From: Frankiaceae bacterium
GTDB lineage: Bacteria > Actinomycetota > Actinomycetes > JAFAQI01
DNA length: 54,651 nucleotides
Reading direction: 5' to 3'
NCBI GenBank assembly: GCA_019239875.1
Contig: JAFAZI010000022.1
Span: forward strand, 1 to 54,651
Shown here piece after piece: positions 1 to 54,651 of this stretch (positions are counted from its first letter, which is position 1; the number at the start of each line of letters is the position of its first letter). The notes beneath the pieces were generated by a model. The model was given only the letters and a program-made list of their open reading frames with translations, was not told where the DNA came from and ran no database searches. Position numbers and translations under genes: made by a program.

Positions 1-106
1 CCTGACCGGTACGCCGGACGGGATCGGGCCGATGCGGGTGGGGGACGAGGTCTCGGTGGAGATCGAGGGAATCGGGGAGCTCATCAATCCGGTGGTTGCG
101 CGATGA
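1..106 (+). CDS. Fumarylacetoacetate hydrolase (FAH) family protein, C-terminal end only
   Basis: This is the 3' end of a gene that begins before the window. The reading frame starts at base 2 and gives 34 residues, including [15 protein letters not shown] and ending INPVVAR. A G-(T/S)-P-x-G-(V/I)-G stretch, then a Gly-Asp turn and an I-E-G-(I/L)-G segment, is the usual C-terminus of FAH-family hydrolases/isomerases (FAHD1-like acylpyruvate hydrolase, 2-hydroxyhepta-2,4-dienedioate isomerase). Such a gene commonly precedes gltX in actinobacteria. The stop codon overlaps the gltX start (ATGA), which suggests co-transcription. The metal-binding Glu and Asp residues lie outside the window, so the exact reaction cannot be assigned. 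Confidence 0.7.
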
Positions 107-1545
107 GTCATCCCACGGGCCCCGTTCGGCTCCGGGTGGCGCCCTCGCCGACCGGCGACCCGCATGTCGGGACGGCGTACATGTCGCTGTTCAACCTGGC
201 GTTCGCCCGCCAGCAGGGTGGGCAGTTCATCCTGCGGATCGAGGACACCGACCGGGCGCGGTTCCAGGCGGACAGCGAGCAGCAGGTCTACGACATGCTG
301 GGCTGGCTCGGGCTGAACTGGGACGAGGGGCCCGACATCGGGGGGCCGTACGCGCCGTACCGGCAGTCCGAGCGGCTCGAGACCTACCAGCCAGTCGCGG
401 ACGCGCTGCTGGCGTCCGGGCACGCTTATCACTGCTGGTGCTCCTCGGAGCGGCTCGCGGAGATGCGCGAGGCGCAGCAGAAGGCGAAGCGGCCGCCGGG
501 ATATGACCGGCTGTGTGTCGGCAAGACACGGGAAGAACGGGCTGCGCTACCGGGGTTCCAGGAGACGCCGGTCGTGCGGATGCTGATCCCGGACGACGTG
601 CCACTCGAGTTCGACGACCTGATCCGTGGCGTCGTCGGTGCGCCGCGGCCGGACGACCAGGTGCTGGTCAAGACCGACGGGTTTCCGACGTACCACCTGG
701 CGAACGTCGTCGACGACCACGAGATGGGCATCACCCATGTGGTGCGTGGTGAGGAGTGGATCGCCTCGACGCCGAAGCACATCCTGCTGTACCAGTGGAT
801 GGGCTGGGACGCGCCGCGGTTCGCGCACATGCCGCTGCTGCGCAACGCGGACAAGTCGAAGATCTCGAAGCGCAAGAACCCGGCGGCTCGACTGACCTGG
901 TTCCGGGAGGAGGGGTTTCTGCCGGAGGCGCTGCGTAACTTCCTCGGGTTGATGGGCTACTCGCTGCCCGACGGGCAGGAGATCTTCACGTTCGACGAGA
1001 TGGTCGCGTCCTTCGACTGGGGTCGGGTCAACACCGTCGGCCCGGTGTTCGACGTCGACAAGCTTCGCTGGTTGTCGGGGCACTACATCCGGGAGCTGCC
1101 CGTCGAGGACCTCGCGCGACGGATCGTCGAGTTCATGGGTGTGTCGGGGTCTGAGGCGGACCTGATCACGAGGGCGACGCCGTTGGTCCAGGAGCGGTCG
1201 AACACTTTGAAGGAAGCCGCCGGCATGCTGCGCTTTCTCGTCGCAGGCGAGTCGTTCGCCGTGGATCCGGAGGCGGCGGCGAAGCAGCTGGGCGACGGGT
1301 CCGACGCCGTGCTCGACGCGGCCACTACGGCGCTGACGGATGTGTCGACCTTCGTGACCCCAGAGATCGAGGCGGCGTTGCGCGCGGCTCTGGTCGACGG
1401 CCTCGGGCTGAAACCGAAGCACGCGTTCGGGCCGGTGCGAGTCGCGGTGACCGGAAGCACCGTGTCGCCGCCGCTGTTCGAGTCGATCGAGCTGCTCGGG
1501 CGCGAGGCCACGTTGTCGCGGCTTGCCTCGGCTCGAAGCCTGTAA
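103..1545 (+). CDS. gltX: Glutamyl-tRNA synthetase
   Basis: This class Ic aminoacyl-tRNA synthetase charges tRNA-Glu, and in many actinobacteria also mischarges tRNA-Gln for later amidation by GatCAB. The protein has 480 residues, normal for bacterial GluRS. The Rossmann fold opens with [13 protein letters not shown], where PHVG (about residues 20-23) is the HIGH signature. The KMSKS loop is KSKISKR at about residues 251-257. The C-terminal anticodon-binding helical bundle fills the rest. The ATG overlaps the stop of the upstream FAH-family gene. Two tRNA genes follow, and the second is tRNA-Glu, the substrate of this enzyme. The stop codon TAA is also the first half of TAAGGT (1543-1548), a possible -10 box for the tRNA genes. 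Confidence 0.97.
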
Positions 1546-1574
1546 GGTGGACAGCGCTCCGGAAACGGAGTGAA

Positions 1575-1646
1575 TGGGGTATGGGGTAATTGGCAGCCCG
1601 GCTGATTCTGGTTCAGCTAGTCTAGGTTCGAGTCCTGGTACCCCAG
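1575..1646 (+). tRNA. tRNA-Gln (anticodon CTG)
   Basis: This is a 72-base cloverleaf. The acceptor arm TGGGGTA (1575-1581) pairs with TACCCCA (1639-1645), and the discriminator is G1646. The anticodon stem GCTGA/TCAGC encloses the loop TTCTGGT, giving anticodon CTG, which reads CAG. The T arm is CTAGG/CCTGG around TTCGAGT. CCA is not encoded. The acceptor starting with U1 and the U-rich anticodon loop are typical tRNA-Gln features. It lies 29 bases after gltX. Confidence 0.95.
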
Positions 1647-1670
1647 CGGATGTCAGCACTTCGGCACCAA

Positions 1671-1743
1671 GGTCCCGTCGTCTAGCGGCCTAGGACACCG
1701 CCCTCTCAAGGCGGCGGCGCGGGTTCAAATCCCGTCGGGACTA
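1671..1743 (+). tRNA. tRNA-Glu (anticodon CTC)
   Basis: This is a 73-base cloverleaf. The acceptor arm GGTCCCG (1671-1677) pairs with CGGGACT (1736-1742), giving a G-U first pair, and the discriminator is A1743. The anticodon stem CCGCC/GGCGG encloses CTCTCAA, giving anticodon CTC, which reads GAG, a dominant Glu codon in this high-GC genome. The T arm is GCGGG/CCCGT around TTCAAAT. It sits 24 bases after tRNA-Gln and is probably co-transcribed with it. CCA is not encoded. The 3' end is only 11 bases from the stop codon of the minus-strand HNH gene. Confidence 0.95.
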
Positions 1744-1754
1744 CGTATATCGAC

Positions 1755-2315
1755 TTACTCCAGTTTAGCGAGGCGCTCCGGCGCGTACTGCTCGAGAATT
1801 GCTGTCGCCCACTCGAGCTTGTCCGCCACCCGCTGCCCGCTTGGTTGCCATCTCGACCAGAGCTCCAAGTTGGCTATCGCGTTGTTCCGGCGGTTACCGT
1901 CGCGGTGATGGACGCTCTCTGTCGGTAGGAGAGCGCGCTTCAGGTGCATCGCCATCACGAGGCGGTGCTCCGGTGCGGAGCTTTCGCCACCGGTCAAGTG
2001 GCGGAGATGCGGTGGTACGGGCACGATGAAGTAGCCACCCCGATTGACGTAGCCAGTTCCCGCGACTTCTCGAATTGGCTTGTCTGCCCGGACGTCTCCG
2101 AATTTCCGCTTTCGGTTCGCATGGGTTCGACACATTCTGCGATGCGTTGCTGGACGATCGCATCCACGGACTTCACACGTTTCGTTTACCCGCCGACCGA
2201 TCGGGCGATCGGGGAGTACGTCACCGAGTCGCAGCCATCGCATCAGATGGGCGTGGCACCAACCGCGTCCCTCGGCGGGGCGGTCGCATTCTGGGATAGA
2301 GCACTTCTCACACAT
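1755..2315 (-). CDS. HNH endonuclease-like protein with two Cys/His repeats
   Basis: This is a 186-residue protein. The N-terminus holds two copies of a Cys4-type or Cys3His-type module: CSIPECDRPAEGRGWCHAH (about residues 5-23) and CEVRGCDRPATHRRMCRTH (about 47-65), each followed by a basic segment and a G-D turn. They are probably small zinc-binding DNA-contact repeats. The C-terminal half carries an HNH motif, SVHHRDGNRRNNAIANLELW (about 133-152), with HH as the catalytic His pair and the Asn residues expected for the beta-beta-alpha-metal fold. A GCGGAGG ribosome site precedes the ATG. Such proteins are common in actinophages and as free-standing homing endonucleases. The gene looks lower in G+C than its neighbours and abuts a tRNA 3' end, which suggests acquisition. 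The target is unknown. Confidence 0.8.
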   Translation of the reverse strand: MCEKCSIPECDRPAEGRGWCHAHLMRWLRLGDVLPDRPIGRRVNETCEVRGCDRPATHRRMCRTHANRKRKFGDVRADKPIREVAGTGYVNRGGYFIVPVPPHLRHLTGGESSAPEHRLVMAMHLKRALLPTESVHHRDGNRRNNAIANLELWSRWQPSGQRVADKLEWATAILEQYAPERLAKLE

Positions 2316-2385
2316 CGAACCTCCGCAATCATCATCGATAGCGGGTACGACGCTTTGAGGGCTCGGGCCGGCGGGTGTGGATGGG

Positions 2386-3099
2386 TTAGCGCGCTCCCAT
2401 GGCTTGGGACAGCCGCCGGCCGGCGGCGACCACCGCGTCGGCGTGGAGCCGCCCCGGCGTTCGGGTCAGGCGGTCGATCGGCCCTGAGACCGACACGGCC
2501 GCGACGACTCTGCCCTCCGAGTTGAAGACCGGCGCGGACACCGACGCGACACCCGCCTCGCGTTCGGCAACGCTGGATGCCCAACCACGCTTGCGCACCG
2601 TTGCGAGTGTTGCGATCGAGAACTTCGACGCGGCGGTCAGCGCGGCCGCATCGATCTCCGGCTCCCAGGCGAGCAGCACTTGCGCCGCGGAGCCGGCACT
2701 CATCGGCAGCTCCGCCCCGACCGGCACCGTGTCACGCAGCCCGCTCGACCGGTCGGCGGCCGCAACACACCGCCTCACATTCCCGGACCGGCGGTAGAGC
2801 TGGGCGCTCTCGTGCGTGGTGTTGCACAGGCGCTCGAGGATCGGCCCCGCGATCCGCTCGAGCGGGTCCGACTGCACCGCCATCGCGAGCTTCGCGATGG
2901 TCGGGCCAACCATGAAGCGGCCCTGGTTGTCGCGTTCGACGTACCCGTGCACCTCCAGCGCGACCGCAAGCCGGTACGCCGTCGGTCGCGACAGCCCGGT
3001 GCGTTCCGTGAGCTCCGCCAACGAAGCCGGCCCGGCCGCGAGACAGTCAAGGACGGTTACCGCTTTGTCGAGTACTCCAACGCTGCTACGCTGTGTCAT
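2386..3099 (-). CDS. IclR-family transcriptional regulator, LtbR/NdgR-like, divergent from leuCD
   Basis: This 237-residue protein has an N-terminal winged helix-turn-helix ([13 protein letters not shown], then [19 protein letters not shown] at about residues 27-45) and a C-terminal IclR effector domain (about 75-235) with the [12 protein letters not shown] and [11 protein letters not shown] segments. In Corynebacterium (LtbR) and Streptomyces (NdgR) the orthologous gene lies divergent to leuCD and controls leucine and related amino-acid genes. The same arrangement here supports that role by context. No Shine-Dalgarno sequence is visible before the ATG, which lies directly beside a 14-base inverted repeat. 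Autoregulation is likely but inferred. Confidence 0.9.
3065..3092 (+). promoter_or_regulatory. Candidate leuCD promoter
   Basis: TTGTCG (3065-3070), a 16-base spacer and TACGCT (3087-3092) resemble a housekeeping sigma promoter reading toward leuC. The predicted start of transcription is near 3099-3100, immediately before the two inverted repeats at 3101-3130. The elements lie inside the 5' end of the divergent IclR gene. This assignment is by pattern only. Confidence 0.4.
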
Positions 3100-3100
3100 A

Positions 3101-3130
3101 TAGCAATACTGCTATCTCAGATGTTGAGAT
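3101..3130. promoter_or_regulatory. Candidate IclR (LtbR/NdgR-like) operator: two abutting inverted repeats
   Basis: Repeat 1 is TAGCA-ATAC-TGCTA (3101-3114), perfect 5-base arms. Repeat 2 is ATCTCA-GATGT-TGAGAT (3114-3130), perfect 6-base arms, sharing base 3114. On the minus strand TTGACT (3134-3139 complement) lies 19 bases from TAGCAG inside repeat 1, a possible IclR promoter. On the plus strand the repeats lie just after the predicted leuC start site. A protein bound here could therefore repress both directions. IclR-family proteins bind palindromes of this size, but the match to a known LtbR/NdgR consensus was not checked. Confidence 0.5.
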
Positions 3131-3171
3131 GCAAGTCAAAGAGACATGCAATCGCCGCACCGGAGGACATG

Positions 3172-4542
3172 ATGGGTCGCACGCTGGCCGAGAAGGTCTG
3201 GGACGCGCACCTCGTGCGCAGCACGGACAACGAGCCCGATCTGCTCTACATCGACCTTCACCTCGTCCACGAGGTCACCAGCCCGCAAGCCTTCGACGGG
3301 CTTCGCGCGGCGGGCCGCAAGGTCCGCCGACCCGACCTGACGATCGCGACCGAGGATCACAACGTCCCGACCACAGCCGGTCCGATCACCGACATCGTGA
3401 GCCGCACCCAGGTCGAAGCACTGCGCACGAACTGCGAGGAGTTCGGTGTCCGCCTGCATCCGATGGGCGACGCAAGTCAGGGGATCGTCCACGTCATCGG
3501 CCCGCAGCTGGGTCTCACCCAGCCCGGCATGACGGTCGTGTGCGGCGACAGCCACACGAGCACCCACGGCGCCTTCGGCGCGCTGGCCTTCGGCATCGGC
3601 ACCAGTGAGGTCGAGCACGTCCTGGCCACCCAGTCGCTGCCGTTGCAGCGGCCGAAGACCATGGCGATCGAGGTCGAGGGAGCGCTCCCGCCCGGCGTCA
3701 CCGCCAAGGACCTGATCCTCGGCATCATCACCCAGATCGGCACCGGTGGGGGGCAGGGCTACGTCATCGAATACCGCGGCGAGGCGATCCGCGCGCTGTC
3801 GATGGAGGGCCGGATGACTGTCTGCAACATGTCGATCGAGGCCGGTGCCCGCGCTGGCATGATCGCACCGGACGAGACCACGTTCGCCTATCTCGAGAAC
3901 CGTCCCCACGCACCCAAGGGCGCCGACTGGGTCGAGGCCGTCCAGTACTGGCGCAGCCTTGCCACCGACGACGACGCCAGCTTCGACAAGGTCGTCACCG
4001 TCGACGCGACCGCACTCTCGCCCTGGGTCACGTGGGGGACCAACCCCGGCCAGGGTGCGCCGCTGTCCGCCGCCGTACCGCAACCGCGCGACGGCGCCGA
4101 CGAGCGTGCCCTCGAGTACATGAACCTCACGGCAGGTACGCCGCTGCGCGACATCGCCGTCGACACCGTGTTCGTCGGCTCCTGCACCAACGGCCGGCTC
4201 GAGGACCTACGGGCGGTGGCCGACGTGCTCCGTGGTCGGCAGGTCGCGGACAGCGTCCGCGTGCTCATCGTGCCTGGCTCGGTCGAGGTCAAGGAGCAGG
4301 CCGAAGCTGAAGGGCTCGACGAGGTGTTCACCGCGGCGGGCGCCGAGTGGCGTGGCGCGGGCTGCTCCATGTGCCTGGCGATGAATCCGGACAAGCTCGC
4401 GCCGGGGGAGCGGAGCGCGTCGACCTCGAACCGCAACTTCGAAGGCAGGCAGGGTCCGGGCGGGCGCACCCACCTCGTGTCACCAGCCGTCGCGGCCGCA
4501 ACTGCTGTCACCGGCCGGCTCACCGCCCCGGCTGATCTGTAA
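3172..4542 (+). CDS. leuC: 3-isopropylmalate dehydratase, large subunit
   Basis: LeuC is the [4Fe-4S] aconitase-like subunit that, with LeuD, interconverts 2- and 3-isopropylmalate in leucine synthesis. Seen here: [19 protein letters not shown], the conserved dehydratase signature, and the three cluster-ligand cysteines, Cys338 in GSCTNGR and Cys398/Cys401 in CSMC. The length of 456 residues is normal. The open frame runs much further upstream across the IclR gene, but that part is antisense noise. The ATG at 3172 gives the expected start [13 protein letters not shown] and lies 5 bases after GGAGG (3162-3166). An in-frame ATG at 3169 is too close to that site. leuD follows after 14 bases. Confidence 0.97.
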
Positions 4543-4556
4543 ACGGGAGCGACGTC

Positions 4557-5144
4557 ATGGAGAAGTTCACCGTTCACGCCGGCCGAGCCGTGCCGCTGTG
4601 TCGCAGCAATGTCGACACCGACCAGATCATCCCCGCCGAATATCTCAAGCGGGTCACCCGCACCGGCTTCGACGACGCGCTGTTCAAGGCGTGGCGCGAA
4701 GATCCTGAGTTTGTCTTGAACGACAAGCGGTACGACGGGGCGACGATCCTCGTTGCCGGCCCGGACTTCGGCACCGGCTCGTCGCGGGAGCACGCGGTCT
4801 GGGCCCTGCAGGACTACGGATTCCGCGCCGTGATCTCGCCACGGTTCGCTGACATCTTCCGGGGCAATGCCACAAAGGGCGGCCTGCTACCAGTTCAGCT
4901 GGAAGCGGCAGAAGTTGTTGAGCTGCAACGAATCTGCACTACTGACCCGACCGCCGAGCTGGTCGTTGACCTGGTCGAACGTGAGGTCCGCGCCCCCGGT
5001 CTCACGGCTTCATTCGAGATCGACGACTACACGCGGTGGCGACTGATGGAAGGCCTCGATGACATCGGCCTGACCTTGACCCACGAAGCCGACATCTCGA
5101 CGTTCGAGGCCTCACGACCCACCTGGCTACCTGCAACGGCGTGA
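4557..5144 (+). CDS. leuD: 3-isopropylmalate dehydratase, small subunit
   Basis: LeuD is the swivelling-domain partner of LeuC in the second step of leucine synthesis. The 195-residue protein shows the family features: [16 protein letters not shown] near residue 20 and [20 protein letters not shown] around residues 70-90, where the GSSREHA loop binds substrate. FGTGSSREH is the usual LeuD signature. A GGGAG ribosome site precedes the ATG. It lies 14 bases after leuC, so the two are translated together. No hairpin terminator is visible after it; the following 100 bases contain the hup promoter. Confidence 0.97.
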
Positions 5145-5174
5145 CGACACACCAAAGAAAAGACCCCGAAAACG

Positions 5175-5203
5175 TTGTGTAGAAGCCAAATTCGGCCTAG
5201 CGT
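5175..5203 (+). promoter_or_regulatory. Promoter of hup
   Basis: TTGTGT (5175-5180), a 17-base spacer and TAGCGT (5198-5203) form a good SigA-type promoter. The predicted leader is about 40 bases and ends in GGAGGG (5241-5246), 5 bases before the GTG start of hup. This promoter makes hup independent of leuCD. Confidence 0.6.
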
Positions 5204-5251
5204 CCAGCGTCAGGTCGAGGGCGGTCCTCGACGTAGCAGCGGAGGGTTAAC

Positions 5252-5764
5252 GTGAACAGGGCCGAACTGATCGATCAGATTCGTGACCGTCTCTCAACGG
5301 ACAAGAAATCAGCCGAGCACGCCGTCGACGCGGTGCTCGACACCATCCAGCGGGCAGTCGCCGCCGGTGAGCGCGTCGCCATCACCGGCTTCGGCGTCTT
5401 CGAGAAGGTTGACCGTGCCGCTCGCACTGGTCGCAACCCGCGTACCGGTGAGACGGTGAAGGTCAAGAAGACGTCCGTGCCGAAGTTCCGTCCGGGCACC
5501 CAGTTCAAGGGTGTCGTGAGCGGCGCGATCAAGCTCGGCAAGGTCGCCGACGCCGCCACCAAGGCAGCGGCCAAGTCCTCCGCGACCACCGCCCGTGCCG
5601 CCGCCAAGACTGCGACGGCCGGTCCGCGCAAGGCGACCACCGCGGCCAAGAAGGCTGCGACCAAGGCAGCCAAGGCTCCGGCAGCGAAGGCACCTGCCAA
5701 GAAGGCACCTGCGAAGAAGGCGCCTGCCAAAAAGACCACGGCGAAGAAGACCGCATCCAGGTAG
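5252..5764 (+). CDS. hup: HU-type nucleoid protein with Ala/Lys-rich C-terminal tail
   Basis: This 170-residue histone-like protein compacts the nucleoid. Residues 1-90 are a complete HU fold: [14 protein letters not shown] at the start, [20 protein letters not shown] (the DNA-gripping arm) and [11 protein letters not shown]. Residues from about 95 on form a histone-H1-like tail of Ala-Lys and Pro-Ala-Lys-Lys units. This two-part form is the mycobacterial HupB / Streptomyces HupS type and is restricted to actinobacteria. The tail adds nonspecific DNA binding and is a known site of lysine acetylation in mycobacteria. GGAGGG lies 5 bases before the GTG start. The gene is monocistronic, between its own promoter and a strong terminator. 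Confidence 0.95.
5647..5757 (+). repeat. Degenerate codon-level repeats encoding the PAKKA tail of HU
   Basis: Short repeats of 15 bases (units such as GCACCTGCCAAGAAG) are arranged in tandem at about 5689-5733, preceded by looser AAK/KAA units. Each 15-base unit encodes one Pro-Ala-Lys-Lys-Ala block. Such arrays change length easily by slippage, so tail length may differ between close relatives. Confidence 0.7.
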
Positions 5765-5777
5765 TTCCCAAGACGGA

Positions 5778-5818
5778 CGAAACGCCCGACTCCGGCACTC
5801 GCCGGGTCGGGCGTTTCG
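5778..5818. terminator. Bidirectional intrinsic terminator between hup and the CSD-like gene
   Basis: The outer stem CGAAACGCCCGAC (5778-5790) pairs perfectly with GTCGGGCGTTTCG (5806-5818). An inner stem CCGGC/GCCGG closes on an ACTC loop, with a single T bulge. The stem is flanked by A- and T-containing ends in both directions, and the genes on either side converge, so it can stop transcription from both strands. Confidence 0.85.
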
Positions 5819-5838
5819 CTGTCAGGCCGAACGCGCTG

Positions 5839-6042
5839 TCACTCGAGGGTCGCGATGGTGATGAAGACGACCTCGCCGGCACCATCGACCTCGATCCGGA
5901 CTCGCTGACCGAGCCGCAACAGCCGCAGCCGTGACGGCTCGAACGCCGTCGCCCCGAACGTTTTGACCGTTCCGTCGTCGAGCAGGACGTCGCCGGATCG
6001 CGTTCCCTGGTCGAACCTGCGCACCGTCGCCTGCATCGCCAC
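5839..6042 (-). CDS. Small beta-barrel protein resembling a cold-shock domain
   Basis: This 67-residue protein begins MAMQATVRRFDQGTRSGDVL and has the hydrophobic/charged alternation of an OB or cold-shock barrel: GDVLLDDGTVKTF, then LRLGQRVRIEVDG. It lacks the aromatic RNP1/RNP2 residues (K-G-F/Y-G-F and V-F-V-H) that bind nucleic acid in true Csp proteins, so RNA binding is doubtful. A related small gene lies beside cofC in other actinobacteria. It follows cofC by 2 bases and is probably translated with it. The start is GTG at 6042; an ATG two codons later is also possible. Function is unknown. Confidence 0.75.
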   Translation of the reverse strand: MAMQATVRRFDQGTRSGDVLLDDGTVKTFGATAFEPSRLRLLRLGQRVRIEVDGAGEVVFITIATLE

Positions 6043-6044
6043 GC

Positions 6045-6674
6045 TTATGGCTTGGGCGCTGTCGCCAGCACCCGGTCGGTCGCCGAGCCCAGGCCGAGCG
6101 CTCGAGCGCTGTCGAGGCCTTCGACGGTGTCGACGTCGTGACGGAGGGTTGGGCCGGCGTCCTCGGTCAGGTCGGTCGCACCGCCACGCACGTGCGCCGC
6201 ACGGGAGTCCGCTCCGAATGAGGGTTGGAAGTCCGTGAGACCGCGCGCGGCGAGCATCGTCGTACCAACGCCCGAGTGGTCGGCCACAATGCTTCGCCGA
6301 TACGACGCCGCCAGCCGCAAGATGGCGTCGAGGTCGCTCGTGCGCAGCGCCGGGAGGTCAGCGGAGAGCGCTGCGATCCGCGTCCCCGCGGCCACGCCTG
6401 CGCCGTACCGCAACGCCGGGTTGAGGCCGGCGTCCGGCACGTCCGCAACGATGCGCGCGCCGAGTGCCTCGAGTGCCGGAGCGGCGCGGTCATCGTCGGT
6501 GATCACGACCACCTCGGCGACCGCTGGTGTCGCGAGCACGGCGCACACGGTGTCGATGGCCATGGCCAGGGCGAGCTCGGCCCGAATGGCTTCGGGCACC
6601 GCCAGCCGAGTCTTCGCCCGCGACAACCGCTTGACCGGCACGAGCACCGACCAGAGATCGCCGTCACCGCTCAT
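6045..6674 (-). CDS. cofC: CofC/FbiD, 2-phospholactate / phosphoenolpyruvate guanylyltransferase
   Basis: This nucleotidyltransferase makes the activated donor (LPPG or enolpyruvyl-diphospho-5'-guanosine) for coenzyme F420 synthesis. The 209-residue protein has WSVLVPVKRLSRAKTRL at the N-terminus (GTP-binding P-loop-like segment with R and K), VVVITDD at the first metal site, and ALSADLPALRTSDL, with Asp expected to bind the second metal. GVGTTML and FGADSRAAH complete the substrate pocket. In mycobacteria the enzyme (FbiD, Rv2983) uses phosphoenolpyruvate. The gene implies that this organism makes F420. The ATG at 6674 is 9 bases from GAGG; an ATG at 6683 is an alternative. It is divergent from plsC. 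Confidence 0.9.
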   Translation of the reverse strand: MSGDGDLWSVLVPVKRLSRAKTRLAVPEAIRAELALAMAIDTVCAVLATPAVAEVVVITDDDRAAPALEALGARIVADVPDAGLNPALRYGAGVAAGTRIAALSADLPALRTSDLDAILRLAASYRRSIVADHSGVGTTMLAARGLTDFQPSFGADSRAAHVRGGATDLTEDAGPTLRHDVDTVEGLDSARALGLGSATDRVLATAPKP

Positions 6675-6735
6675 ATCTGGCATCCTCGCAAGTCAAGCAG
6701 CCGCGCGGGTGTTGCGGACGGGTCGGAGGTCGACT

Positions 6736-7443
6736 TTGCGTTACGGGCGTCTCGGTCCCTGGTACCGCCTGGTCGTCGTCGTCGCCAGGCCGTTCCTCGC
6801 CGTCTCCAGCAAGCGGGACTGGCGGGGTCAGGAGAAGATCCCGCAGTCGGGGGCGTTCATCCTCGCGTCGAACCACATCAGCAAGGTCGACCCGATGACG
6901 CTCGGCCTCTACGTGCTCGAGAGCGGGCGCGTCCCGAAATATCTCGCAAAGTCGTCGCTGTTCGAGAATCCGCTCACCAAGCGGATCTTCATCGGTGCGA
7001 ACCAGATCCCGGTCTATCGAGGCACCGACGACGCGTCGAAGGCGCTGTCGGCGGCCGTCGAAGCGATCGAGGCCGGCGACTGCCTGTTGATCTATCCGGA
7101 AGGTACGGCGACCCGCGATCCGGACCACTGGCCGATGAAGGCACGCACCGGAGTGGCGCGCCTCGCGTTGCTGACCGGCGCGCCAGTCGTCCCGGTGGCG
7201 CAATGGGGACCGCAACGGCTCTGGCCATACCGCTCGAAGCTGCCGCGGATGCTCCCGCGCAAGAAGGTGTCGATCATCACGGGCGATCCGATCGACCTCT
7301 CCGCGTACCGTGGCCAGCCGATGACGAGCGAGCTGCTGCACGAGGTGACGGATCTGATCATGGCGAAGATCACCGATCTGCTGATCGGCTTGCGCGGCGG
7401 CCAGCCGCCGGCCGTGACCTATGACCCCAAGCTGGCCGCGTGA
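6736..7443 (+). CDS. plsC: 1-acyl-sn-glycerol-3-phosphate acyltransferase
   Basis: This enzyme acylates lysophosphatidate to phosphatidate at the membrane. The 235-residue protein has the catalytic HX4D motif (NHISKVD, His47 and Asp52), the GTDDAS region, and YPEGT (residues 120-124), the glycerol-phosphate-binding motif III. The hydrophobic N-terminus (LVVVVARPF) probably anchors it. The frame stays open far upstream across cofC, but GGAGGT (6725-6730) lies exactly 5 bases before a TTG at 6736, which gives the expected protein. A GTG at 6709 has no ribosome site. gpsA, making glycerol-3-phosphate, follows by 7 bases, so two phospholipid steps are coupled. Confidence 0.93.
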   Translation: MRYGRLGPWYRLVVVVARPFLAVSSKRDWRGQEKIPQSGAFILASNHISKVDPMTLGLYVLESGRVPKYLAKSSLFENPLTKRIFIGANQIPVYRGTDDASKALSAAVEAIEAGDCLLIYPEGTATRDPDHWPMKARTGVARLALLTGAPVVPVAQWGPQRLWPYRSKLPRMLPRKKVSIITGDPIDLSAYRGQPMTSELLHEVTDLIMAKITDLLIGLRGGQPPAVTYDPKLAA

Positions 7444-7450
7444 GCACCTC

Positions 7451-8461
7451 ATGACCCGTGCCGCCGTTCTCGGCGCCGGATCCTGGGGCACGGCGTTCGC
7501 CCAGGTGCTCGCCGACGCCGGTACCGACACCATCGTGTGGGCCCGTCGCGAGGAGATGGCGACATCGATCAACGAGGTCCACGAGAACCCTGACTACCTG
7601 CCTCGCATCACGCTGCCGGTCTCCTTGGAGGCGACGCACGACATCGAGAAGGCACTCGCCGGCGCCGACCTCGTCGTGCTCGCCGTTCCCTCCCAGACAT
7701 TGCGAGCCAATCTCGAACCGGTCGTCGACCTACTGCCCCGTGACTCGGTTCTGATCAGCTTGATGAAGGGTGTCGAGCTCGGCACCGACAAGCGGATGAC
7801 AGAGGTCATCCGGGAGGTGGCCGACGTTCCCGAGAGCCGGGTCGTTGCCGTGTCCGGCCCGAACCTTGCCCGCGAGATCGCACTCCGCGAGCCGGCCGCG
7901 GCCGTCGTCGGTTGTACCGACATGGACGTTGCGCGGCGCGTCCAGGTGGCATGCAACGCCGGCTACTTCCGCCCATATCGCAACCACGACGTCATCGGTG
8001 TGGAGTTCGGCGGTGCGGTGAAGAACGTCATCGCACTCGCGGTCGGCATGGCCGCCGGTCTCGGCTTCGGGGACAACGCGCGCGCGTCGATGATCACCCG
8101 CGGGCTCGCGGAGACGTCACGGATCGGGACCGCGCTCGGCGCGGAGCCACTGACGTTCTCCGGCCTTGCCGGTCTCGGCGACCTGGTCGCGACGTGCTCG
8201 TCCCCGCTGTCCCGCAACCGGACCTTCGGCGAGGACCTCGGCCGCGGGCTCACCGTCGAGCAGGTCGTCGCCAAGACGCGGCAGACCGCCGAGGGCGTGA
8301 AGTCGTGCCGATCGATCCTGGACCTCGCCGTGAAGAACAACGTCGCCGCGCCGATCACTGAACACGTCGTGAAAGTGGTTGACGACGGCTGGACCGTCCC
8401 CGACATGATGGCGTCGTTGCTCGCCAGTGACCCGAAGCACGAACTGGACGCCGATGTCTGA
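7451..8461 (+). CDS. gpsA: Glycerol-3-phosphate dehydrogenase [NAD(P)+]
   Basis: GpsA reduces dihydroxyacetone phosphate to sn-glycerol 3-phosphate, the backbone of phospholipids. The 336-residue protein opens with a Rossmann fold, AVLGAGSWGTAFAQ (Gly8, Gly10, Gly13). The catalytic Lys191 lies in GGAVKNVIALAVG, and SGLAGLGDLVATC is the conserved C-terminal signature. The ATG at 7451 gives the standard start. The frame is open 10 codons further upstream inside plsC, without support. The start of the next gene overlaps its last 8 bases. Confidence 0.97.
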   Translation: MTRAAVLGAGSWGTAFAQVLADAGTDTIVWARREEMATSINEVHENPDYLPRITLPVSLEATHDIEKALAGADLVVLAVPSQTLRANLEPVVDLLPRDSVLISLMKGVELGTDKRMTEVIREVADVPESRVVAVSGPNLAREIALREPAAAVVGCTDMDVARRVQVACNAGYFRPYRNHDVIGVEFGGAVKNVIALAVGMAAGLGFGDNARASMITRGLAETSRIGTALGAEPLTFSGLAGLGDLVATCSSPLSRNRTFGEDLGRGLTVEQVVAKTRQTAEGVKSCRSILDLAVKNNVAAPITEHVVKVVDDGWTVPDMMASLLASDPKHELDADV

Positions 8462-9740
8462 GGTCGAACCGCCTGATTCGCTGCCGGCGAATCTTCCGAT
8501 CTTCGACCCCACTATCGCCGCTGACTACGCCGAGAACACGCGCGCTGTCCACTCACCGCGTCCCGACCTGCGCCACGTGCGCGCCCTCGGCCTGCCGACG
8601 TACCGAACCGCAGCCTTCGAGTTCGACCGGACCGAGGACTACGCCAGTGTGCTCGGTGATCGCCAGCCCGGGTACACGTACAGCCGGATCGACAACCCGA
8701 CGGCCGACGCATTCGCCCTCGGTGTCGCGTCGCTGGAGGCACACGGACTCGACCACCCGGTAGCTGCGCAGCCCTTCGCATCCGGGATGGCGGCGATCTC
8801 GACGGTCCTGCTCGCGCTGGCTCGGGCCGGCGCACATGTCGTCGCGCCGAACGCCGTGTACGGCGGCACCTACGGCTTGCTCGTGCATGTCCTCGCGCGG
8901 TTCGGCGTCGAGGCGAGCTTCGTCGACCTCACCGACCTCGACGCGGCTCGGGCTGCGATCCGTGACGACACCGCGGTCGTGTGGGCTGAGACGATCGCCA
9001 ATCCCACGACCGCCGTCACCGACATCGGCGGTCTCGCCGCGATCTGTCACTCCGCTGGTGTTCCGCTCGCCGTCGACAGCACGTTCGCGCCGCCGCCCGT
9101 GTGTCGCCCGTTGCGGTGGGGCGCCGACCTCGTCATGCACTCCGCGACGAAGTACCTCGGCGGGCACTCCGACGTCACGGGTGGTGTCGTCGTCGGTGAC
9201 CCTGCGCTGGTCGCCCGGGTCCGCGCGGCGCGGATCGACCTCGGCGGCAGCCTCGCGCCCGATGAGGCGTTCCTGCTCCACCGCGGGCTCGCCACCTTGC
9301 CGCTGCGGGTCGCTCGCCACTGCACGACGGCGCTGACGGTCGCCGAGGCGCTGGCCGAGCACCCGATGGTCGAGCAGGTCCACCACCCGGGGCTGGCGGA
9401 TCATCCGCAGCACGCGCTGGCGGGCAAGCAGTTCGAAAGCGGCCCGGACGGATCACGGTACGGCGCGATCGTGACGGTCACGCCGCGAGGCGGCCGTGAG
9501 GCCGGGTTCCGGCTCGCCGACGCCCTCGCCGTGGGGATGGTCGCAACCAGTCTCGGCGGGGTGCACACGGTGGTGAGCCACGTGGCCTCGACGACCCATC
9601 GGCAGTTCGACGATGCCGCGCTGCGCGCGGCCGGCATCGCCCCGGGTGCGGTTCGGATCAGCATCGGCCTCGAGGATCCGGACGACCTCGTGGCCGACTT
9701 CACGCGAGCGCTGGATGGTCTGCCGCGCCCGGCCGCATGA
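8454..9740 (+). CDS. Cys/Met metabolism PLP-dependent enzyme (transsulfuration family)
   Basis: This 428-residue protein belongs to the cystathionine gamma-synthase / gamma-lyase / O-acetylhomoserine sulfhydrylase fold (type I aminotransferases). It has YTYSRIDNPTADAF, FASGMAAI for phosphate binding, WAETIANPT around the cofactor Asp, and SATKYLGGHSD, in which Lys233 forms the Schiff base with pyridoxal phosphate. Near the C-terminus, GVHTVVSHVASTTH matches the substrate carboxylate-binding region. The family's reactions cannot be separated by sequence alone. Its N-terminus is about 30 residues longer than usual. It overlaps gpsA by 8 bases and lies upstream of the cell-wall genes. Confidence 0.85.
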   Translation: MSEVEPPDSLPANLPIFDPTIAADYAENTRAVHSPRPDLRHVRALGLPTYRTAAFEFDRTEDYASVLGDRQPGYTYSRIDNPTADAFALGVASLEAHGLDHPVAAQPFASGMAAISTVLLALARAGAHVVAPNAVYGGTYGLLVHVLARFGVEASFVDLTDLDAARAAIRDDTAVVWAETIANPTTAVTDIGGLAAICHSAGVPLAVDSTFAPPPVCRPLRWGADLVMHSATKYLGGHSDVTGGVVVGDPALVARVRAARIDLGGSLAPDEAFLLHRGLATLPLRVARHCTTALTVAEALAEHPMVEQVHHPGLADHPQHALAGKQFESGPDGSRYGAIVTVTPRGGREAGFRLADALAVGMVATSLGGVHTVVSHVASTTHRQFDDAALRAAGIAPGAVRISIGLEDPDDLVADFTRALDGLPRPAA

Positions 9741-9765
9741 ACCAGGGTTCTGCCACACCAGGCAC

Positions 9766-9771
9766 TAGAAT
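9766..9771 (+). promoter_or_regulatory. -10 box for a leaderless NlpC/P60 mRNA
   Basis: TAGAAT lies 7 bases before a GTG at 9779, so transcription would begin at or next to the start codon. No Shine-Dalgarno sequence precedes this GTG. A clear -35 element is not visible. This position supports choosing 9779 as the start. Confidence 0.5.
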
Positions 9772-9778
9772 CACATCC

Positions 9779-11002
9779 GTGTCACGAGCCCGGCGCGTGA
9801 AGTCGGGGATGCTCATCGGCGTCCTGGTAGCCGCTGGCGGCCTGGCGCCCACAGCGGCGCTCGGGGCGGGCGGCGGGCACCAGCACGGCCCAAGTGCGGC
9901 CCAGCTTGCCGAGAGCAAGCGACTCGTCGCCGAACGGCAGCATCAAGTCCGGTCCGTGTCTCACCGGATCGGAGTCGCACAGCAGCGTCTCAAGCAGCTC
10001 AACGTCACCGCCGAGGTGGCCTTCGAGGCCTATGACGCCGCCCGAGTGAAGCTCCGCGCGGCGAAGCACGCCGTACACACCGCACACATCGTGCTGTCTG
10101 CGGCGAACCACGAGGTCGACAAGGGCGAGGCCCGCACCGCACGCTTCGTGAAGGCGCAGTACGAGGGCGGCGGGTTCACGACGCTCACCGCCTTCCTGGA
10201 GCCAGGTGGGCCCGGTCGGCTGTTCTCGCGGATGGGAGCGATCGAGGCGATCTCCCGTTCCGAACACACCACCATCGAGCGGTTGCAAGCCGCACGCATC
10301 TACCAGGGCGTCGTCAGCAAGCGCGCCGAGGCGGTGCAGGCGAAGGCCTCGACCGCGTCCCGCGCCGCAACGAAGGCCAAGTCGATTGCCGTGGCGGCCG
10401 TCGACGCACAGCAGAACGTCCTGACCAAGCTGCACCAGCAACAGGCCCACCTCCAGACGCTGCTCGCCGGTGCGAAATCCACCGCGAGCCGACTGGCGCG
10501 CGAACACCTGGCCGCACTTGCCCGGGCCCGCCGACGTGCGGCGAGACAGACCACCACTACGACGTCGACCAGTCCGGCACCCAGCCCCTACTCCGGGTCG
10601 TCCGGCAGCACGGCTGGAACCGTGTCGGCGGCGACCGCTGCGTCGGCACTGCAGTCCGCCGAGTCCCAGATCGGCAAGCCCTACCAATGGGGCGCGGCCG
10701 GACCCAACAGCTACGACTGCTCCGGCCTCGTGATGTGGGCCTACGCCCAAGCGGGCGTGCACCTCGACCACTGGACCGGAAGCCAGTGGAACGAGGGAGC
10801 CCACGTCAGCCGATCGCAGCTGCGCCCCGGCGACCTGGTCTTCTTCGCCTACAACGTCGGTGACCCCTCAACGATCCATCATGTGGGCATGTATGTCGGC
10901 AACGGGCAGATGGTCGACGCCCCGTACACCGGGGTCAACGTGCGCTATGACGGCGCGTTCCGCTCCGATTACATCGGCGCGGTTCGTCCCTACCAGCGGT
11001 GA
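9779..11002 (+). CDS. Secreted NlpC/P60 peptidoglycan endopeptidase with coiled-coil N-terminus
   Basis: This 407-residue protein is of the RipA/CwlO type, cutting between D-Glu and diaminopimelate in the wall stem peptide. A signal peptide is clear: basic SRARRVK, then a hydrophobic stretch [10 protein letters not shown], then ALGA. Residues about 40-260 form long heptad-rich coiled coils ([20 protein letters not shown] and later helices). A Thr/Ser/Pro linker follows. The catalytic domain (about 290-407) has Cys314 in [11 protein letters not shown] and His368 in HHVGMYVG. The start at GTG 9779 fits a leaderless promoter; an ATG at 9737 overlapping the upstream stop would add 14 residues before the signal peptide. 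ddl overlaps its end, both serving the wall. Confidence 0.93.
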
Positions 11003-12054
11003 CCGCGCGCCTCCGAGTCGCCGTGATCTTCGGCGGCCGCAGCAGCGAGCACGCCGTGTCATGCGTGACTGCAGGGAGCGTCCTGGCGGCGCTCGACCCC
11101 GCCCGGTACGACGTCACCCCGATCGGCATCACCCTCGAGGGACGGTGGGTCCGTGGCGACCGGGCCGCGCTCGCGATGAAGGGGCGTGAGCTGCCACAGG
11201 TGGCCGCCACCGGGGAGTCGCTCGCCCTGCCGGGTGACCCGACGGCGTTGCCCGCCGAGCTCGCCGACGTCGACGTCGTGTTCCCCTTGTTGCACGGTCC
11301 ATACGGGGAGGACGGAACGGTCCAAGGGCTGCTCGAGCTGGCGGGAGTCCCGTACGTCGGGTCGGGCGTGTTCGCGTCGGCGGCCGCGATGGACAAGCAT
11401 CAGATGAAGCGCTTGCTGCACGAAGCCGGTCTCGGTGTTCCGGCATATGTGGTCGCACGCGCCGGCCGGCCGATCCCGGCGGAGGTCCGTGATCTCGGGC
11501 TGCCCGCGTTCGTCAAACCGGCTCGGGGTGGATCGAGCATCGGGATCTCGAAGGTGACCGACTGGGTCGGACTCGAGGACGCGCTCGCCGAGGCGCACCA
11601 GCACGATCCGAAGGCGCTCGTCGAGGCCGCGATCGCCGGCCGTGAGATCGAGTGCGGGGTGCTCGCCGGTCGCGGTGACGGGCCGCCGGAGGCGTCACAG
11701 CCGGCGGAGATCCGGATCGCGCCGGGCGTGGCGTTCTATGACTTCGAGGCCAAGTACATGCCGGACAGCGGCACTCGGTTCGACATTCCCCCGGATCTGC
11801 CCGGGGCCGTCATCGCCGACGTGCAGGCGACGGCAATCGAGGCATTCGAGGCGCTGGAATGCGAGGGCCTGGCTCGCGTTGACTTCTTCCTCGCCGACGA
11901 CGGGCAGCTGCTGGTCAACGAGGTGAACACCATGCCGGGGTTCACGCCAGCGTCGATGTTCCCTCAGATGTGGGCGGCGAGCGGCGTCGACTACCCGACC
12001 CTGGTCGCCCGCCTTCTGGATGACGCGGTGCGCCGCGGCACCGGCCTCAGGTGA
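10999..12054 (+). CDS. ddl: D-alanine--D-alanine ligase
   Basis: Ddl joins two D-alanines for the peptidoglycan stem peptide, with ATP. The 351-residue ATP-grasp protein has [20 protein letters not shown] at the N-terminus (Glu and Ser for the first D-Ala), [30 protein letters not shown] (the ATP-binding loop) and [16 protein letters not shown], which binds Mg2+ and the second substrate. These are the B-type Ddl signatures. It begins with a GTG overlapping the stop of the NlpC/P60 gene (GTGA). Its last 8 bases overlap a convergent lipoprotein gene. Confidence 0.97.
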
Positions 12055-12748
12055 TCGCGAGAGTCTCCTCGATCGCTGTTCGAGCCGCTGCGTCGCCGGT
12101 GAAGGTCAGGTCGTAGATCTCGCCGTCGCCGCCGACGATGTCGAGCACCTCGTGGACCGTGATGCCCTTCTTCTTGTAGTCAGCGTTGATCTGGAAGTCG
12201 TCGTGCCCGCCGAGCGTCGTCAAGTGCGTGCTCAGGACTGAGATGTTGTTGCTTTCGAGGCTGCTCTTGATCGCCGACTTGTACAACGACCGCAGGCCGG
12301 GCCCGTCCGTGGGCACCCCGGGGGTCTGGAAGATGAGCGCCAGGACCTGGTTCGTCTTGCTCTTCGGGTCGACCGCGAACATCTTCGTACCCGGTGCCGT
12401 CGTGCTCTGGTCGCTCGTGAGGCGGCTCGCCGCCGCCGGATACTTCTTGACCAGCCGCTTCACGTCAGCGGCGGTAGCACCGACAGGGACGCGCACCCAG
12501 GACATCGGAACGCCGATGCGAAGGTGGCCTGCGGTCATCGCGACGTAGCCGGCAGGAAGCGGTGCCGCGGCTGGCGGCGTCGACGCGGATGCGATCGGCG
12601 ATGTCGGTGTCGACACCGGAGTCGGGCTGTCGGTGATGCTGATGGACGGTGTCGGTACGGCGCCCCCGCTGCCTGAAGAGCTGCTCGAACACCCCGCAAT
12701 CGCGCCGAGGCAGGTAACACCGATCGCCATCGCGACAGCTCGCGTCAT
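12047..12748 (-). CDS. Putative lipoprotein of unknown function
   Basis: This is a 233-residue lipoprotein. The signal sequence [20 protein letters not shown] ends in a lipobox (LGAIAGC), so Cys20 should be lipidated and the protein tethered outside the membrane. A Ser/Thr/Pro linker (about 21-68) follows, then a compact domain of about 160 residues rich in V/L/I with [14 protein letters not shown] near its start. The layout resembles LpqN-type actinobacterial lipoproteins, but I do not recognise the family with confidence. AGGGGA precedes the ATG. It overlaps ddl by 8 bases tail to tail and follows DUF3515 on the same strand. Confidence 0.75.
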
Positions 12749-12778
12749 GTCATTCCCCTGTCAAATGGTGCGGCAACT

Positions 12779-13246
12779 CTAGGAGAGAGTGGTCCTGAGC
12801 GCCGGGGCGAGGTCGACGAGGAAGGCTCCCTGACCGTCGTACGACGTCGGGATCTGCACGCGAACGTTCACCGACTGGCCCTTCGCGAGCGGATGCCGAC
12901 TGATCGCCGTCCAGGTGACGACATCCGATCCCGTTTCCTCGAACCACTGCACGCCGTTGACCGCGGTGGTCGCCGAGGACTTCGCCGAGAAGGTGCTCGG
13001 GACGGGCACACCACACGTCAGAACGACGGCGGGGTCCCCCCAGGCATGGACGAACTGGCTCGTCGGGTGGATCACCCGCGGGGTCAGCGACTCCAGTCGT
13101 TGGGGGAGCAGGATGTTGAGGTGCACGCAACGCTCAGCGGCGAGGGGGCTCGGGCTCGGCAGCGACACCGCAACCGTGTGGCTGCGGCACGCTGCGAGGA
13201 CGCCGAGCAGCGCTGCGAGGGCCGCGACGCGAGCGGCTGACCTCAG
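12779..13246 (-). CDS. DUF3515 family lipoprotein, CTG start
   Basis: The encoded protein of about 155 residues matches the actinobacterial DUF3515 family: a short lipoprotein signal (VAALAALLGVLAAC), then CVHLNILLPQRLESL, WGDPAVVLTCGVP and VNGVQWFEE. Conserved Cys residues in this family are likely disulfide-bonded outside the cell. No ATG, GTG or TTG exists in this frame between the signal peptide and the middle of the upstream gene. A CTG at 13246 overlaps the upstream TGA stop (CTGA), like the ATGA junctions seen elsewhere, and another CTG lies 6 codons earlier. The start is therefore CTG, or a base error hides one. The gene follows the RAM-domain gene directly, as in other actinobacteria. 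Function is unknown. Confidence 0.75.
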   Translation of the reverse strand: MRSAARVAALAALLGVLAACRSHTVAVSLPSPSPLAAERCVHLNILLPQRLESLTPRVIHPTSQFVHAWGDPAVVLTCGVPVPSTFSAKSSATTAVNGVQWFEETGSDVVTWTAISRHPLAKGQSVNVRVQIPTSYDGQGAFLVDLAPALRTTLS

Positions 13247-13479
13247 AGGTGGACGACCGGGCAGGTCAAGGTGCGCGTTATGCCGGGCACGCTCTGGACC
13301 TTCGCGACGACAAGCTTGCCGAGCTCGTCGACACTGCGCGCCTCGCTGCGCACGATCACGTCGTACGGGCCGGTCACGTCTTCGGCCATCGTGACACCCT
13401 TGATCGTCGCGATCTCCGCGGCGACCGACGCGGCCTTGCCTACTTCGGTCTGGATCAAGATGTAAGCCTGGACTGTCAT
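13243..13479 (-). CDS. Stand-alone Lrp/AsnC ligand-binding (RAM) domain protein
   Basis: This 78-residue protein consists only of the effector-binding domain of Lrp/AsnC regulators: MTVQAYILIQTEVGKAASVA, VAAEIATIKGV, GPYDVIVRSEA and the C-terminal VVHL. The family sequence GPYDVI(V/A) is clear. No helix-turn-helix is present, so it cannot bind DNA by itself. Such proteins form ring-shaped oligomers that bind amino acids and may act with full-length Lrp proteins. GGGAG precedes the ATG at 13479; a start ten codons earlier is possible but less fitting. It is divergent from thiL and overlaps the next gene (DUF3515). Confidence 0.88.
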   Translation of the reverse strand: MTVQAYILIQTEVGKAASVAAEIATIKGVTMAEDVTGPYDVIVRSEARSVDELGKLVVAKVQSVPGITRTLTCPVVHL

Positions 13480-13544
13480 GGGCACTCCCAACCGAGTGAG
13501 CAATGGCATGTCGCTGGGAGCAGAACGGTATCCGACCGGAGGGG

Positions 13545-14486
13545 GTGCTCGTCATCTCGGTTTCCGATGAGGGCGAGTTCGGCCTGATCCGGCGGCTCGC
13601 GAGCCGCTTCCCGACGACCCCGGACGTGGTGTTGGGAAGCGGCGACGACGGGGCGGTGATCAGCGCGCCGGACGGGCGCGTTGTCATCACGACGGATCTC
13701 ATGGTCGAAGGCACGCACTTCCGGCGTGAGTGGTCCGCTGGCTACGACGTGGGCCGCAAAGCCGCCGCAGCGAATCTCGCTGATGTCGTCGCGATGGGCG
13801 CCCGGCCGACCGCGCTCGTGGTCGGTTTCGCCGTCCCTCCGCACCTGCCGACGGCGTGGGCTGAAGCGCTCGCTGACGGGCTCCGCGACGAGTGCGGCAG
13901 GGTGAACGCCACCGTAGTCGGCGGTGACGTCGTGGCGAGTGACGCGATCATGGTTGCGGTATCGGCACTCGGCGATCTCGAAGGCCGGCCGCCGCTCACC
14001 CGATCTGGCGCGCGTCCCGGCGACGTGGTCGCGTTGATCGGGACACCGGGTCGCGCTGCCGCCGGCCTCGCCCACCTCATGGCCGGTGAGCAGACACACC
14101 CTCTGGTGGCGGCGCACCGCCGCCCGGAACCCGACTACGACGCTGCGCTCGCCGTAGCGCGGGCGGGCATGGCGACCGCCATGATCGACGTCTCGGACGG
14201 CCTGCTAGCGGACGCCGGCCATGTCGCGGCCGCGTCGGGTGTCGACATCGAGATCGATCCTGAGCGGGTCCCGGTCGCTGCCGACCTCGCCGCCGAACCC
14301 GATGCGGGTGACCACGTGCTCACGGGCGGCGACGATCATTGCTTTTTCGTGACGCTGCGGTCGGCCGACCCTCGGCTCGCCGTGATCGGACAGGTGACCG
14401 CGACCCGAGTCGGGGGCGGATCGGTCCGCCTCATCGGTGGCGACCGCCACGACCTACGGGGCGGGCACGAGCATTTCCGTTCGTAG
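13545..14486 (+). CDS. thiL: Thiamine-monophosphate kinase
   Basis: ThiL phosphorylates thiamine monophosphate to the active cofactor thiamine diphosphate. The protein of about 313 residues has GEFGLIRRL at the start, GSGDDGAVI and [16 protein letters not shown] (Mg2+/ATP-binding Asp residues), [22 protein letters not shown], and [11 protein letters not shown], all ThiL signatures. The start is uncertain. GTG at 13545 is only 2 bases after GGAGG; ATG at 13503 would add 14 residues and would begin 24 bases from the divergent RAM gene. No TPP riboswitch is seen upstream. thiD follows 9 bases after the stop. Confidence 0.93.
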
Positions 14487-14489
14487 GCT
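14484..14489 (+). promoter_or_regulatory. -10 box TAGGCT formed by the thiL stop codon, for leaderless thiD
   Basis: TAGGCT begins with the thiL TAG stop. It lies 6 bases before the thiD ATG, the spacing expected if the mRNA starts at the A of ATG. The thiD start has no Shine-Dalgarno sequence, consistent with a leaderless transcript. The -35 region is not recognisable. Confidence 0.5.
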
Positions 14490-14495
14490 GATGTC

Positions 14496-15287
14496 ATGAC
14501 CATCGCCCCGCCTCGCGTCCTCACGGTTGCCGGCTCGGATTCGGGGGGCGGCGCCGGCATCCAGGCGGATCTGAAGACGATGCACGCGTTCGGAGTGCAC
14601 GGCATGAGCGTCGTCACCGCGGTGACCGCGCAGGACTCCACCGGCGTCCACGGCTACTGGGAGCTCGATCCGGAAGCGGTCGACGCGCAGCTCGCCGCCG
14701 TGCTGAGCGACATCGGCGTGGACGCGGTGAAGACCGGCATGCTCGCCTCGCCCGCCCTGGTCGGCGTGACGGTCAAGCGGTTGGCCGACCTCTCGGCACC
14801 GATCGTCGTAGATCCCGTCTGCGTCTCCAAGCATGGCGACCCGCTGCTGGTGCCCGAGGCGATCGAGGCGATCCGCACCGAGTTGATCCCGCTCGCATCG
14901 GTGGTCACGCCGAACCTGCCCGAGGTGGCGGAACTGACCGGTCACGCGGTCGACGACACCGCCGGACAGCGCCGCGCGGCTGAGGCTCTGCTCGCGATGG
15001 GAGCCCGCTGGGCGCTCGTGAAGGGCGGTCATCTCAACGGTGACGCCATCGACCTGCTGACCGACGGCGACACCGTGATGGAGTTCGCCGCGTCGCGCCT
15101 GGACAACCGGCACACCCATGGCACGGGCTGCACGTTGGCGTCGGCGATCGCGGCCGGGCTCGCCCTCGGTCACACGGTGCCGGAAGCCGTCGGCGCCGCG
15201 AAGGAGTACGTGACGGGTGCGATCGCCGCCGGGTATCCGCTGGGTGCCGGCATCGGCCCGGTCGACCACGCTTGGCGCCAGCGGTGA
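14496..15287 (+). CDS. thiD: Hydroxymethylpyrimidine / phosphomethylpyrimidine kinase
   Basis: ThiD makes hydroxymethylpyrimidine diphosphate for thiamine synthesis. This 263-residue ribokinase-fold protein carries [20 protein letters not shown] (residues about 9-28), [40 protein letters not shown] and the anion-hole motif [15 protein letters not shown]. This is a single-domain ThiD without a fused ThiE or TenA. It follows thiL by 9 bases with its own likely -10, and its stop overlaps the start of a GNAT gene (GTGA). Confidence 0.96.
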
Positions 15288-15772
15288 GCCTCGAGTTCCG
15301 TGACGAGGCCTACGACGGGCCGAGCGCGCAGCAGCTGATCGACGCCCTGCAGGCGGAGTACGTCGTCCGCTACGGCGGCCCTGACGAGACACCGGTCGAC
15401 CCGGCCGAGTTCGCCCCACCCGACGGTCGGTTCGTGATCGGCTATCTCGACGGCGTGCCGGTGGCGACCGGCGGGCTGCGACGCCGATCAGCCCGCGACG
15501 TCGAGATCAAGCGGATGTACGTCGTACCGGAATCTCGTGGCCGCGGGCTGTCGCGCGAGATGCTCGCTGCGCTGGAGGCCCGAGCGTGCGACATGGGTGC
15601 CGAGCGCGTGGTGCTCGAGACGGGGGAGCGGCAGCCGGAGGCGATCCGGCTCTACGAGACCTCCGGCTACGAACCGACCGAACGGTTCGGCTACTACGCC
15701 GACGCGCCGATGTCGCGCTACTACGCGAAGGACCTGGGTGTGGTCGAGGAACTGCGGCGGTTCAGCGGGTGA
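15284..15772 (+). CDS. GNAT family N-acetyltransferase
   Basis: This 162-residue acetyltransferase contains the acetyl-CoA-binding segment [20 protein letters not shown] (R/Q-G-x-G-x-(S/A)) around residues 75-95, and [16 protein letters not shown], the family's C-terminal motif B. EIKRMYV is the typical beta4 strand. The substrate cannot be told. The GTG overlaps the stop of thiD, so the genes are coupled. Its last 11 bases overlap the convergent rpmB. No clear functional link to thiamine is visible. Confidence 0.88.
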
Positions 15773-15950
15773 CTTTGCCGGCCTTCAGGCACGACGTGCA
15801 CACGTTCAGCTTCTTGTGCGTGCCGCCACCGGCCGCCGCGCGAACGGACTGGATGTTCGGGTTGAATCGACGGCGCGTGCGGCGGTGCGAGTGCGACACG
15901 TTCATGCCGAACCCGGGACCCTTGCCACACACGTCACACACGGAAGCCAC
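15762..15950 (-). CDS. rpmB: 50S ribosomal protein L28, zinc-binding form
   Basis: This 62-residue L28 protein of the large subunit contains two Cys pairs, CDVCG near the N-terminus and CTSCL near the C-terminus, which form a zinc site (C+ type). [15 protein letters not shown] is the conserved rRNA-binding middle. Many actinobacteria have a second, zinc-free copy elsewhere, switched on under zinc limitation. The GTG at 15950 gives the normal length; the frame extends upstream without support. TACCCT lies 6 bases before the GTG, suggesting a leaderless mRNA. It is divergent from recG and overlaps the GNAT gene tail to tail by 11 bases. Confidence 0.95.
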
Positions 15951-15956
15951 GGCGAC

Positions 15957-15962
15957 AGGGTA
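15957..15962 (-). promoter_or_regulatory. -10 box for leaderless rpmB
   Basis: On the minus strand TACCCT is followed by 6 bases (GTCGCC) and then the rpmB GTG. The spacing fits transcription starting at the start codon. No ribosome site precedes this GTG. Confidence 0.45.
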
Positions 15963-16032
15963 GCCCGACCTCGCGGCATCCCTCAAAACGTCGCTCGACC
16001 GTCCTACCCTCCCGCGGGGAGGTGCTGCTGAA

Positions 16033-18159
16033 GTGGTCGCGGAATCCGCAAAGGCGCTCGAGGTCGTCGGGGACAAGGCGGCCAAGCTGTTCGCGAGCGC
16101 CTTCGGGATCGAGACGGCCGGGGAGCTGGCCCGCCACTACCCCCGGCGCTACTACGAGCGGGGCGAGCTGACCGATCTCGGCAAGCTGCGCGTCGGGGAG
16201 CAGGTGACGCTCCAGGTGCGGGTCAAGAAGGTTGCGGGGCGCCAGATCCGGTCGAACCTCCACAAGACCGATGTCGTGGTCACGGACGGCACCGGCGAGC
16301 TCACGGCGACGTTCTTCAACCGCAAGGATCTGCCCCATCGGCTCCTGCCGGAGCAGGAGATCATGCTGGCCGGCCAGGTCGAGAAGTTCCGGACGACGCT
16401 CCAGCTCAAGCAACCGGAGATCGAGCTTAGCTCAGAGGAGTCGATGGTCGAGGACGCCGGCAAGCTCATCCCGGTCTATCCGGCGTCCGCGAAGCTCGCG
16501 ACCTGGTCGATCCGGCGATCGATGCGCCTCGCGCTCGACATGATCGACTTCGACGAGGTCGTGCCGGCAGAGATCCGCGCGGCGCGGGAGCTGATCGGCA
16601 TCGACCAGGCGATGCGGTGGATCCACCGGCCGGAAGGCTGGGGGCAGATCACCGTCGCCCGCAAGCGCCTGCGCTACGACGAGGCGTTCGTCCTGCAGGT
16701 CGTGCTCGCCCAGCGCCGTCACCTGGCCGCACTCGAGCCCGCCACGCCACGCGCGGCGCGTCCCGGCGGGCTGCTCGAGGCGTTCGACGCCCAGCTGCCG
16801 TTCGTGCTCACCGACGGCCAGCGTGAGGTGACGGCCGACCTGATGCACGACCTCGCCCAGCCCACGCCGATGCATCGACTGCTGCAAGGGGAGGTGGGCT
16901 CCGGCAAGACGGTGGTGGCCCTACGCGCGATGCTCGCCGTCGTCGACTCCGGGGGCCAAGCCGCACTGCTCGCCCCCACCGAGGTGCTCGCGCAGCAGCA
17001 CGCCCGCTCGATCGACGCCCTCCTCGGGCCGCTCGGCCGCCAGGGCGAGCTCGGGGCCGCCGACCAAGCCACCCGCGTCGCTCTCGTGACCGGTTCGCTG
17101 AGCGCGGCGGCCCGGCGCGAAGCGCTGCTCGACATCGGCGTCGGCAACGCCGGGATCGTCATCGGCACGCACGCCCTGCTCGAGAACACCGTCCAGTTCT
17201 TCGATCTCGGGCTCGTTGTCGTCGATGAGCAGCACCGGTTCGGGGTCGAGCAACGCGATGCCTTGCGGTCCAAGGCCAAGACGCCGCCGCACCTGCTGGT
17301 CATGACCGCGACCCCGATCCCGCGGACCGTCGCGATGACCGTCTTCGGCGATCTCGAGACCTCGACCCTGCGCGAGCTGCCGGCCGGACGGCAGCCGATC
17401 GCGACGACCGTCGTACCGCTCGCCGACAAACCCGGCTGGATGGCTCGGGTGTGGGAGCGGGCGCGGGAGGAGGTCGAGTCGGGTCGGCAGGTCTACGTCG
17501 TCTGCCCGCGGATCGATGCCTCGGACACGGAGTCAGAGGCCTGGGCGGGCGCTGCTGCCGTCGCGGAGCTTGTCCCGACGCTCGTCAACGGCCCGCTTGC
17601 CGGGCTCCGAATCGGCACGCTGCACGGCCGGTTGCCGTCGGAGGAGAAGGACGACGTGATGCGGCGGTTCGCTTCCGGTGACCTCGACGTCCTCGTCGCG
17701 ACGACGGTCATCGAGGTCGGTGTCGACGTCCCGAACGCGACGGCGATGGTCGTGCTGGACGCTGACCGGTTCGGCATCTCCCAGCTCCACCAGCTCCGTG
17801 GTCGGGTGGGCCGAGGTGCCCATCCGGGCGTCTGCTTGCTGGTGACGAGCGCTGAGTCGGACACGCCGGCCCGCGAGCGGCTCGACGGGGTCGCCGCCAC
17901 CCTGGACGGCTTCGAGCTCGCCAGGCTGGACCTGGAGCAGCGGCGTGAGGGCGACGTCCTCGGCGACCGGCAGTCGGGCTCTCGCTCGACGCTGAAGCTC
18001 CTCCGCGTGCTGCGTGACGAGGCGACGATCGAAGCGGCCCGTGAGGACGCGCGGGCCCTGGTCGCCGCGGACCCGACACTGGAACGGCATCCCGAGGTAG
18101 CCGCCGCCGTCGAGCGCCTGGTCGAGGCCGAGCGCGCCGAGTACCTCGACAAGGCATGA
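16033..18159 (+). CDS. recG: ATP-dependent DNA helicase RecG
   Basis: RecG remodels stalled replication forks and branch-migrates Holliday junctions. The 708-residue protein has an N-terminal OB-fold wedge domain (about 50-150), the RecA-like domain with Walker A GEVGSGKT (about 287-294) and box DEQH in [14 protein letters not shown] (about 397-410), motif [12 protein letters not shown], and a helicase C domain with [13 protein letters not shown] and QLRGRVGRG. The TRG C-terminal segment follows. It starts at GTG 16033, 10 bases after GGAGG. TACCCT (16005-16010) is a possible -10 box. rsmD overlaps its end by 4 bases. Confidence 0.97.
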
Positions 18160-18707
18160 CGCGGCTGATCGCGGGTGTCGCGGGTGGTCGGCGACTCGTG
18201 ACGCCGCGGGGTGCCGCGACCCGGCCAACCGCGGATCGCACCCGCGAGGCGTTGTTCTCGTCGATCGAGTCGCTGTGCGGCGGCCTGGCCGGCGCGTCGT
18301 TCCTCGACCTGTACGCCGGCTCCGGTGCGGTCGGGCTGGAGGCGGCCAGCCGTGGCGCCGACCGGGTGCTGCTCGTCGAGCGCGACCCAACGGCGATTCG
18401 TGCCATCCGGGCCAACCTCGACGCGCTCCGGCTGCCTGGCGTCGAGCTGCGAACCGACCCGGTCGAAAGGTTGCTTGACGATGTGCCGGGCAGCCCCTAC
18501 GACGTGGTGTTCCTCGACCCGCCGTACGCCGATCCGATTGCGACCGCATTGCACCGAATCGTCACTGGTGGGTGGTTGGTGAGGGATGGCCTGGTTGCGG
18601 TGGAACGTGGTACCCGCGACGCCCCGTTGAACTGGCCGGAGGGGATCACGGCGCTCCGATCGAAGGCGTACGGCGAGGCAACCCTCTGGTACGGTCGCCG
18701 CTCATGA
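18156..18707 (+). CDS. rsmD: 16S rRNA (guanine966-N2)-methyltransferase
   Basis: RsmD methylates G966 in the 30S subunit. The 183-residue protein has the N-terminal RLIAGVAGGRRL and TRPTADRTREALFSSI segments typical of the family, the S-adenosylmethionine-binding loop DLYAGSGAVGLEAASRGA and the catalytic N-methyltransferase motif DPPY (Asp121-Tyr124). The ATG overlaps the recG stop (ATGA). coaD overlaps its own stop in the same way, so recG-rsmD-coaD forms a tight unit conserved across actinobacteria. Confidence 0.96.
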   Translation: MTRLIAGVAGGRRLVTPRGAATRPTADRTREALFSSIESLCGGLAGASFLDLYAGSGAVGLEAASRGADRVLLVERDPTAIRAIRANLDALRLPGVELRTDPVERLLDDVPGSPYDVVFLDPPYADPIATALHRIVTGGWLVRDGLVAVERGTRDAPLNWPEGITALRSKAYGEATLWYGRRS

Positions 18708-19180
18708 GGCGGGCGGTCTGTCCAGGCTCCTTCGACCCGATCACCAACGGGCACCTCGACATCATCGAGCGGGCCAGCGGGTTCTTCGACGAGATCATCG
18801 TCGCCGTGGGCATCAACCAGTCCAAGAACCGCCTGTTCGAACCCGCCGAGCGCGTCGAGATGATCCAGGAGGCGGTCGCGAGCCTCGGCAACATCAAGGT
18901 CGACACCTTTCAGGGGTTGATCGTCGAATTCTGCAAGGCGCACCAGGTGCAGGCGATCGTCAAGGGCCTGCGGGCAGTGAGCGACTTCGACTACGAGCTC
19001 CAGATGGCACACATGAACCGCTCGCTCGCGGGCGTCGACACGTTGTTCATGCCTGCGGCGCCGCACTACAGTTTCTTGTCGTCGAGCCTCGTGAAAGAGG
19101 TGGCGACCTACGGCGGTGACGTCTCGGGTCTGGTGCCCGAGTCCGTGCTCCGCCGGCTGCAGGAGCGCCTCTCCGGATAG
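18704..19180 (+). CDS. coaD: Phosphopantetheine adenylyltransferase
   Basis: CoaD adenylylates 4'-phosphopantetheine in coenzyme A synthesis. The 158-residue protein starts MRRAVCPGSFDPITNGHLDI, containing the HIGH-like TNGH (residues 14-17) of this nucleotidyltransferase superfamily. KGLRAVSDFDYELQM and PHYSFLSSSLVKEVA are the conserved substrate-binding segments. The ATG overlaps the rsmD stop. TACGGT lies 8 bases upstream inside rsmD, so an internal leaderless promoter is possible but weak. The frame is open far upstream, antisense to nothing real. Confidence 0.97.
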   Translation: MRRAVCPGSFDPITNGHLDIIERASGFFDEIIVAVGINQSKNRLFEPAERVEMIQEAVASLGNIKVDTFQGLIVEFCKAHQVQAIVKGLRAVSDFDYELQMAHMNRSLAGVDTLFMPAAPHYSFLSSSLVKEVATYGGDVSGLVPESVLRRLQERLSG

Positions 19181-19203
19181 GCGCGCTCCGGGAAAGGCGA
19201 TTG

Positions 19204-19704
19204 GTGGACATCTCTGCGAAGCTCGACGAGCTCGCCAAGCTCATCGAGGACGCTCGAGCGATGCCGATGTCGGCGTCCTGCATCATCAATCGCGCTGAGG
19301 TGCTCGAAGCGATCGAGGGTGTCCGAGGGTCGCTGCCGAGCGAGCTGAACGTCGCGCGCAGCGTCCTGAAGGATCGTTCCGCGGTCGTCGAGGAGGGTCG
19401 GCTCGAGGCGCAGCGGATCGTGGACGAAGCCGAGGCCGAACGGTACAAGCTCGTCTCCCGCACCGAGGTCGTGAAAGAAGCCACCCGGGAGGCCGAGCGA
19501 CTGATCGCCGCCGCACAGTCGGAGACCGACCGGATGCGGGTCGAGGTGGATGACTACGTCGACGCCAAGCTCGCGAACTTCGAGATCATCCTGCGCCGGA
19601 CCCTCGACGCTGTCGAGCACGGTCGAAACAAGATCCACGGCCGTCACAGCGAGCTCGAGGCGCTCAGCGACAGTCAGGCAGAGGCCGAACCGCTGCCGGG
19701 CTGA
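19204..19704 (+). CDS. SepIVA-like DivIVA-family coiled-coil protein
   Basis: This 166-residue protein is largely helical and heptad-rich, starting with VDISAKLDELAKLIEDARA, then PMSASCIINRAEVLEAIEG, and long coiled coils with KEATREAERLIAAAQSETDR, ending in an acidic tail. It resembles mycobacterial SepIVA (Rv2927c/MSMEG_2416), a DivIVA-domain protein that acts in division and polar growth. Its position between coaD and the DUF177-rpmF-rnc block fits. AAAGG lies 6 bases before GTG 19204; TTG 19201 is also possible. The sequence match is moderate, so a direct role in division here is inferred. Confidence 0.7.
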   Translation: MDISAKLDELAKLIEDARAMPMSASCIINRAEVLEAIEGVRGSLPSELNVARSVLKDRSAVVEEGRLEAQRIVDEAEAERYKLVSRTEVVKEATREAERLIAAAQSETDRMRVEVDDYVDAKLANFEIILRRTLDAVEHGRNKIHGRHSELEALSDSQAEAEPLPG

Positions 19705-19731
19705 GCCCCGACTCCTGGCCGCGCGAGCCGG

Positions 19732-19737
19732 TAGCCT
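19732..19737 (+). promoter_or_regulatory. -10 box upstream of the DUF177 gene
   Basis: TAGCCT lies 8 bases before the GTG start at 19746, with no ribosome site between them. The spacing is slightly long but still fits a leaderless or near-leaderless start. No -35 is visible. Confidence 0.4.
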
Positions 19738-19745
19738 GGATCGGC

Positions 19746-20366
19746 GTGTCACACCGATCCGCGCCGCATCTCGATCCGCGCTCGCCGATGGTCATCGACA
19801 CCCACGAGCTCGGTCGCCGGGCGGGGTCGATGCTGGAGGTCCAGCGCGACCTCCTGGCGCCGCGCGGCTGGCAGCTCGAGCTGGTCCAGGTGCCGGAAGG
19901 TACGCCGGTCGAGCTCGACCTGCGACTCGAGTCGGTCATGGACGGCGTTCTTGTGACCGCGTCGATGAGCGCGACGATCACGGCCGAGTGCGGTCGCTGC
20001 CTGGAACCGATCACCGACGCCATCGAGGTTCTCGCCTCCGAGCTGTTCGCCTACGAGCCCGACCCGGCGGACGAAGAGCTCCCGGTCCTCGACGGTGACC
20101 TGATCGACCTCGAGCCCATGCTTCGCGACGCCGTCGTGCTCGCCCTGCCGCTCAATCCCGTCTGCGACGACGCCTGCAGGGGGCTCTGTGCGGAGTGCGG
20201 CGTCCGCCTCGATGACGTCGACCCCGACCACTCACACGATGTCGTCGACCCGCGCTGGGCCGCCCTGTCGGCGCTGCAAGAGCAAAATCCGCAAGGATCA
20301 GCAACAATGGAGGGGAGTCGGGCCGCATCGTCGAGCCCCGCCCCATCACCGAACAGGGAGAAGTGA
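19746..20366 (+). CDS. YceD/DUF177 family protein
   Basis: This 206-residue protein belongs to the DUF177 (YceD) family, almost always encoded just upstream of rpmF. It contains the family's zinc-binding CGRC (residues about 80-83) and [13 protein letters not shown] towards the C-terminus, plus [20 protein letters not shown]. In plants and bacteria it is required for 23S rRNA accumulation or 50S assembly. The last 30 residues are a low-complexity Ser/Ala/Pro tail. A later ATG (19788) is possible, but the GTG lies just after a -10 box. rpmF follows 2 bases after the stop. Confidence 0.9.
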
Positions 20367-20368
20367 CC

Positions 20369-20542
20369 GTGGCAGTCCCCAAGCGCCGGATGTCGCGCGC
20401 CAACACGCGTTCGCGTCGTTCGCAGTGGAAGGCCACGGCGCCGACCCTCGTCTCGTGCTCGCGGTGCCGGCAGCCGAAACTGCCACATGTTGCCTGCACG
20501 GTGTGTGGCACGTACAACGACCGCCAGGTCGTCGACGTCTGA
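20369..20542 (+). CDS. rpmF: 50S ribosomal protein L32, zinc-binding form
   Basis: This protein of 57 residues starts [20 protein letters not shown], the universal L32 signature. Two Cys pairs, CSRC and CTVC, form the zinc site of the C+ form. The start is GTG at 20369, with AGGGAG about 8 bases upstream; an in-frame GTG two codons earlier would add residues that L32 proteins lack. It lies 2 bases after DUF177, as in most bacteria, and 11 bases before the acyl carrier protein gene. It is too short to be found by length-limited searches. Confidence 0.97.
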
Positions 20543-20553
20543 CCCCGACCTCC

Positions 20554-20823
20554 ATGGCCGGCGGGTTCGATGCGCTCACGACGGTTCGTGAAGCGGTCGC
20601 GATCGTCTGCGAGGTCCCGCTCGACACCCTCTCCGTCAACAGCAGCTTCGCTGATCTCGGCGCGGACTCCCTCGCCCGGGTGAGCATCGCGGACACCGTC
20701 GAGGCGGCGCTCCCAGTCACCGGGTTCCGAATCGACGACGCCGTACTCGGTCGGATGGCGACCCTCGGCGATCTGGTCGACCACCTGCGCGAGCAGCTCC
20801 CCAGCTTGGCGGGAGTCCGGTGA
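20554..20823 (+). CDS. acpP: Acyl carrier protein
   Basis: This 89-residue protein is a single acyl carrier domain. Ser39 in [10 protein letters not shown] is the expected 4'-phosphopantetheine attachment site, and the four-helix pattern ([36 protein letters not shown]) is complete. It lies between rpmF and rnc, the standard position for the fatty-acid ACP gene in many bacteria, so it probably serves type II fatty acid synthesis. A role for a different acyl chain cannot be excluded. The ATG follows rpmF by 11 bases, and the rnc start overlaps its stop by 4 bases. Confidence 0.92.
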
Positions 20824-21560
20824 GCGACCGCGCCGCCTGCCTCGGCGAAGACGTCTCCGCGTTGCTCGCGACGCTCGGCGGGGAGGTTGCCCGCGAGTCG
20901 ATCGAGCTTGCGATGACCCATCGGTCCTACGCCTACGAGAACGGCGGTCTGCCGACCAACGAGCGGCTGGAGTTCCTCGGCGACTCCGTCCTCGGCGTGG
21001 TGATCACCGAAGAGCTGTACCGCCGCCACCCCGACCTGCCGGAAGGGCAGCTCGCCAAGCTGCGCGCGGCGATCGTCAACGCGCGGGCGCTTGCGACCGT
21101 GGGCCGCAGCATCGACCTCGGTCGATACCTGAAGCTCGGCCGGGGTGAGCAGGCCAGCGGCGGGCGCGACAAGTCCTCGATCATCGCCGACGCGGTCGAG
21201 GCCGTCATCGGTGCGTTCTATCTCGACACCGGGCTCGAACCGACCCGCGCGCTGGTCCTCCGGTTGTTCGCCACGGCATTGGACGACGCCGCCGGTCTCG
21301 GCGCAGGTCTGGACTGGAAGACGTCGCTGCAGGAGCTCGCCGCGGAGCGGTCCCTCGGCGCTCCGGAGTACGTCGTCCTCGAGAGTGGACCGGACCACCA
21401 GAAGTCCTTCCACGCGACGGTGCTCCTCGGTGAGCAACCGGTCGGCGAGGGTCAGGGCAACAGCAAGAAGGAAGCCGAGCAGGTGGCCGCCGAGCAGGCA
21501 TGGACGGCGCTGTCGGAAGGCATCAACGCGGCGTCCGGCGACGCGGCGGCCAGTGCCTGA
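20820..21560 (+). CDS. rnc: Ribonuclease III
   Basis: RNase III cuts double-stranded RNA in rRNA precursors and other structured transcripts. The 246-residue protein has the signature [13 protein letters not shown] (residues 47-59, with Glu51 and Asp55 binding metal), [15 protein letters not shown], and a double-stranded RNA-binding domain near the C-terminus ([13 protein letters not shown], then [16 protein letters not shown]). The start is GTG overlapping the acyl carrier protein stop. mutM overlaps its last 8 bases. Confidence 0.97.
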
Positions 21561-22416
21561 GCTTCCCGAGGTCGAGACCGTCCGGATCGGGTTGGAACGC
21601 TGGGCGGTCGGCCGGACGATCGCCGCCGTCGAGACCTACGGCGATCGGACGCTGCGCCGATTCCTCGCCGGCCCCGGCGAGTTCGCCGCCCGCCTGGTCG
21701 GCCGTCGCATCGAGGCGGCTCGCCGGCGTGGCAAGTTCCTGTGGCTGCCGCTCGACGACGGCGCCCACCTGCTCGCGCATCTCGGCATGTCCGGGCAGTT
21801 CCGGGCCGTCAGCCCCGACGAACCCGACGCTTCCCACCTGCGCGCCCGATTCAGGTTCACAGACGGCGGCACCGAGCTTCGCTTCATCGATCAGCGCACG
21901 TTCGGCGGCCTGTCCCTCGACGACAGCGGCGAGACCGCCGACGGCGCACCGCAAAGCCTTGCCCACGTCGCGCCGGACCCGTTCGAGTCGGCGTTCTCCG
22001 ACGCGAGGTTCGTCGCGGCGATCCGACGGCGGCGTACCGGGCTCAAGCGCGCGATCCTCGACCAGACGCTGATCTCCGGGATCGGCAACATCTACGCCGA
22101 CGAGGCGCTCTGGCGCGCCAAGCTCCACTACGCGCGTGCGACCGAGGGCCTGCGGCGCCCCGAGATCGATCGGTTGCTGGCCGCCGCCCGCGCCGTCATG
22201 GCGGATGCGATTGCCGCCGGCGGGACGTCGTTCGACGCGCTGTACGTCGCCGTCAACGGCGAGAGCGGCTGGTTCGACCGCTCGCTCGAGGTCTACGGCC
22301 GTGAGGGCGAGCCATGTTCGCGATGTGGCACGGCGATCGTTCGGCAGCAGTTCACGAACCGGTCGTCGTACCTGTGCCCGAGGTGCCAACCGCGGCCGCG
22401 TCGAGGCCGCTGGTGA
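21553..22416 (+). CDS. mutM: Formamidopyrimidine-DNA glycosylase
   Basis: MutM (Fpg) removes 8-oxoguanine and other oxidised purines, then nicks the abasic site. The 287-residue protein starts PELPEVETV after the initiator, where Pro1 is the catalytic nucleophile and Glu2 the acid. Other features are [10 protein letters not shown] (catalytic Lys region), the helix-two-turn-helix ([15 protein letters not shown]) and a C-terminal zinc finger CSRC...CPRC. The GTG start lies within rnc (8-base overlap). The reading frame is open upstream in rnc, which is coincidence. The acylphosphatase gene overlaps its stop. Confidence 0.96.
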
Positions 22417-22727
22417 GCGATTCACCCGATCGGCCCAACGTCCGGCTCTCAGCCTGGATTCGGGGGCGGGTGCAGGGCGTCGGCATGCGCTGGTGGATCC
22501 GGGCGCGCGCCCTCGATCTCGGGCTCACCGGCTGGGCGCGCAATCTCGATGACGGGCGCGTCGAGGTCATCGCTGAAGGTCCGGAAGCCTCGTGCCAGGC
22601 CCTCCTCGCGTTGCTGAACCAGGCGGCTCCGCCCGGTCGCCCTGGCCGCATCGACACGGTCGTCGACCGCTGGGGAGCGGCTGGCGGACTAGGTGATCTG
22701 GGTGGTGCCGACTTCGTCGAACGATGA
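22413..22727 (+). CDS. acyP: Acylphosphatase
   Basis: This 104-residue protein hydrolyses acyl phosphates. The family signature is [19 protein letters not shown], in which Arg in GMRW is the catalytic residue, and [20 protein letters not shown], with the catalytic Asn in ARN. The ferredoxin-like fold spans nearly the whole protein. The GTG overlaps the mutM stop (GTGA). acyP lies just before smc in many actinobacteria. The last 20 residues form a loose Gly-rich tail. Confidence 0.93.
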
Positions 22728-22740
22728 GCCGTCCGGACTC

Positions 22741-22769
22741 TTGACCGCAAGCAGTACGGGCGTCACACT
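22741..22769 (+). promoter_or_regulatory. Candidate promoter upstream of the 70-residue coiled-coil gene
   Basis: TTGACC (22741-22746), a 17-base spacer and CACACT (22764-22769) give a good -35 and a poor -10. The predicted leader is about 120 bases and includes a 13-base near-palindrome GCCCTA-C-TAGGGC (22845-22857). GGAGG (22881-22885) precedes the start. Confidence 0.4.
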
Positions 22770-22895
22770 AGACGGGACCGCGACGCGCACTGCTCCACCA
22801 AAGCTGGGCTCGCGATCTCCAATAGCAAACCACCGTCGGGGGCGGCCCTACTAGGGCGTCTGCGACCAAGTCCTCAACGTGGAGGATCACACACG

Positions 22896-23108
22896 ATGGC
22901 CAAGGCCCTTCTCGGACATGTTGGGCACGACCTCGACCTTCGGATGGTTTCCGAACTCCGCCGGATGCGGGACCGCGTCCGCGAGCTGGAGGGCGAAGTA
23001 GCTCGGCTCCAGGCCGCCAACAAGGCGCTGTCGAGCGGACTCTCCATCGACGGCGAGATGCTGACCCTCGAGGTGCCCGACCGCATCAGCGAGCCCGCGC
23101 TCGCGTAA
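22896..23108 (+). CDS. Small coiled-coil protein of unknown function
   Basis: This 70-residue protein starts MAKALLGHVGHDLDLRMVSE, followed by a heptad-rich helix (residues about 20-48, with ELRRMRDRVRELEGEVARLQ) and a short C-terminal strand region ending EPALA. Similar small proteins exist in other actinobacteria, with the conserved GHVGH...D start, but I know no function. GGAGG lies 10 bases before the ATG. It stands alone between acyP and smc, followed by a 23-bp inverted repeat. Confidence 0.75.
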   Translation: MAKALLGHVGHDLDLRMVSELRRMRDRVRELEGEVARLQAANKALSSGLSIDGEMLTLEVPDRISEPALA

Positions 23109-23159
23109 GCACCGCCGCACGTAACCGCCGTACCTAGGCGACCCCGCGCCGGAGTCATC

Positions 23160-23223
23160 CGCCAAACCGTCTCAAATCGTTGATTCGGCGCTGCCCAAAC
23201 CAACGATTTGAGACGGTTTGGCG
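23160..23223. repeat. Perfect 23-bp inverted repeat (hairpin), 18-base loop
   Basis: The left arm (23160-23182) and right arm (23201-23223) are perfect reverse complements over 23 bases; the arms begin CGCCAAACCGTCTCAAATCG and end with its complement. The arms have about 50% G+C, lower than the surroundings. No T-run follows. It lies 52 bases after the coiled-coil gene and 169 bases before smc. It may be a factor-independent-like terminator, an mRNA-stabilising hairpin or a palindromic mobile or repetitive element. The rest of 23109-23391 holds only a weak -10-like TAGCGT (23338-23343). Confidence 0.9.
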
Positions 23224-23391
23224 ACAGGGGTGAAGCTGTGGCGTGGCGTCAACCGTCCGGCCCACATCGCGAGGACGGCGCCGAAATACTCAGCCTCGAA
23301 ACACCCTGATGTGCCGTCGCCTCCGGCTGGTGTCGGATAGCGTTGCCGTGGCCTTCCCCGCCCGCAGCAACGGATTCCTGGAGCCCTACGG

Positions 23392-26300
23392 GTGCACCTG
23401 AAGAGCCTGACCCTCAAAGGGTTCAAGTCGTTCGCGTCGTCGACGACACTGCGCTTCGAGCCTGGCATCACCGTTGTCGTCGGCCCGAACGGGTCCGGCA
23501 AGTCCAACGTCGTCGACGCGATCGCATGGGTGCTGGGCGAGCAGGGCGCGAAGTCGCTTCGCGGCGGCAAGATGGAGGACGTCATCTTCGCCGGTACGGC
23601 GGGGCGTCCGGCGCTCGGTCGCGCCGAGGTCATCCTCACGATCGACAACACCGACGGAGCGCTGCCGATCGACTTCAGCGAGGTCACGATCTCGCGGACG
23701 ATGTTTCGCAACGGCGGGTCGGACTACGCGATCAACGGCAGCCCGTGCCGGCTCCTCGATGTCCAGGAGCTCCTGTCGGACTCCGGGATCGGCCGGGAGA
23801 TGCACGTCATCGTCGGACAGGGTCAGCTCGACAACATCCTGCATGCATCGCCTGAGGACCGCCGCGGGTTCATCGAGGAGGCGGCCGGCGTTCTCAAGCA
23901 CCGCAAGCGCAAGGAGAAGGCGCTTCGCAAGCTCGACGCGATGCAGGTCAACCTCAATCGCCTCCAAGACCTGACCAACGAGCTTCGGCGGCAGCTCAAG
24001 CCGCTGGGGCAGCAGGCTGATGTCGCTCGCCGCGCGAGCGTCATCCAGGCGGATCTGCGCGACTCGAGACTGCGCCTGCTCGCCGACGACCTGTGCGGAC
24101 TACGAACGACGTTGAACGCCGAGGTCGCTGACGAGACCGCGCTGCTCGAGCGGCGGGCCAAGGTCGAGGCGGACCTGGCCGAGGCGAGCCGCCGCGAGAC
24201 CGAGCTCGATCAGGCGCTGGCGGCACAGACCCCACGCCTGGCCCGGGCCCAAGAGACCTGGTACCGCCTGGCGGGGTTGCGCGAGCGACTGCGCGGCACG
24301 GCGTCGCTCGCCGCCGAACGGGCGCGTCACGTCGCCATCGACACCGACATCGAGTCGGTCGGGCGGGATCCGCAGGCATGGCAGGCCGAGGTCGACGCGA
24401 TCCGGGTCGACGAGGCGGCGGTTGCGCGTGCCCTCGTCGACGACCGTGGCCGGCTGTCCGCGGCCGAGATCGAGCGCGTCCGGCTCGAGGAGCAGCTCGC
24501 CCACGAGGACCGAGCGTTGCGCGAGGCGCGCCAGCTGCTCGCCGACCAGCGAGAAGGCCGGGTCCGGCTCCACGGTGAGGTCAACGCGCTCCGCACCCGC
24601 TCGTCCGCCGCGGCGGACGAGATCGGCCGGCTGACGGCGGCCTGGGAGGAAGCCAAGGTTCGTGCGGCAGCCGCGCAGGCGGAGTTCGCGGCGGTCGAGA
24701 GCGAGATCGCGGGGCTCGACTCCGGCGAGGTCGACCTCGATGCGGCATACGAGGCCGCCGCGTCGGCGCTCGAAGCCGCCGAGGAGCACGTCACCTCGCT
24801 GCAGAACGAAGAGCGTGAGGTGGAGCGGCAACGCAGTGCCGCGGTCGCCCGCCGTGACGCCCTCGGGTTGGGCCTGGACCGCAAGGACGGTGCCGGCGCG
24901 CTGATCGCGGCCCGCAACGAGCTCCCGGGGGTGCTCGGCACCGTTGCCGAGGTCGTCACCGTGAAACCCGGGTTCGAGACCGCCGTCGCTGCGGCGCTCG
25001 GCGCTGCTGCCGACGCCGTCGCGGTGACCTCGCTGGCGGATGCTGCCGCGGCGATCAGCCTGTTGAAGCGCGAGGACGCCGGTCGCGCCGGCCTCCTGGT
25101 CGGCGGTGGGGCAGCCGGTGGAACCGACGATCTGCCAGCGCTGCCGGACGGTGCCCGATACGCCATTGACGTCGTGTCCGCACCAGATCTGCTGCGTCCG
25201 GCACTGCGTCGGCTGCTCGACCGGACAGCGCTGGTCGCGGATGTCGAGACCGCACAGCGCCTGGTCACTGCCAACCCACAACTGCGGGCGGTGACCTCAG
25301 ACGGCGATGTCCTCGGCGTCGGCTGGTCAGCCGGCGGATCGTCGGCCGCGCCGTCACTGCTGGAGATGCGAGCCGCGCACAGCGAAGCCGAGCAGATGGT
25401 GACCGACCTCACCCATCAGGCAGACCGCCTCCGATTCGCCCTTTCGGCGGCGACCGAGGAAGCGGCACGCGCCCAGGAGGACTTGGACGCGGCGGTTGCC
25501 GAGCTGCACGAGTCCGATGCGAGGTTGGCGGCGGTCGCGGAACGACTGGGCCAGCTGGGAGCGGCGGCCCGGGCCGCCGCGGGGGAGACCGAGCGTTACG
25601 CCCGCGGCGTCGAAGCGGCGTCCAACGCCCGCGACCAGGCGCTCGAAGGTCTTGCCGCCCTCGAGGCCCGCCTCGAAGCGGCGGAAGCGGCGCCGGAGGA
25701 TCAGACGCCTGATGAGTCCGAGCGCGCTCGGGTTGAACAGTTGGTGGTCGCGGCCCGCGCCGCGGAGGTCGAGGCTCGGCTGGCGGTCCGGACCGGTGAG
25801 GAGCGGGCGCACGCCCTCGCGAACCGGATCCAGCAGATCGAGCAGGCGGCAGCAGCCGAGCGAGCCGCCCGCGAGCGGGCGCTCGCGCTTGCTGAGCGCC
25901 GGGCTCGCGAGGCGGTGGTCGCCGCAGCCGTTCGTGCGGTGGCGGGCATGGCGCTGACCGCGCTCGAACGCTCCCTCGAAGCAGCCGCGGCCGAGCGGAC
26001 GGCGACCGAGGAGCAGCGAACCGTCACCGAAGGTGAGCTGCTCGCCGTACGAGCCACGGTTCGTGACCTCGCGACAGAGCTCGAGACCTTGACCAGCGCC
26101 GTGCACCGCGACGAGGTGGCACGGGCCGAGCAGCGGATGCGGATCGAGACCCTCGAGGCGAAGGTGATGGAGGACTTCGGCATCGAGCCGGCAGCGCTCG
26201 TCGCCGAGTACGGCCCCGAGACCCTGGTCCCGCCGCCGTCGGACGCGGCCGAAGGCACCGCGCCGGTGCCCTACGTCCGCGAGGAGCAGGAGAAACGCTG

Positions 26301-26943
26301 GCGGGCCGCCGAGCGGGCGCTGGCGCTGCTCGGCAAGGTCAACCCCCTCGCGCTGGAGGAGTTCGCAGCGCTGGAGGACCGGCACAAGTTCCTCTCCGAT
26401 CAGCTCGAGGACCTCAAGGCGAGCAAGCGAGACCTCCTCGTCGTCATCAAGGAGGTCGACGACCGCGTCGAGCAGGTGTTCAAGTCGGCGTACGAAGACG
26501 TCGCGCGGGAGTTCGAACTGGTGTTCGGGGTGCTGTTCCCCGGCGGCGCCGGGCGGCTCGTGCTGACCGACCCCGACGACTGGCTCGCGACCGGCGTCGA
26601 CGTGGAAGCGCGACCGCCCGGAAAGAAGGTCAAGCGGCTTTCGCTGCTCTCCGGCGGCGAACGGTCCCTGACCGCCATCGCGTTGCTCGTCGCGATCTTC
26701 CGGGCGCGGCCCTCGCCGTTCTACGTGATGGATGAGGTTGAGGCGGCGCTGGACGACCGCAACCTCGGCCGGCTGGTCGGCCTCATGGCAGAGCTGAAGT
26801 CGACGTCGCAGCTCATCGTCATCACCCACCAGAAGCGGACGATGGAGATCGCCGACGCGCTGTACGGCGCGTCGATGCGAGGCGACGGCATCACCGAGGT
26901 GATCAGCCAGCGGCTGCGTGAGCCGGAGCCCGAACCTGTGTAG
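23392..26943 (+). CDS. smc: Chromosome segregation protein SMC
   Basis: SMC is the ATPase of the condensin-like complex with ScpA and ScpB that organises and separates chromosomes. The 1183-residue protein is normal length. Seen here: Walker A GPNGSGKSNVVDAI (residues 31-44), two long coiled coils, a central hinge (about 500-660, containing GVLGTVAEVVTVKPG), the ABC signature LLSGGERSLTAIALL (about 1083-1097) and Walker B YVMDEVEAALDD (about 1110-1121). GGAG lies 8 bases before the GTG. ftsY follows by 27 bases. Confidence 0.98.
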   Translation: MHLKSLTLKGFKSFASSTTLRFEPGITVVVGPNGSGKSNVVDAIAWVLGEQGAKSLRGGKMEDVIFAGTAGRPALGRAEVILTIDNTDGALPIDFSEVTISRTMFRNGGSDYAINGSPCRLLDVQELLSDSGIGREMHVIVGQGQLDNILHASPEDRRGFIEEAAGVLKHRKRKEKALRKLDAMQVNLNRLQDLTNELRRQLKPLGQQADVARRASVIQADLRDSRLRLLADDLCGLRTTLNAEVADETALLERRAKVEADLAEASRRETELDQALAAQTPRLARAQETWYRLAGLRERLRGTASLAAERARHVAIDTDIESVGRDPQAWQAEVDAIRVDEAAVARALVDDRGRLSAAEIERVRLEEQLAHEDRALREARQLLADQREGRVRLHGEVNALRTRSSAAADEIGRLTAAWEEAKVRAAAAQAEFAAVESEIAGLDSGEVDLDAAYEAAASALEAAEEHVTSLQNEEREVERQRSAAVARRDALGLGLDRKDGAGALIAARNELPGVLGTVAEVVTVKPGFETAVAAALGAAADAVAVTSLADAAAAISLLKREDAGRAGLLVGGGAAGGTDDLPALPDGARYAIDVVSAPDLLRPALRRLLDRTALVADVETAQRLVTANPQLRAVTSDGDVLGVGWSAGGSSAAPSLLEMRAAHSEAEQMVTDLTHQADRLRFALSAATEEAARAQEDLDAAVAELHESDARLAAVAERLGQLGAAARAAAGETERYARGVEAASNARDQALEGLAALEARLEAAEAAPEDQTPDESERARVEQLVVAARAAEVEARLAVRTGEERAHALANRIQQIEQAAAAERAARERALALAERRAREAVVAAAVRAVAGMALTALERSLEAAAAERTATEEQRTVTEGELLAVRATVRDLATELETLTSAVHRDEVARAEQRMRIETLEAKVMEDFGIEPAALVAEYGPETLVPPPSDAAEGTAPVPYVREEQEKRWRAAERALALLGKVNPLALEEFAALEDRHKFLSDQLEDLKASKRDLLVVIKEVDDRVEQVFKSAYEDVAREFELVFGVLFPGGAGRLVLTDPDDWLATGVDVEARPPGKKVKRLSLLSGGERSLTAIALLVAIFRARPSPFYVMDEVEAALDDRNLGRLVGLMAELKSTSQLIVITHQKRTMEIADALYGASMRGDGITEVISQRLREPEPEPV

Positions 26944-26970
26944 AACACCGGTCTGTCAGGATGGTCAGTC

Positions 26971-28128
26971 GTGACCTTCCTCATCATCGGAATCGTTCTC
27001 GGCGTCCTGATCCTGGTCGGTCTGACCGGTTTCCTGTTCGCGCCGTCGCGTCGTGCCATGCGCCACGCCCCGCCCCGGGGGATCGAGGAGGTCGCGCCGC
27101 CGCACTCGAATGTCGAGGTCGCGGATCCCGCGTCACCAGCGGTTCCGACCGCGCCGCCGGTCGAGGCGCCCGCAGCACCGAGCGCGCCCGTGCTGGATGT
27201 CCCGCCGCCGTCAGCGGGCCGGCTGGTACGGCTGCGGGGACGCCTGTCCGGGTCGCAGTCGGCGCTCGGCCGCGGCCTGCTCGCCCTGCTCTCCCGCGAC
27301 ACGATCGACGACGATGCGTGGGACGAGGTCGAGGACACGCTGCTGATCGCGGATGTCGGCGTGGCCACCAGCCGCGAGATCGTCGACCATCTACGCGAGC
27401 GCGTCCGCGTGCTCGGCACCCGCTCGCCGGAGGAGGTCCGGGGCCTGTTGCGAGCGGAGCTCCTGACCGCAATCGGCGCTGACGTCGATCGGGAGCTGCG
27501 CACCGCGCCGCATGACGGCCGGCCAGCGGTGGTCCTGGTGGTCGGCGTCAACGGCACGGGGAAGACGACCACCTGTGGCAAGCTCGCCCGAGTCCTCGTC
27601 GGCGACGGTCGCAGCGTGCTCCTCGGCGCCGCCGACACGTTCCGCGCGGCCGCTGCGGACCAGCTGACGACCTGGGCCGAGCGGGTCGGCGCCTCGGTGG
27701 TTCGGGGGCCGGAAGGCTCAGATCCGGCGAGCGTCGCTTTCGACGCCGTCCATGACGGAGCTCAGAAAGGCGTCGACACCGTCGTGATCGACACCGCCGG
27801 GCGGTTGCACACGAAGACCGGCCTGATGGACGAGCTCGGCAAGCTCAAGCGCGTCGTCGAGCGCCAGGGCCCCGTCGACGAGGTCCTGCTCGTGCTCGAC
27901 GCGACGACCGGCCAGAACGGCCTGGTGCAGGCACGGATCTTCTCCGAGGCGGTGGCCATCACCGGCGTGGTGCTGACGAAGCTCGACGGTACGGCGAAGG
28001 GCGGCATCGTGTTCGCCGTACAGCGCGAGCTCGGCGTCCCTGTGAAGCTCGTTGGACTCGGCGAAGGCCCCGACGACCTCGCGCCGTTCGAGCCCGAAGC
28101 GTTCGTCGACGCGTTGCTGGACGTCTAA
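26971..28128 (+). CDS. ftsY: Signal recognition particle receptor FtsY
   Basis: FtsY docks ribosome-nascent-chain-SRP complexes at the membrane. The 385-residue protein has an N-terminal hydrophobic segment (FLIIGIVLGVLILVGLTGFL) that should anchor it, unlike the amphipathic anchor in E. coli, then a Pro/Ala-rich linker (about 30-85), and the NG domain. GTPase motifs are GVNGTGKTTTCGKLA (about 191-205), DTAGRLHTK, TKLDGTAKGG and GEGPDDLAPF. Its partner Ffh is encoded 8 kb downstream. It starts with GTG 27 bases after smc. Confidence 0.96.
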   Translation: MTFLIIGIVLGVLILVGLTGFLFAPSRRAMRHAPPRGIEEVAPPHSNVEVADPASPAVPTAPPVEAPAAPSAPVLDVPPPSAGRLVRLRGRLSGSQSALGRGLLALLSRDTIDDDAWDEVEDTLLIADVGVATSREIVDHLRERVRVLGTRSPEEVRGLLRAELLTAIGADVDRELRTAPHDGRPAVVLVVGVNGTGKTTTCGKLARVLVGDGRSVLLGAADTFRAAAADQLTTWAERVGASVVRGPEGSDPASVAFDAVHDGAQKGVDTVVIDTAGRLHTKTGLMDELGKLKRVVERQGPVDEVLLVLDATTGQNGLVQARIFSEAVAITGVVLTKLDGTAKGGIVFAVQRELGVPVKLVGLGEGPDDLAPFEPEAFVDALLDV

Positions 28129-28130
28129 CG

Positions 28131-28337
28131 ATGCCAGGTCTGTTCCGCGAGGCGATCGCCGTGACGTACATCGACCCGGACAACAACGAGATCGCCACGA
28201 GCTGGGAGAGTTCCCCACTTCCGCGGGCCGGCGAGAACGTGCGCGTCGCCGGTGTGCCGTATCTGGTGGAGCGCGTCGGCTACGACCTGCCGAAGGACAA
28301 GATCGAACGCATCTGGATCGTCCTTCGACCAGCCTGA
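28131..28337 (+). CDS. Small protein of unknown function
   Basis: This 68-residue protein starts MPGLFREAIAVTYIDPDNNE and contains SSPLPRAGENVRVAGVPYLV and a terminal RIWIVLRPA. The alternation of short hydrophobic and polar stretches suggests a small beta-rich barrel. There are no transmembrane segments, signal peptide or Cys motifs. It begins 2 bases after the ftsY stop and is probably co-translated. I do not recognise the family. Codon use is typical of the neighbours. Confidence 0.65.
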   Translation: MPGLFREAIAVTYIDPDNNEIATSWESSPLPRAGENVRVAGVPYLVERVGYDLPKDKIERIWIVLRPA

Positions 28338-28341
28338 CTGT

Positions 28342-28359
28342 GCAGGTTTCGTAACCTGC
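28342..28359. terminator. Short hairpin after the ftsY unit, overlapping the GlnR-like site
   Basis: GCAGGTT (28342-28348) pairs perfectly with AACCTGC (28353-28359) around TCGT. It could be a weak terminator for the ftsY unit; no T-run follows. Its right arm is shared with the first half-site of the GlnR-like operator, so the dyad may be a binding feature instead. Confidence 0.4.
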
Positions 28360-28387
28360 GGGAAATGTTTCGCAACAACCCAGAAAT
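28351..28387 (+). promoter_or_regulatory. GlnR-like operator upstream of amt-glnB
   Basis: Four half-sites are arranged as GTAAC (28351-28355), N6, GAAAT (28362-28366), N5, GCAAC (28372-28376), N6, GAAAT (28383-28387). The Streptomyces GlnR consensus is gTnAC-n6-GaAAc repeated with n6 between the two pairs, so this matches both pairs with the period shortened by one base. GlnR activates amtB-glnK-glnD under nitrogen starvation in that genus, and amt and glnB follow. No clear -10 is visible between the site and amt (about 116 bases). Confidence 0.6.
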
Positions 28388-28503
28388 GATCGCTGCCCTT
28401 CGCTGAAACCTGCGCGCTCCAAAGTGCATGACGACGAGGGGTCGGGCGTCAGGTCATCCTGCCGCGGTATCCGCAGGCCCTTGTCCCAGACGATGGAGGG
28501 TTG

Positions 28504-30256
<1,753 letters not shown>

Positions 30257-30285
30257 GGCGCTCGTCGCACCGCGAGCAGGCTGAG

Positions 30286-30317
30286 ACAGGGGTGGGGCTT
30301 CGGCGCCACCCCTGTTT
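30286..30317 (+). terminator. Intrinsic terminator after glnB
   Basis: ACAGGGGTGG (30286-30295) pairs perfectly with CCACCCCTGT (30306-30315), followed by a short TT. The stem is 10 bp and G+C rich, 30 bases after glnB. It separates amt-glnB from the second amt and glnD, whose promoter lies just beyond. Confidence 0.8.
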
Positions 30318-30354
30318 CGCGACACCGGTTGCAGCGCAAGATCCAGACGGCTTC

Positions 30355-30360
30355 TAGAGT
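30355..30360 (+). promoter_or_regulatory. -10 box for a leaderless second amt
   Basis: TAGAGT lies 6 bases before the GTG of the second amt. TTGCAG (30329-30334) is a possible -35 with a long 20-base spacer. No Shine-Dalgarno sequence is visible. The mRNA probably begins at the GTG. Confidence 0.5.
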
Positions 30361-30366
30361 GCCGCC

Positions 30367-31629
30367 GTGCACATTGACTCGGGGGACACCGCGTGGGTGC
30401 TGGGCAGTGCCGCTCTCGTGCTGTTCATGACGCCGGGGCTCGCACTCTTCTACGGCGGCATGGTGCGCAGCAAGAACGTGCTCGCGATGATGGTCGCCAA
30501 CTTCGCGACCATCGCCGCCGTGAGCATCATCTGGGCGCTGCTCGCGTACTCGATCGCGTTTGGGCCTGACGCCGGCCACGGCCTGCTCGGCGGGTTGCAC
30601 TTCGGCGGGTTGGCCAACGCCAATGACCCGGTTCCGGGCTATGACCTCAGCGTGCCACCGCTCGCGTTCGCCGCCTTCCAGATGATGTTCGCGGTGATCA
30701 CCGCTGCCCTGCTGACCGGTACGGCGGCGGAGCGGACGAAGTTCGGCGGATTCCTCGCCTTCGCGGTGCTCTGGACCGTCGTCGTCTACGCGCCGATCGC
30801 GCACTGGGTCTTCTCGCCGAGCGGCTGGCTCGCCCAGCGCGGCGTCCTGGACTACGCAGGCGGCAATGTCGTCGAGATCAACTCGGGCGCGTCTGCGCTT
30901 GCGCTGGCGTTCGTGATCGGCCGGCGCCACGGCTGGCCCCGGGAGGCGGTGGCGCCGCACTCGCTGCCACTCACGGTCATGGGCGCCGGAATCCTGTGGT
31001 TCGGCTGGTTCGGGTTCAACGCCGGCTCCGCACTCGCGTCGGACGGCTTGGCATCGCAGGCCCTGATCGGCACGCAGCTCGCGGCCTGCGGCGGTCTGCT
31101 GGCCTGGTGCGGCGTCGAGAAGTTCCGCACTGGTCAGCCGACGACGCTGGGTGCCGCGTCCGGCGCCGTCGCAGGCCTGGTCGCCATCACCCCAGCGGCC
31201 GGCTACGTCAACAGCATGGCGGCGATCTTCATCGGCCTGGTGGGCGGTGTCGTCGGCGCCTACGCCGTCACGGTGAAGTTCAAAGCCGGGTATGACGACT
31301 CGCTCGACGTCGTCGGGGTGCATGGCGCGTGTGGCCTCGCCGGCACGTTGCTCGTCGGCGTCTTCGCCAGTCGGACCGTCAACCCGGGGCTGCGGTTCAC
31401 GGGCCTGGTCGACGGCGGCGGCGCGCACCTGCTCGGCGTCCAGAGCCTCGCGATCGTGTGCTCGATCGGTTGGGCATTCGGTATGACCTGGATCGTGGCC
31501 ACGGTCGTGCAACGCACGATCGGTTTGCGGGTCAGCGAGGACGTCGAGTACGAGGGTCTCGACACTGCACTGCACGCGGAGTCGGCGTACGACTTCGGCA
31601 ACGTCCGCGCTGGGCGACTCGGCGGCTGA
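30367..31629 (+). CDS. Ammonium transporter paralogue with Glu at the first twin-His position
   Basis: This 420-residue membrane protein is a second Amt. It has LFYGGMVRSKN near the N-terminus, FQMMFAVITAALLTG, WFGWFGFNAGS and VVGVHGACGLAGTLLV, and about 11 hydrophobic segments. His319 is the second pore histidine. The first is replaced by Glu170, read from GAG in GGNVVEINSGAS, where the neighbour has VVHINAG. Fungal Mep1/Mep3 proteins carry the same Glu, and it alters transport. The protein therefore may conduct ammonium differently from the first Amt. The TALHAESAYDF tail retains the PII-contact type sequence. It has its own -10 box and overlaps glnD by 1 base. Confidence 0.9.
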   Translation: MHIDSGDTAWVLGSAALVLFMTPGLALFYGGMVRSKNVLAMMVANFATIAAVSIIWALLAYSIAFGPDAGHGLLGGLHFGGLANANDPVPGYDLSVPPLAFAAFQMMFAVITAALLTGTAAERTKFGGFLAFAVLWTVVVYAPIAHWVFSPSGWLAQRGVLDYAGGNVVEINSGASALALAFVIGRRHGWPREAVAPHSLPLTVMGAGILWFGWFGFNAGSALASDGLASQALIGTQLAACGGLLAWCGVEKFRTGQPTTLGAASGAVAGLVAITPAAGYVNSMAAIFIGLVGGVVGAYAVTVKFKAGYDDSLDVVGVHGACGLAGTLLVGVFASRTVNPGLRFTGLVDGGGAHLLGVQSLAIVCSIGWAFGMTWIVATVVQRTIGLRVSEDVEYEGLDTALHAESAYDFGNVRAGRLGG

Positions 31630-33926
31630 TGGCCGACGCTGCCTCCCTGCGCGACGCGCGAGCGGCGTTGCTGGCACGGACCGACGTGGTCGGTGCCGAC
31701 CTGCGCGCGGGATTGACCGACGTCGCCGACCGCTGGCTCACCGAGCTCCTCGGGGACGCACCTGACGTTGCATTGGTTGCGGTCGGCGGCTATGGCCGCC
31801 GGGAGCCCGCAGCCGGCAGCGACTTCGACCTGCTCCTGCTGCATCGAGACGGCGTCGACGTCGCCGCGCTCGCCGAGTCGATCTGGTATCCGATCTGGGA
31901 CGCCGGGGTCGGGCTCGATCATTCGGTGCGGACCGTCCAGCAGGCGATCGGGGTCGCCCAGGAAGACCTCAAGGCTGTGCTCGGGATGCTCAACGCGCGT
32001 CATGTCGCGGGTGATCCGGAGCTGTCGGCCGAGCTCCACCGCCAGGTCTTCGCGATGTGGCGCCGCGACACCCGCAAGCGGTTACCCGAACTGGTCGACG
32101 CCGTTCGGGCCCGAACTGAGCGTTCCGGCGAGCTCGCGTTCCTGCTCGAACCCGACCTCAAGGAGTCGCGCGGCGGCATGCGCGACGTCAACGCCATGAC
32201 GGCGATCGCGGCGGCACAGGTGGCCGACGGTCCGGACGAGCGGGTGCGAGCCGCTTACACCTGGCTCCTCGACATTCGCGGCGAGCTCCACCGCCGGTCG
32301 AGCCGCGGCACCGACCGGCTGGTCAAGCAGGAGCAGGCGCCGGTGGCAGCGGCACTCGGAGTCGCGGATGTCGACGAGTTCCTGCGGCGCCTGTTCGACG
32401 CCGGCCGGACGATCAGCTTCGCGACCGACGACTCCTGCCGGCGAGCGATGGCGGCAACCAGATCCAGCCGGTGGGGACGGCGTACCAAGCCGGTACGGCG
32501 GCCGCTGGCGGATGGGGTCGTTGAGCATGACGGCGAGGTGTATCTCGCCCGGGACGCCGACCCCGCAACTGATCCGATCCTCGTCCTTCGGGCCGCCGCT
32601 GCCGCCGCCCAAGCGGGGCTGCCCATCGCGATGCACACGCTCCGCCGGCTTGCCGCGGAGTCCGCGCCGGTCCCGGAGCCATGGCCGGAGGCGGCCCGCG
32701 ACGCGTTCGTCGAGATCCTCGGATCCGGCCGCAGCGCCATTCCCGTCGTGGAGTCCCTCGACCAGTTCGGCCTGATGGTCCGCCTGCTCCCCGAGTGGGA
32801 GCACGTGCGGTGCAAGGCGCAGCACAACGCGGTGCACCGGTTCACCGTCGACCGGCATCTCGTCGAATCGGCGGCCGAAGCGGCAGCGCTCACCCGACGC
32901 GTCGCGCGCCCGGACCTGCTCCTCCTCGGCGCGTTCTTCCACGACATCGGAAAGGGGCTGCCGGGCGACCACACCGACGCGGGCGTGGCCGTCATGCCGG
33001 CGATCGGCGAGCGGCTGGGGTTGGCTCCCGCCGACATCGCCGTGCTCACCACGATGGTGCGGCACCACCTGTTGCTCCCGGACACCGCAACCCGACGAGA
33101 TCTCGCGGACCCGACGACGGTGGAGCTGGTCGCCGCGGCGGTCGGGGATCGCACGACCCTCGAGCTGCTGCACGCCCTCACGGAGGCTGACGCCGCGGCG
33201 ACTGGACCCGCTGCGTGGGGGGACTGGAAGGCCCGGCTGGTGTCTCAGCTCGTCAGCCTGACCGCGGCCACCCTTGCTGGCGAGCCGGACCCCGTCGTCG
33301 AGCCGACGCTCGATCCTGCACAGCTGGCCCTCGCCGAACGCGGCGGGCTCGGCGTCGACGTCAGCGGCACGCAGGTGACCATCGTCGCCCCCGATCGATC
33401 CGGGCTGCTGTGGCGGTGGGCCGCCGTTCTCGCGCTGCACCGGTTGGAGATCCGATCGGCCAGAGCCGAGTCGGTCTCCGGGTCGGCGGGGCCGATGGCG
33501 GTCACGGTCTTCGAAGCGGCGCCGCGCTTCGGCTCGCCGCCCGACATCGATGCCCTGCGAACCGACATCCGACGGGCGTACGACGACCCTGCGGACCTGG
33601 CGGCAAAGCTCGCCGACCGGGAGCGGACCTACGCGGCCGACCTGCCGGCCCCGGCCGCTCCGCCTGATGTCCTGTGGTTCGACGACGCATCGCGGACGGC
33701 TTCCGTTGTCGAGGTCCGCGCACACGACGTCCTCGGCCTGCTCTACCGGCTGACCCGCGTGCTCGCCGACCATGGTCTCGACGTCCGGTCCGCTCGGATC
33801 CACACCCTTGGCGCGGACGTGATCGACACGTTCTACGTCGTCGACGCACGCGGTGCCCCGATCACCGACCAGTCGACTCGGCAGGTGCTCGACGCGGCCT
33901 TGAAGGCCGCGTGTCAGCCGTCCTGA
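31629..33926 (+). CDS. glnD: PII nucleotidyltransferase / uridylyl-removing enzyme
   Basis: GlnD modifies PII (adenylylation in actinobacteria) and removes the group, according to glutamine. The 765-residue protein has the nucleotidyltransferase motif GGYGRREPAAGSDFDLLLL (residues 53-71), the GlnD linker domain, an HD phosphohydrolase domain with His438-Asp439 in FHDIGKG, and two C-terminal ACT domains (about 580-765). All active-site residues are present. The ATG overlaps the second amt's stop by one base, so the frame upstream of it is not GlnD. The last 13 bases overlap the convergent SDR-like gene. Confidence 0.96.
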   Translation: MADAASLRDARAALLARTDVVGADLRAGLTDVADRWLTELLGDAPDVALVAVGGYGRREPAAGSDFDLLLLHRDGVDVAALAESIWYPIWDAGVGLDHSVRTVQQAIGVAQEDLKAVLGMLNARHVAGDPELSAELHRQVFAMWRRDTRKRLPELVDAVRARTERSGELAFLLEPDLKESRGGMRDVNAMTAIAAAQVADGPDERVRAAYTWLLDIRGELHRRSSRGTDRLVKQEQAPVAAALGVADVDEFLRRLFDAGRTISFATDDSCRRAMAATRSSRWGRRTKPVRRPLADGVVEHDGEVYLARDADPATDPILVLRAAAAAAQAGLPIAMHTLRRLAAESAPVPEPWPEAARDAFVEILGSGRSAIPVVESLDQFGLMVRLLPEWEHVRCKAQHNAVHRFTVDRHLVESAAEAAALTRRVARPDLLLLGAFFHDIGKGLPGDHTDAGVAVMPAIGERLGLAPADIAVLTTMVRHHLLLPDTATRRDLADPTTVELVAAAVGDRTTLELLHALTEADAAATGPAAWGDWKARLVSQLVSLTAATLAGEPDPVVEPTLDPAQLALAERGGLGVDVSGTQVTIVAPDRSGLLWRWAAVLALHRLEIRSARAESVSGSAGPMAVTVFEAAPRFGSPPDIDALRTDIRRAYDDPADLAAKLADRERTYAADLPAPAAPPDVLWFDDASRTASVVEVRAHDVLGLLYRLTRVLADHGLDVRSARIHTLGADVIDTFYVVDARGAPITDQSTRQVLDAALKAACQPS

Positions 33927-34396
33927 GCTGAGTCGCTCGCCGCGCGCACGACCGCCGCCGCGTCGTCGGTCGCCAGGACGACATGTCGGACCCCGGTTCC
34001 GATCGGGTCAGCCGTTGCCTCCGCTCCGACGCAGATCAACACCCCCCGACGCCGGGCAGCCATGTCGTGGGTGAGCGCGGCGCGCAGGACGTCATGCACG
34101 GCGGTCGAGCAGACGGCCACTGCGATGTCGATCGGCCCGAGGCGCTGCTCGATGTGCTGGATGACCCGGTCCCAGGTCGCGGCGTCCGCGGGATCAGCGG
34201 TGATGCCGAAGACGGCTGCCGACTGAGATTCCGCCGCTTCGGTCGCGCGCGTGGTGGTCCCACGATCGGCAGCGACCACCGCCAGCAGACACCCGTGTGC
34301 TGCGAGCCGGCCGACGACCTCGACGACCAGATCGCCCTCCCCGGCGACGATCGCGGCCTTGCCCCTCAGGTCGGCATAACGCGGAGCGCTCGTCAC
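33914..34396 (-). CDS. SDR-like Rossmann-fold protein, short form without catalytic residues
   Basis: This 160-residue protein resembles the first half of a short-chain dehydrogenase: GKAAIVAGEGDLVVEVVGRL (nucleotide loop, altered from TGxxxGIG), LLAVVAADR, FGITADPADAATWDRVI, LGPIDIAVAVCST. The catalytic Ser-Tyr-x-x-x-Lys is absent, and the protein ends where that would begin. It may be an independent NAD-binding domain or a decaying SDR. The start is a GTG. It is divergent from fadD, 29 bases apart, and overlaps glnD by 13 bases. No family is recognised firmly. Confidence 0.6.
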   Translation of the reverse strand: MTSAPRYADLRGKAAIVAGEGDLVVEVVGRLAAHGCLLAVVAADRGTTTRATEAAESQSAAVFGITADPADAATWDRVIQHIEQRLGPIDIAVAVCSTAVHDVLRAALTHDMAARRRGVLICVGAEATADPIGTGVRHVVLATDDAAAVVRAASDSAQDG

Positions 34397-34413
34397 GCAG
34401 TGATTGTCCGTCG

Positions 34414-34419
34414 TAGGTT
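34414..34419 (+). promoter_or_regulatory. -10 box for a leaderless acyl-CoA synthetase gene
   Basis: TAGGTT lies 6 bases before the ATG at 34426. It sits in the short region between divergent genes. No Shine-Dalgarno sequence and no clear -35 are seen. Confidence 0.5.
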
Positions 34420-34425
34420 TCCGGC

Positions 34426-36240
34426 ATGACCGATCAGCCCCGCACCATCCTCGACGGCTTCCTCCGCACGGTTCGCCGCCAGCCCGACGACGTCGCCGTC
34501 CGCGAGATCGACGGCCATCGGCTGTCCGCCGTCCCGAGCATGACCTGGACTGAGTACGCCGACCTCGTCGCCCGGGTTGCCGGCGGCCTGCAGTCCCTCG
34601 GGGTCGGCAAGGGTGACCGGGTCGTCCTGATGATGCGCAACCGGCTCGAGTTCCACATCGCAGACCTGGCGGTGCTCGCCACGGGCGCCACCCCGATCTC
34701 GATCTACAACTCGTCGTCGCCCGAGCAGATCTCCTACCTCGTCGGTCACAGCAAGGCGACGCTCGCCATCGTCGAGGACGGCGACTTCGCGGACCGGATG
34801 CTCGCTGCCGCCCCCGAGGCGCCCACCCTCAAGACCGTCGTCGTGATCGGCGACGCCCCCCACGGCACGACCTCGTGGGACTCGTTGGTGGCTTCCGACG
34901 GCATCGACCTGGACGCCGCCGAGGCGGAGCTCGCGCCGACCGACCTCCTCACCGTCATATACACGTCAGGGACGACCGGTCCGCCGAAGGGTGTGATGCT
35001 CAACCACTACAACGTGATCTCGGCATCGGCCGGTTTCCAGAGCTACAGCGGCCGGAGGTTCGACGAGGGTCGGCGGCTGGTGTCGTATCTCCCGATGGCC
35101 CACATCGCCGAGCGCATGGTCAGCTACTACAACCACATCCTCCGCGGCTCGGAAACCGTGCCGTGCTCGGACATCACGAAGCTCATGGAGTTCCTGCCGG
35201 TGGTGCGTCCCACGGCGTTGTTCGGCCCGCCCCGCGTCTGGGAGAAGCTGGTCGCGGGCATCCAGGCGCAGGTCGCCGCTGGCGGCGCCGAGACGGTGGA
35301 GCGGTTCGGTGCCGCGCTCGAGATCGGCCGGCAGGTCCAGGAGCTTCGGTCGCGCGGTGAGGAGCCCACTGGTGAGCTCGCCGAGTCCTGGGCCTTCGTC
35401 GACGCCTTCGCCTTCGCGCCGATCCGCCAGAAGGTGGGGCTCGACGAGGTCGAATACGTCTTCAGCGGCGCTGCACCGGTCCCGCCGGAGGTGATCAACT
35501 TCCTGCGCGACATCGGCCTGCCGATGAGCGAGGTGTACGGCATGAGCGAGAACTGCGGCGGCATGACGTGGGAGCCGTTCAAGGTCAAGCCGGGGCGGGT
35601 CGGTACGGCGTACCCGGGGGTCGAGGTCATCACCGCCGACGACGGCGAGGTCCTGTGTCGCGGTCCGATCGTCTTCACCGGGTACCTCGATGACCCGGAG
35701 CGCACCGCGGAGGCGCTCGACGCGGACGGCTGGCTGCACACGGGTGACATCGGTGAGTTCGACGAGGAGGGCTATCTCAAGATCGTCGACCGCAAGAAGG
35801 AGCTGATCATCACCGGTGGCGGCAAGAACGTGTCCCCGGCCAACGTCGAGGCCGTCCTGAAGACCGTCCCGCTGGTCGGCCAGGCGATGGCGGTCGGTGA
35901 CAGCAAGCCGTACCTGGTTGCGCTGCTCACCCTCGACCCGGACGCCATCGCCGCCGACTACCCGGGCCGCAGCGTCGCGGAGCTCGCCCACGACCCCGAG
36001 GTCGTCGCCTCGATCGCGCGCGGCGTGTCCGACGCCAACGAGCGACTCTCCCGGGTCGAGCGGCCGCGCCGGATCTGGGTGCTGGACGAGGACTGGCTCC
36101 CCGACTCCGACGTCCTCACGCCGACCATGAAGCTCAAGCGGCGCGGCATCCTCGCGAGGTACGGCGAGCAGATCGAGGCCATGTACGCCGGTGGTGGCAC
36201 CGAGATCAGCTCCGCGCCGGAACCAGCCGCCGCTACGTGA
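34426..36240 (+). CDS. AMP-dependent long-chain acyl-CoA synthetase, FadD15-like
   Basis: This adenylate-forming enzyme activates fatty acids to acyl-CoA through an acyl-AMP. The 604-residue protein has the AMP-binding signature YTSGTTGPPKGVML (starting at residue 179), FGPPRVWEKLV, YGMSENCGGM and LHTGDIGEFDEEGYLKIVDR, the hinge, with a C-terminal Lys for adenylation in GGKNVSPANVE. The RVWEKL and FFxPI/VFSGAAP segments fit the long-chain (ACSL/FadD15) group. The ATG lies 6 bases after a -10 box. Its neighbours do not form a lipid pathway. Confidence 0.92.
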   Translation: MTDQPRTILDGFLRTVRRQPDDVAVREIDGHRLSAVPSMTWTEYADLVARVAGGLQSLGVGKGDRVVLMMRNRLEFHIADLAVLATGATPISIYNSSSPEQISYLVGHSKATLAIVEDGDFADRMLAAAPEAPTLKTVVVIGDAPHGTTSWDSLVASDGIDLDAAEAELAPTDLLTVIYTSGTTGPPKGVMLNHYNVISASAGFQSYSGRRFDEGRRLVSYLPMAHIAERMVSYYNHILRGSETVPCSDITKLMEFLPVVRPTALFGPPRVWEKLVAGIQAQVAAGGAETVERFGAALEIGRQVQELRSRGEEPTGELAESWAFVDAFAFAPIRQKVGLDEVEYVFSGAAPVPPEVINFLRDIGLPMSEVYGMSENCGGMTWEPFKVKPGRVGTAYPGVEVITADDGEVLCRGPIVFTGYLDDPERTAEALDADGWLHTGDIGEFDEEGYLKIVDRKKELIITGGGKNVSPANVEAVLKTVPLVGQAMAVGDSKPYLVALLTLDPDAIAADYPGRSVAELAHDPEVVASIARGVSDANERLSRVERPRRIWVLDEDWLPDSDVLTPTMKLKRRGILARYGEQIEAMYAGGGTEISSAPEPAAAT

Positions 36241-36254
36241 CCAGCCCTGCGACG

Positions 36255-36260
36255 TAGCCT
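36255..36260 (+). promoter_or_regulatory. -10 box for leaderless ffh
   Basis: TAGCCT lies 7 bases before the ffh ATG at 36268, in the 27-base gap after the acyl-CoA synthetase gene. No ribosome site lies between them. The -35 would fall inside the upstream coding end and is not recognisable. Confidence 0.5.
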
Positions 36261-36267
36261 CTAGCCA

Positions 36268-37797
36268 ATGTTCGAAACCCTCTCCGACCGGCTCGAGTCG
36301 GTCTTCACGTCCTTGCGCGGCAAGGGCCGGCTCTCCGAGGCCGACATCGACGCGACCGCGCGGGAGATCCGGATCGCGCTGCTCGAGGCTGACGTCGCGC
36401 TGCCCGCCGTCAAGGCGTTCATCGCCGCGGTCAAGGACCGCGCCCACGGCGCCGAGGTCAGCAAGGCGCTCAACCCGGCGCAGCAGGTCATCAAGATCGT
36501 CAACGAGGAGCTCATCGCGATCCTCGGCGGTGAGACGCGCACGCTCAGCCTCGCGAAGAACCCCCCGACGGTGATCATGCTCGCCGGTCTCCAGGGTGCC
36601 GGTAAGACGACGCTCGCCGGGAAGCTCGGCAAGTGGTTGAAGGGCCAGCGCCATGCGCCGTTGCTCGTCGCGGCGGACCTGCAGCGGCCGAATGCGGTGC
36701 AACAGCTGCAGGTCGTGGCCGGCCAAGCCGGCGTCGACGTCTTCGCGCCGGAACCCGGCAACACCACCGGGCAGGCCGACGCCGCGGGCGCTGGCGATCC
36801 GGTCGCCGTGGCCAAGGCGTCGATCGAGCACGCCCTGCGAGTCGGTCACGACATCGTGGTCGTCGACACCGCCGGCCGGCTCGGCATCGACGCCGACATG
36901 ATGGCGCAGGCGGTCGCGATCCGCGATGCCGTGCAACCGGACGAGGTCCTGTTCGTCGTCGACGCGATGATCGGCCAGGACGCGGTCAACACCGCAGAGG
37001 CGTTCCGCGACGGTGTCGGTTTCACCGGCGTCGTGCTCACCAAGCTCGACGGCGACGCCCGGGGTGGTGCTGCGCTGTCGGTCGCGAACGTCACCGGTCG
37101 GCCGATCATGTTCGCGTCGACGGGGGAGAAGCTCGACGACTTCGACCTGTTCCACCCGGAGCGGATGGCCTCCCGCATCCTCGGGATGGGCGACGTCCTC
37201 ACCTTGATCGAACAGGCCGAGCGGACCTTCGACGCGGACGAGACCGCTCGAATGGCCGAGAGGGTGCTCGGCACCGACGGTGAGCTCACCCTCGAGGACT
37301 TCCTCGAGCAGATGATGATGGTCAAGCGGATGGGGCCGATCGGGAACCTGCTCGGAATGCTCCCTGGCATGGGTCAGATGAAGGATGCGATCAACCAGAT
37401 CGATGATCGCGACCTCGACCGGATCGCGGCGATCATCCGGTCGATGACCCCCGCGGAGCGCCGGGACCCGAAGATCCTCAACGGCTCGCGGCGGCTCCGC
37501 ATCGCTCGCGGCTCAGGGACGACGGTGACTGAGGTCAACCAGCTCGTCGACCGGTTCGGCGAAGCCCGCAAGATGATGAAGCAGATGGCGGGCGGCATGC
37601 CAGGCATGCCAGGCGCCCGACGAGCCGCCAAGAAGAACGCGAAGAAGGGCAAGAAGGTCAAATCGGGCGGGCGCGCCGGGGCGCGACCAAACGCCCCCGC
37701 TCTACCGCCGGGAATGGGCCTCCCGCCGGGGTTCAAGCTGCCCCCGGGGCTCTCACCCGACCTGTCGAACCTCAAGTTGCCGCCGCAGTCCGACTGA
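36268..37797 (+). CDS. ffh: Signal recognition particle protein Ffh
   Basis: Ffh with 4.5S RNA recognises signal sequences on nascent chains and delivers them to FtsY. The 509-residue protein has an N domain, G domain motifs GLQGAGKT (residues 107-114), DTAGRLG, TKLDGDARGGA and GEKLDDFD, and a Met-rich M domain (about 330-440: EQMMMVKRMGPIGNLL, MLPGMGQM) that binds RNA and signal peptides. The tail after about residue 450 is basic, then Gly/Pro-rich, longer than in E. coli. The ATG follows a -10 box directly, suggesting a leaderless mRNA. Confidence 0.97.
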   Translation: MFETLSDRLESVFTSLRGKGRLSEADIDATAREIRIALLEADVALPAVKAFIAAVKDRAHGAEVSKALNPAQQVIKIVNEELIAILGGETRTLSLAKNPPTVIMLAGLQGAGKTTLAGKLGKWLKGQRHAPLLVAADLQRPNAVQQLQVVAGQAGVDVFAPEPGNTTGQADAAGAGDPVAVAKASIEHALRVGHDIVVVDTAGRLGIDADMMAQAVAIRDAVQPDEVLFVVDAMIGQDAVNTAEAFRDGVGFTGVVLTKLDGDARGGAALSVANVTGRPIMFASTGEKLDDFDLFHPERMASRILGMGDVLTLIEQAERTFDADETARMAERVLGTDGELTLEDFLEQMMMVKRMGPIGNLLGMLPGMGQMKDAINQIDDRDLDRIAAIIRSMTPAERRDPKILNGSRRLRIARGSGTTVTEVNQLVDRFGEARKMMKQMAGGMPGMPGARRAAKKNAKKGKKVKSGGRAGARPNAPALPPGMGLPPGFKLPPGLSPDLSNLKLPPQSD

Positions 37798-37829
37798 AGC
37801 GGTCGGGCGCCGGAGCCGATGATCCGGAT

Positions 37830-38234
37830 ATGGAGCCTTGCACGTCCTGCGGCGCCGCGTTGGCGGCCGAGGCACAGTGGTGCGGGCAGTGCTACGCCGT
37901 CGTCGGTGTGCCGCCGACACAAGTGGCTGCAGTCGCTGCGCCTCCCATCGCCCCGTTCGGCGGCGGATCGATCATGTCGCCCGCACGGACCGCGGCAGCC
38001 GCCGCCGGTCCCGCGCCGATGGTGAAGACGCGCTGGAAGAAGACCGCGACCACGTTCGGGCCGCTCGGCCGGATCGCCTGCACGGTTGCCCTCGTCGTAC
38101 CGTTCATCGTCTTCGTCCTGCTGGGGGTCTTCACCGGCGGGCTCGTGCTCGCGGCTCCCGTGATCTGGGGGTTCGTGATCATGCCGTGGGGGCTCCGGGA
38201 CACCTGGCGCGCGGGCTCGGTTCCAGCGTCCTAG
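37830..38234 (+). CDS. Zinc-ribbon membrane protein of unknown function
   Basis: This 134-residue protein has an N-terminal zinc ribbon, CTSCG and CGQCY (residues about 4-21), a Pro/Ala linker, and two hydrophobic helices (IACTVALVVPFIVFVLLGVF and VLAAPVIWGFVIMPWG). The arrangement, cytoplasmic ribbon then a hairpin in the membrane, is common but not tied to one function. The ATG start gives MEPCTSCGAALAAEAQW. It lies between ffh and rpsP, 32 bases after ffh, with no obvious ribosome site at normal distance. Confidence 0.7.
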   Translation: MEPCTSCGAALAAEAQWCGQCYAVVGVPPTQVAAVAAPPIAPFGGGSIMSPARTAAAAAGPAPMVKTRWKKTATTFGPLGRIACTVALVVPFIVFVLLGVFTGGLVLAAPVIWGFVIMPWGLRDTWRAGSVPAS

Positions 38235-38364
38235 CGTTCGCTCTTAACGCTTTGGTCGCCGCCTCTGGCAGAATGTTGCGGGCACAGCGTCCACAACCGT
38301 GCAGGCGACCCTGCTTGCGAAAGCGCGCAGCACTACGCGCTCAGATCCAGGAGAGCACTACTTC

Positions 38365-38973
38365 GTGGCAACCAAGATCCGACTGATGCGGCTCGGCAAG
38401 ATCCGCGCCCCCTACTACCGAATCGTCGTGGCGGACTCGCGCACCAAGCGCGAGGGTCGCGTCATCGAGACGATCGGGAAGTACCACCCGAAGCAGGAGC
38501 CTTCGCTGATCGAGGTGGACTCGGAGCGGGCGCGTTACTGGCTGTCGGTGGGCGCGCAGCCGACCGAGCCGGTGGCAGCGATCCTGAAGCTCACCGGCGA
38601 CTGGCAGGCACACAAGGGCCTGCCCGCTCCCGAGAACGGTGTGAAGGTCGCGGCACCGAAGACCGACCGCAAGGCGGTCTTCGAGGCGGCCGCCAAGGAG
38701 ACCCACGAGGAGCCTGCGAAGCCGGCGAAGAAGGCTGCGGCCAAGAAGGCGGCGAAGGCCGAGGAGCCTGCCAAGACCGAAGAACCTGCCAAGGCCGAGG
38801 AGCCGGCCGCCGAGGCCGAGTCGCCAGCGGAGCCCGAGGCGGCGGCTGCCGAAGCACCCGCACCGGCTGGGGCGGAAGCAGCCGAGCAGGCCTCGACTGA
38901 CGAGGCGGCCACCGAGGCGCGCGCCGAGGAGGCCGAGGCCGCCGAGCCGGCCACCGAGGAAGCCGCCGAGTAG
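38365..38973 (+). CDS. rpsP: 30S ribosomal protein S16 with long acidic tail
   Basis: S16 binds 16S rRNA early in 30S assembly. Residues 1-85 are the S16 fold: [20 protein letters not shown] and the [13 protein letters not shown] and WLSVGAQPT segments. The total length, 202 residues, is about twice that of E. coli S16. After a Lys/Ala block (about 110-135) the tail of about 65 residues is almost only Ala, Glu and Pro. Actinobacterial S16 often has such a tail, and this is long. GGAG lies 11 bases before the GTG. The KH-domain gene overlaps its stop by 1 base. The 130-base leader upstream may hold the operon's promoter, but no clear one was found. Confidence 0.95.
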
Positions 38974-39212
38974 TGCTCGAAGAGGCGCTGGAACATCTGG
39001 TCCGCGGGATCGTCGAGCATCCCGACGAGGTGACGGTAGACCTGAGGGATCGCCGACAGGGTCGCGTGCTCGAGGTGCGCGTCCATCCAGAGGATCTCGG
39101 CAAGGTCATCGGCCGGGCGGGGCGTACCGCGAAGGCGCTGCGCGCCGTCATGGGCGGGCTGGGGGGACGCAACGTACGCGTCGACCTCGTGGACGTCGAC
39201 CGCGGCCGTTAG
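38973..39212 (+). CDS. khpA: KH domain RNA-binding protein KhpA
   Basis: This 79-residue protein is a single KH domain, with the RNA-binding GxxG loop in VIGRAGRTAKALRAVM. VRVHPEDLGKVIG precedes it. In firmicutes and actinobacteria the gene lies between rpsP and rimM; its product forms a dimer or pairs with a second KH protein (KhpB/Jag) to bind many RNAs. The GTG start overlaps the rpsP stop by a single base (TAGTG), implying translational coupling. Confidence 0.95.
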   Translation: MLEEALEHLVRGIVEHPDEVTVDLRDRRQGRVLEVRVHPEDLGKVIGRAGRTAKALRAVMGGLGGRNVRVDLVDVDRGR

Positions 39213-39224
39213 CCGCCCCGGCAG

Positions 39225-39734
39225 ATGCAGCTCGTCGTCGGGCGGATCGCGAAAGCCCACGGGATCGCCGGCGAGGTGGCCGTCGAGGTCCGCACCGACG
39301 ACGTCGATCACCGGTTCGCGGCCGGTGCGACGCTCGACACGGATCCGGCCGAGCGTGGCCCGCTGGTCGTCGAGCGCGCTCGCTGGCACTCGGGTCGACT
39401 GCTCGTCCGGTTTGCCGACGTCGCCGACCGCACGGCCGCGGAGCTTCTGCGCAACACGATGCTTGTGGTCGACTCCGCCACCAGCCTCGCCTCCGACGAC
39501 GACGCAGAGTTCTGGGATCACGACCTGATCGGGCTGGCGGCCAGCACGACCGACGGATCGGTCCTCGGCGAGGTGACCGATGTCGCCCACCCGCCCGGCC
39601 CGGACCTGCTCGTGATCACCAGACCGGGTGGTGGTGAGGTGCTCGTCCCGTTCGTCGCGTCGATCGTGCCGACCGTCGACCTTGCGAACCGCCGGCTCGT
39701 CGTGGACCCGCCCGACGGTCTGCTGGAGCTGTGA
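39225..39734 (+). CDS. rimM: 16S rRNA processing protein RimM
   Basis: RimM helps assemble the head of the 30S subunit and interacts with S19. The 169-residue protein starts LVVGRIAKAHGIAGEVAVEV, the family N-terminal signature. The C-terminal PRC-barrel domain follows (about 95-165: FWDHDLIGLAA, VLVPFVASIVPTVDLANRRL, ending in DPPDGLLEL). The normal ATG has no strong ribosome site but lies 12 bases after khpA. trmD begins within its stop codon. Confidence 0.96.
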   Translation: MQLVVGRIAKAHGIAGEVAVEVRTDDVDHRFAAGATLDTDPAERGPLVVERARWHSGRLLVRFADVADRTAAELLRNTMLVVDSATSLASDDDAEFWDHDLIGLAASTTDGSVLGEVTDVAHPPGPDLLVITRPGGGEVLVPFVASIVPTVDLANRRLVVDPPDGLLEL

Positions 39735-40432
39735 TGCGGATCGACGTCATCACGATCTTCCCCGACTACTTCGGGCCGCTGGACGTGTCGCTGCTGGGCA
39801 AGGCCCGCGAGCGCGGGCTGCTCGACATTCGCCTGCACGATCTTCGCGACCAGACCGACGACGTTCACCGCACGGTCGACGACGCGCCGTACGGCGGTGG
39901 CCCAGGCATGTTGATGCGGCCGGAGCCGTGGGGCCGCGCGCTCGACGCCGTTGCTGCGGAGCCGCCGGCCGGACTCGCCGACCCGCCACTGCTCGTCATC
40001 CCTACCCCTTCCGGGCGTCGGTTCGCGCAGGCCGACGCCCGCGCGTGGAGCGCGGAGCCCTGGCTGGTGCTCGCGTGTGGACGGTACGAGGGGATCGACG
40101 CCCGGGTCGCGGCGGACGCGGCGACCCGGATGCGGGTCGAGGAGGTGTCGATCGGCGACTACGTCCTGGCCGGTGGGGAGGCGGCGGCGCTGGTCGTCAT
40201 CGAGGCGGTGGCCCGGCTGCTCCCTGGGTTCATGGGCAATGCGGCGTCCGCCGTCGACGACTCCTTCACCGACGCCGACCACCTCGAGGCTCCGGCCTAC
40301 ACCCGGCCGGCGGTCTGGCGAGGTCTTCCGGTCCCGGAGGTCCTGACCTCCGGCGACCACGCGGCGGTGGCACGTTGGCGCCAGCAGGAGTCGGCTCGGC
40401 GGACCCGGGAGCGGCGCCCGGACCTGCTCTGA
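39734..40432 (+). CDS. trmD: tRNA (guanine37-N1)-methyltransferase
   Basis: TrmD methylates G37 next to the anticodon in tRNAs reading CNN codons to prevent frameshifts. The 232-residue SPOUT protein starts MRIDVITIFPDYFGPLDVSL. It has DDAPYGGGPGMLMRPEP, the S-adenosylmethionine trefoil-knot segment VLACGRYEGIDARV, and SIGDYVLAGGEAAALVVIEA, plus the C-terminal domain. The ATG overlaps the rimM stop by one base; a GTG one codon earlier is also possible. The active Asp and Arg of the family are present. Confidence 0.97.
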   Translation: MRIDVITIFPDYFGPLDVSLLGKARERGLLDIRLHDLRDQTDDVHRTVDDAPYGGGPGMLMRPEPWGRALDAVAAEPPAGLADPPLLVIPTPSGRRFAQADARAWSAEPWLVLACGRYEGIDARVAADAATRMRVEEVSIGDYVLAGGEAAALVVIEAVARLLPGFMGNAASAVDDSFTDADHLEAPAYTRPAVWRGLPVPEVLTSGDHAAVARWRQQESARRTRERRPDLL

Positions 40433-40542
40433 TCGTGGCGATCATTACCGCCTGACCGGCCGGTTGTGGCACAGTGGAATGCACCGCCTGACCTGACAGC
40501 GCCTGCTTTGGCGCGTCCGCTGCCTTGAAGGATTTGACCATC

Positions 40543-40902
40543 ATGCAGACGCTCGACTCGATCGACGCCGCCTCGCTGCGCACCGACATCCCGGTGTTCC
40601 GCCCTGGTGACACCGTGAAGGTTCACGTCAAGGTCGTCGAGGGCACCCGCAGCCGGATCCAGGTCTTCCAGGGCGTCGTGATCCGCCGCCACGGCGGCGG
40701 GGTCCGGGAGACCTTCACGGTCCGAAAGGTGAGCTTCGGCGTCGGTGTCGAGCGAACCTTCCCCGTCCACTCGCCGATCATCGACCACCTCGAGGTGGTC
40801 ATGCGTGGGGACGTCCGGCGCGCCAAGCTCTACTACCTGCGGGAGCTGCGCGGCAAGAAGGCGAAGATCCGCGAGAAGCGGGAAACCGCCCCTACGGGCT
40901 GA
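40543..40902 (+). CDS. rplS: 50S ribosomal protein L19
   Basis: L19 lies at the 30S-50S interface. The 119-residue protein contains [40 protein letters not shown] and [21 protein letters not shown], which are diagnostic. The ATG at 40543 fits; the TTG six codons before it does not belong. AAGGAT lies about 10 bases upstream. It follows trmD by 110 bases containing no clear terminator. lepB follows by 13 bases. Confidence 0.97.
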
Positions 40903-40915
40903 CGCTCGTTCGTCG

Positions 40916-41755
40916 ATGAGCGAGAGCACCTCGGAGCTACCCGAGGTCACCGACGCCGGTGGCTCGTTCTGGAAAGAGCTCCCGTTCCTGGTCATCATCG
41001 CGCTGGTCCTGGCGTTGTTGATCAAGACCTTCCTCGTGCAAGCGTTCTACATCCCATCGGCCTCGATGGAGGACACGCTGCAGGGTGGCCCGGAGTACCC
41101 GGGTGGCCCGTCCAAGGGCCATCCGTACGACCGGGTGCTGGTCAACAAGCTGGTTTACCGATTCCGGTCGGTGCATCGCGGCGAGATCATCGTGTTCCGC
41201 AAGCCACCGGGCTGGCCGAACGAGTCGTCGTACCAGGCTCCGTCGAACCCCGTCCTTCGGTTCTTCCACGGCATCGGGAGCGCGATCGGCGTCGCCCCCT
41301 CGGGCGGCAGCGACTTCATCAAGCGCGTGGTCGGGGTCGGCGGGGATCACGTCATGTGCTGCAACGAGAGCAAACAGGTCGTGGTCAACGGCCATCCGCT
41401 CGTCGAGCCTTACATCGACCTCACGACCCGCGATCCCGCGGACCATGCGAAGGCGTACACGCCGTTCGACCGAACGGTGCCGAAGGGTGAGCTGTTCGTG
41501 ATGGGTGACCATCGCGACGACTCGGCCGACTCCCGCTACTACGGGTTCGTGCCGACGAGTGACGTCATCGGCCGCGCCTTCGTCGTCATCTGGCCGGTCG
41601 CCGACTGGAAGACACTCGGCGTCCCGTCGACCTTCAAGCAGGCGGGCCTGGCCGCAACCGCGTCGCCGTACTTCCCGGTCGTGTCCGCCGCTGTCGTGGT
41701 GACCCCGGCTGCGTTGCTGCGCCGCCGCCGTCGGCGTCGTAGCCGCGCCACGTAG
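40916..41755 (+). CDS. lepB: Signal peptidase I (first copy)
   Basis: This membrane serine protease removes signal peptides. The 279-residue protein has one N-terminal membrane anchor ([19 protein letters not shown]), the catalytic Ser50 in [11 protein letters not shown] and general-base Lys136 in SDFIKRVVGVGGD. Box E is GDHRDDSADSRYYG. A C-terminal hydrophobic segment and Arg-rich end (RRRRRRRSRAT-type) follow. The frame is open upstream inside rplS, but the ATG at 40916 starts the standard N-terminus. A second lepB follows by 10 bases. The two proteins share layout, with clear divergence in the insert after the catalytic Ser. Confidence 0.95.
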   Translation: MSESTSELPEVTDAGGSFWKELPFLVIIALVLALLIKTFLVQAFYIPSASMEDTLQGGPEYPGGPSKGHPYDRVLVNKLVYRFRSVHRGEIIVFRKPPGWPNESSYQAPSNPVLRFFHGIGSAIGVAPSGGSDFIKRVVGVGGDHVMCCNESKQVVVNGHPLVEPYIDLTTRDPADHAKAYTPFDRTVPKGELFVMGDHRDDSADSRYYGFVPTSDVIGRAFVVIWPVADWKTLGVPSTFKQAGLAATASPYFPVVSAAVVVTPAALLRRRRRRRSRAT

Positions 41756-41758
41756 GCT
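41753..41758 (+). promoter_or_regulatory. -10 box TAGGCT formed by the first lepB stop codon, for leaderless second lepB
   Basis: TAGGCT begins with the TAG stop of the first lepB and lies 7 bases before the ATG of the second. No ribosome site precedes that ATG. The arrangement is the same as at thiL/thiD. Confidence 0.5.
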
Positions 41759-41765
41759 GCACGGG

Positions 41766-42602
41766 ATGTCCGAGGAGAGCCCGTCGAACAGCCCGTTCTG
41801 GCGCGAGCTCCCGTTCCTGGTGATCATCGCGCTCGGGCTGGCACTGCTGATCAAGACGTTCCTCGTGCAGGCGTTCTACATCCCGTCGGCTTCGATGGAG
41901 AACACGCTGCAGGGCGGTAACCCCCACTGTGACTGCGGGTCGAGCCCCGGACATCCCTACGACCGGGTCCTGGTCAACAAGCTGGTCTACGACTTCCGCT
42001 CGCCGCACCGTGGCGAGATCATCGTCTTCAAGGGGCCGCCGAGCTGGCCCAAGGAGTCGGAGTTCACGACGCCGAGCAACCCTGTCGCCCGGTTCTTCCA
42101 CGGTGTCGGGACCGTCGTCGGGCTGGCGCCGGCCCGCGGCAGTGACTTCATCAAGCGCGTCATCGGCGTCGGCGGCGACACGATCGCCTGCAAGAGCGAC
42201 GTGCTCTACGTCAACGGCAAAGCGCTGCACGAGGACTACCTGTACCCGCATTCCCACCCGTGCTCCGGCGACGGATTCGAAGGCAAGACGGTCAACGTCC
42301 CCCCAGGGCAGGTCTTCGTGATGGGGGACCACCGAGACGACTCCGAGGACTCGCGGGTCAACGGCTCGGTGCCGAACAGTGACGTCATCGGTCGCGCGTT
42401 CGTCGTGATCTGGCCCGCTTCGGATTGGAAGACGCTCCCCATCCCCGGCGCGTTCAAGACTGCGGGGCTGGCCGTGTCCTCTGCGGGCGACCTCATCCTG
42501 TTGCTCGTAGTGGTCGGGATCGTGCTCGTCGTGATCGCGGGCTACACGGTGGTTCACCGCCGCCGCTCCCGACGGGCGGCATACGCTTCGCCTGATGGCT
42601 GA
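41766..42602 (+). CDS. lepB: Signal peptidase I (second copy)
   Basis: This 278-residue signal peptidase has a membrane anchor ([20 protein letters not shown]), catalytic Ser43 in [11 protein letters not shown], Lys130 in [13 protein letters not shown] and the [14 protein letters not shown] box. It differs from its neighbour in a Cys-bearing insert ([15 protein letters not shown]), where the first copy has no Cys, and a Cys pair later ([17 protein letters not shown]), which may form a disulfide on the outer face. A C-terminal membrane segment ([20 protein letters not shown]) follows. The duplication probably widens substrate range. Its start follows a -10 box inside the first lepB's stop. rnhB overlaps its last 8 bases. 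Confidence 0.95.
42582..42587 (+). promoter_or_regulatory. -10 box for leaderless rnhB
   Basis: TACGCT within the end of the second lepB lies 7 bases before the rnhB ATG at 42595. No Shine-Dalgarno sequence is visible. This is weaker evidence than an intergenic site because the region is coding. Confidence 0.4.
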
Positions 42603-43308
42603 GGTCCTGACGCGTACGACGGTGCGCCGTGACGCCGGCCTGTACGGCTACGAGCGTGCCCTCGCTCGCCGCGGGCTGACTCCGGTCGCCGGCGTCGACG
42701 AGGCCGGCCGCGGCGCCTGCGCCGGGCCACTCGTCGTCGCTGCCGCCGTGCTTCCACCGGGCAAGCGTGGCGAGGTCCCAGGGCTCGCCGACTCCAAGCT
42801 CCTGACCGCGCTGGCGCGGGAGCGGGTGTACGCCCAGGTGATCCGGCGCGCCGCTTGGTCGGTGGTGGTGATCCCGCCGGGTGAGGTGGACCGGATCGGG
42901 CTGCACGTCGCGAACGTGCAGGGCATGCGCCGAGCCCTGGCGCAGCTGCCTGTCGAGCCGGCCTACGCGTTGACCGACGGCTTCCCCGTCCCAGGCCTCG
43001 GCGTACCAGGCCTTGCCGTGTGGAAGGGCGACCGGGTCGCCGCCTGCATCGCTGCCGCATCGGTCGTGGCGAAGGTGACCCGCGACCGGATCATGGTCGA
43101 CCTGCACGAGCGGTATCCGGACTACGACTTCGCGACACACAAGGGCTACTGCACCGAGGCGCATCAAGCGGCACTGATGGCACACGGTCCATGTCCGGAG
43201 CACCGGTTCTGCTACGTGAACGTCCGCGTCGCCGCGGGTCTCGAGCCGCTGTCCGTAGACAATGGAGTCGACCTTGTCGACCCGACCGAAGAGGAACTCA
43301 CGGCGTGA
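42595..43308 (+). CDS. rnhB: Ribonuclease HII
   Basis: RNase HII removes misincorporated ribonucleotides and RNA in RNA-DNA hybrids. The 237-residue protein has [18 protein letters not shown] (Asp35 and Glu36 bind metal), [28 protein letters not shown] (further acidic ligand region) and YDFATHKGY. The acidic residue set Asp-Glu-Asp-Asp is complete. The ATG overlaps the second lepB by 8 bases. The DUF2469 gene overlaps its stop. Confidence 0.96.
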
Positions 43309-43616
43309 GTGCTGAGGATCTCGAGAAGTACGAGACCGAGATGGAGCTGCAGCTCTATCGCGAGTACCGCGACGTCGTCCGCCTGTTCAGCTACGTCGTG
43401 GAGACCGAACGCCGGTTCTACCTCACCAACGACGTGCAGGTCATCCAGCACACCGAGGGCGGTGAGACCTACTTCGAGGCCGTGATGCAGGACGCCTGGG
43501 TGTGGGACATGTACCGACCGGCCCGCTTCGTGAAGAACGTCCGCGTGCTCACCTTCAAAGACGTCAACGTCGAAGAGCTCCCGAAGCCTGACCTCGAGAT
43601 CCCCGAGGACCGCTAG
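43305..43616 (+). CDS. DUF2469 family protein
   Basis: This 103-residue acidic protein is an actinobacterial signature family (like Rv2901c). It starts [20 protein letters not shown] and continues [35 protein letters not shown] and [20 protein letters not shown]. It has no predicted membrane segment or enzyme motif. The GTG start overlaps the rnhB stop (GTGA), so the two are coupled; the longer frame upstream inside rnhB is spurious. Function is unknown. Confidence 0.93.
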
Positions 43617-43719
43617 GCCCCTCCACAGCTCGTCGACGCTCCTCGCCCGTCCACAGATCGCGCGTCCGCCGCGCCGTAGGGCGCACCGCCACCGGATCGT
43701 GGCTGGCGGAGGTGGTGGC

Positions 43720-44076
43720 GTGCTCGCCAAGGACGAACTGGGCAAGCGGGGTGAAGACCTCGCGGCCCGGCATCTGGTCGGCGCCGGTTTCGCGATCGTG
43801 ACCCGCAACTGGCGGTGTCCGGTCGGGGAGATCGACATCGTGGCCCGAGACGGCGATGCGCTGGTCGTCGTGGAGGTCAAGACCCGGACCTCGACCGCAT
43901 TCGGCAGCCCCGCCGAGGCGATCACACCGCGCAAGGCGGAGAAGCTCAGGGAGCTGGCGCTCACGTGGGCTCGGGAGCATCCCGACAGCCCCCGCGCCAT
44001 CCGCTTCGACGTCATCAGCGTGGTGATCCCGAAGCTGGGTCTGCCACAGCTCGAGCACCTGCGAGGGGTGATCTGA
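43720..44076 (+). CDS. yraN: UPF0102/YraN family endonuclease-like protein
   Basis: This 118-residue protein starts VLAKDELGKRGEDLAARHL and contains WRCPVGEIDIVARDGDALVV and VEVKTRTSTAFGSPAEAI. The E-(I/L)-D-x-(I/V)-A...VEVK pattern is the PD-(D/E)xK nuclease fold of the YraN family. GGAGG lies 7 bases before GTG 43720, so the start is there rather than at GTG 43699. comM begins on its stop codon. The gap of 103 bases before it holds no clear terminator or promoter. Confidence 0.92.
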   Translation: MLAKDELGKRGEDLAARHLVGAGFAIVTRNWRCPVGEIDIVARDGDALVVVEVKTRTSTAFGSPAEAITPRKAEKLRELALTWAREHPDSPRAIRFDVISVVIPKLGLPQLEHLRGVI

Positions 44077-45632
44077 TGTCGCTGGGTCGCACGTTGTGCG
44101 TCGTGATGGCCGGGCTCGAGGCGCACATCGTCACAGTCGAGGCGGACATCGGCGACGGCCTGCCGGGGATGATCTGGACCGGGCTGCCCGATGCGATGGT
44201 TCGCGAGTCCGCCAACCGCGTGAAGTCGGCGATGGGTCACAGCGGTGAGCACTGGCCCGCACGCAAGGTGACCGTCGCGTTGCTCCCGGCGTCCGTGCGC
44301 AAGACCGGGAGCGGCTTCGATCTCGCGGTGGCGATCGCCGTGCTCGCGGCGCAGCGATCCTTCGAGCCGTCGCTGGTGCGCGACGTCGTGATGATCGGGG
44401 AGCTCGGGCTGGATGGCCGGCTCTGTGGCGTCACCGGGGTGCTGCCGGCAGTGATTGGTGCGGTGCGCGCCGGCTACTCCCGCGTCGTCGTGCCGCGCGC
44501 GAACGCACCGGAGGCACGACTCGTGCCCGGCGCAGCGATCCAGGCGGTCGGAACCCTCGCGGAGCTGTGCGCGATCCTGCGCGGGGATCCGGTCGACGTG
44601 GAGCCGGTCGACCTGGCCGCGCCCCCGGTCGCAGCGCCGCCGCCCGATCTCGCCGATGTCGTCGGCCAGTCAGCCGCTCGCCACGCGATTGAGGTCGCTG
44701 CCGCGGGTGGTCATCACCTGCTGATGACCGGCCCACCGGGGGTCGGGAAGACGATGCTCGCCGAACGGCTGCCGGGCATCCTGCCGGACCTCACGGACGG
44801 GGAAGCGCTCGAGGTCAGCTCGATCCACTCCCTGATGGGCCGGCTTCCGGCCGGACAGCCGCTCATCACGCGTCCGCCGTTCTACGCGCCGCATCACTCG
44901 GCGACGCTCGCGTCGCTGGTCGGCGGCGGCATCGGCCTACCGCGGCCCGGCTTGATCTCTCTTGCCCATCGCGGCCTGCTCTTCCTCGACGAGGCGGTCG
45001 AGTTCGGCACCAAGACACTAGAGGCGCTCCGGCAGCCGCTCGAGTCCGGCGAGGTCACGATCACCCGCGCGAGCAGTGCCGCCACTTTCCCTGCGCGGTT
45101 CCAACTGGTGCTCGCCGCGAACCCATGCGCATGCGCGCGCGGTGGCCGCGTGACGGATGCCGCAAGCTGCCGATGCAGCTCGTCCCAGCTTCGGCAGTAC
45201 CAGAACAAGCTGTCCGGCCCGCTGCTGGACCGCATCGACCTGCGCACGCGTTTCGAGCCGATCAGCCGTGCGATTCTCGACGTCAACGCGCGTGGGGAGG
45301 CGACCGCGGCCGTCCGCGAGCGAGTGATGGCAGCTCGAGAACGCGCATCCTGGCGGCTCGAGGGGACGCCGTGGACGACCAACGCGCAGGTCCCCGGACC
45401 TGAGATCCGGAGTCGATGGCCGCTTCAGGGTCATGTCGTGGCGGAGCTCCAGCTCGACATGGACCGGGGCAAGGCGTCGAACCGGGGCATCGATCGGATC
45501 CTCAAGATCTCGTGGACGCTCGCGGACCTCGGCGGCCGAGGCGAGCCGAACCGGGACGACGTCGAGCTTGCACGTCACCTGCGGTTCACCTCGCCCGAGG
45601 ATGCCGCGGCCGAGCTGCGGCGCTCCGCGTGA
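44076..45632 (+). CDS. comM: YifB/ComM family Mg-chelatase-like AAA+ ATPase
   Basis: ComM is a hexameric helicase that extends homologous joints during natural transformation. The 518-residue protein has an N-terminal Lon-protease-like domain (VTVALLPASVRKTGSGFDLA), Walker A TGPPGVGKTMLAE (about residue 219), Walker B LLFLDEAVEFG, and a Cys-rich insert ANPCACARGGRVTDAASCRC near the sensor region. DRIDL is the arginine-finger region. The ATG overlaps the yraN stop by one base. The upstream open frame is not part of it. dprA overlaps its own stop. Confidence 0.95.
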   Translation: MSLGRTLCVVMAGLEAHIVTVEADIGDGLPGMIWTGLPDAMVRESANRVKSAMGHSGEHWPARKVTVALLPASVRKTGSGFDLAVAIAVLAAQRSFEPSLVRDVVMIGELGLDGRLCGVTGVLPAVIGAVRAGYSRVVVPRANAPEARLVPGAAIQAVGTLAELCAILRGDPVDVEPVDLAAPPVAAPPPDLADVVGQSAARHAIEVAAAGGHHLLMTGPPGVGKTMLAERLPGILPDLTDGEALEVSSIHSLMGRLPAGQPLITRPPFYAPHHSATLASLVGGGIGLPRPGLISLAHRGLLFLDEAVEFGTKTLEALRQPLESGEVTITRASSAATFPARFQLVLAANPCACARGGRVTDAASCRCSSSQLRQYQNKLSGPLLDRIDLRTRFEPISRAILDVNARGEATAAVRERVMAARERASWRLEGTPWTTNAQVPGPEIRSRWPLQGHVVAELQLDMDRGKASNRGIDRILKISWTLADLGGRGEPNRDDVELARHLRFTSPEDAAAELRRSA

Positions 45633-46798
45633 TCTGCGACGAGGAGCGCGCCGCGCGGGCGCTGCTCCTGCGCGCCTCGGAGCCGGTGACGCCCAACCTG
45701 ATCCGCCACGTGCGTGCCGTCGGCGCGGTCCAGGCGATCACGGACATCCGCCGCGGTACGGCGGTGGGGGCGATCGACGTCGCGGCGTTGGCGCACCGGA
45801 TCATGGACTTCTCCGGCGAGCGGGAGCTGGCCGCCGCCGCCGACCAGGGAATCCGGCTCGTGTGCCCGGGTGACGAGGAATGGCCAGCTGGGCTCGACGA
45901 CCTGGCCGGCCAGGTCGCCGACAGCTTCGGGCTCTGGGTCCGCGGTCCGCTCTCGCTGGCCGAGACCTGCGCCCGGGCGGTGGCCATCGTGGGGACCAGG
46001 GCAGCGACCGACTACGGCGCGACCGTCGCTGTCGAGTTCGCGGCCGGACTGGCCGACCAGGGATGGACGGTGGTGTCAGGGATGGCGTTCGGCATCGACG
46101 CGGCGGCGCATCGAGGGGCGCTCGCGAGGCATGGTGCAACTGTTGCCGTGCTCGCGTGCGGGGTCGACAACGCGTACCCCCGAGCGCACCGGTCGCTGCA
46201 CGAGCAGATCTGCGCGACCGGCCTCGTGGTCAGTGAGCATCCGCTCGGCGCGGCGCCGCAGCGGCCGAGGTTCCTGGTCCGCAACCGGATCATCGCTGCG
46301 CTGTCGGCCGGCACCGTCGTGGTGGAGGCAGCCCCGCGCAGTGGCGCGCGCTCGACCGCCCGACACGCGGGCGAGCTGTATCGCCACGTGATGGCGGTCC
46401 CCGGGCCGATCTCCTCGACGACCTCCGCCGGGTGTCATCAGCTCCTGCGTGACCGGCCGGACACCGTGCTGGTCACCAAGGTCGATGAGATCCTCGAGCA
46501 GGTCGGGGAGATGGGCCAGTTCGCCGATCGGGTCACTGGCCCGGTCCGCCGCCGAGACCTGCTCGGTCCGGCGGTCAGCCGGGTGCTCGATGCGGTGCCG
46601 GTGATCCGGGCCGCGCCGGTCGCGCGAATCGCCGCGACCGCCGGAATGCGGGAGGACGCTGTCGCCGCAGCGCTCGCGGCGCTTGCGGTCAACGGCCTGG
46701 TCGAGGCGGACTCCGACGGGTGGCGCATGACGCGTCTGGGTCGTGACGAGCGCCGAGCCGACAGCGGACCCGAGGAGCTGCCGTTGGGCTGGTGGTGA
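45629..46798 (+). CDS. dprA: DNA-processing protein DprA
   Basis: DprA binds incoming single-stranded DNA and loads RecA during transformation. The 389-residue protein has an N-terminal SAM-like helical domain, a central Rossmann-like domain (about 105-300: [77 protein letters not shown]) and a C-terminal winged helix. The GTG overlaps the comM stop (GTGA). The pair comM-dprA is conserved in actinobacteria, although natural transformation is rarely observed there. xerC follows. Confidence 0.96.
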
Positions 46799-46850
46799 GC
46801 ATGTGGCGTGGTGGCTTGACCCGCCCGCCGAACCATCGCAGCGTGGAGGG

Positions 46851-47774
46851 GTGGACCGGGCCGAGATCGAGCTGCCGCCGGAGTTCGCCGGTGTGCGAGA
46901 GCGGTACGTCGATCACCTGACCTTCGAGCGCGGCCTTTCCGAGCACACCGTGCGCGCGTACGCCGGTGACGTGACCAGCTTGTTCGACCACGCTGTGCGG
47001 ATGCGGTGCGACACCGTCGCGGACATCTCGATCAGCGTGCTGCGGTCCTGGTTGGCCAGGCTGCACACCTCGGGTGCCAGCCGATCGACGCTCGCGCGCC
47101 GCGCCTCCTCCGCGCGGGTCTTCACGGCTTGGGCGGTTCGAGACGGCGCGATGGATGCCGACCCGGGGGTCCTGCTGGTGTCACCGAAAGGGCGCCGGCC
47201 GCTCCCCGAGGTGCTGCGCGTCGACGAGGCTGCTGCCGTCATGGCGGCGGCGGGGGAGGACCGCACCCCCATCGGGCTGCGCAACGCGGCGATCGTCGAG
47301 CTGCTTTACGCGACCGGCGCCCGAGTCAGCGAGCTCTGCGGGCTCGACATCGACGACCTCGACATGGGCCGACGCACCGCTCGTCTGATGGGCAAGGGCG
47401 CGAAGGAGCGGACCGTTCCGCTCGGTGAACCGGCACTCGCGGCCGTCAACGCCTGGCTGTCGGGCGGCCGGCCGCGGCTGATGACCCCGGACAGCGGACC
47501 TGCGCTGTTGCTGGGGGCCCGCGGGCGGCGGATCGACCCGCGAACCGCCCGGCAGGTGGTGCACGCGCGCCTGTCCGCCGTACCTGGCGTGTCTGATCTT
47601 GGTCCGCACGGGTTGCGACATACTGCCGCCACGCACCTGCTCGAGGGTGGCGCTGACCTGAGAAGCGTTCAGGAACTGCTCGGTCACGCTACGCTCGCTA
47701 CAACGCAGATTTACACGCATGTGTCCATCGACCGACTGAGGGCTACCTATGAGCGGGCGCACCCCCGAGCGTGA
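46851..47774 (+). CDS. xerC: Tyrosine recombinase XerC
   Basis: XerC with XerD resolves chromosome dimers at dif. The 307-residue protein has a core-binding domain ([20 protein letters not shown]) and a catalytic domain with the full set: Arg158 in GARVSEL, His253 and Arg256 in [12 protein letters not shown], His279 in [14 protein letters not shown], and nucleophile Tyr288. GTG 46851 gives a normal length, but it sits directly after GGAGGG, a poor spacing; GTG 46803 with a longer N-terminus is also possible. Its last 26 bases overlap the whiG start. Confidence 0.95.
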
Positions 47775-48585
47775 TCAGTCCACGCTCGAGGCCGATGACC
47801 TTGCGCCGGATCCTGCCTCCGTCGAAGCGGCCCTGGCTGAACTGTGGCGTGACTTCAAGAAGACCGGGGCGACGCAGCTCCGCGAACGTCTGATCCTGCA
47901 CTACTCGCCGCTGGTCAAGTATGTCGCCGGACGCGTCGGTGTCGGTCTGCCGCCGAACATCGAACAGGCGGACCTCGTCTCCTACGGGATCTTCGGCCTG
48001 ATCGACGCGATCAACAAGTTCGACATCGAGCGCGCGATCAAGTTCGAGACCTACGCGATCAGCCGCATCAAGGGCGCGATCATCGACGAGCTGCGCGCGA
48101 TCGACTGGATCCCTCGTTCGGTCCGGTACAAGGCTCGCGAGGTCGAGAAGGCCTACGCGGCGCTCGAGGCACGCCTGCACCGGACGCCGACCGAGGCCGA
48201 GGTCGCCGAGGAGCTCGGCATCCCGCTCGAGGACCTCCACCAGATCTTCAGCCAGGTCTCCTTCGTCAACGTCATCGCGCTCGACGAGCTGCTCAACGTC
48301 GGCGGCGAGCGCGGGGACAAGCTGTCGCTCGTCGACACGCTCGAGGACACGAAGGCGGAGGACCCGGTCGCGGCCTTCGAGACCGAGGAGACGAAGTACC
48401 TGCTGGCCCGTGCGATCAACACGCTCCCCGAGCGGGAGAAGATCGTCGTCACGCTCTATTACTACGAGGGGTTGACGCTCGCCGAGATCGGCCAGGTGCT
48501 CGGCGTCACCGAGAGCCGGATCTGTCAGATGCACACCAAGGCCGTCCTGCAGCTGCGCGGCAAGCTCGCCGACCAGAAGGATTGA
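47749..48585 (+). CDS. whiG: WhiG/FliA-family RNA polymerase sigma factor
   Basis: This 278-residue sigma-28 family protein has region 2 ([56 protein letters not shown]), region 3 ([20 protein letters not shown]) and region 4 ([34 protein letters not shown]). In Streptomyces WhiG starts sporulation of aerial hyphae; in motile actinobacteria the homologue drives flagellar genes. Sequence cannot tell which. GAGGG lies about 7 bases before the ATG, inside xerC. The 26-base overlap with xerC is unusually large for this window. Stops overlap the next gene. Confidence 0.93.
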
Positions 48586-49064
48586 CCGACCTCAAGCGGC
48601 TCGCCCCTGACGACTGGCAGCTGGTCCGCGAGGTCCGGCTGCGCTGCCTGGCGGACTCCCCGGGAGCCTTCGCGTCCACCTACGAGCGGGAAGTCGGGTA
48701 CGACGAGACCCGGTGGCGGCAACTCCTCGGCAGCGGCGCCTGGTTCGTCGCCGTCGACGGCGAAGCAGCGGTCGGACTGGTCTGTGGGTTCCATCCGGAC
48801 GACGCACCCGTCGGACAGGTCCACCTGGTGGCGATGTGGGTGGCGGCCGAGGCGCGCGGCACTGGCCTCGCCGATCGGCTGATCGACGCCGTCGTCGACT
48901 GGACCCGAGCCGAGGGCGGCACCGAGGTCACGCTCGGCGTCACCAAGGGCAACGATCGGGCCCGGCACGTGTACGAGCGGTACGGATTCCTCGCCACCGA
49001 GACGAATGTCCCGTTCGAGGGCCGCCCAGACCTCGTCATCGACATCTACCGTCTCGAGGTCTGA
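48582..49064 (+). CDS. GNAT family N-acetyltransferase
   Basis: This 160-residue acetyltransferase starts at TTG overlapping the whiG stop (TTGA). It contains [20 protein letters not shown], the acetyl-CoA pyrophosphate loop (R-G-T-G), and [12 protein letters not shown], the C-terminal motif. [20 protein letters not shown] near the N-terminus is common in a group of GNAT proteins of unknown substrate. It is coupled to whiG but a link is not known. It ends 2 bases before the convergent M23 gene. Confidence 0.88.
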
Positions 49065-49066
49065 GC

Positions 49067-49543
49067 TCAACCCGGTTCTTGCGGGTTGAGGGGTAGCAGC
49101 CGGACCTGCTCGAGGCCCAACAGAGCCAGCGGATCGAGGTAGGCGTCCCCGCGCAGTAGCCCCCAGTGCAGGCACGCCGCCGGCGGACAGTGGGAGCCGG
49201 TCGCGGTGAGGCGCCCGATCACCTCCCCGGTGGTCACGACGTCGCCGCGGTGCACCGAGACCCGCAGCGGCTGGTAAGTGGTGCGCAGCGCGCCCGTCGT
49301 GATCGAGACGACCCCAACGCCCGCGATCGGTCCGGCGAAGGTCACGACACCAGACCCCGCAGCGTGGACGGCCGCGCCCGGCCGCCCGGCGAGGTCCAGC
49401 CCGCGATTGCCGGGCAGCCAGCGCTGCGCGGGTGGAGCGAAGTCGTGCACGATCCGGTTCGGAACCGGGCGCAGCGGCCACTGCCAGACCGGCGCTGCCG
49501 GCGCGGCCGACAGCAAGGCGGCGATGAGAGCAAGAATCGGCAT
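49067..49543 (-). CDS. Secreted M23-family peptidase homologue, altered zinc ligand
   Basis: This 158-residue protein has an N-terminal signal-like segment (MPILALIAALLSAAPAA) and a LytM-type domain: RIVHDFAPPAQRW, PGNRGLDLAGRPGAAVHA, GSGVVTFAG, RTTYQPLRV, GEVIGRL and CLHWGLLRG. The zinc-ligand His of the first motif (HRGxD in relatives) is Asn here (codon AAT). The last motif is CLH, as in its actinobacterial relatives, with the other His replaced by Cys. The enzyme is therefore probably inactive and might act as a regulator of other wall hydrolases. The gene sits opposite rpsB, like Rv2891 in mycobacteria. Confidence 0.85.
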   Translation of the reverse strand: MPILALIAALLSAAPAAPVWQWPLRPVPNRIVHDFAPPAQRWLPGNRGLDLAGRPGAAVHAAGSGVVTFAGPIAGVGVVSITTGALRTTYQPLRVSVHRGDVVTTGEVIGRLTATGSHCPPAACLHWGLLRGDAYLDPLALLGLEQVRLLPLNPQEPG

Positions 49544-49867
49544 GCCTCGATGGTGGGGGCGCCGCCGGTGCCCGCGACCGCGCGTCGGAGCCCTGTGGAT
49601 GCCGCAGAGGGCGACCGAGCCTGTGGACTAACGCTCCGCGGCAAATCCAACGTAGACTCGCCGGCAGCGATCCGCCCAGGTGGATCGACTTCGCACGGCT
49701 CCAGATCACTCGGAAACTCAGTCGGGTGAGGCGCGCCGCACGGTCCCCTCGGGGAGCGGCACGTCGGAGGCGTCAGGCGCGGCGGCCAACCGGTCGGCGC
49801 GGACAACCGGAGCGCGCTCCGGTGTGCCACATCGCTGGCACGCCACGCGTGCGAGAGGAGCACCACC
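49544..49867 (+). promoter_or_regulatory. Intergenic region with rpsB-tsf promoter candidate and structured leader
   Basis: This 324-base region separates the minus-strand M23 gene from rpsB. TAGACT (49653-49658) is a possible rpsB -10, giving a leader of about 205 bases. The leader has a 16-base perfect palindrome CCGGAGCGCGCTCCGG (49807-49822) directly followed by a 6-bp hairpin GTGCCA-N6-TGGCAC (49824-49841), just before the ribosome site GAGAGGAG. In many bacteria the rpsB leader is bound by S2 to repress the operon; these hairpins could serve that. No open reading frame here is convincing, and no other signal was found in 49544-49652. Confidence 0.5.
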
Positions 49868-50803
49868 ATGGCCGTCGTCACGATGCGCCAGATGCTGGAG
49901 AGCGGCGTCCACTTCGGGCACCAGACCCGTCGCTGGAACCCCAAGATGAAGCGCTTCATCTTCACGGAGCGCAACGGCATCTACATCATCGACCTGCAAC
50001 AGTCGCTGTCCTACATCGACCGCTCGTTCGACTTCATCAAGGAGACGGTCGCCCACGGCGGCACCGTCCTCTTTGTCGGGACCAAGAAGCAGGCGCAGGA
50101 CGCGATCGCCGAGCAGGCGACCCGCGTCGGCATGCCGTACGTCAACCAGCGCTGGCTCGGCGGCATGCTCACGAACTTCTCGACCGTCCACAAGCGGCTC
50201 CAGCGCCTCAAGGAGCTCGAGGCGATCGAGGCCACCGGTGGCACCAACGTGACCACCAAGAAGGAAGCCCTCATGATGTCCCGCGAGCGCGAGAAGCTCT
50301 CTCGCACGCTCGGCGGCATCCGTGACATGGCGAAGCTCCCGAGTGCGATCTGGGTGGTGGACACCAACAAGGAGCACATCGCGGTCGCCGAGGCCCGCAA
50401 GCTGAAGATCCCCGTCATCGCGATCCTCGACAGCAACTGCGATCCGGACCTCGTCGACTACCCGATCCCCGGCAACGACGACGCCATCCGTTCGGTGGCA
50501 ACGCTGACGCGGGTCGTCGCCGACGCCGTCGCGGACGGCCTCATCGCACGTGCCGCTGCCGCGGAGAGCGACGAGAAGCCTGAGCCCGGAACGCTCGGCG
50601 CCGACGAGCCGCTTGCCGACTGGGAGCGTGAGCTCCTCGAGGGCGGCGACAAGCCGGCCGAGCCGGCTGCGGCTGCACCTGCCGCGCCGGAAGCCGCTAC
50701 CGCGCCCGAGGCCGAGCCCGAGGTGCTGGCCCCCGCGACCCCGGGTGCCGAAGCGGCACCGCTTGCGGAGGACACCGCAGCCCAGCCGCCCGCTGAGTCC
50801 TGA
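49868..50803 (+). CDS. rpsB: 30S ribosomal protein S2
   Basis: S2 binds the 30S subunit late in assembly and controls its own operon. The 311-residue protein has [32 protein letters not shown] and WLGGMLTNF, all diagnostic. Residues about 1-255 are the S2 fold. A tail of about 55 residues rich in Ala, Pro and Glu follows, as in other actinobacteria. GAGGAG precedes the ATG. tsf follows by 27 bases, the universal order. Confidence 0.97.
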
Positions 50804-50830
50804 GACCGACGTACGACGTAAGGAAGACAG

Positions 50831-51646
50831 ATGGCTGTCAGCGCAGCTGACGTGAAGAAGCTCCGCGACCTCACCGGCGCGGGGATGATGGACTGCAAGC
50901 GGGCTCTCGAGGAGGCCGACGGCGACTTCGACAAGGCCGTCGAGATCCTGCGGGTCAAGCAAGGTGCCAAGGTCGCGAAGCGTGGCTCGGAGCGCGAGGC
51001 CACCAACGGGCTCGTCGTCGCCGCCGAGGGTGCCATGATCTCGCTGCTGTCGGAGACCGACTTCGTCGCGAAGAACGAGGAGTTCCAGACCCTCGCAACG
51101 GACATCGTCGCGCTCGCCGCCCAGAGCAAGCCGGCGGACGTTGCGGCGCTGAACGCCGCGACGCTCTCCGACGGACGGACCGTGGCCACGGCGATCGAGC
51201 AGACCGCCGCCGCCATCGGCGAGAAGCTCGAGCTCGGCCAGCTGGCGATCTTCGAGGGCAAGACCACGACCTATCTGCACAAGCGGGCGACTGACCTGCC
51301 GCCGCAGATCGGTGTGCTCGTGGCCTTCGACGGTGATGACGCCGAGACGGCGCGCGGCGTCGCGATGCAGGTCGCGACGTACAACCCGCAGTACCTGACG
51401 CGTGACGAGGTGCCCGCCGACATCGTCGACAACGAGCGCCGAATCGCGGAGGCGACCGCCCGCGAGGAGGGCAAGCCCGAGCAGGCGCTGCCGAAGATCA
51501 TCGAAGGTCGCGTCAACGGCTTCTTCAAGGACAACGTCCTGCTCGAGCAGGCCTACGTCCGCGACAACAAGAAGACCGTGAAGGCAGTCCTCGACGAAGC
51601 CGGGGTCACGCTCACCAAGTTCGTCCGATTCGCGGTGGGTGGGTAA
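50831..51646 (+). CDS. tsf: Elongation factor Ts
   Basis: EF-Ts recycles EF-Tu by exchanging GDP for GTP. The 271-residue protein starts [20 protein letters not shown] and has [20 protein letters not shown] (UBA-like N-terminal domain), the core motif [13 protein letters not shown] that inserts into EF-Tu, and the coiled-coil/dimerisation domain near the end. AAGGAAG lies before the ATG. Encoded just after rpsB, as usual. Confidence 0.97.
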
Positions 51647-51656
51647 GACTCCCCAC

Positions 51657-52379
51657 ATGGACATCGCTCCCACGCACTGGAACCGCGTCCTGCTGAAGCT
51701 CGGCGGGGAGATGTTCGGTGGCGGGCAGGTCGGGGTCGATCCGGACGTCGTCCAGGACGTGGCGCGACAGATCGCTGATGTTGTTAGCACCGGGGTCCAG
51801 GTCGCCGTTGTGATCGGCGGTGGGAACTTCTTCCGCGGCCAGGAGCTGTCCGAACGTGGGATGGACCGGGGGCGCGCCGACTACATGGGCATGCTCGGCA
51901 CCGTCATGAACTGCCTCGCCCTTCAGGACTTCTTGGAGAAGCAGGGCGTCGAGACCCGGGTGCAGACGGCGATCGCGATGGGACAGGTGGCCGAGCCGTA
52001 CATCCCACGCCGCGCGATCCGGCATCTCGAGAAGGGGCGCGTGGTCATCTTCGGGGCGGGCCTCGGTGCGCCGTACTTCTCCACCGACACGTGTGGGGCG
52101 CAACGCGCGCTCGAGATCGGTGCGGAGGTCTTCCTGATGGCCAAGGGCGTCGACGGCGTGTACGACGACGACCCGCGGACGAACCCTGCGGCAACGCGCT
52201 TCGACCGGATCACCTACTCGGAGGTGCTGGCTCGCGGGCTGAAGGTGGCCGACGCAACGGCGTTCACCATGTGCATGGACAACAACCTTCCGATCGTCGT
52301 GTTCAACCTGCTCGTCGACGGAAACATCGCTCGCGCCGTCCGCGGTGAGAGCATCGGCACGGTTGTCGGCAAGGCATAG
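51657..52379 (+). CDS. pyrH: Uridylate kinase
   Basis: PyrH phosphorylates UMP to UDP in pyrimidine nucleotide synthesis. The 240-residue amino-acid-kinase-fold protein has [62 protein letters not shown] and [19 protein letters not shown]. The ATG at 51657 gives the standard start; the frame opens 6 codons earlier inside the end of tsf. No strong ribosome site is visible. frr follows by 13 bases. Confidence 0.97.
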
Positions 52380-52392
52380 GAGGACGGCGGAC

Positions 52393-52950
52393 GTGATCGA
52401 CGAGACTCTCTTCGAGGCCGAGGAGAAGATGGACAAGGCCGTCGCGGTGCTGCACGACGACCTCGCGACCATCCGCACCGGCCGCGCCACGCCGCAGACG
52501 TTCTCGAAGATCGTCGCGGACTACTACGGCGCGCCGACCCCGATGAACCAGCTCGCGACGTTGACGGTGCCGGAGCCCCGGATGGCGATCATCTCGCCGT
52601 ACGACAAAGGGTCGCTCGCAGCCATCGAGAAGGCGATTCGCGACAGCGACCTCGGAGTCAATCCCACGAGTGACGGCAACGTGATCCGCGTCGTGTTCCC
52701 GCAGCTGACCGAGGAGCGCCGCAAGGAAATGATCAAGGTTGCCCGCTCGAAGGCCGAGGACGGCCGGATCTCGATCCGCAACATCCGGCGCCACGCGAAG
52801 GAAGCACTCGACAAGCTCGCGAAGGACGGCGAGACCGGAAAGGACGACGTCGAGCGAGCGGAGAAGGAGCTCGAGAAGACCACGCACCGCTACGTCGAGT
52901 CCGTCGACGAGGCGTTGCGTGCCAAGGAAGCCGAACTCCTCGAAGTCTGA
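52393..52950 (+). CDS. frr: Ribosome recycling factor
   Basis: RRF, with EF-G, splits the post-termination ribosome. The protein is exactly the usual 185 residues. It starts [20 protein letters not shown] (GTG) and contains [49 protein letters not shown]-type and [14 protein letters not shown]. The L-shaped triple-helix region is complete. GGAGG lies 9 bases upstream. The upstream open frame within pyrH is spurious. cdsA follows by 2 bases. Confidence 0.98.
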
Positions 52951-52952
52951 TC

Positions 52953-53816
52953 GTGGTTGAGGTGAGCGAACGGCCAGCGGCCGCCGGAGCCGGCGAGCCG
53001 AAGCCGAGCCGGGCTGGACGCAACCTGCCCGTGGCGCTCGCGTTCGGCCTTGGACTCGGCGGTCTCGTTCTCGTCACCCTGTACACGTACAAGCCGGTGT
53101 TTCTCGGTGTGGTCGTCGTTGCCATCGTCATCGGCGTCTTCGAGTTCTGCCGCGCCCTCACCGCGAAGGGGATCAACGCGGCCACCATCCCGGTCGCCGC
53201 CGGATCGATCGCGATTGTCGTCACGTCCTACACCGACGGTCGCCACGCGATGACCGCGGCCATGCTCTACACACTTCCCGCGATCCTTGCGTGGCGGGTG
53301 TTCCGCGGCGTCGACGGCGTCGTTGCCGATGTCTCGGGTTCGGTCCTCGCCTTGCTCTACGTCGGGTTCCTCGCGGGCTTCGCCGGCCTGATGCTCGCCG
53401 CTCACGACGGCGACCGCCGCGTCACGTGCTTCGTCGCCACGGTCGTCGCCAGTGACGTCGGGGGATACGCGACCGGAGTGTTGTTCGGCAAGCACCTGAT
53501 GGCGCCGAAGGTCAGCCCCAAGAAGTCATGGGAAGGGCTCGCCGGGTCGATCATCATGTGCGCGTCGATCGGCGTCATCTTGTGCACGTCCCTGCTGGAC
53601 ACGCACTGGTGGCAGGGCGCGCTCTTCGGGCTCGCGATCGTGGCATCCGCGACACTCGGCGACCTCGGTGAGTCGATGATCAAGCGCGATCTCGGAATCA
53701 AAGACATGGGCAGCCTCATCCCAGGCCACGGCGGAATCCTCGACCGGCTCGACTCACTGCTGCCAAGCGCGCCGGTCGCGTGGGCCGTACTTGCGGCCTT
53801 CGTCCCGTTGCCGTGA
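52953..53816 (+). CDS. cdsA: Phosphatidate cytidylyltransferase
   Basis: CdsA makes CDP-diacylglycerol, the branch point to all actinobacterial phospholipids. The 287-residue protein has about seven hydrophobic segments and the signature [19 protein letters not shown] with [15 protein letters not shown] at the C-terminus, in which the Asp residues bind Mg2+ and CTP. The first 25 residues are polar and variable. The start is the GTG at 52953, with a GTG three codons later also possible. rlmN overlaps its stop. It links to plsC and gpsA upstream in the window. Confidence 0.96.
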
Positions 53817-54651
53817 GCCAGGACCTCGTCTTCGAGGCGCCGCGCCGGGGCAAGCCGCCGCGTCACCTCGCGGACCTCGATGTCGCTGAGCGTCGAACGG
53901 CGGTCGTCGACGCCGGCGAGCCCGCGTACCGCGCCGACCAGCTGTCTCGCCACTACTTCGGCCGTACGACGACCGACCCCGCGCAGATGACGAATCTGCC
54001 CGCTGCCAGCCGCGAGCGGGTGGTCACGGCGCTGTTGCCGCCGCTCCTCACCGAGGTCCGCAGCCTGGAGTGCGACCGAGGCCTCACCCGCAAGACGCTG
54101 TGGCGGCTGCACGACGGTGCGCTCGTCGAGAGCGTGGTCATGCGCTACCCGAACCGAGTGACGATGTGCATCTCCTCGCAGGCGGGGTGCGGCATGGCGT
54201 GTCCGTTCTGCGCAACCGGGCAGGCCGGTCTCACCCGCAACCTGTCGACCGCGGAGATCGTCGATCAGATCGTGCAGGGCGGCCACGGCGACGTCGACAA
54301 CATCGTCTTCATGGGCATGGGCGAGCCGCTGGCCAACTACGCGGCCGTGACGCGTGCGCTGCGGCGAATCACGGAGCCGGCACCAGCAGGTCTCGGTATC
54401 GGCCAGCGGCATGTCACCGTCTCGACGGTCGGACTGGTACCCGCGATCGACAAGCTGATCGGTGAGGACCTCCAGGTCACGCTCGCCCTGTCACTGCATG
54501 CGCCAGACGACGAGCTTCGCGACACCCTCGTCCCGGTCAACACGCGGTGGAAGGTCGCGGAGGTGCTCGATGCAGCATGGCGCTACGCCGCCGCGACGAA
54601 GCGGCGAATCTCAATCGAGTACGCCCTGATCCGCGACATCAACGACCAGGC
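53813..54651 (+). CDS. rlmN: 23S rRNA (adenine2503-C2)-methyltransferase RlmN, 3' truncated by the window end
   Basis: RlmN is a radical-SAM enzyme that methylates A2503 of 23S rRNA and A37 of some tRNAs. The first 279 codons are present and open to the end. The N-terminal helix-hairpin-helix region has [14 protein letters not shown], and the radical-SAM cluster is Cys126, Cys130, Cys133 (CGMACPFC). [17 protein letters not shown] and [15 protein letters not shown] are also diagnostic. The GTG start overlaps the cdsA stop (GTGA). The active Cys near the C-terminus lies beyond the window. Confidence 0.96.

Follow-up and report, generated by a model that had tools for sequence, protein, structure and literature searches.

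The window analyzed here, a 54,651-nt stretch of DNA from a Frankiaceae bacterium, contains a 64-bp palindromic element (23160..23223, no strand assigned) between a 70-codon gene (22896..23108, + strand) and smc (23392..26943, + strand). The left arm, CGCCAAACCGTCTCAAATCGTTG (23160..23182, + strand), and the right arm, CAACGATTTGAGACGGTTTGGCG (23201..23223, + strand), are 23 bp long and fully complementary, and they enclose an 18-nt loop (23183..23200, + strand), exactly as the initial annotation had described; when two mismatches are tolerated, the arms grow to 29 nt and the loop shrinks to 6 nt. The chance expectation for perfect 23-bp palindromes of this kind at the window's base composition is ~7e-7, and a chance palindrome was dismissed on that number. 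The element is the sole occupant of its gap, 51 nt past the stop codon of the 70-codon gene and 168 nt ahead of smc, and its GC content of 0.55, compared with 0.66–0.69 in the surroundings, bears out the earlier impression of a more balanced composition. The RNA of the element is predicted to fold with −57.9 kcal/mol (z = −6.5), and none of the shuffled sequences was equally stable. We looked for a U-tract or terminator-like site at the element and found none, in agreement with the earlier remark that the hairpin lacks a T-run and is not a standard terminator. The spacer from the upstream stop codon to the element (23109..23159, + strand) has 23 C versus 14 G, counted on the sequence.

The 70-aa product of the upstream gene is a coiled-coil-like protein with no Pfam match, which adjoins smc across the family as well (46–71% identity in ten genomes). 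The window's only other long palindrome is a 13-bp hairpin at 5778-5818 (CGAAACGCCCGAC...GTCGGGCGTTTCG), which lies in a convergent gap and has A and T runs within its stem ends.

A BLAST search with the window element against its own assembly (a draft of 4.15 Mb in 206 contigs) found 40 places, and a covariance model built from these found 54, a lower bound in that scoring covered 150 of the 1227 first-look candidates. The copies are spread over many contigs, mostly one per contig. The hairpin had been described as lying alone, which holds for its gap and not for the genome; among the options originally offered, that of a dispersed palindromic element, to be recognized by many copies in a whole-genome search with the 64-base element, is the one that emerged. 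A one-arm pattern search gave 105 matches, compared with 2 in the reversed control. Among the matches listed, near-exact arms occur as close pairs, with no solitary half-site and, in this draft assembly, no long element bounded by such arms; a DNA uptake sequence, which is marked by numerous solitary half-site copies, was dismissed on this pattern. Some copies form a divergent subfamily with CGCCAAAGCG-type arms, and at L033:402-419 a partial additional arm (TCGAGACGGTTAGGCGAT) lies immediately downstream of a complete copy. MITEs are marked by a target-site duplication and by an autonomous partner with matching terminal repeats; in the aligned flanks, no constant direct duplication is visible.

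To describe the placement of the copies we used gene calls from a simple codon-score ORF finder, so that the figures below are approximate. The first 40 copies all fall outside called genes. The 54 copies comprise 27 at convergent junctions, 23 at co-directional and 2 at divergent ones, with 2 at contig ends; intergenic space alone predicts 6.8 convergent (p 2e-11) and 19.3 divergent copies (p 2e-8). Co-directional copies are closer to the upstream stop codon in 20 of 23 cases, at a median distance of 15 nt, compared with 77 nt from the next start. The flanking genes are varied, with ordinary metabolic and signalling functions, for which reason a common flanking gene family was dismissed, and no transposase appears among the 25 commonest flanking families. 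Most convergent genes in the genome have no element.

The conservation of the element is concentrated in its arms. In an alignment of 40 copies, mean column identity is 0.962 for the arms, 0.551 for the central loop and 0.474 for the immediate flanks; in the window copy, the family's conserved arm runs on to ~23185, and the fast-changing part is the central 10 bases of the loop, which most resemble those of the copy at C49:32889 (9/10 loop bases). Pairwise loop identity (0.405) exceeds that of shuffled loops (mean 0.297, maximum 0.316), indicating that the loops share common ancestors and have diverged while the arms were kept or corrected. Because 14 of 30 base pairs never vary among the aligned copies, the arm sequence either matters or is homogenised. 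In a set enriched for divergent copies we observed paired changes in 36 cells, compared with 19.6 in shuffles (0 of 500 as high); shifting the pairing partners by one to three columns lowers the number to 5–23. Part of this signal could come from relatedness or from conversion between the arms. Additional base pairing of the flanks outside the stem was dismissed, since complementarity there is not above that of shuffles. On both strands the sequence approaching the palindrome is rich in C and poor in G and then turns T-rich: 58 stop-to-element spacers have 0.49 C and 0.21 G, compared with 0.345 and 0.328 in 133 control 3′ UTRs, and the spacer in the window agrees with this composition. The C-rich approach is also present on element sides that face gene starts.

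We compared 11 genomes of the same family, each from another genus, and found no copy of the element with either model. Among 48 more distant genomes of the class it is absent from 47, the exception being a marginal match (E 1e-3). The exact dyad pattern has no match in GTDB r220, and viral contigs, phages and plasmids likewise gave none, so an origin from any of these three was dismissed. Rfam 15 returned only two miRNA hairpin matches far under their gathering scores. The family is apparently a REP-like palindromic repeat, dispersed at gene 3′ ends and specific to this lineage. In sister genera we compared 20 orthologous convergent junctions, and in 17 of them the genes overlap or lie ≤21 bp apart; the remaining three gaps are 45, 74 and 113 bp, compared with 78–215 bp in the element's own genome. 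Scanning these junctions for hairpins with loops of at most 14 nt turned up a single strong one, and a longer-loop inverted repeat was seen by eye in the 74-bp gap of genome G001.

At the smc junction the palindrome is absent in ten of ten relatives. The initial annotation would have called the hairpin an accident if close relatives lacked it and no other copies existed; relatives, here of other genera, do lack it, but the other copies rule out an accident. Six of the relatives (G006, G011, G009, G005, G010, G002) instead carry a canonical hairpin and T-run ∼15–30 nt past the same stop codon, so a transcript end is to be expected at this junction. These terminators have the form GGGCGCC...GGCGCCC plus a T-run (L086, L087, L088, L089, L090, L094), and elsewhere in the same relatives U-tract terminators are rare.

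Canonical hairpin-plus-U-tract sites follow only 1–3% of suitable 3′ ends in the element's own genome, so that other end-forming elements must be needed; they are just as rare in the samples taken from four sister genera, except in G001 (3/30 co-directional ends). The 77 element-bearing ends yielded 0–1 canonical terminator calls. An intrinsic terminator consists of a GC-rich hairpin followed by a U-tract, a form that the element does not have: T stands before its stem and A after it, opposite to the order in a bidirectional terminator. The genome does encode Rho. In mycobacteria intrinsic terminators are described as few, Rho-dependent sites as the majority, and Rho is reported to favour purine-rich RNA (PMC12288462); Term-seq in Streptomyces found stable hairpins with few U residues at RNA ends (PMC12207403), and in E. 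coli the ends that Rho generates undergo processing by 3′-to-5′ exonucleases (PMC7815308).

De novo palindrome searches on samples of the sister genomes revealed a second dispersed palindrome, with arms GTGATCTTGACGTT, in three sister genera (L102, L133, L163-L182). Its exact pattern occurs 12 times in G004, 4 in G003, 5 in G008 and 5 in G005, and is absent from the genome studied here. These copies also follow stop codons (12 convergent, 12 co-directional, 1 divergent; n = 26), and their approaches are likewise C-rich. The outer arms are invariant among the copies found in G003, G004 and G008, in a search that itself required 12 of those bases. The inner arms are species-specific, differing even within one genus (G003 versus G008), and their differences between species are paired changes (34 cells versus 12.7 shuffled, 0 of 500). 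This pattern is one of concerted evolution inside genomes with palindromicity retained.

Several further palindromes were observed. In the element's own genome, L077:15265-15322, L079:2871-2930 and C53:1479-1535 belong to a second family with arms around TGACGNCGNCACGCCG, nearly single-copy, behind co-directional genes and without a U-tract; L037:1297-1344 and L080:10645-10684, with GTGAAGGTTCCGCCACGA-like arms, may form a third. The sister genus represented by G001 has palindromes based on AAGCAATGTSRCATTGC (L112:6946-6993 and L117:16929-17007), which a GCAATGTGGCATTGC repeat on L071 of the own genome resembles.

It is instructive to compare the element with known systems. Like the GTAG and CGTC REP superfamilies, it is a multi-copy, dispersed intergenic palindrome at the 3′ ends of convergent and co-directional gene pairs, and like CGTC REPs it has no dedicated transposase (PMC3733652); in that survey, by Di Nocera et al. 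(2013), conv-REPs lie ≤20 bp from both 3′ ends and uni-REPs near the upstream gene, and the text does not mention Actinobacteria. Strict REP membership nevertheless fails on tag, RAYT and size: the consensus, TATCGCC...GGCGANAAG, has no unpaired terminal GTAG/CGTC tag (CGTC occurs only within the stem), the Y1 transposase (RAYT) of GTAG REPs is found neither in this genome nor in its family, and the element is 64 bp long rather than 20–40. The Bor, Ype and Efa families (Petrillo et al. 2006, PMC1590033) are also sequence-related stem-loops that prefer gene 3′ ends, but they have other sequences and hosts, and the element here has a counterpart of unrelated sequence in sister genera. The U-tract-less (I-shaped) terminators reported in mycobacteria and the U-poor hairpins of Streptomyces are likewise stable hairpins that come soon after stop codons in high-GC actinobacteria and contain few U residues or none; they are gene-specific and varied in sequence, in contrast to one dispersed sequence (PMC12288462, PMC12207403). 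Integron attC sites share the position behind stop codons and the variable loops, and many copies fit GCCCAAC...GTTGGGC, but our copies are scattered singly, half of them in convergent gaps, and form no head-to-tail cassette arrays.

A stable hairpin halts 3′-to-5′ exonuclease trimming. We infer, with a probability of about 0.5, that this lineage-specific REP-like repeat serves as a bidirectional 3′-end hairpin, which most likely stabilises RNA ends in concert with Rho-dependent termination. Transcripts of either strand would fold the element into a very stable hairpin; polymerase would be released by a route other than classical intrinsic termination, most likely by Rho, which would load on a 3′ UTR rich in C and poor in G; the hairpin would then block 3′-to-5′ exonucleases and give each of two converging messages a stable 3′ end, and copies would have spread in the lineage as a non-autonomous repeat. 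The evidence for a 3′-end role is the set of 54 places with their convergent excess, divergent deficit and closeness to the upstream stop, the conserved arms around a faster-changing loop, the C-rich, G-poor spacers, the paired changes both in divergent copies and between the sister species' own palindromes, the presence of a Rho gene, and a placement equal to that of REPs (PMC3733652). The mRNA-stability hairpin proposed in the initial annotation fits this placement and is plausible. Several observations speak against a 3′-end role. The arms are more conserved in sequence than base pairing demands, which points instead to recognition by a protein or to recent copying; the C-rich approach also faces gene starts and may simply be part of the element; the spacers offer little room for Rho to load, and Mycobacterium Rho is reported to prefer purine-rich RNA (PMC12288462); and the majority of convergent genes in this genome have no element.

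A selfish REP- or MITE-like repeat without host function, inserted widely and surviving only where harmless (behind genes and in convergent gaps), is the most serious competitor, yet a doubtful one. Confinement to this lineage, near-identical copies with shared loop sublineages, as copying predicts, and the turnover implied by the other family in sister genera all speak for it. Mobilisation by Y1/RAYT was dismissed, however, because PF01797 is absent from this genome and its 11 relatives; no longer arm-bounded element was seen in the draft assembly; and plain post-insertion decay would not leave arms at 96% next to loops that share ancestry but have diverged to 55%. The copies also hug stop codons more tightly than promoter avoidance alone requires.

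A site acting at the DNA level, bound for instance by gyrase or a nucleoid protein where converging polymerases accumulate supercoils, would account for sequence conservation in excess of pairing (14 of the 30 base pairs are constant) and for the strong preference for convergent junctions, and E. coli REPs do bind gyrase. We consider it unlikely, given that 23 copies sit co-directionally right behind the upstream stop and that sister genera have a sequence unrelated to it in comparable positions. An ordinary intrinsic terminator, possibly bidirectional, would also be a stable, GC-containing hairpin past stop codons, but the T-run is missing after the stem on both strands, with T before it and A after it, and the near-total lack of canonical calls at element-bearing ends makes this explanation quite improbable; having no U-tract, the element is not a classical intrinsic terminator. 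Least credible of all is the cis-regulator of smc suggested by the initial annotation, to which only the position upstream of smc lends support. At least 53 further copies adjoin unrelated genes, the element is missing ahead of smc in ten relatives, and the window copy is closer to the upstream stop than to the smc start; smc is context here, and nothing points to a specific tie between it and the element.

REP and stem-loop repeats are already known; the sequence and lineage of this element differ from theirs. It raises the question of what spreads REP-like repeats without a RAYT. Tentatively, the results may be extended to the whole family: where U-tract terminators are scarce, lineages might equip gene 3′ ends with mobile palindromes acting as bidirectional 3′-end modules, whose sequence would be homogenised within a genome and turn over between genera or species, with outer arms such as GTGATCTTGACGTT kept across genera. 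How messages end and are protected without U-tracts is an unsettled question in high-GC actinobacteria. Dozens of near-identical, naturally replicated 3′-end hairpins at known positions, together with the empty orthologous junctions of sister genera and counterpart families of unrelated sequence, provide a ready set on which to test a role of dispersed palindromes in fixing the 3′ ends of RNAs.
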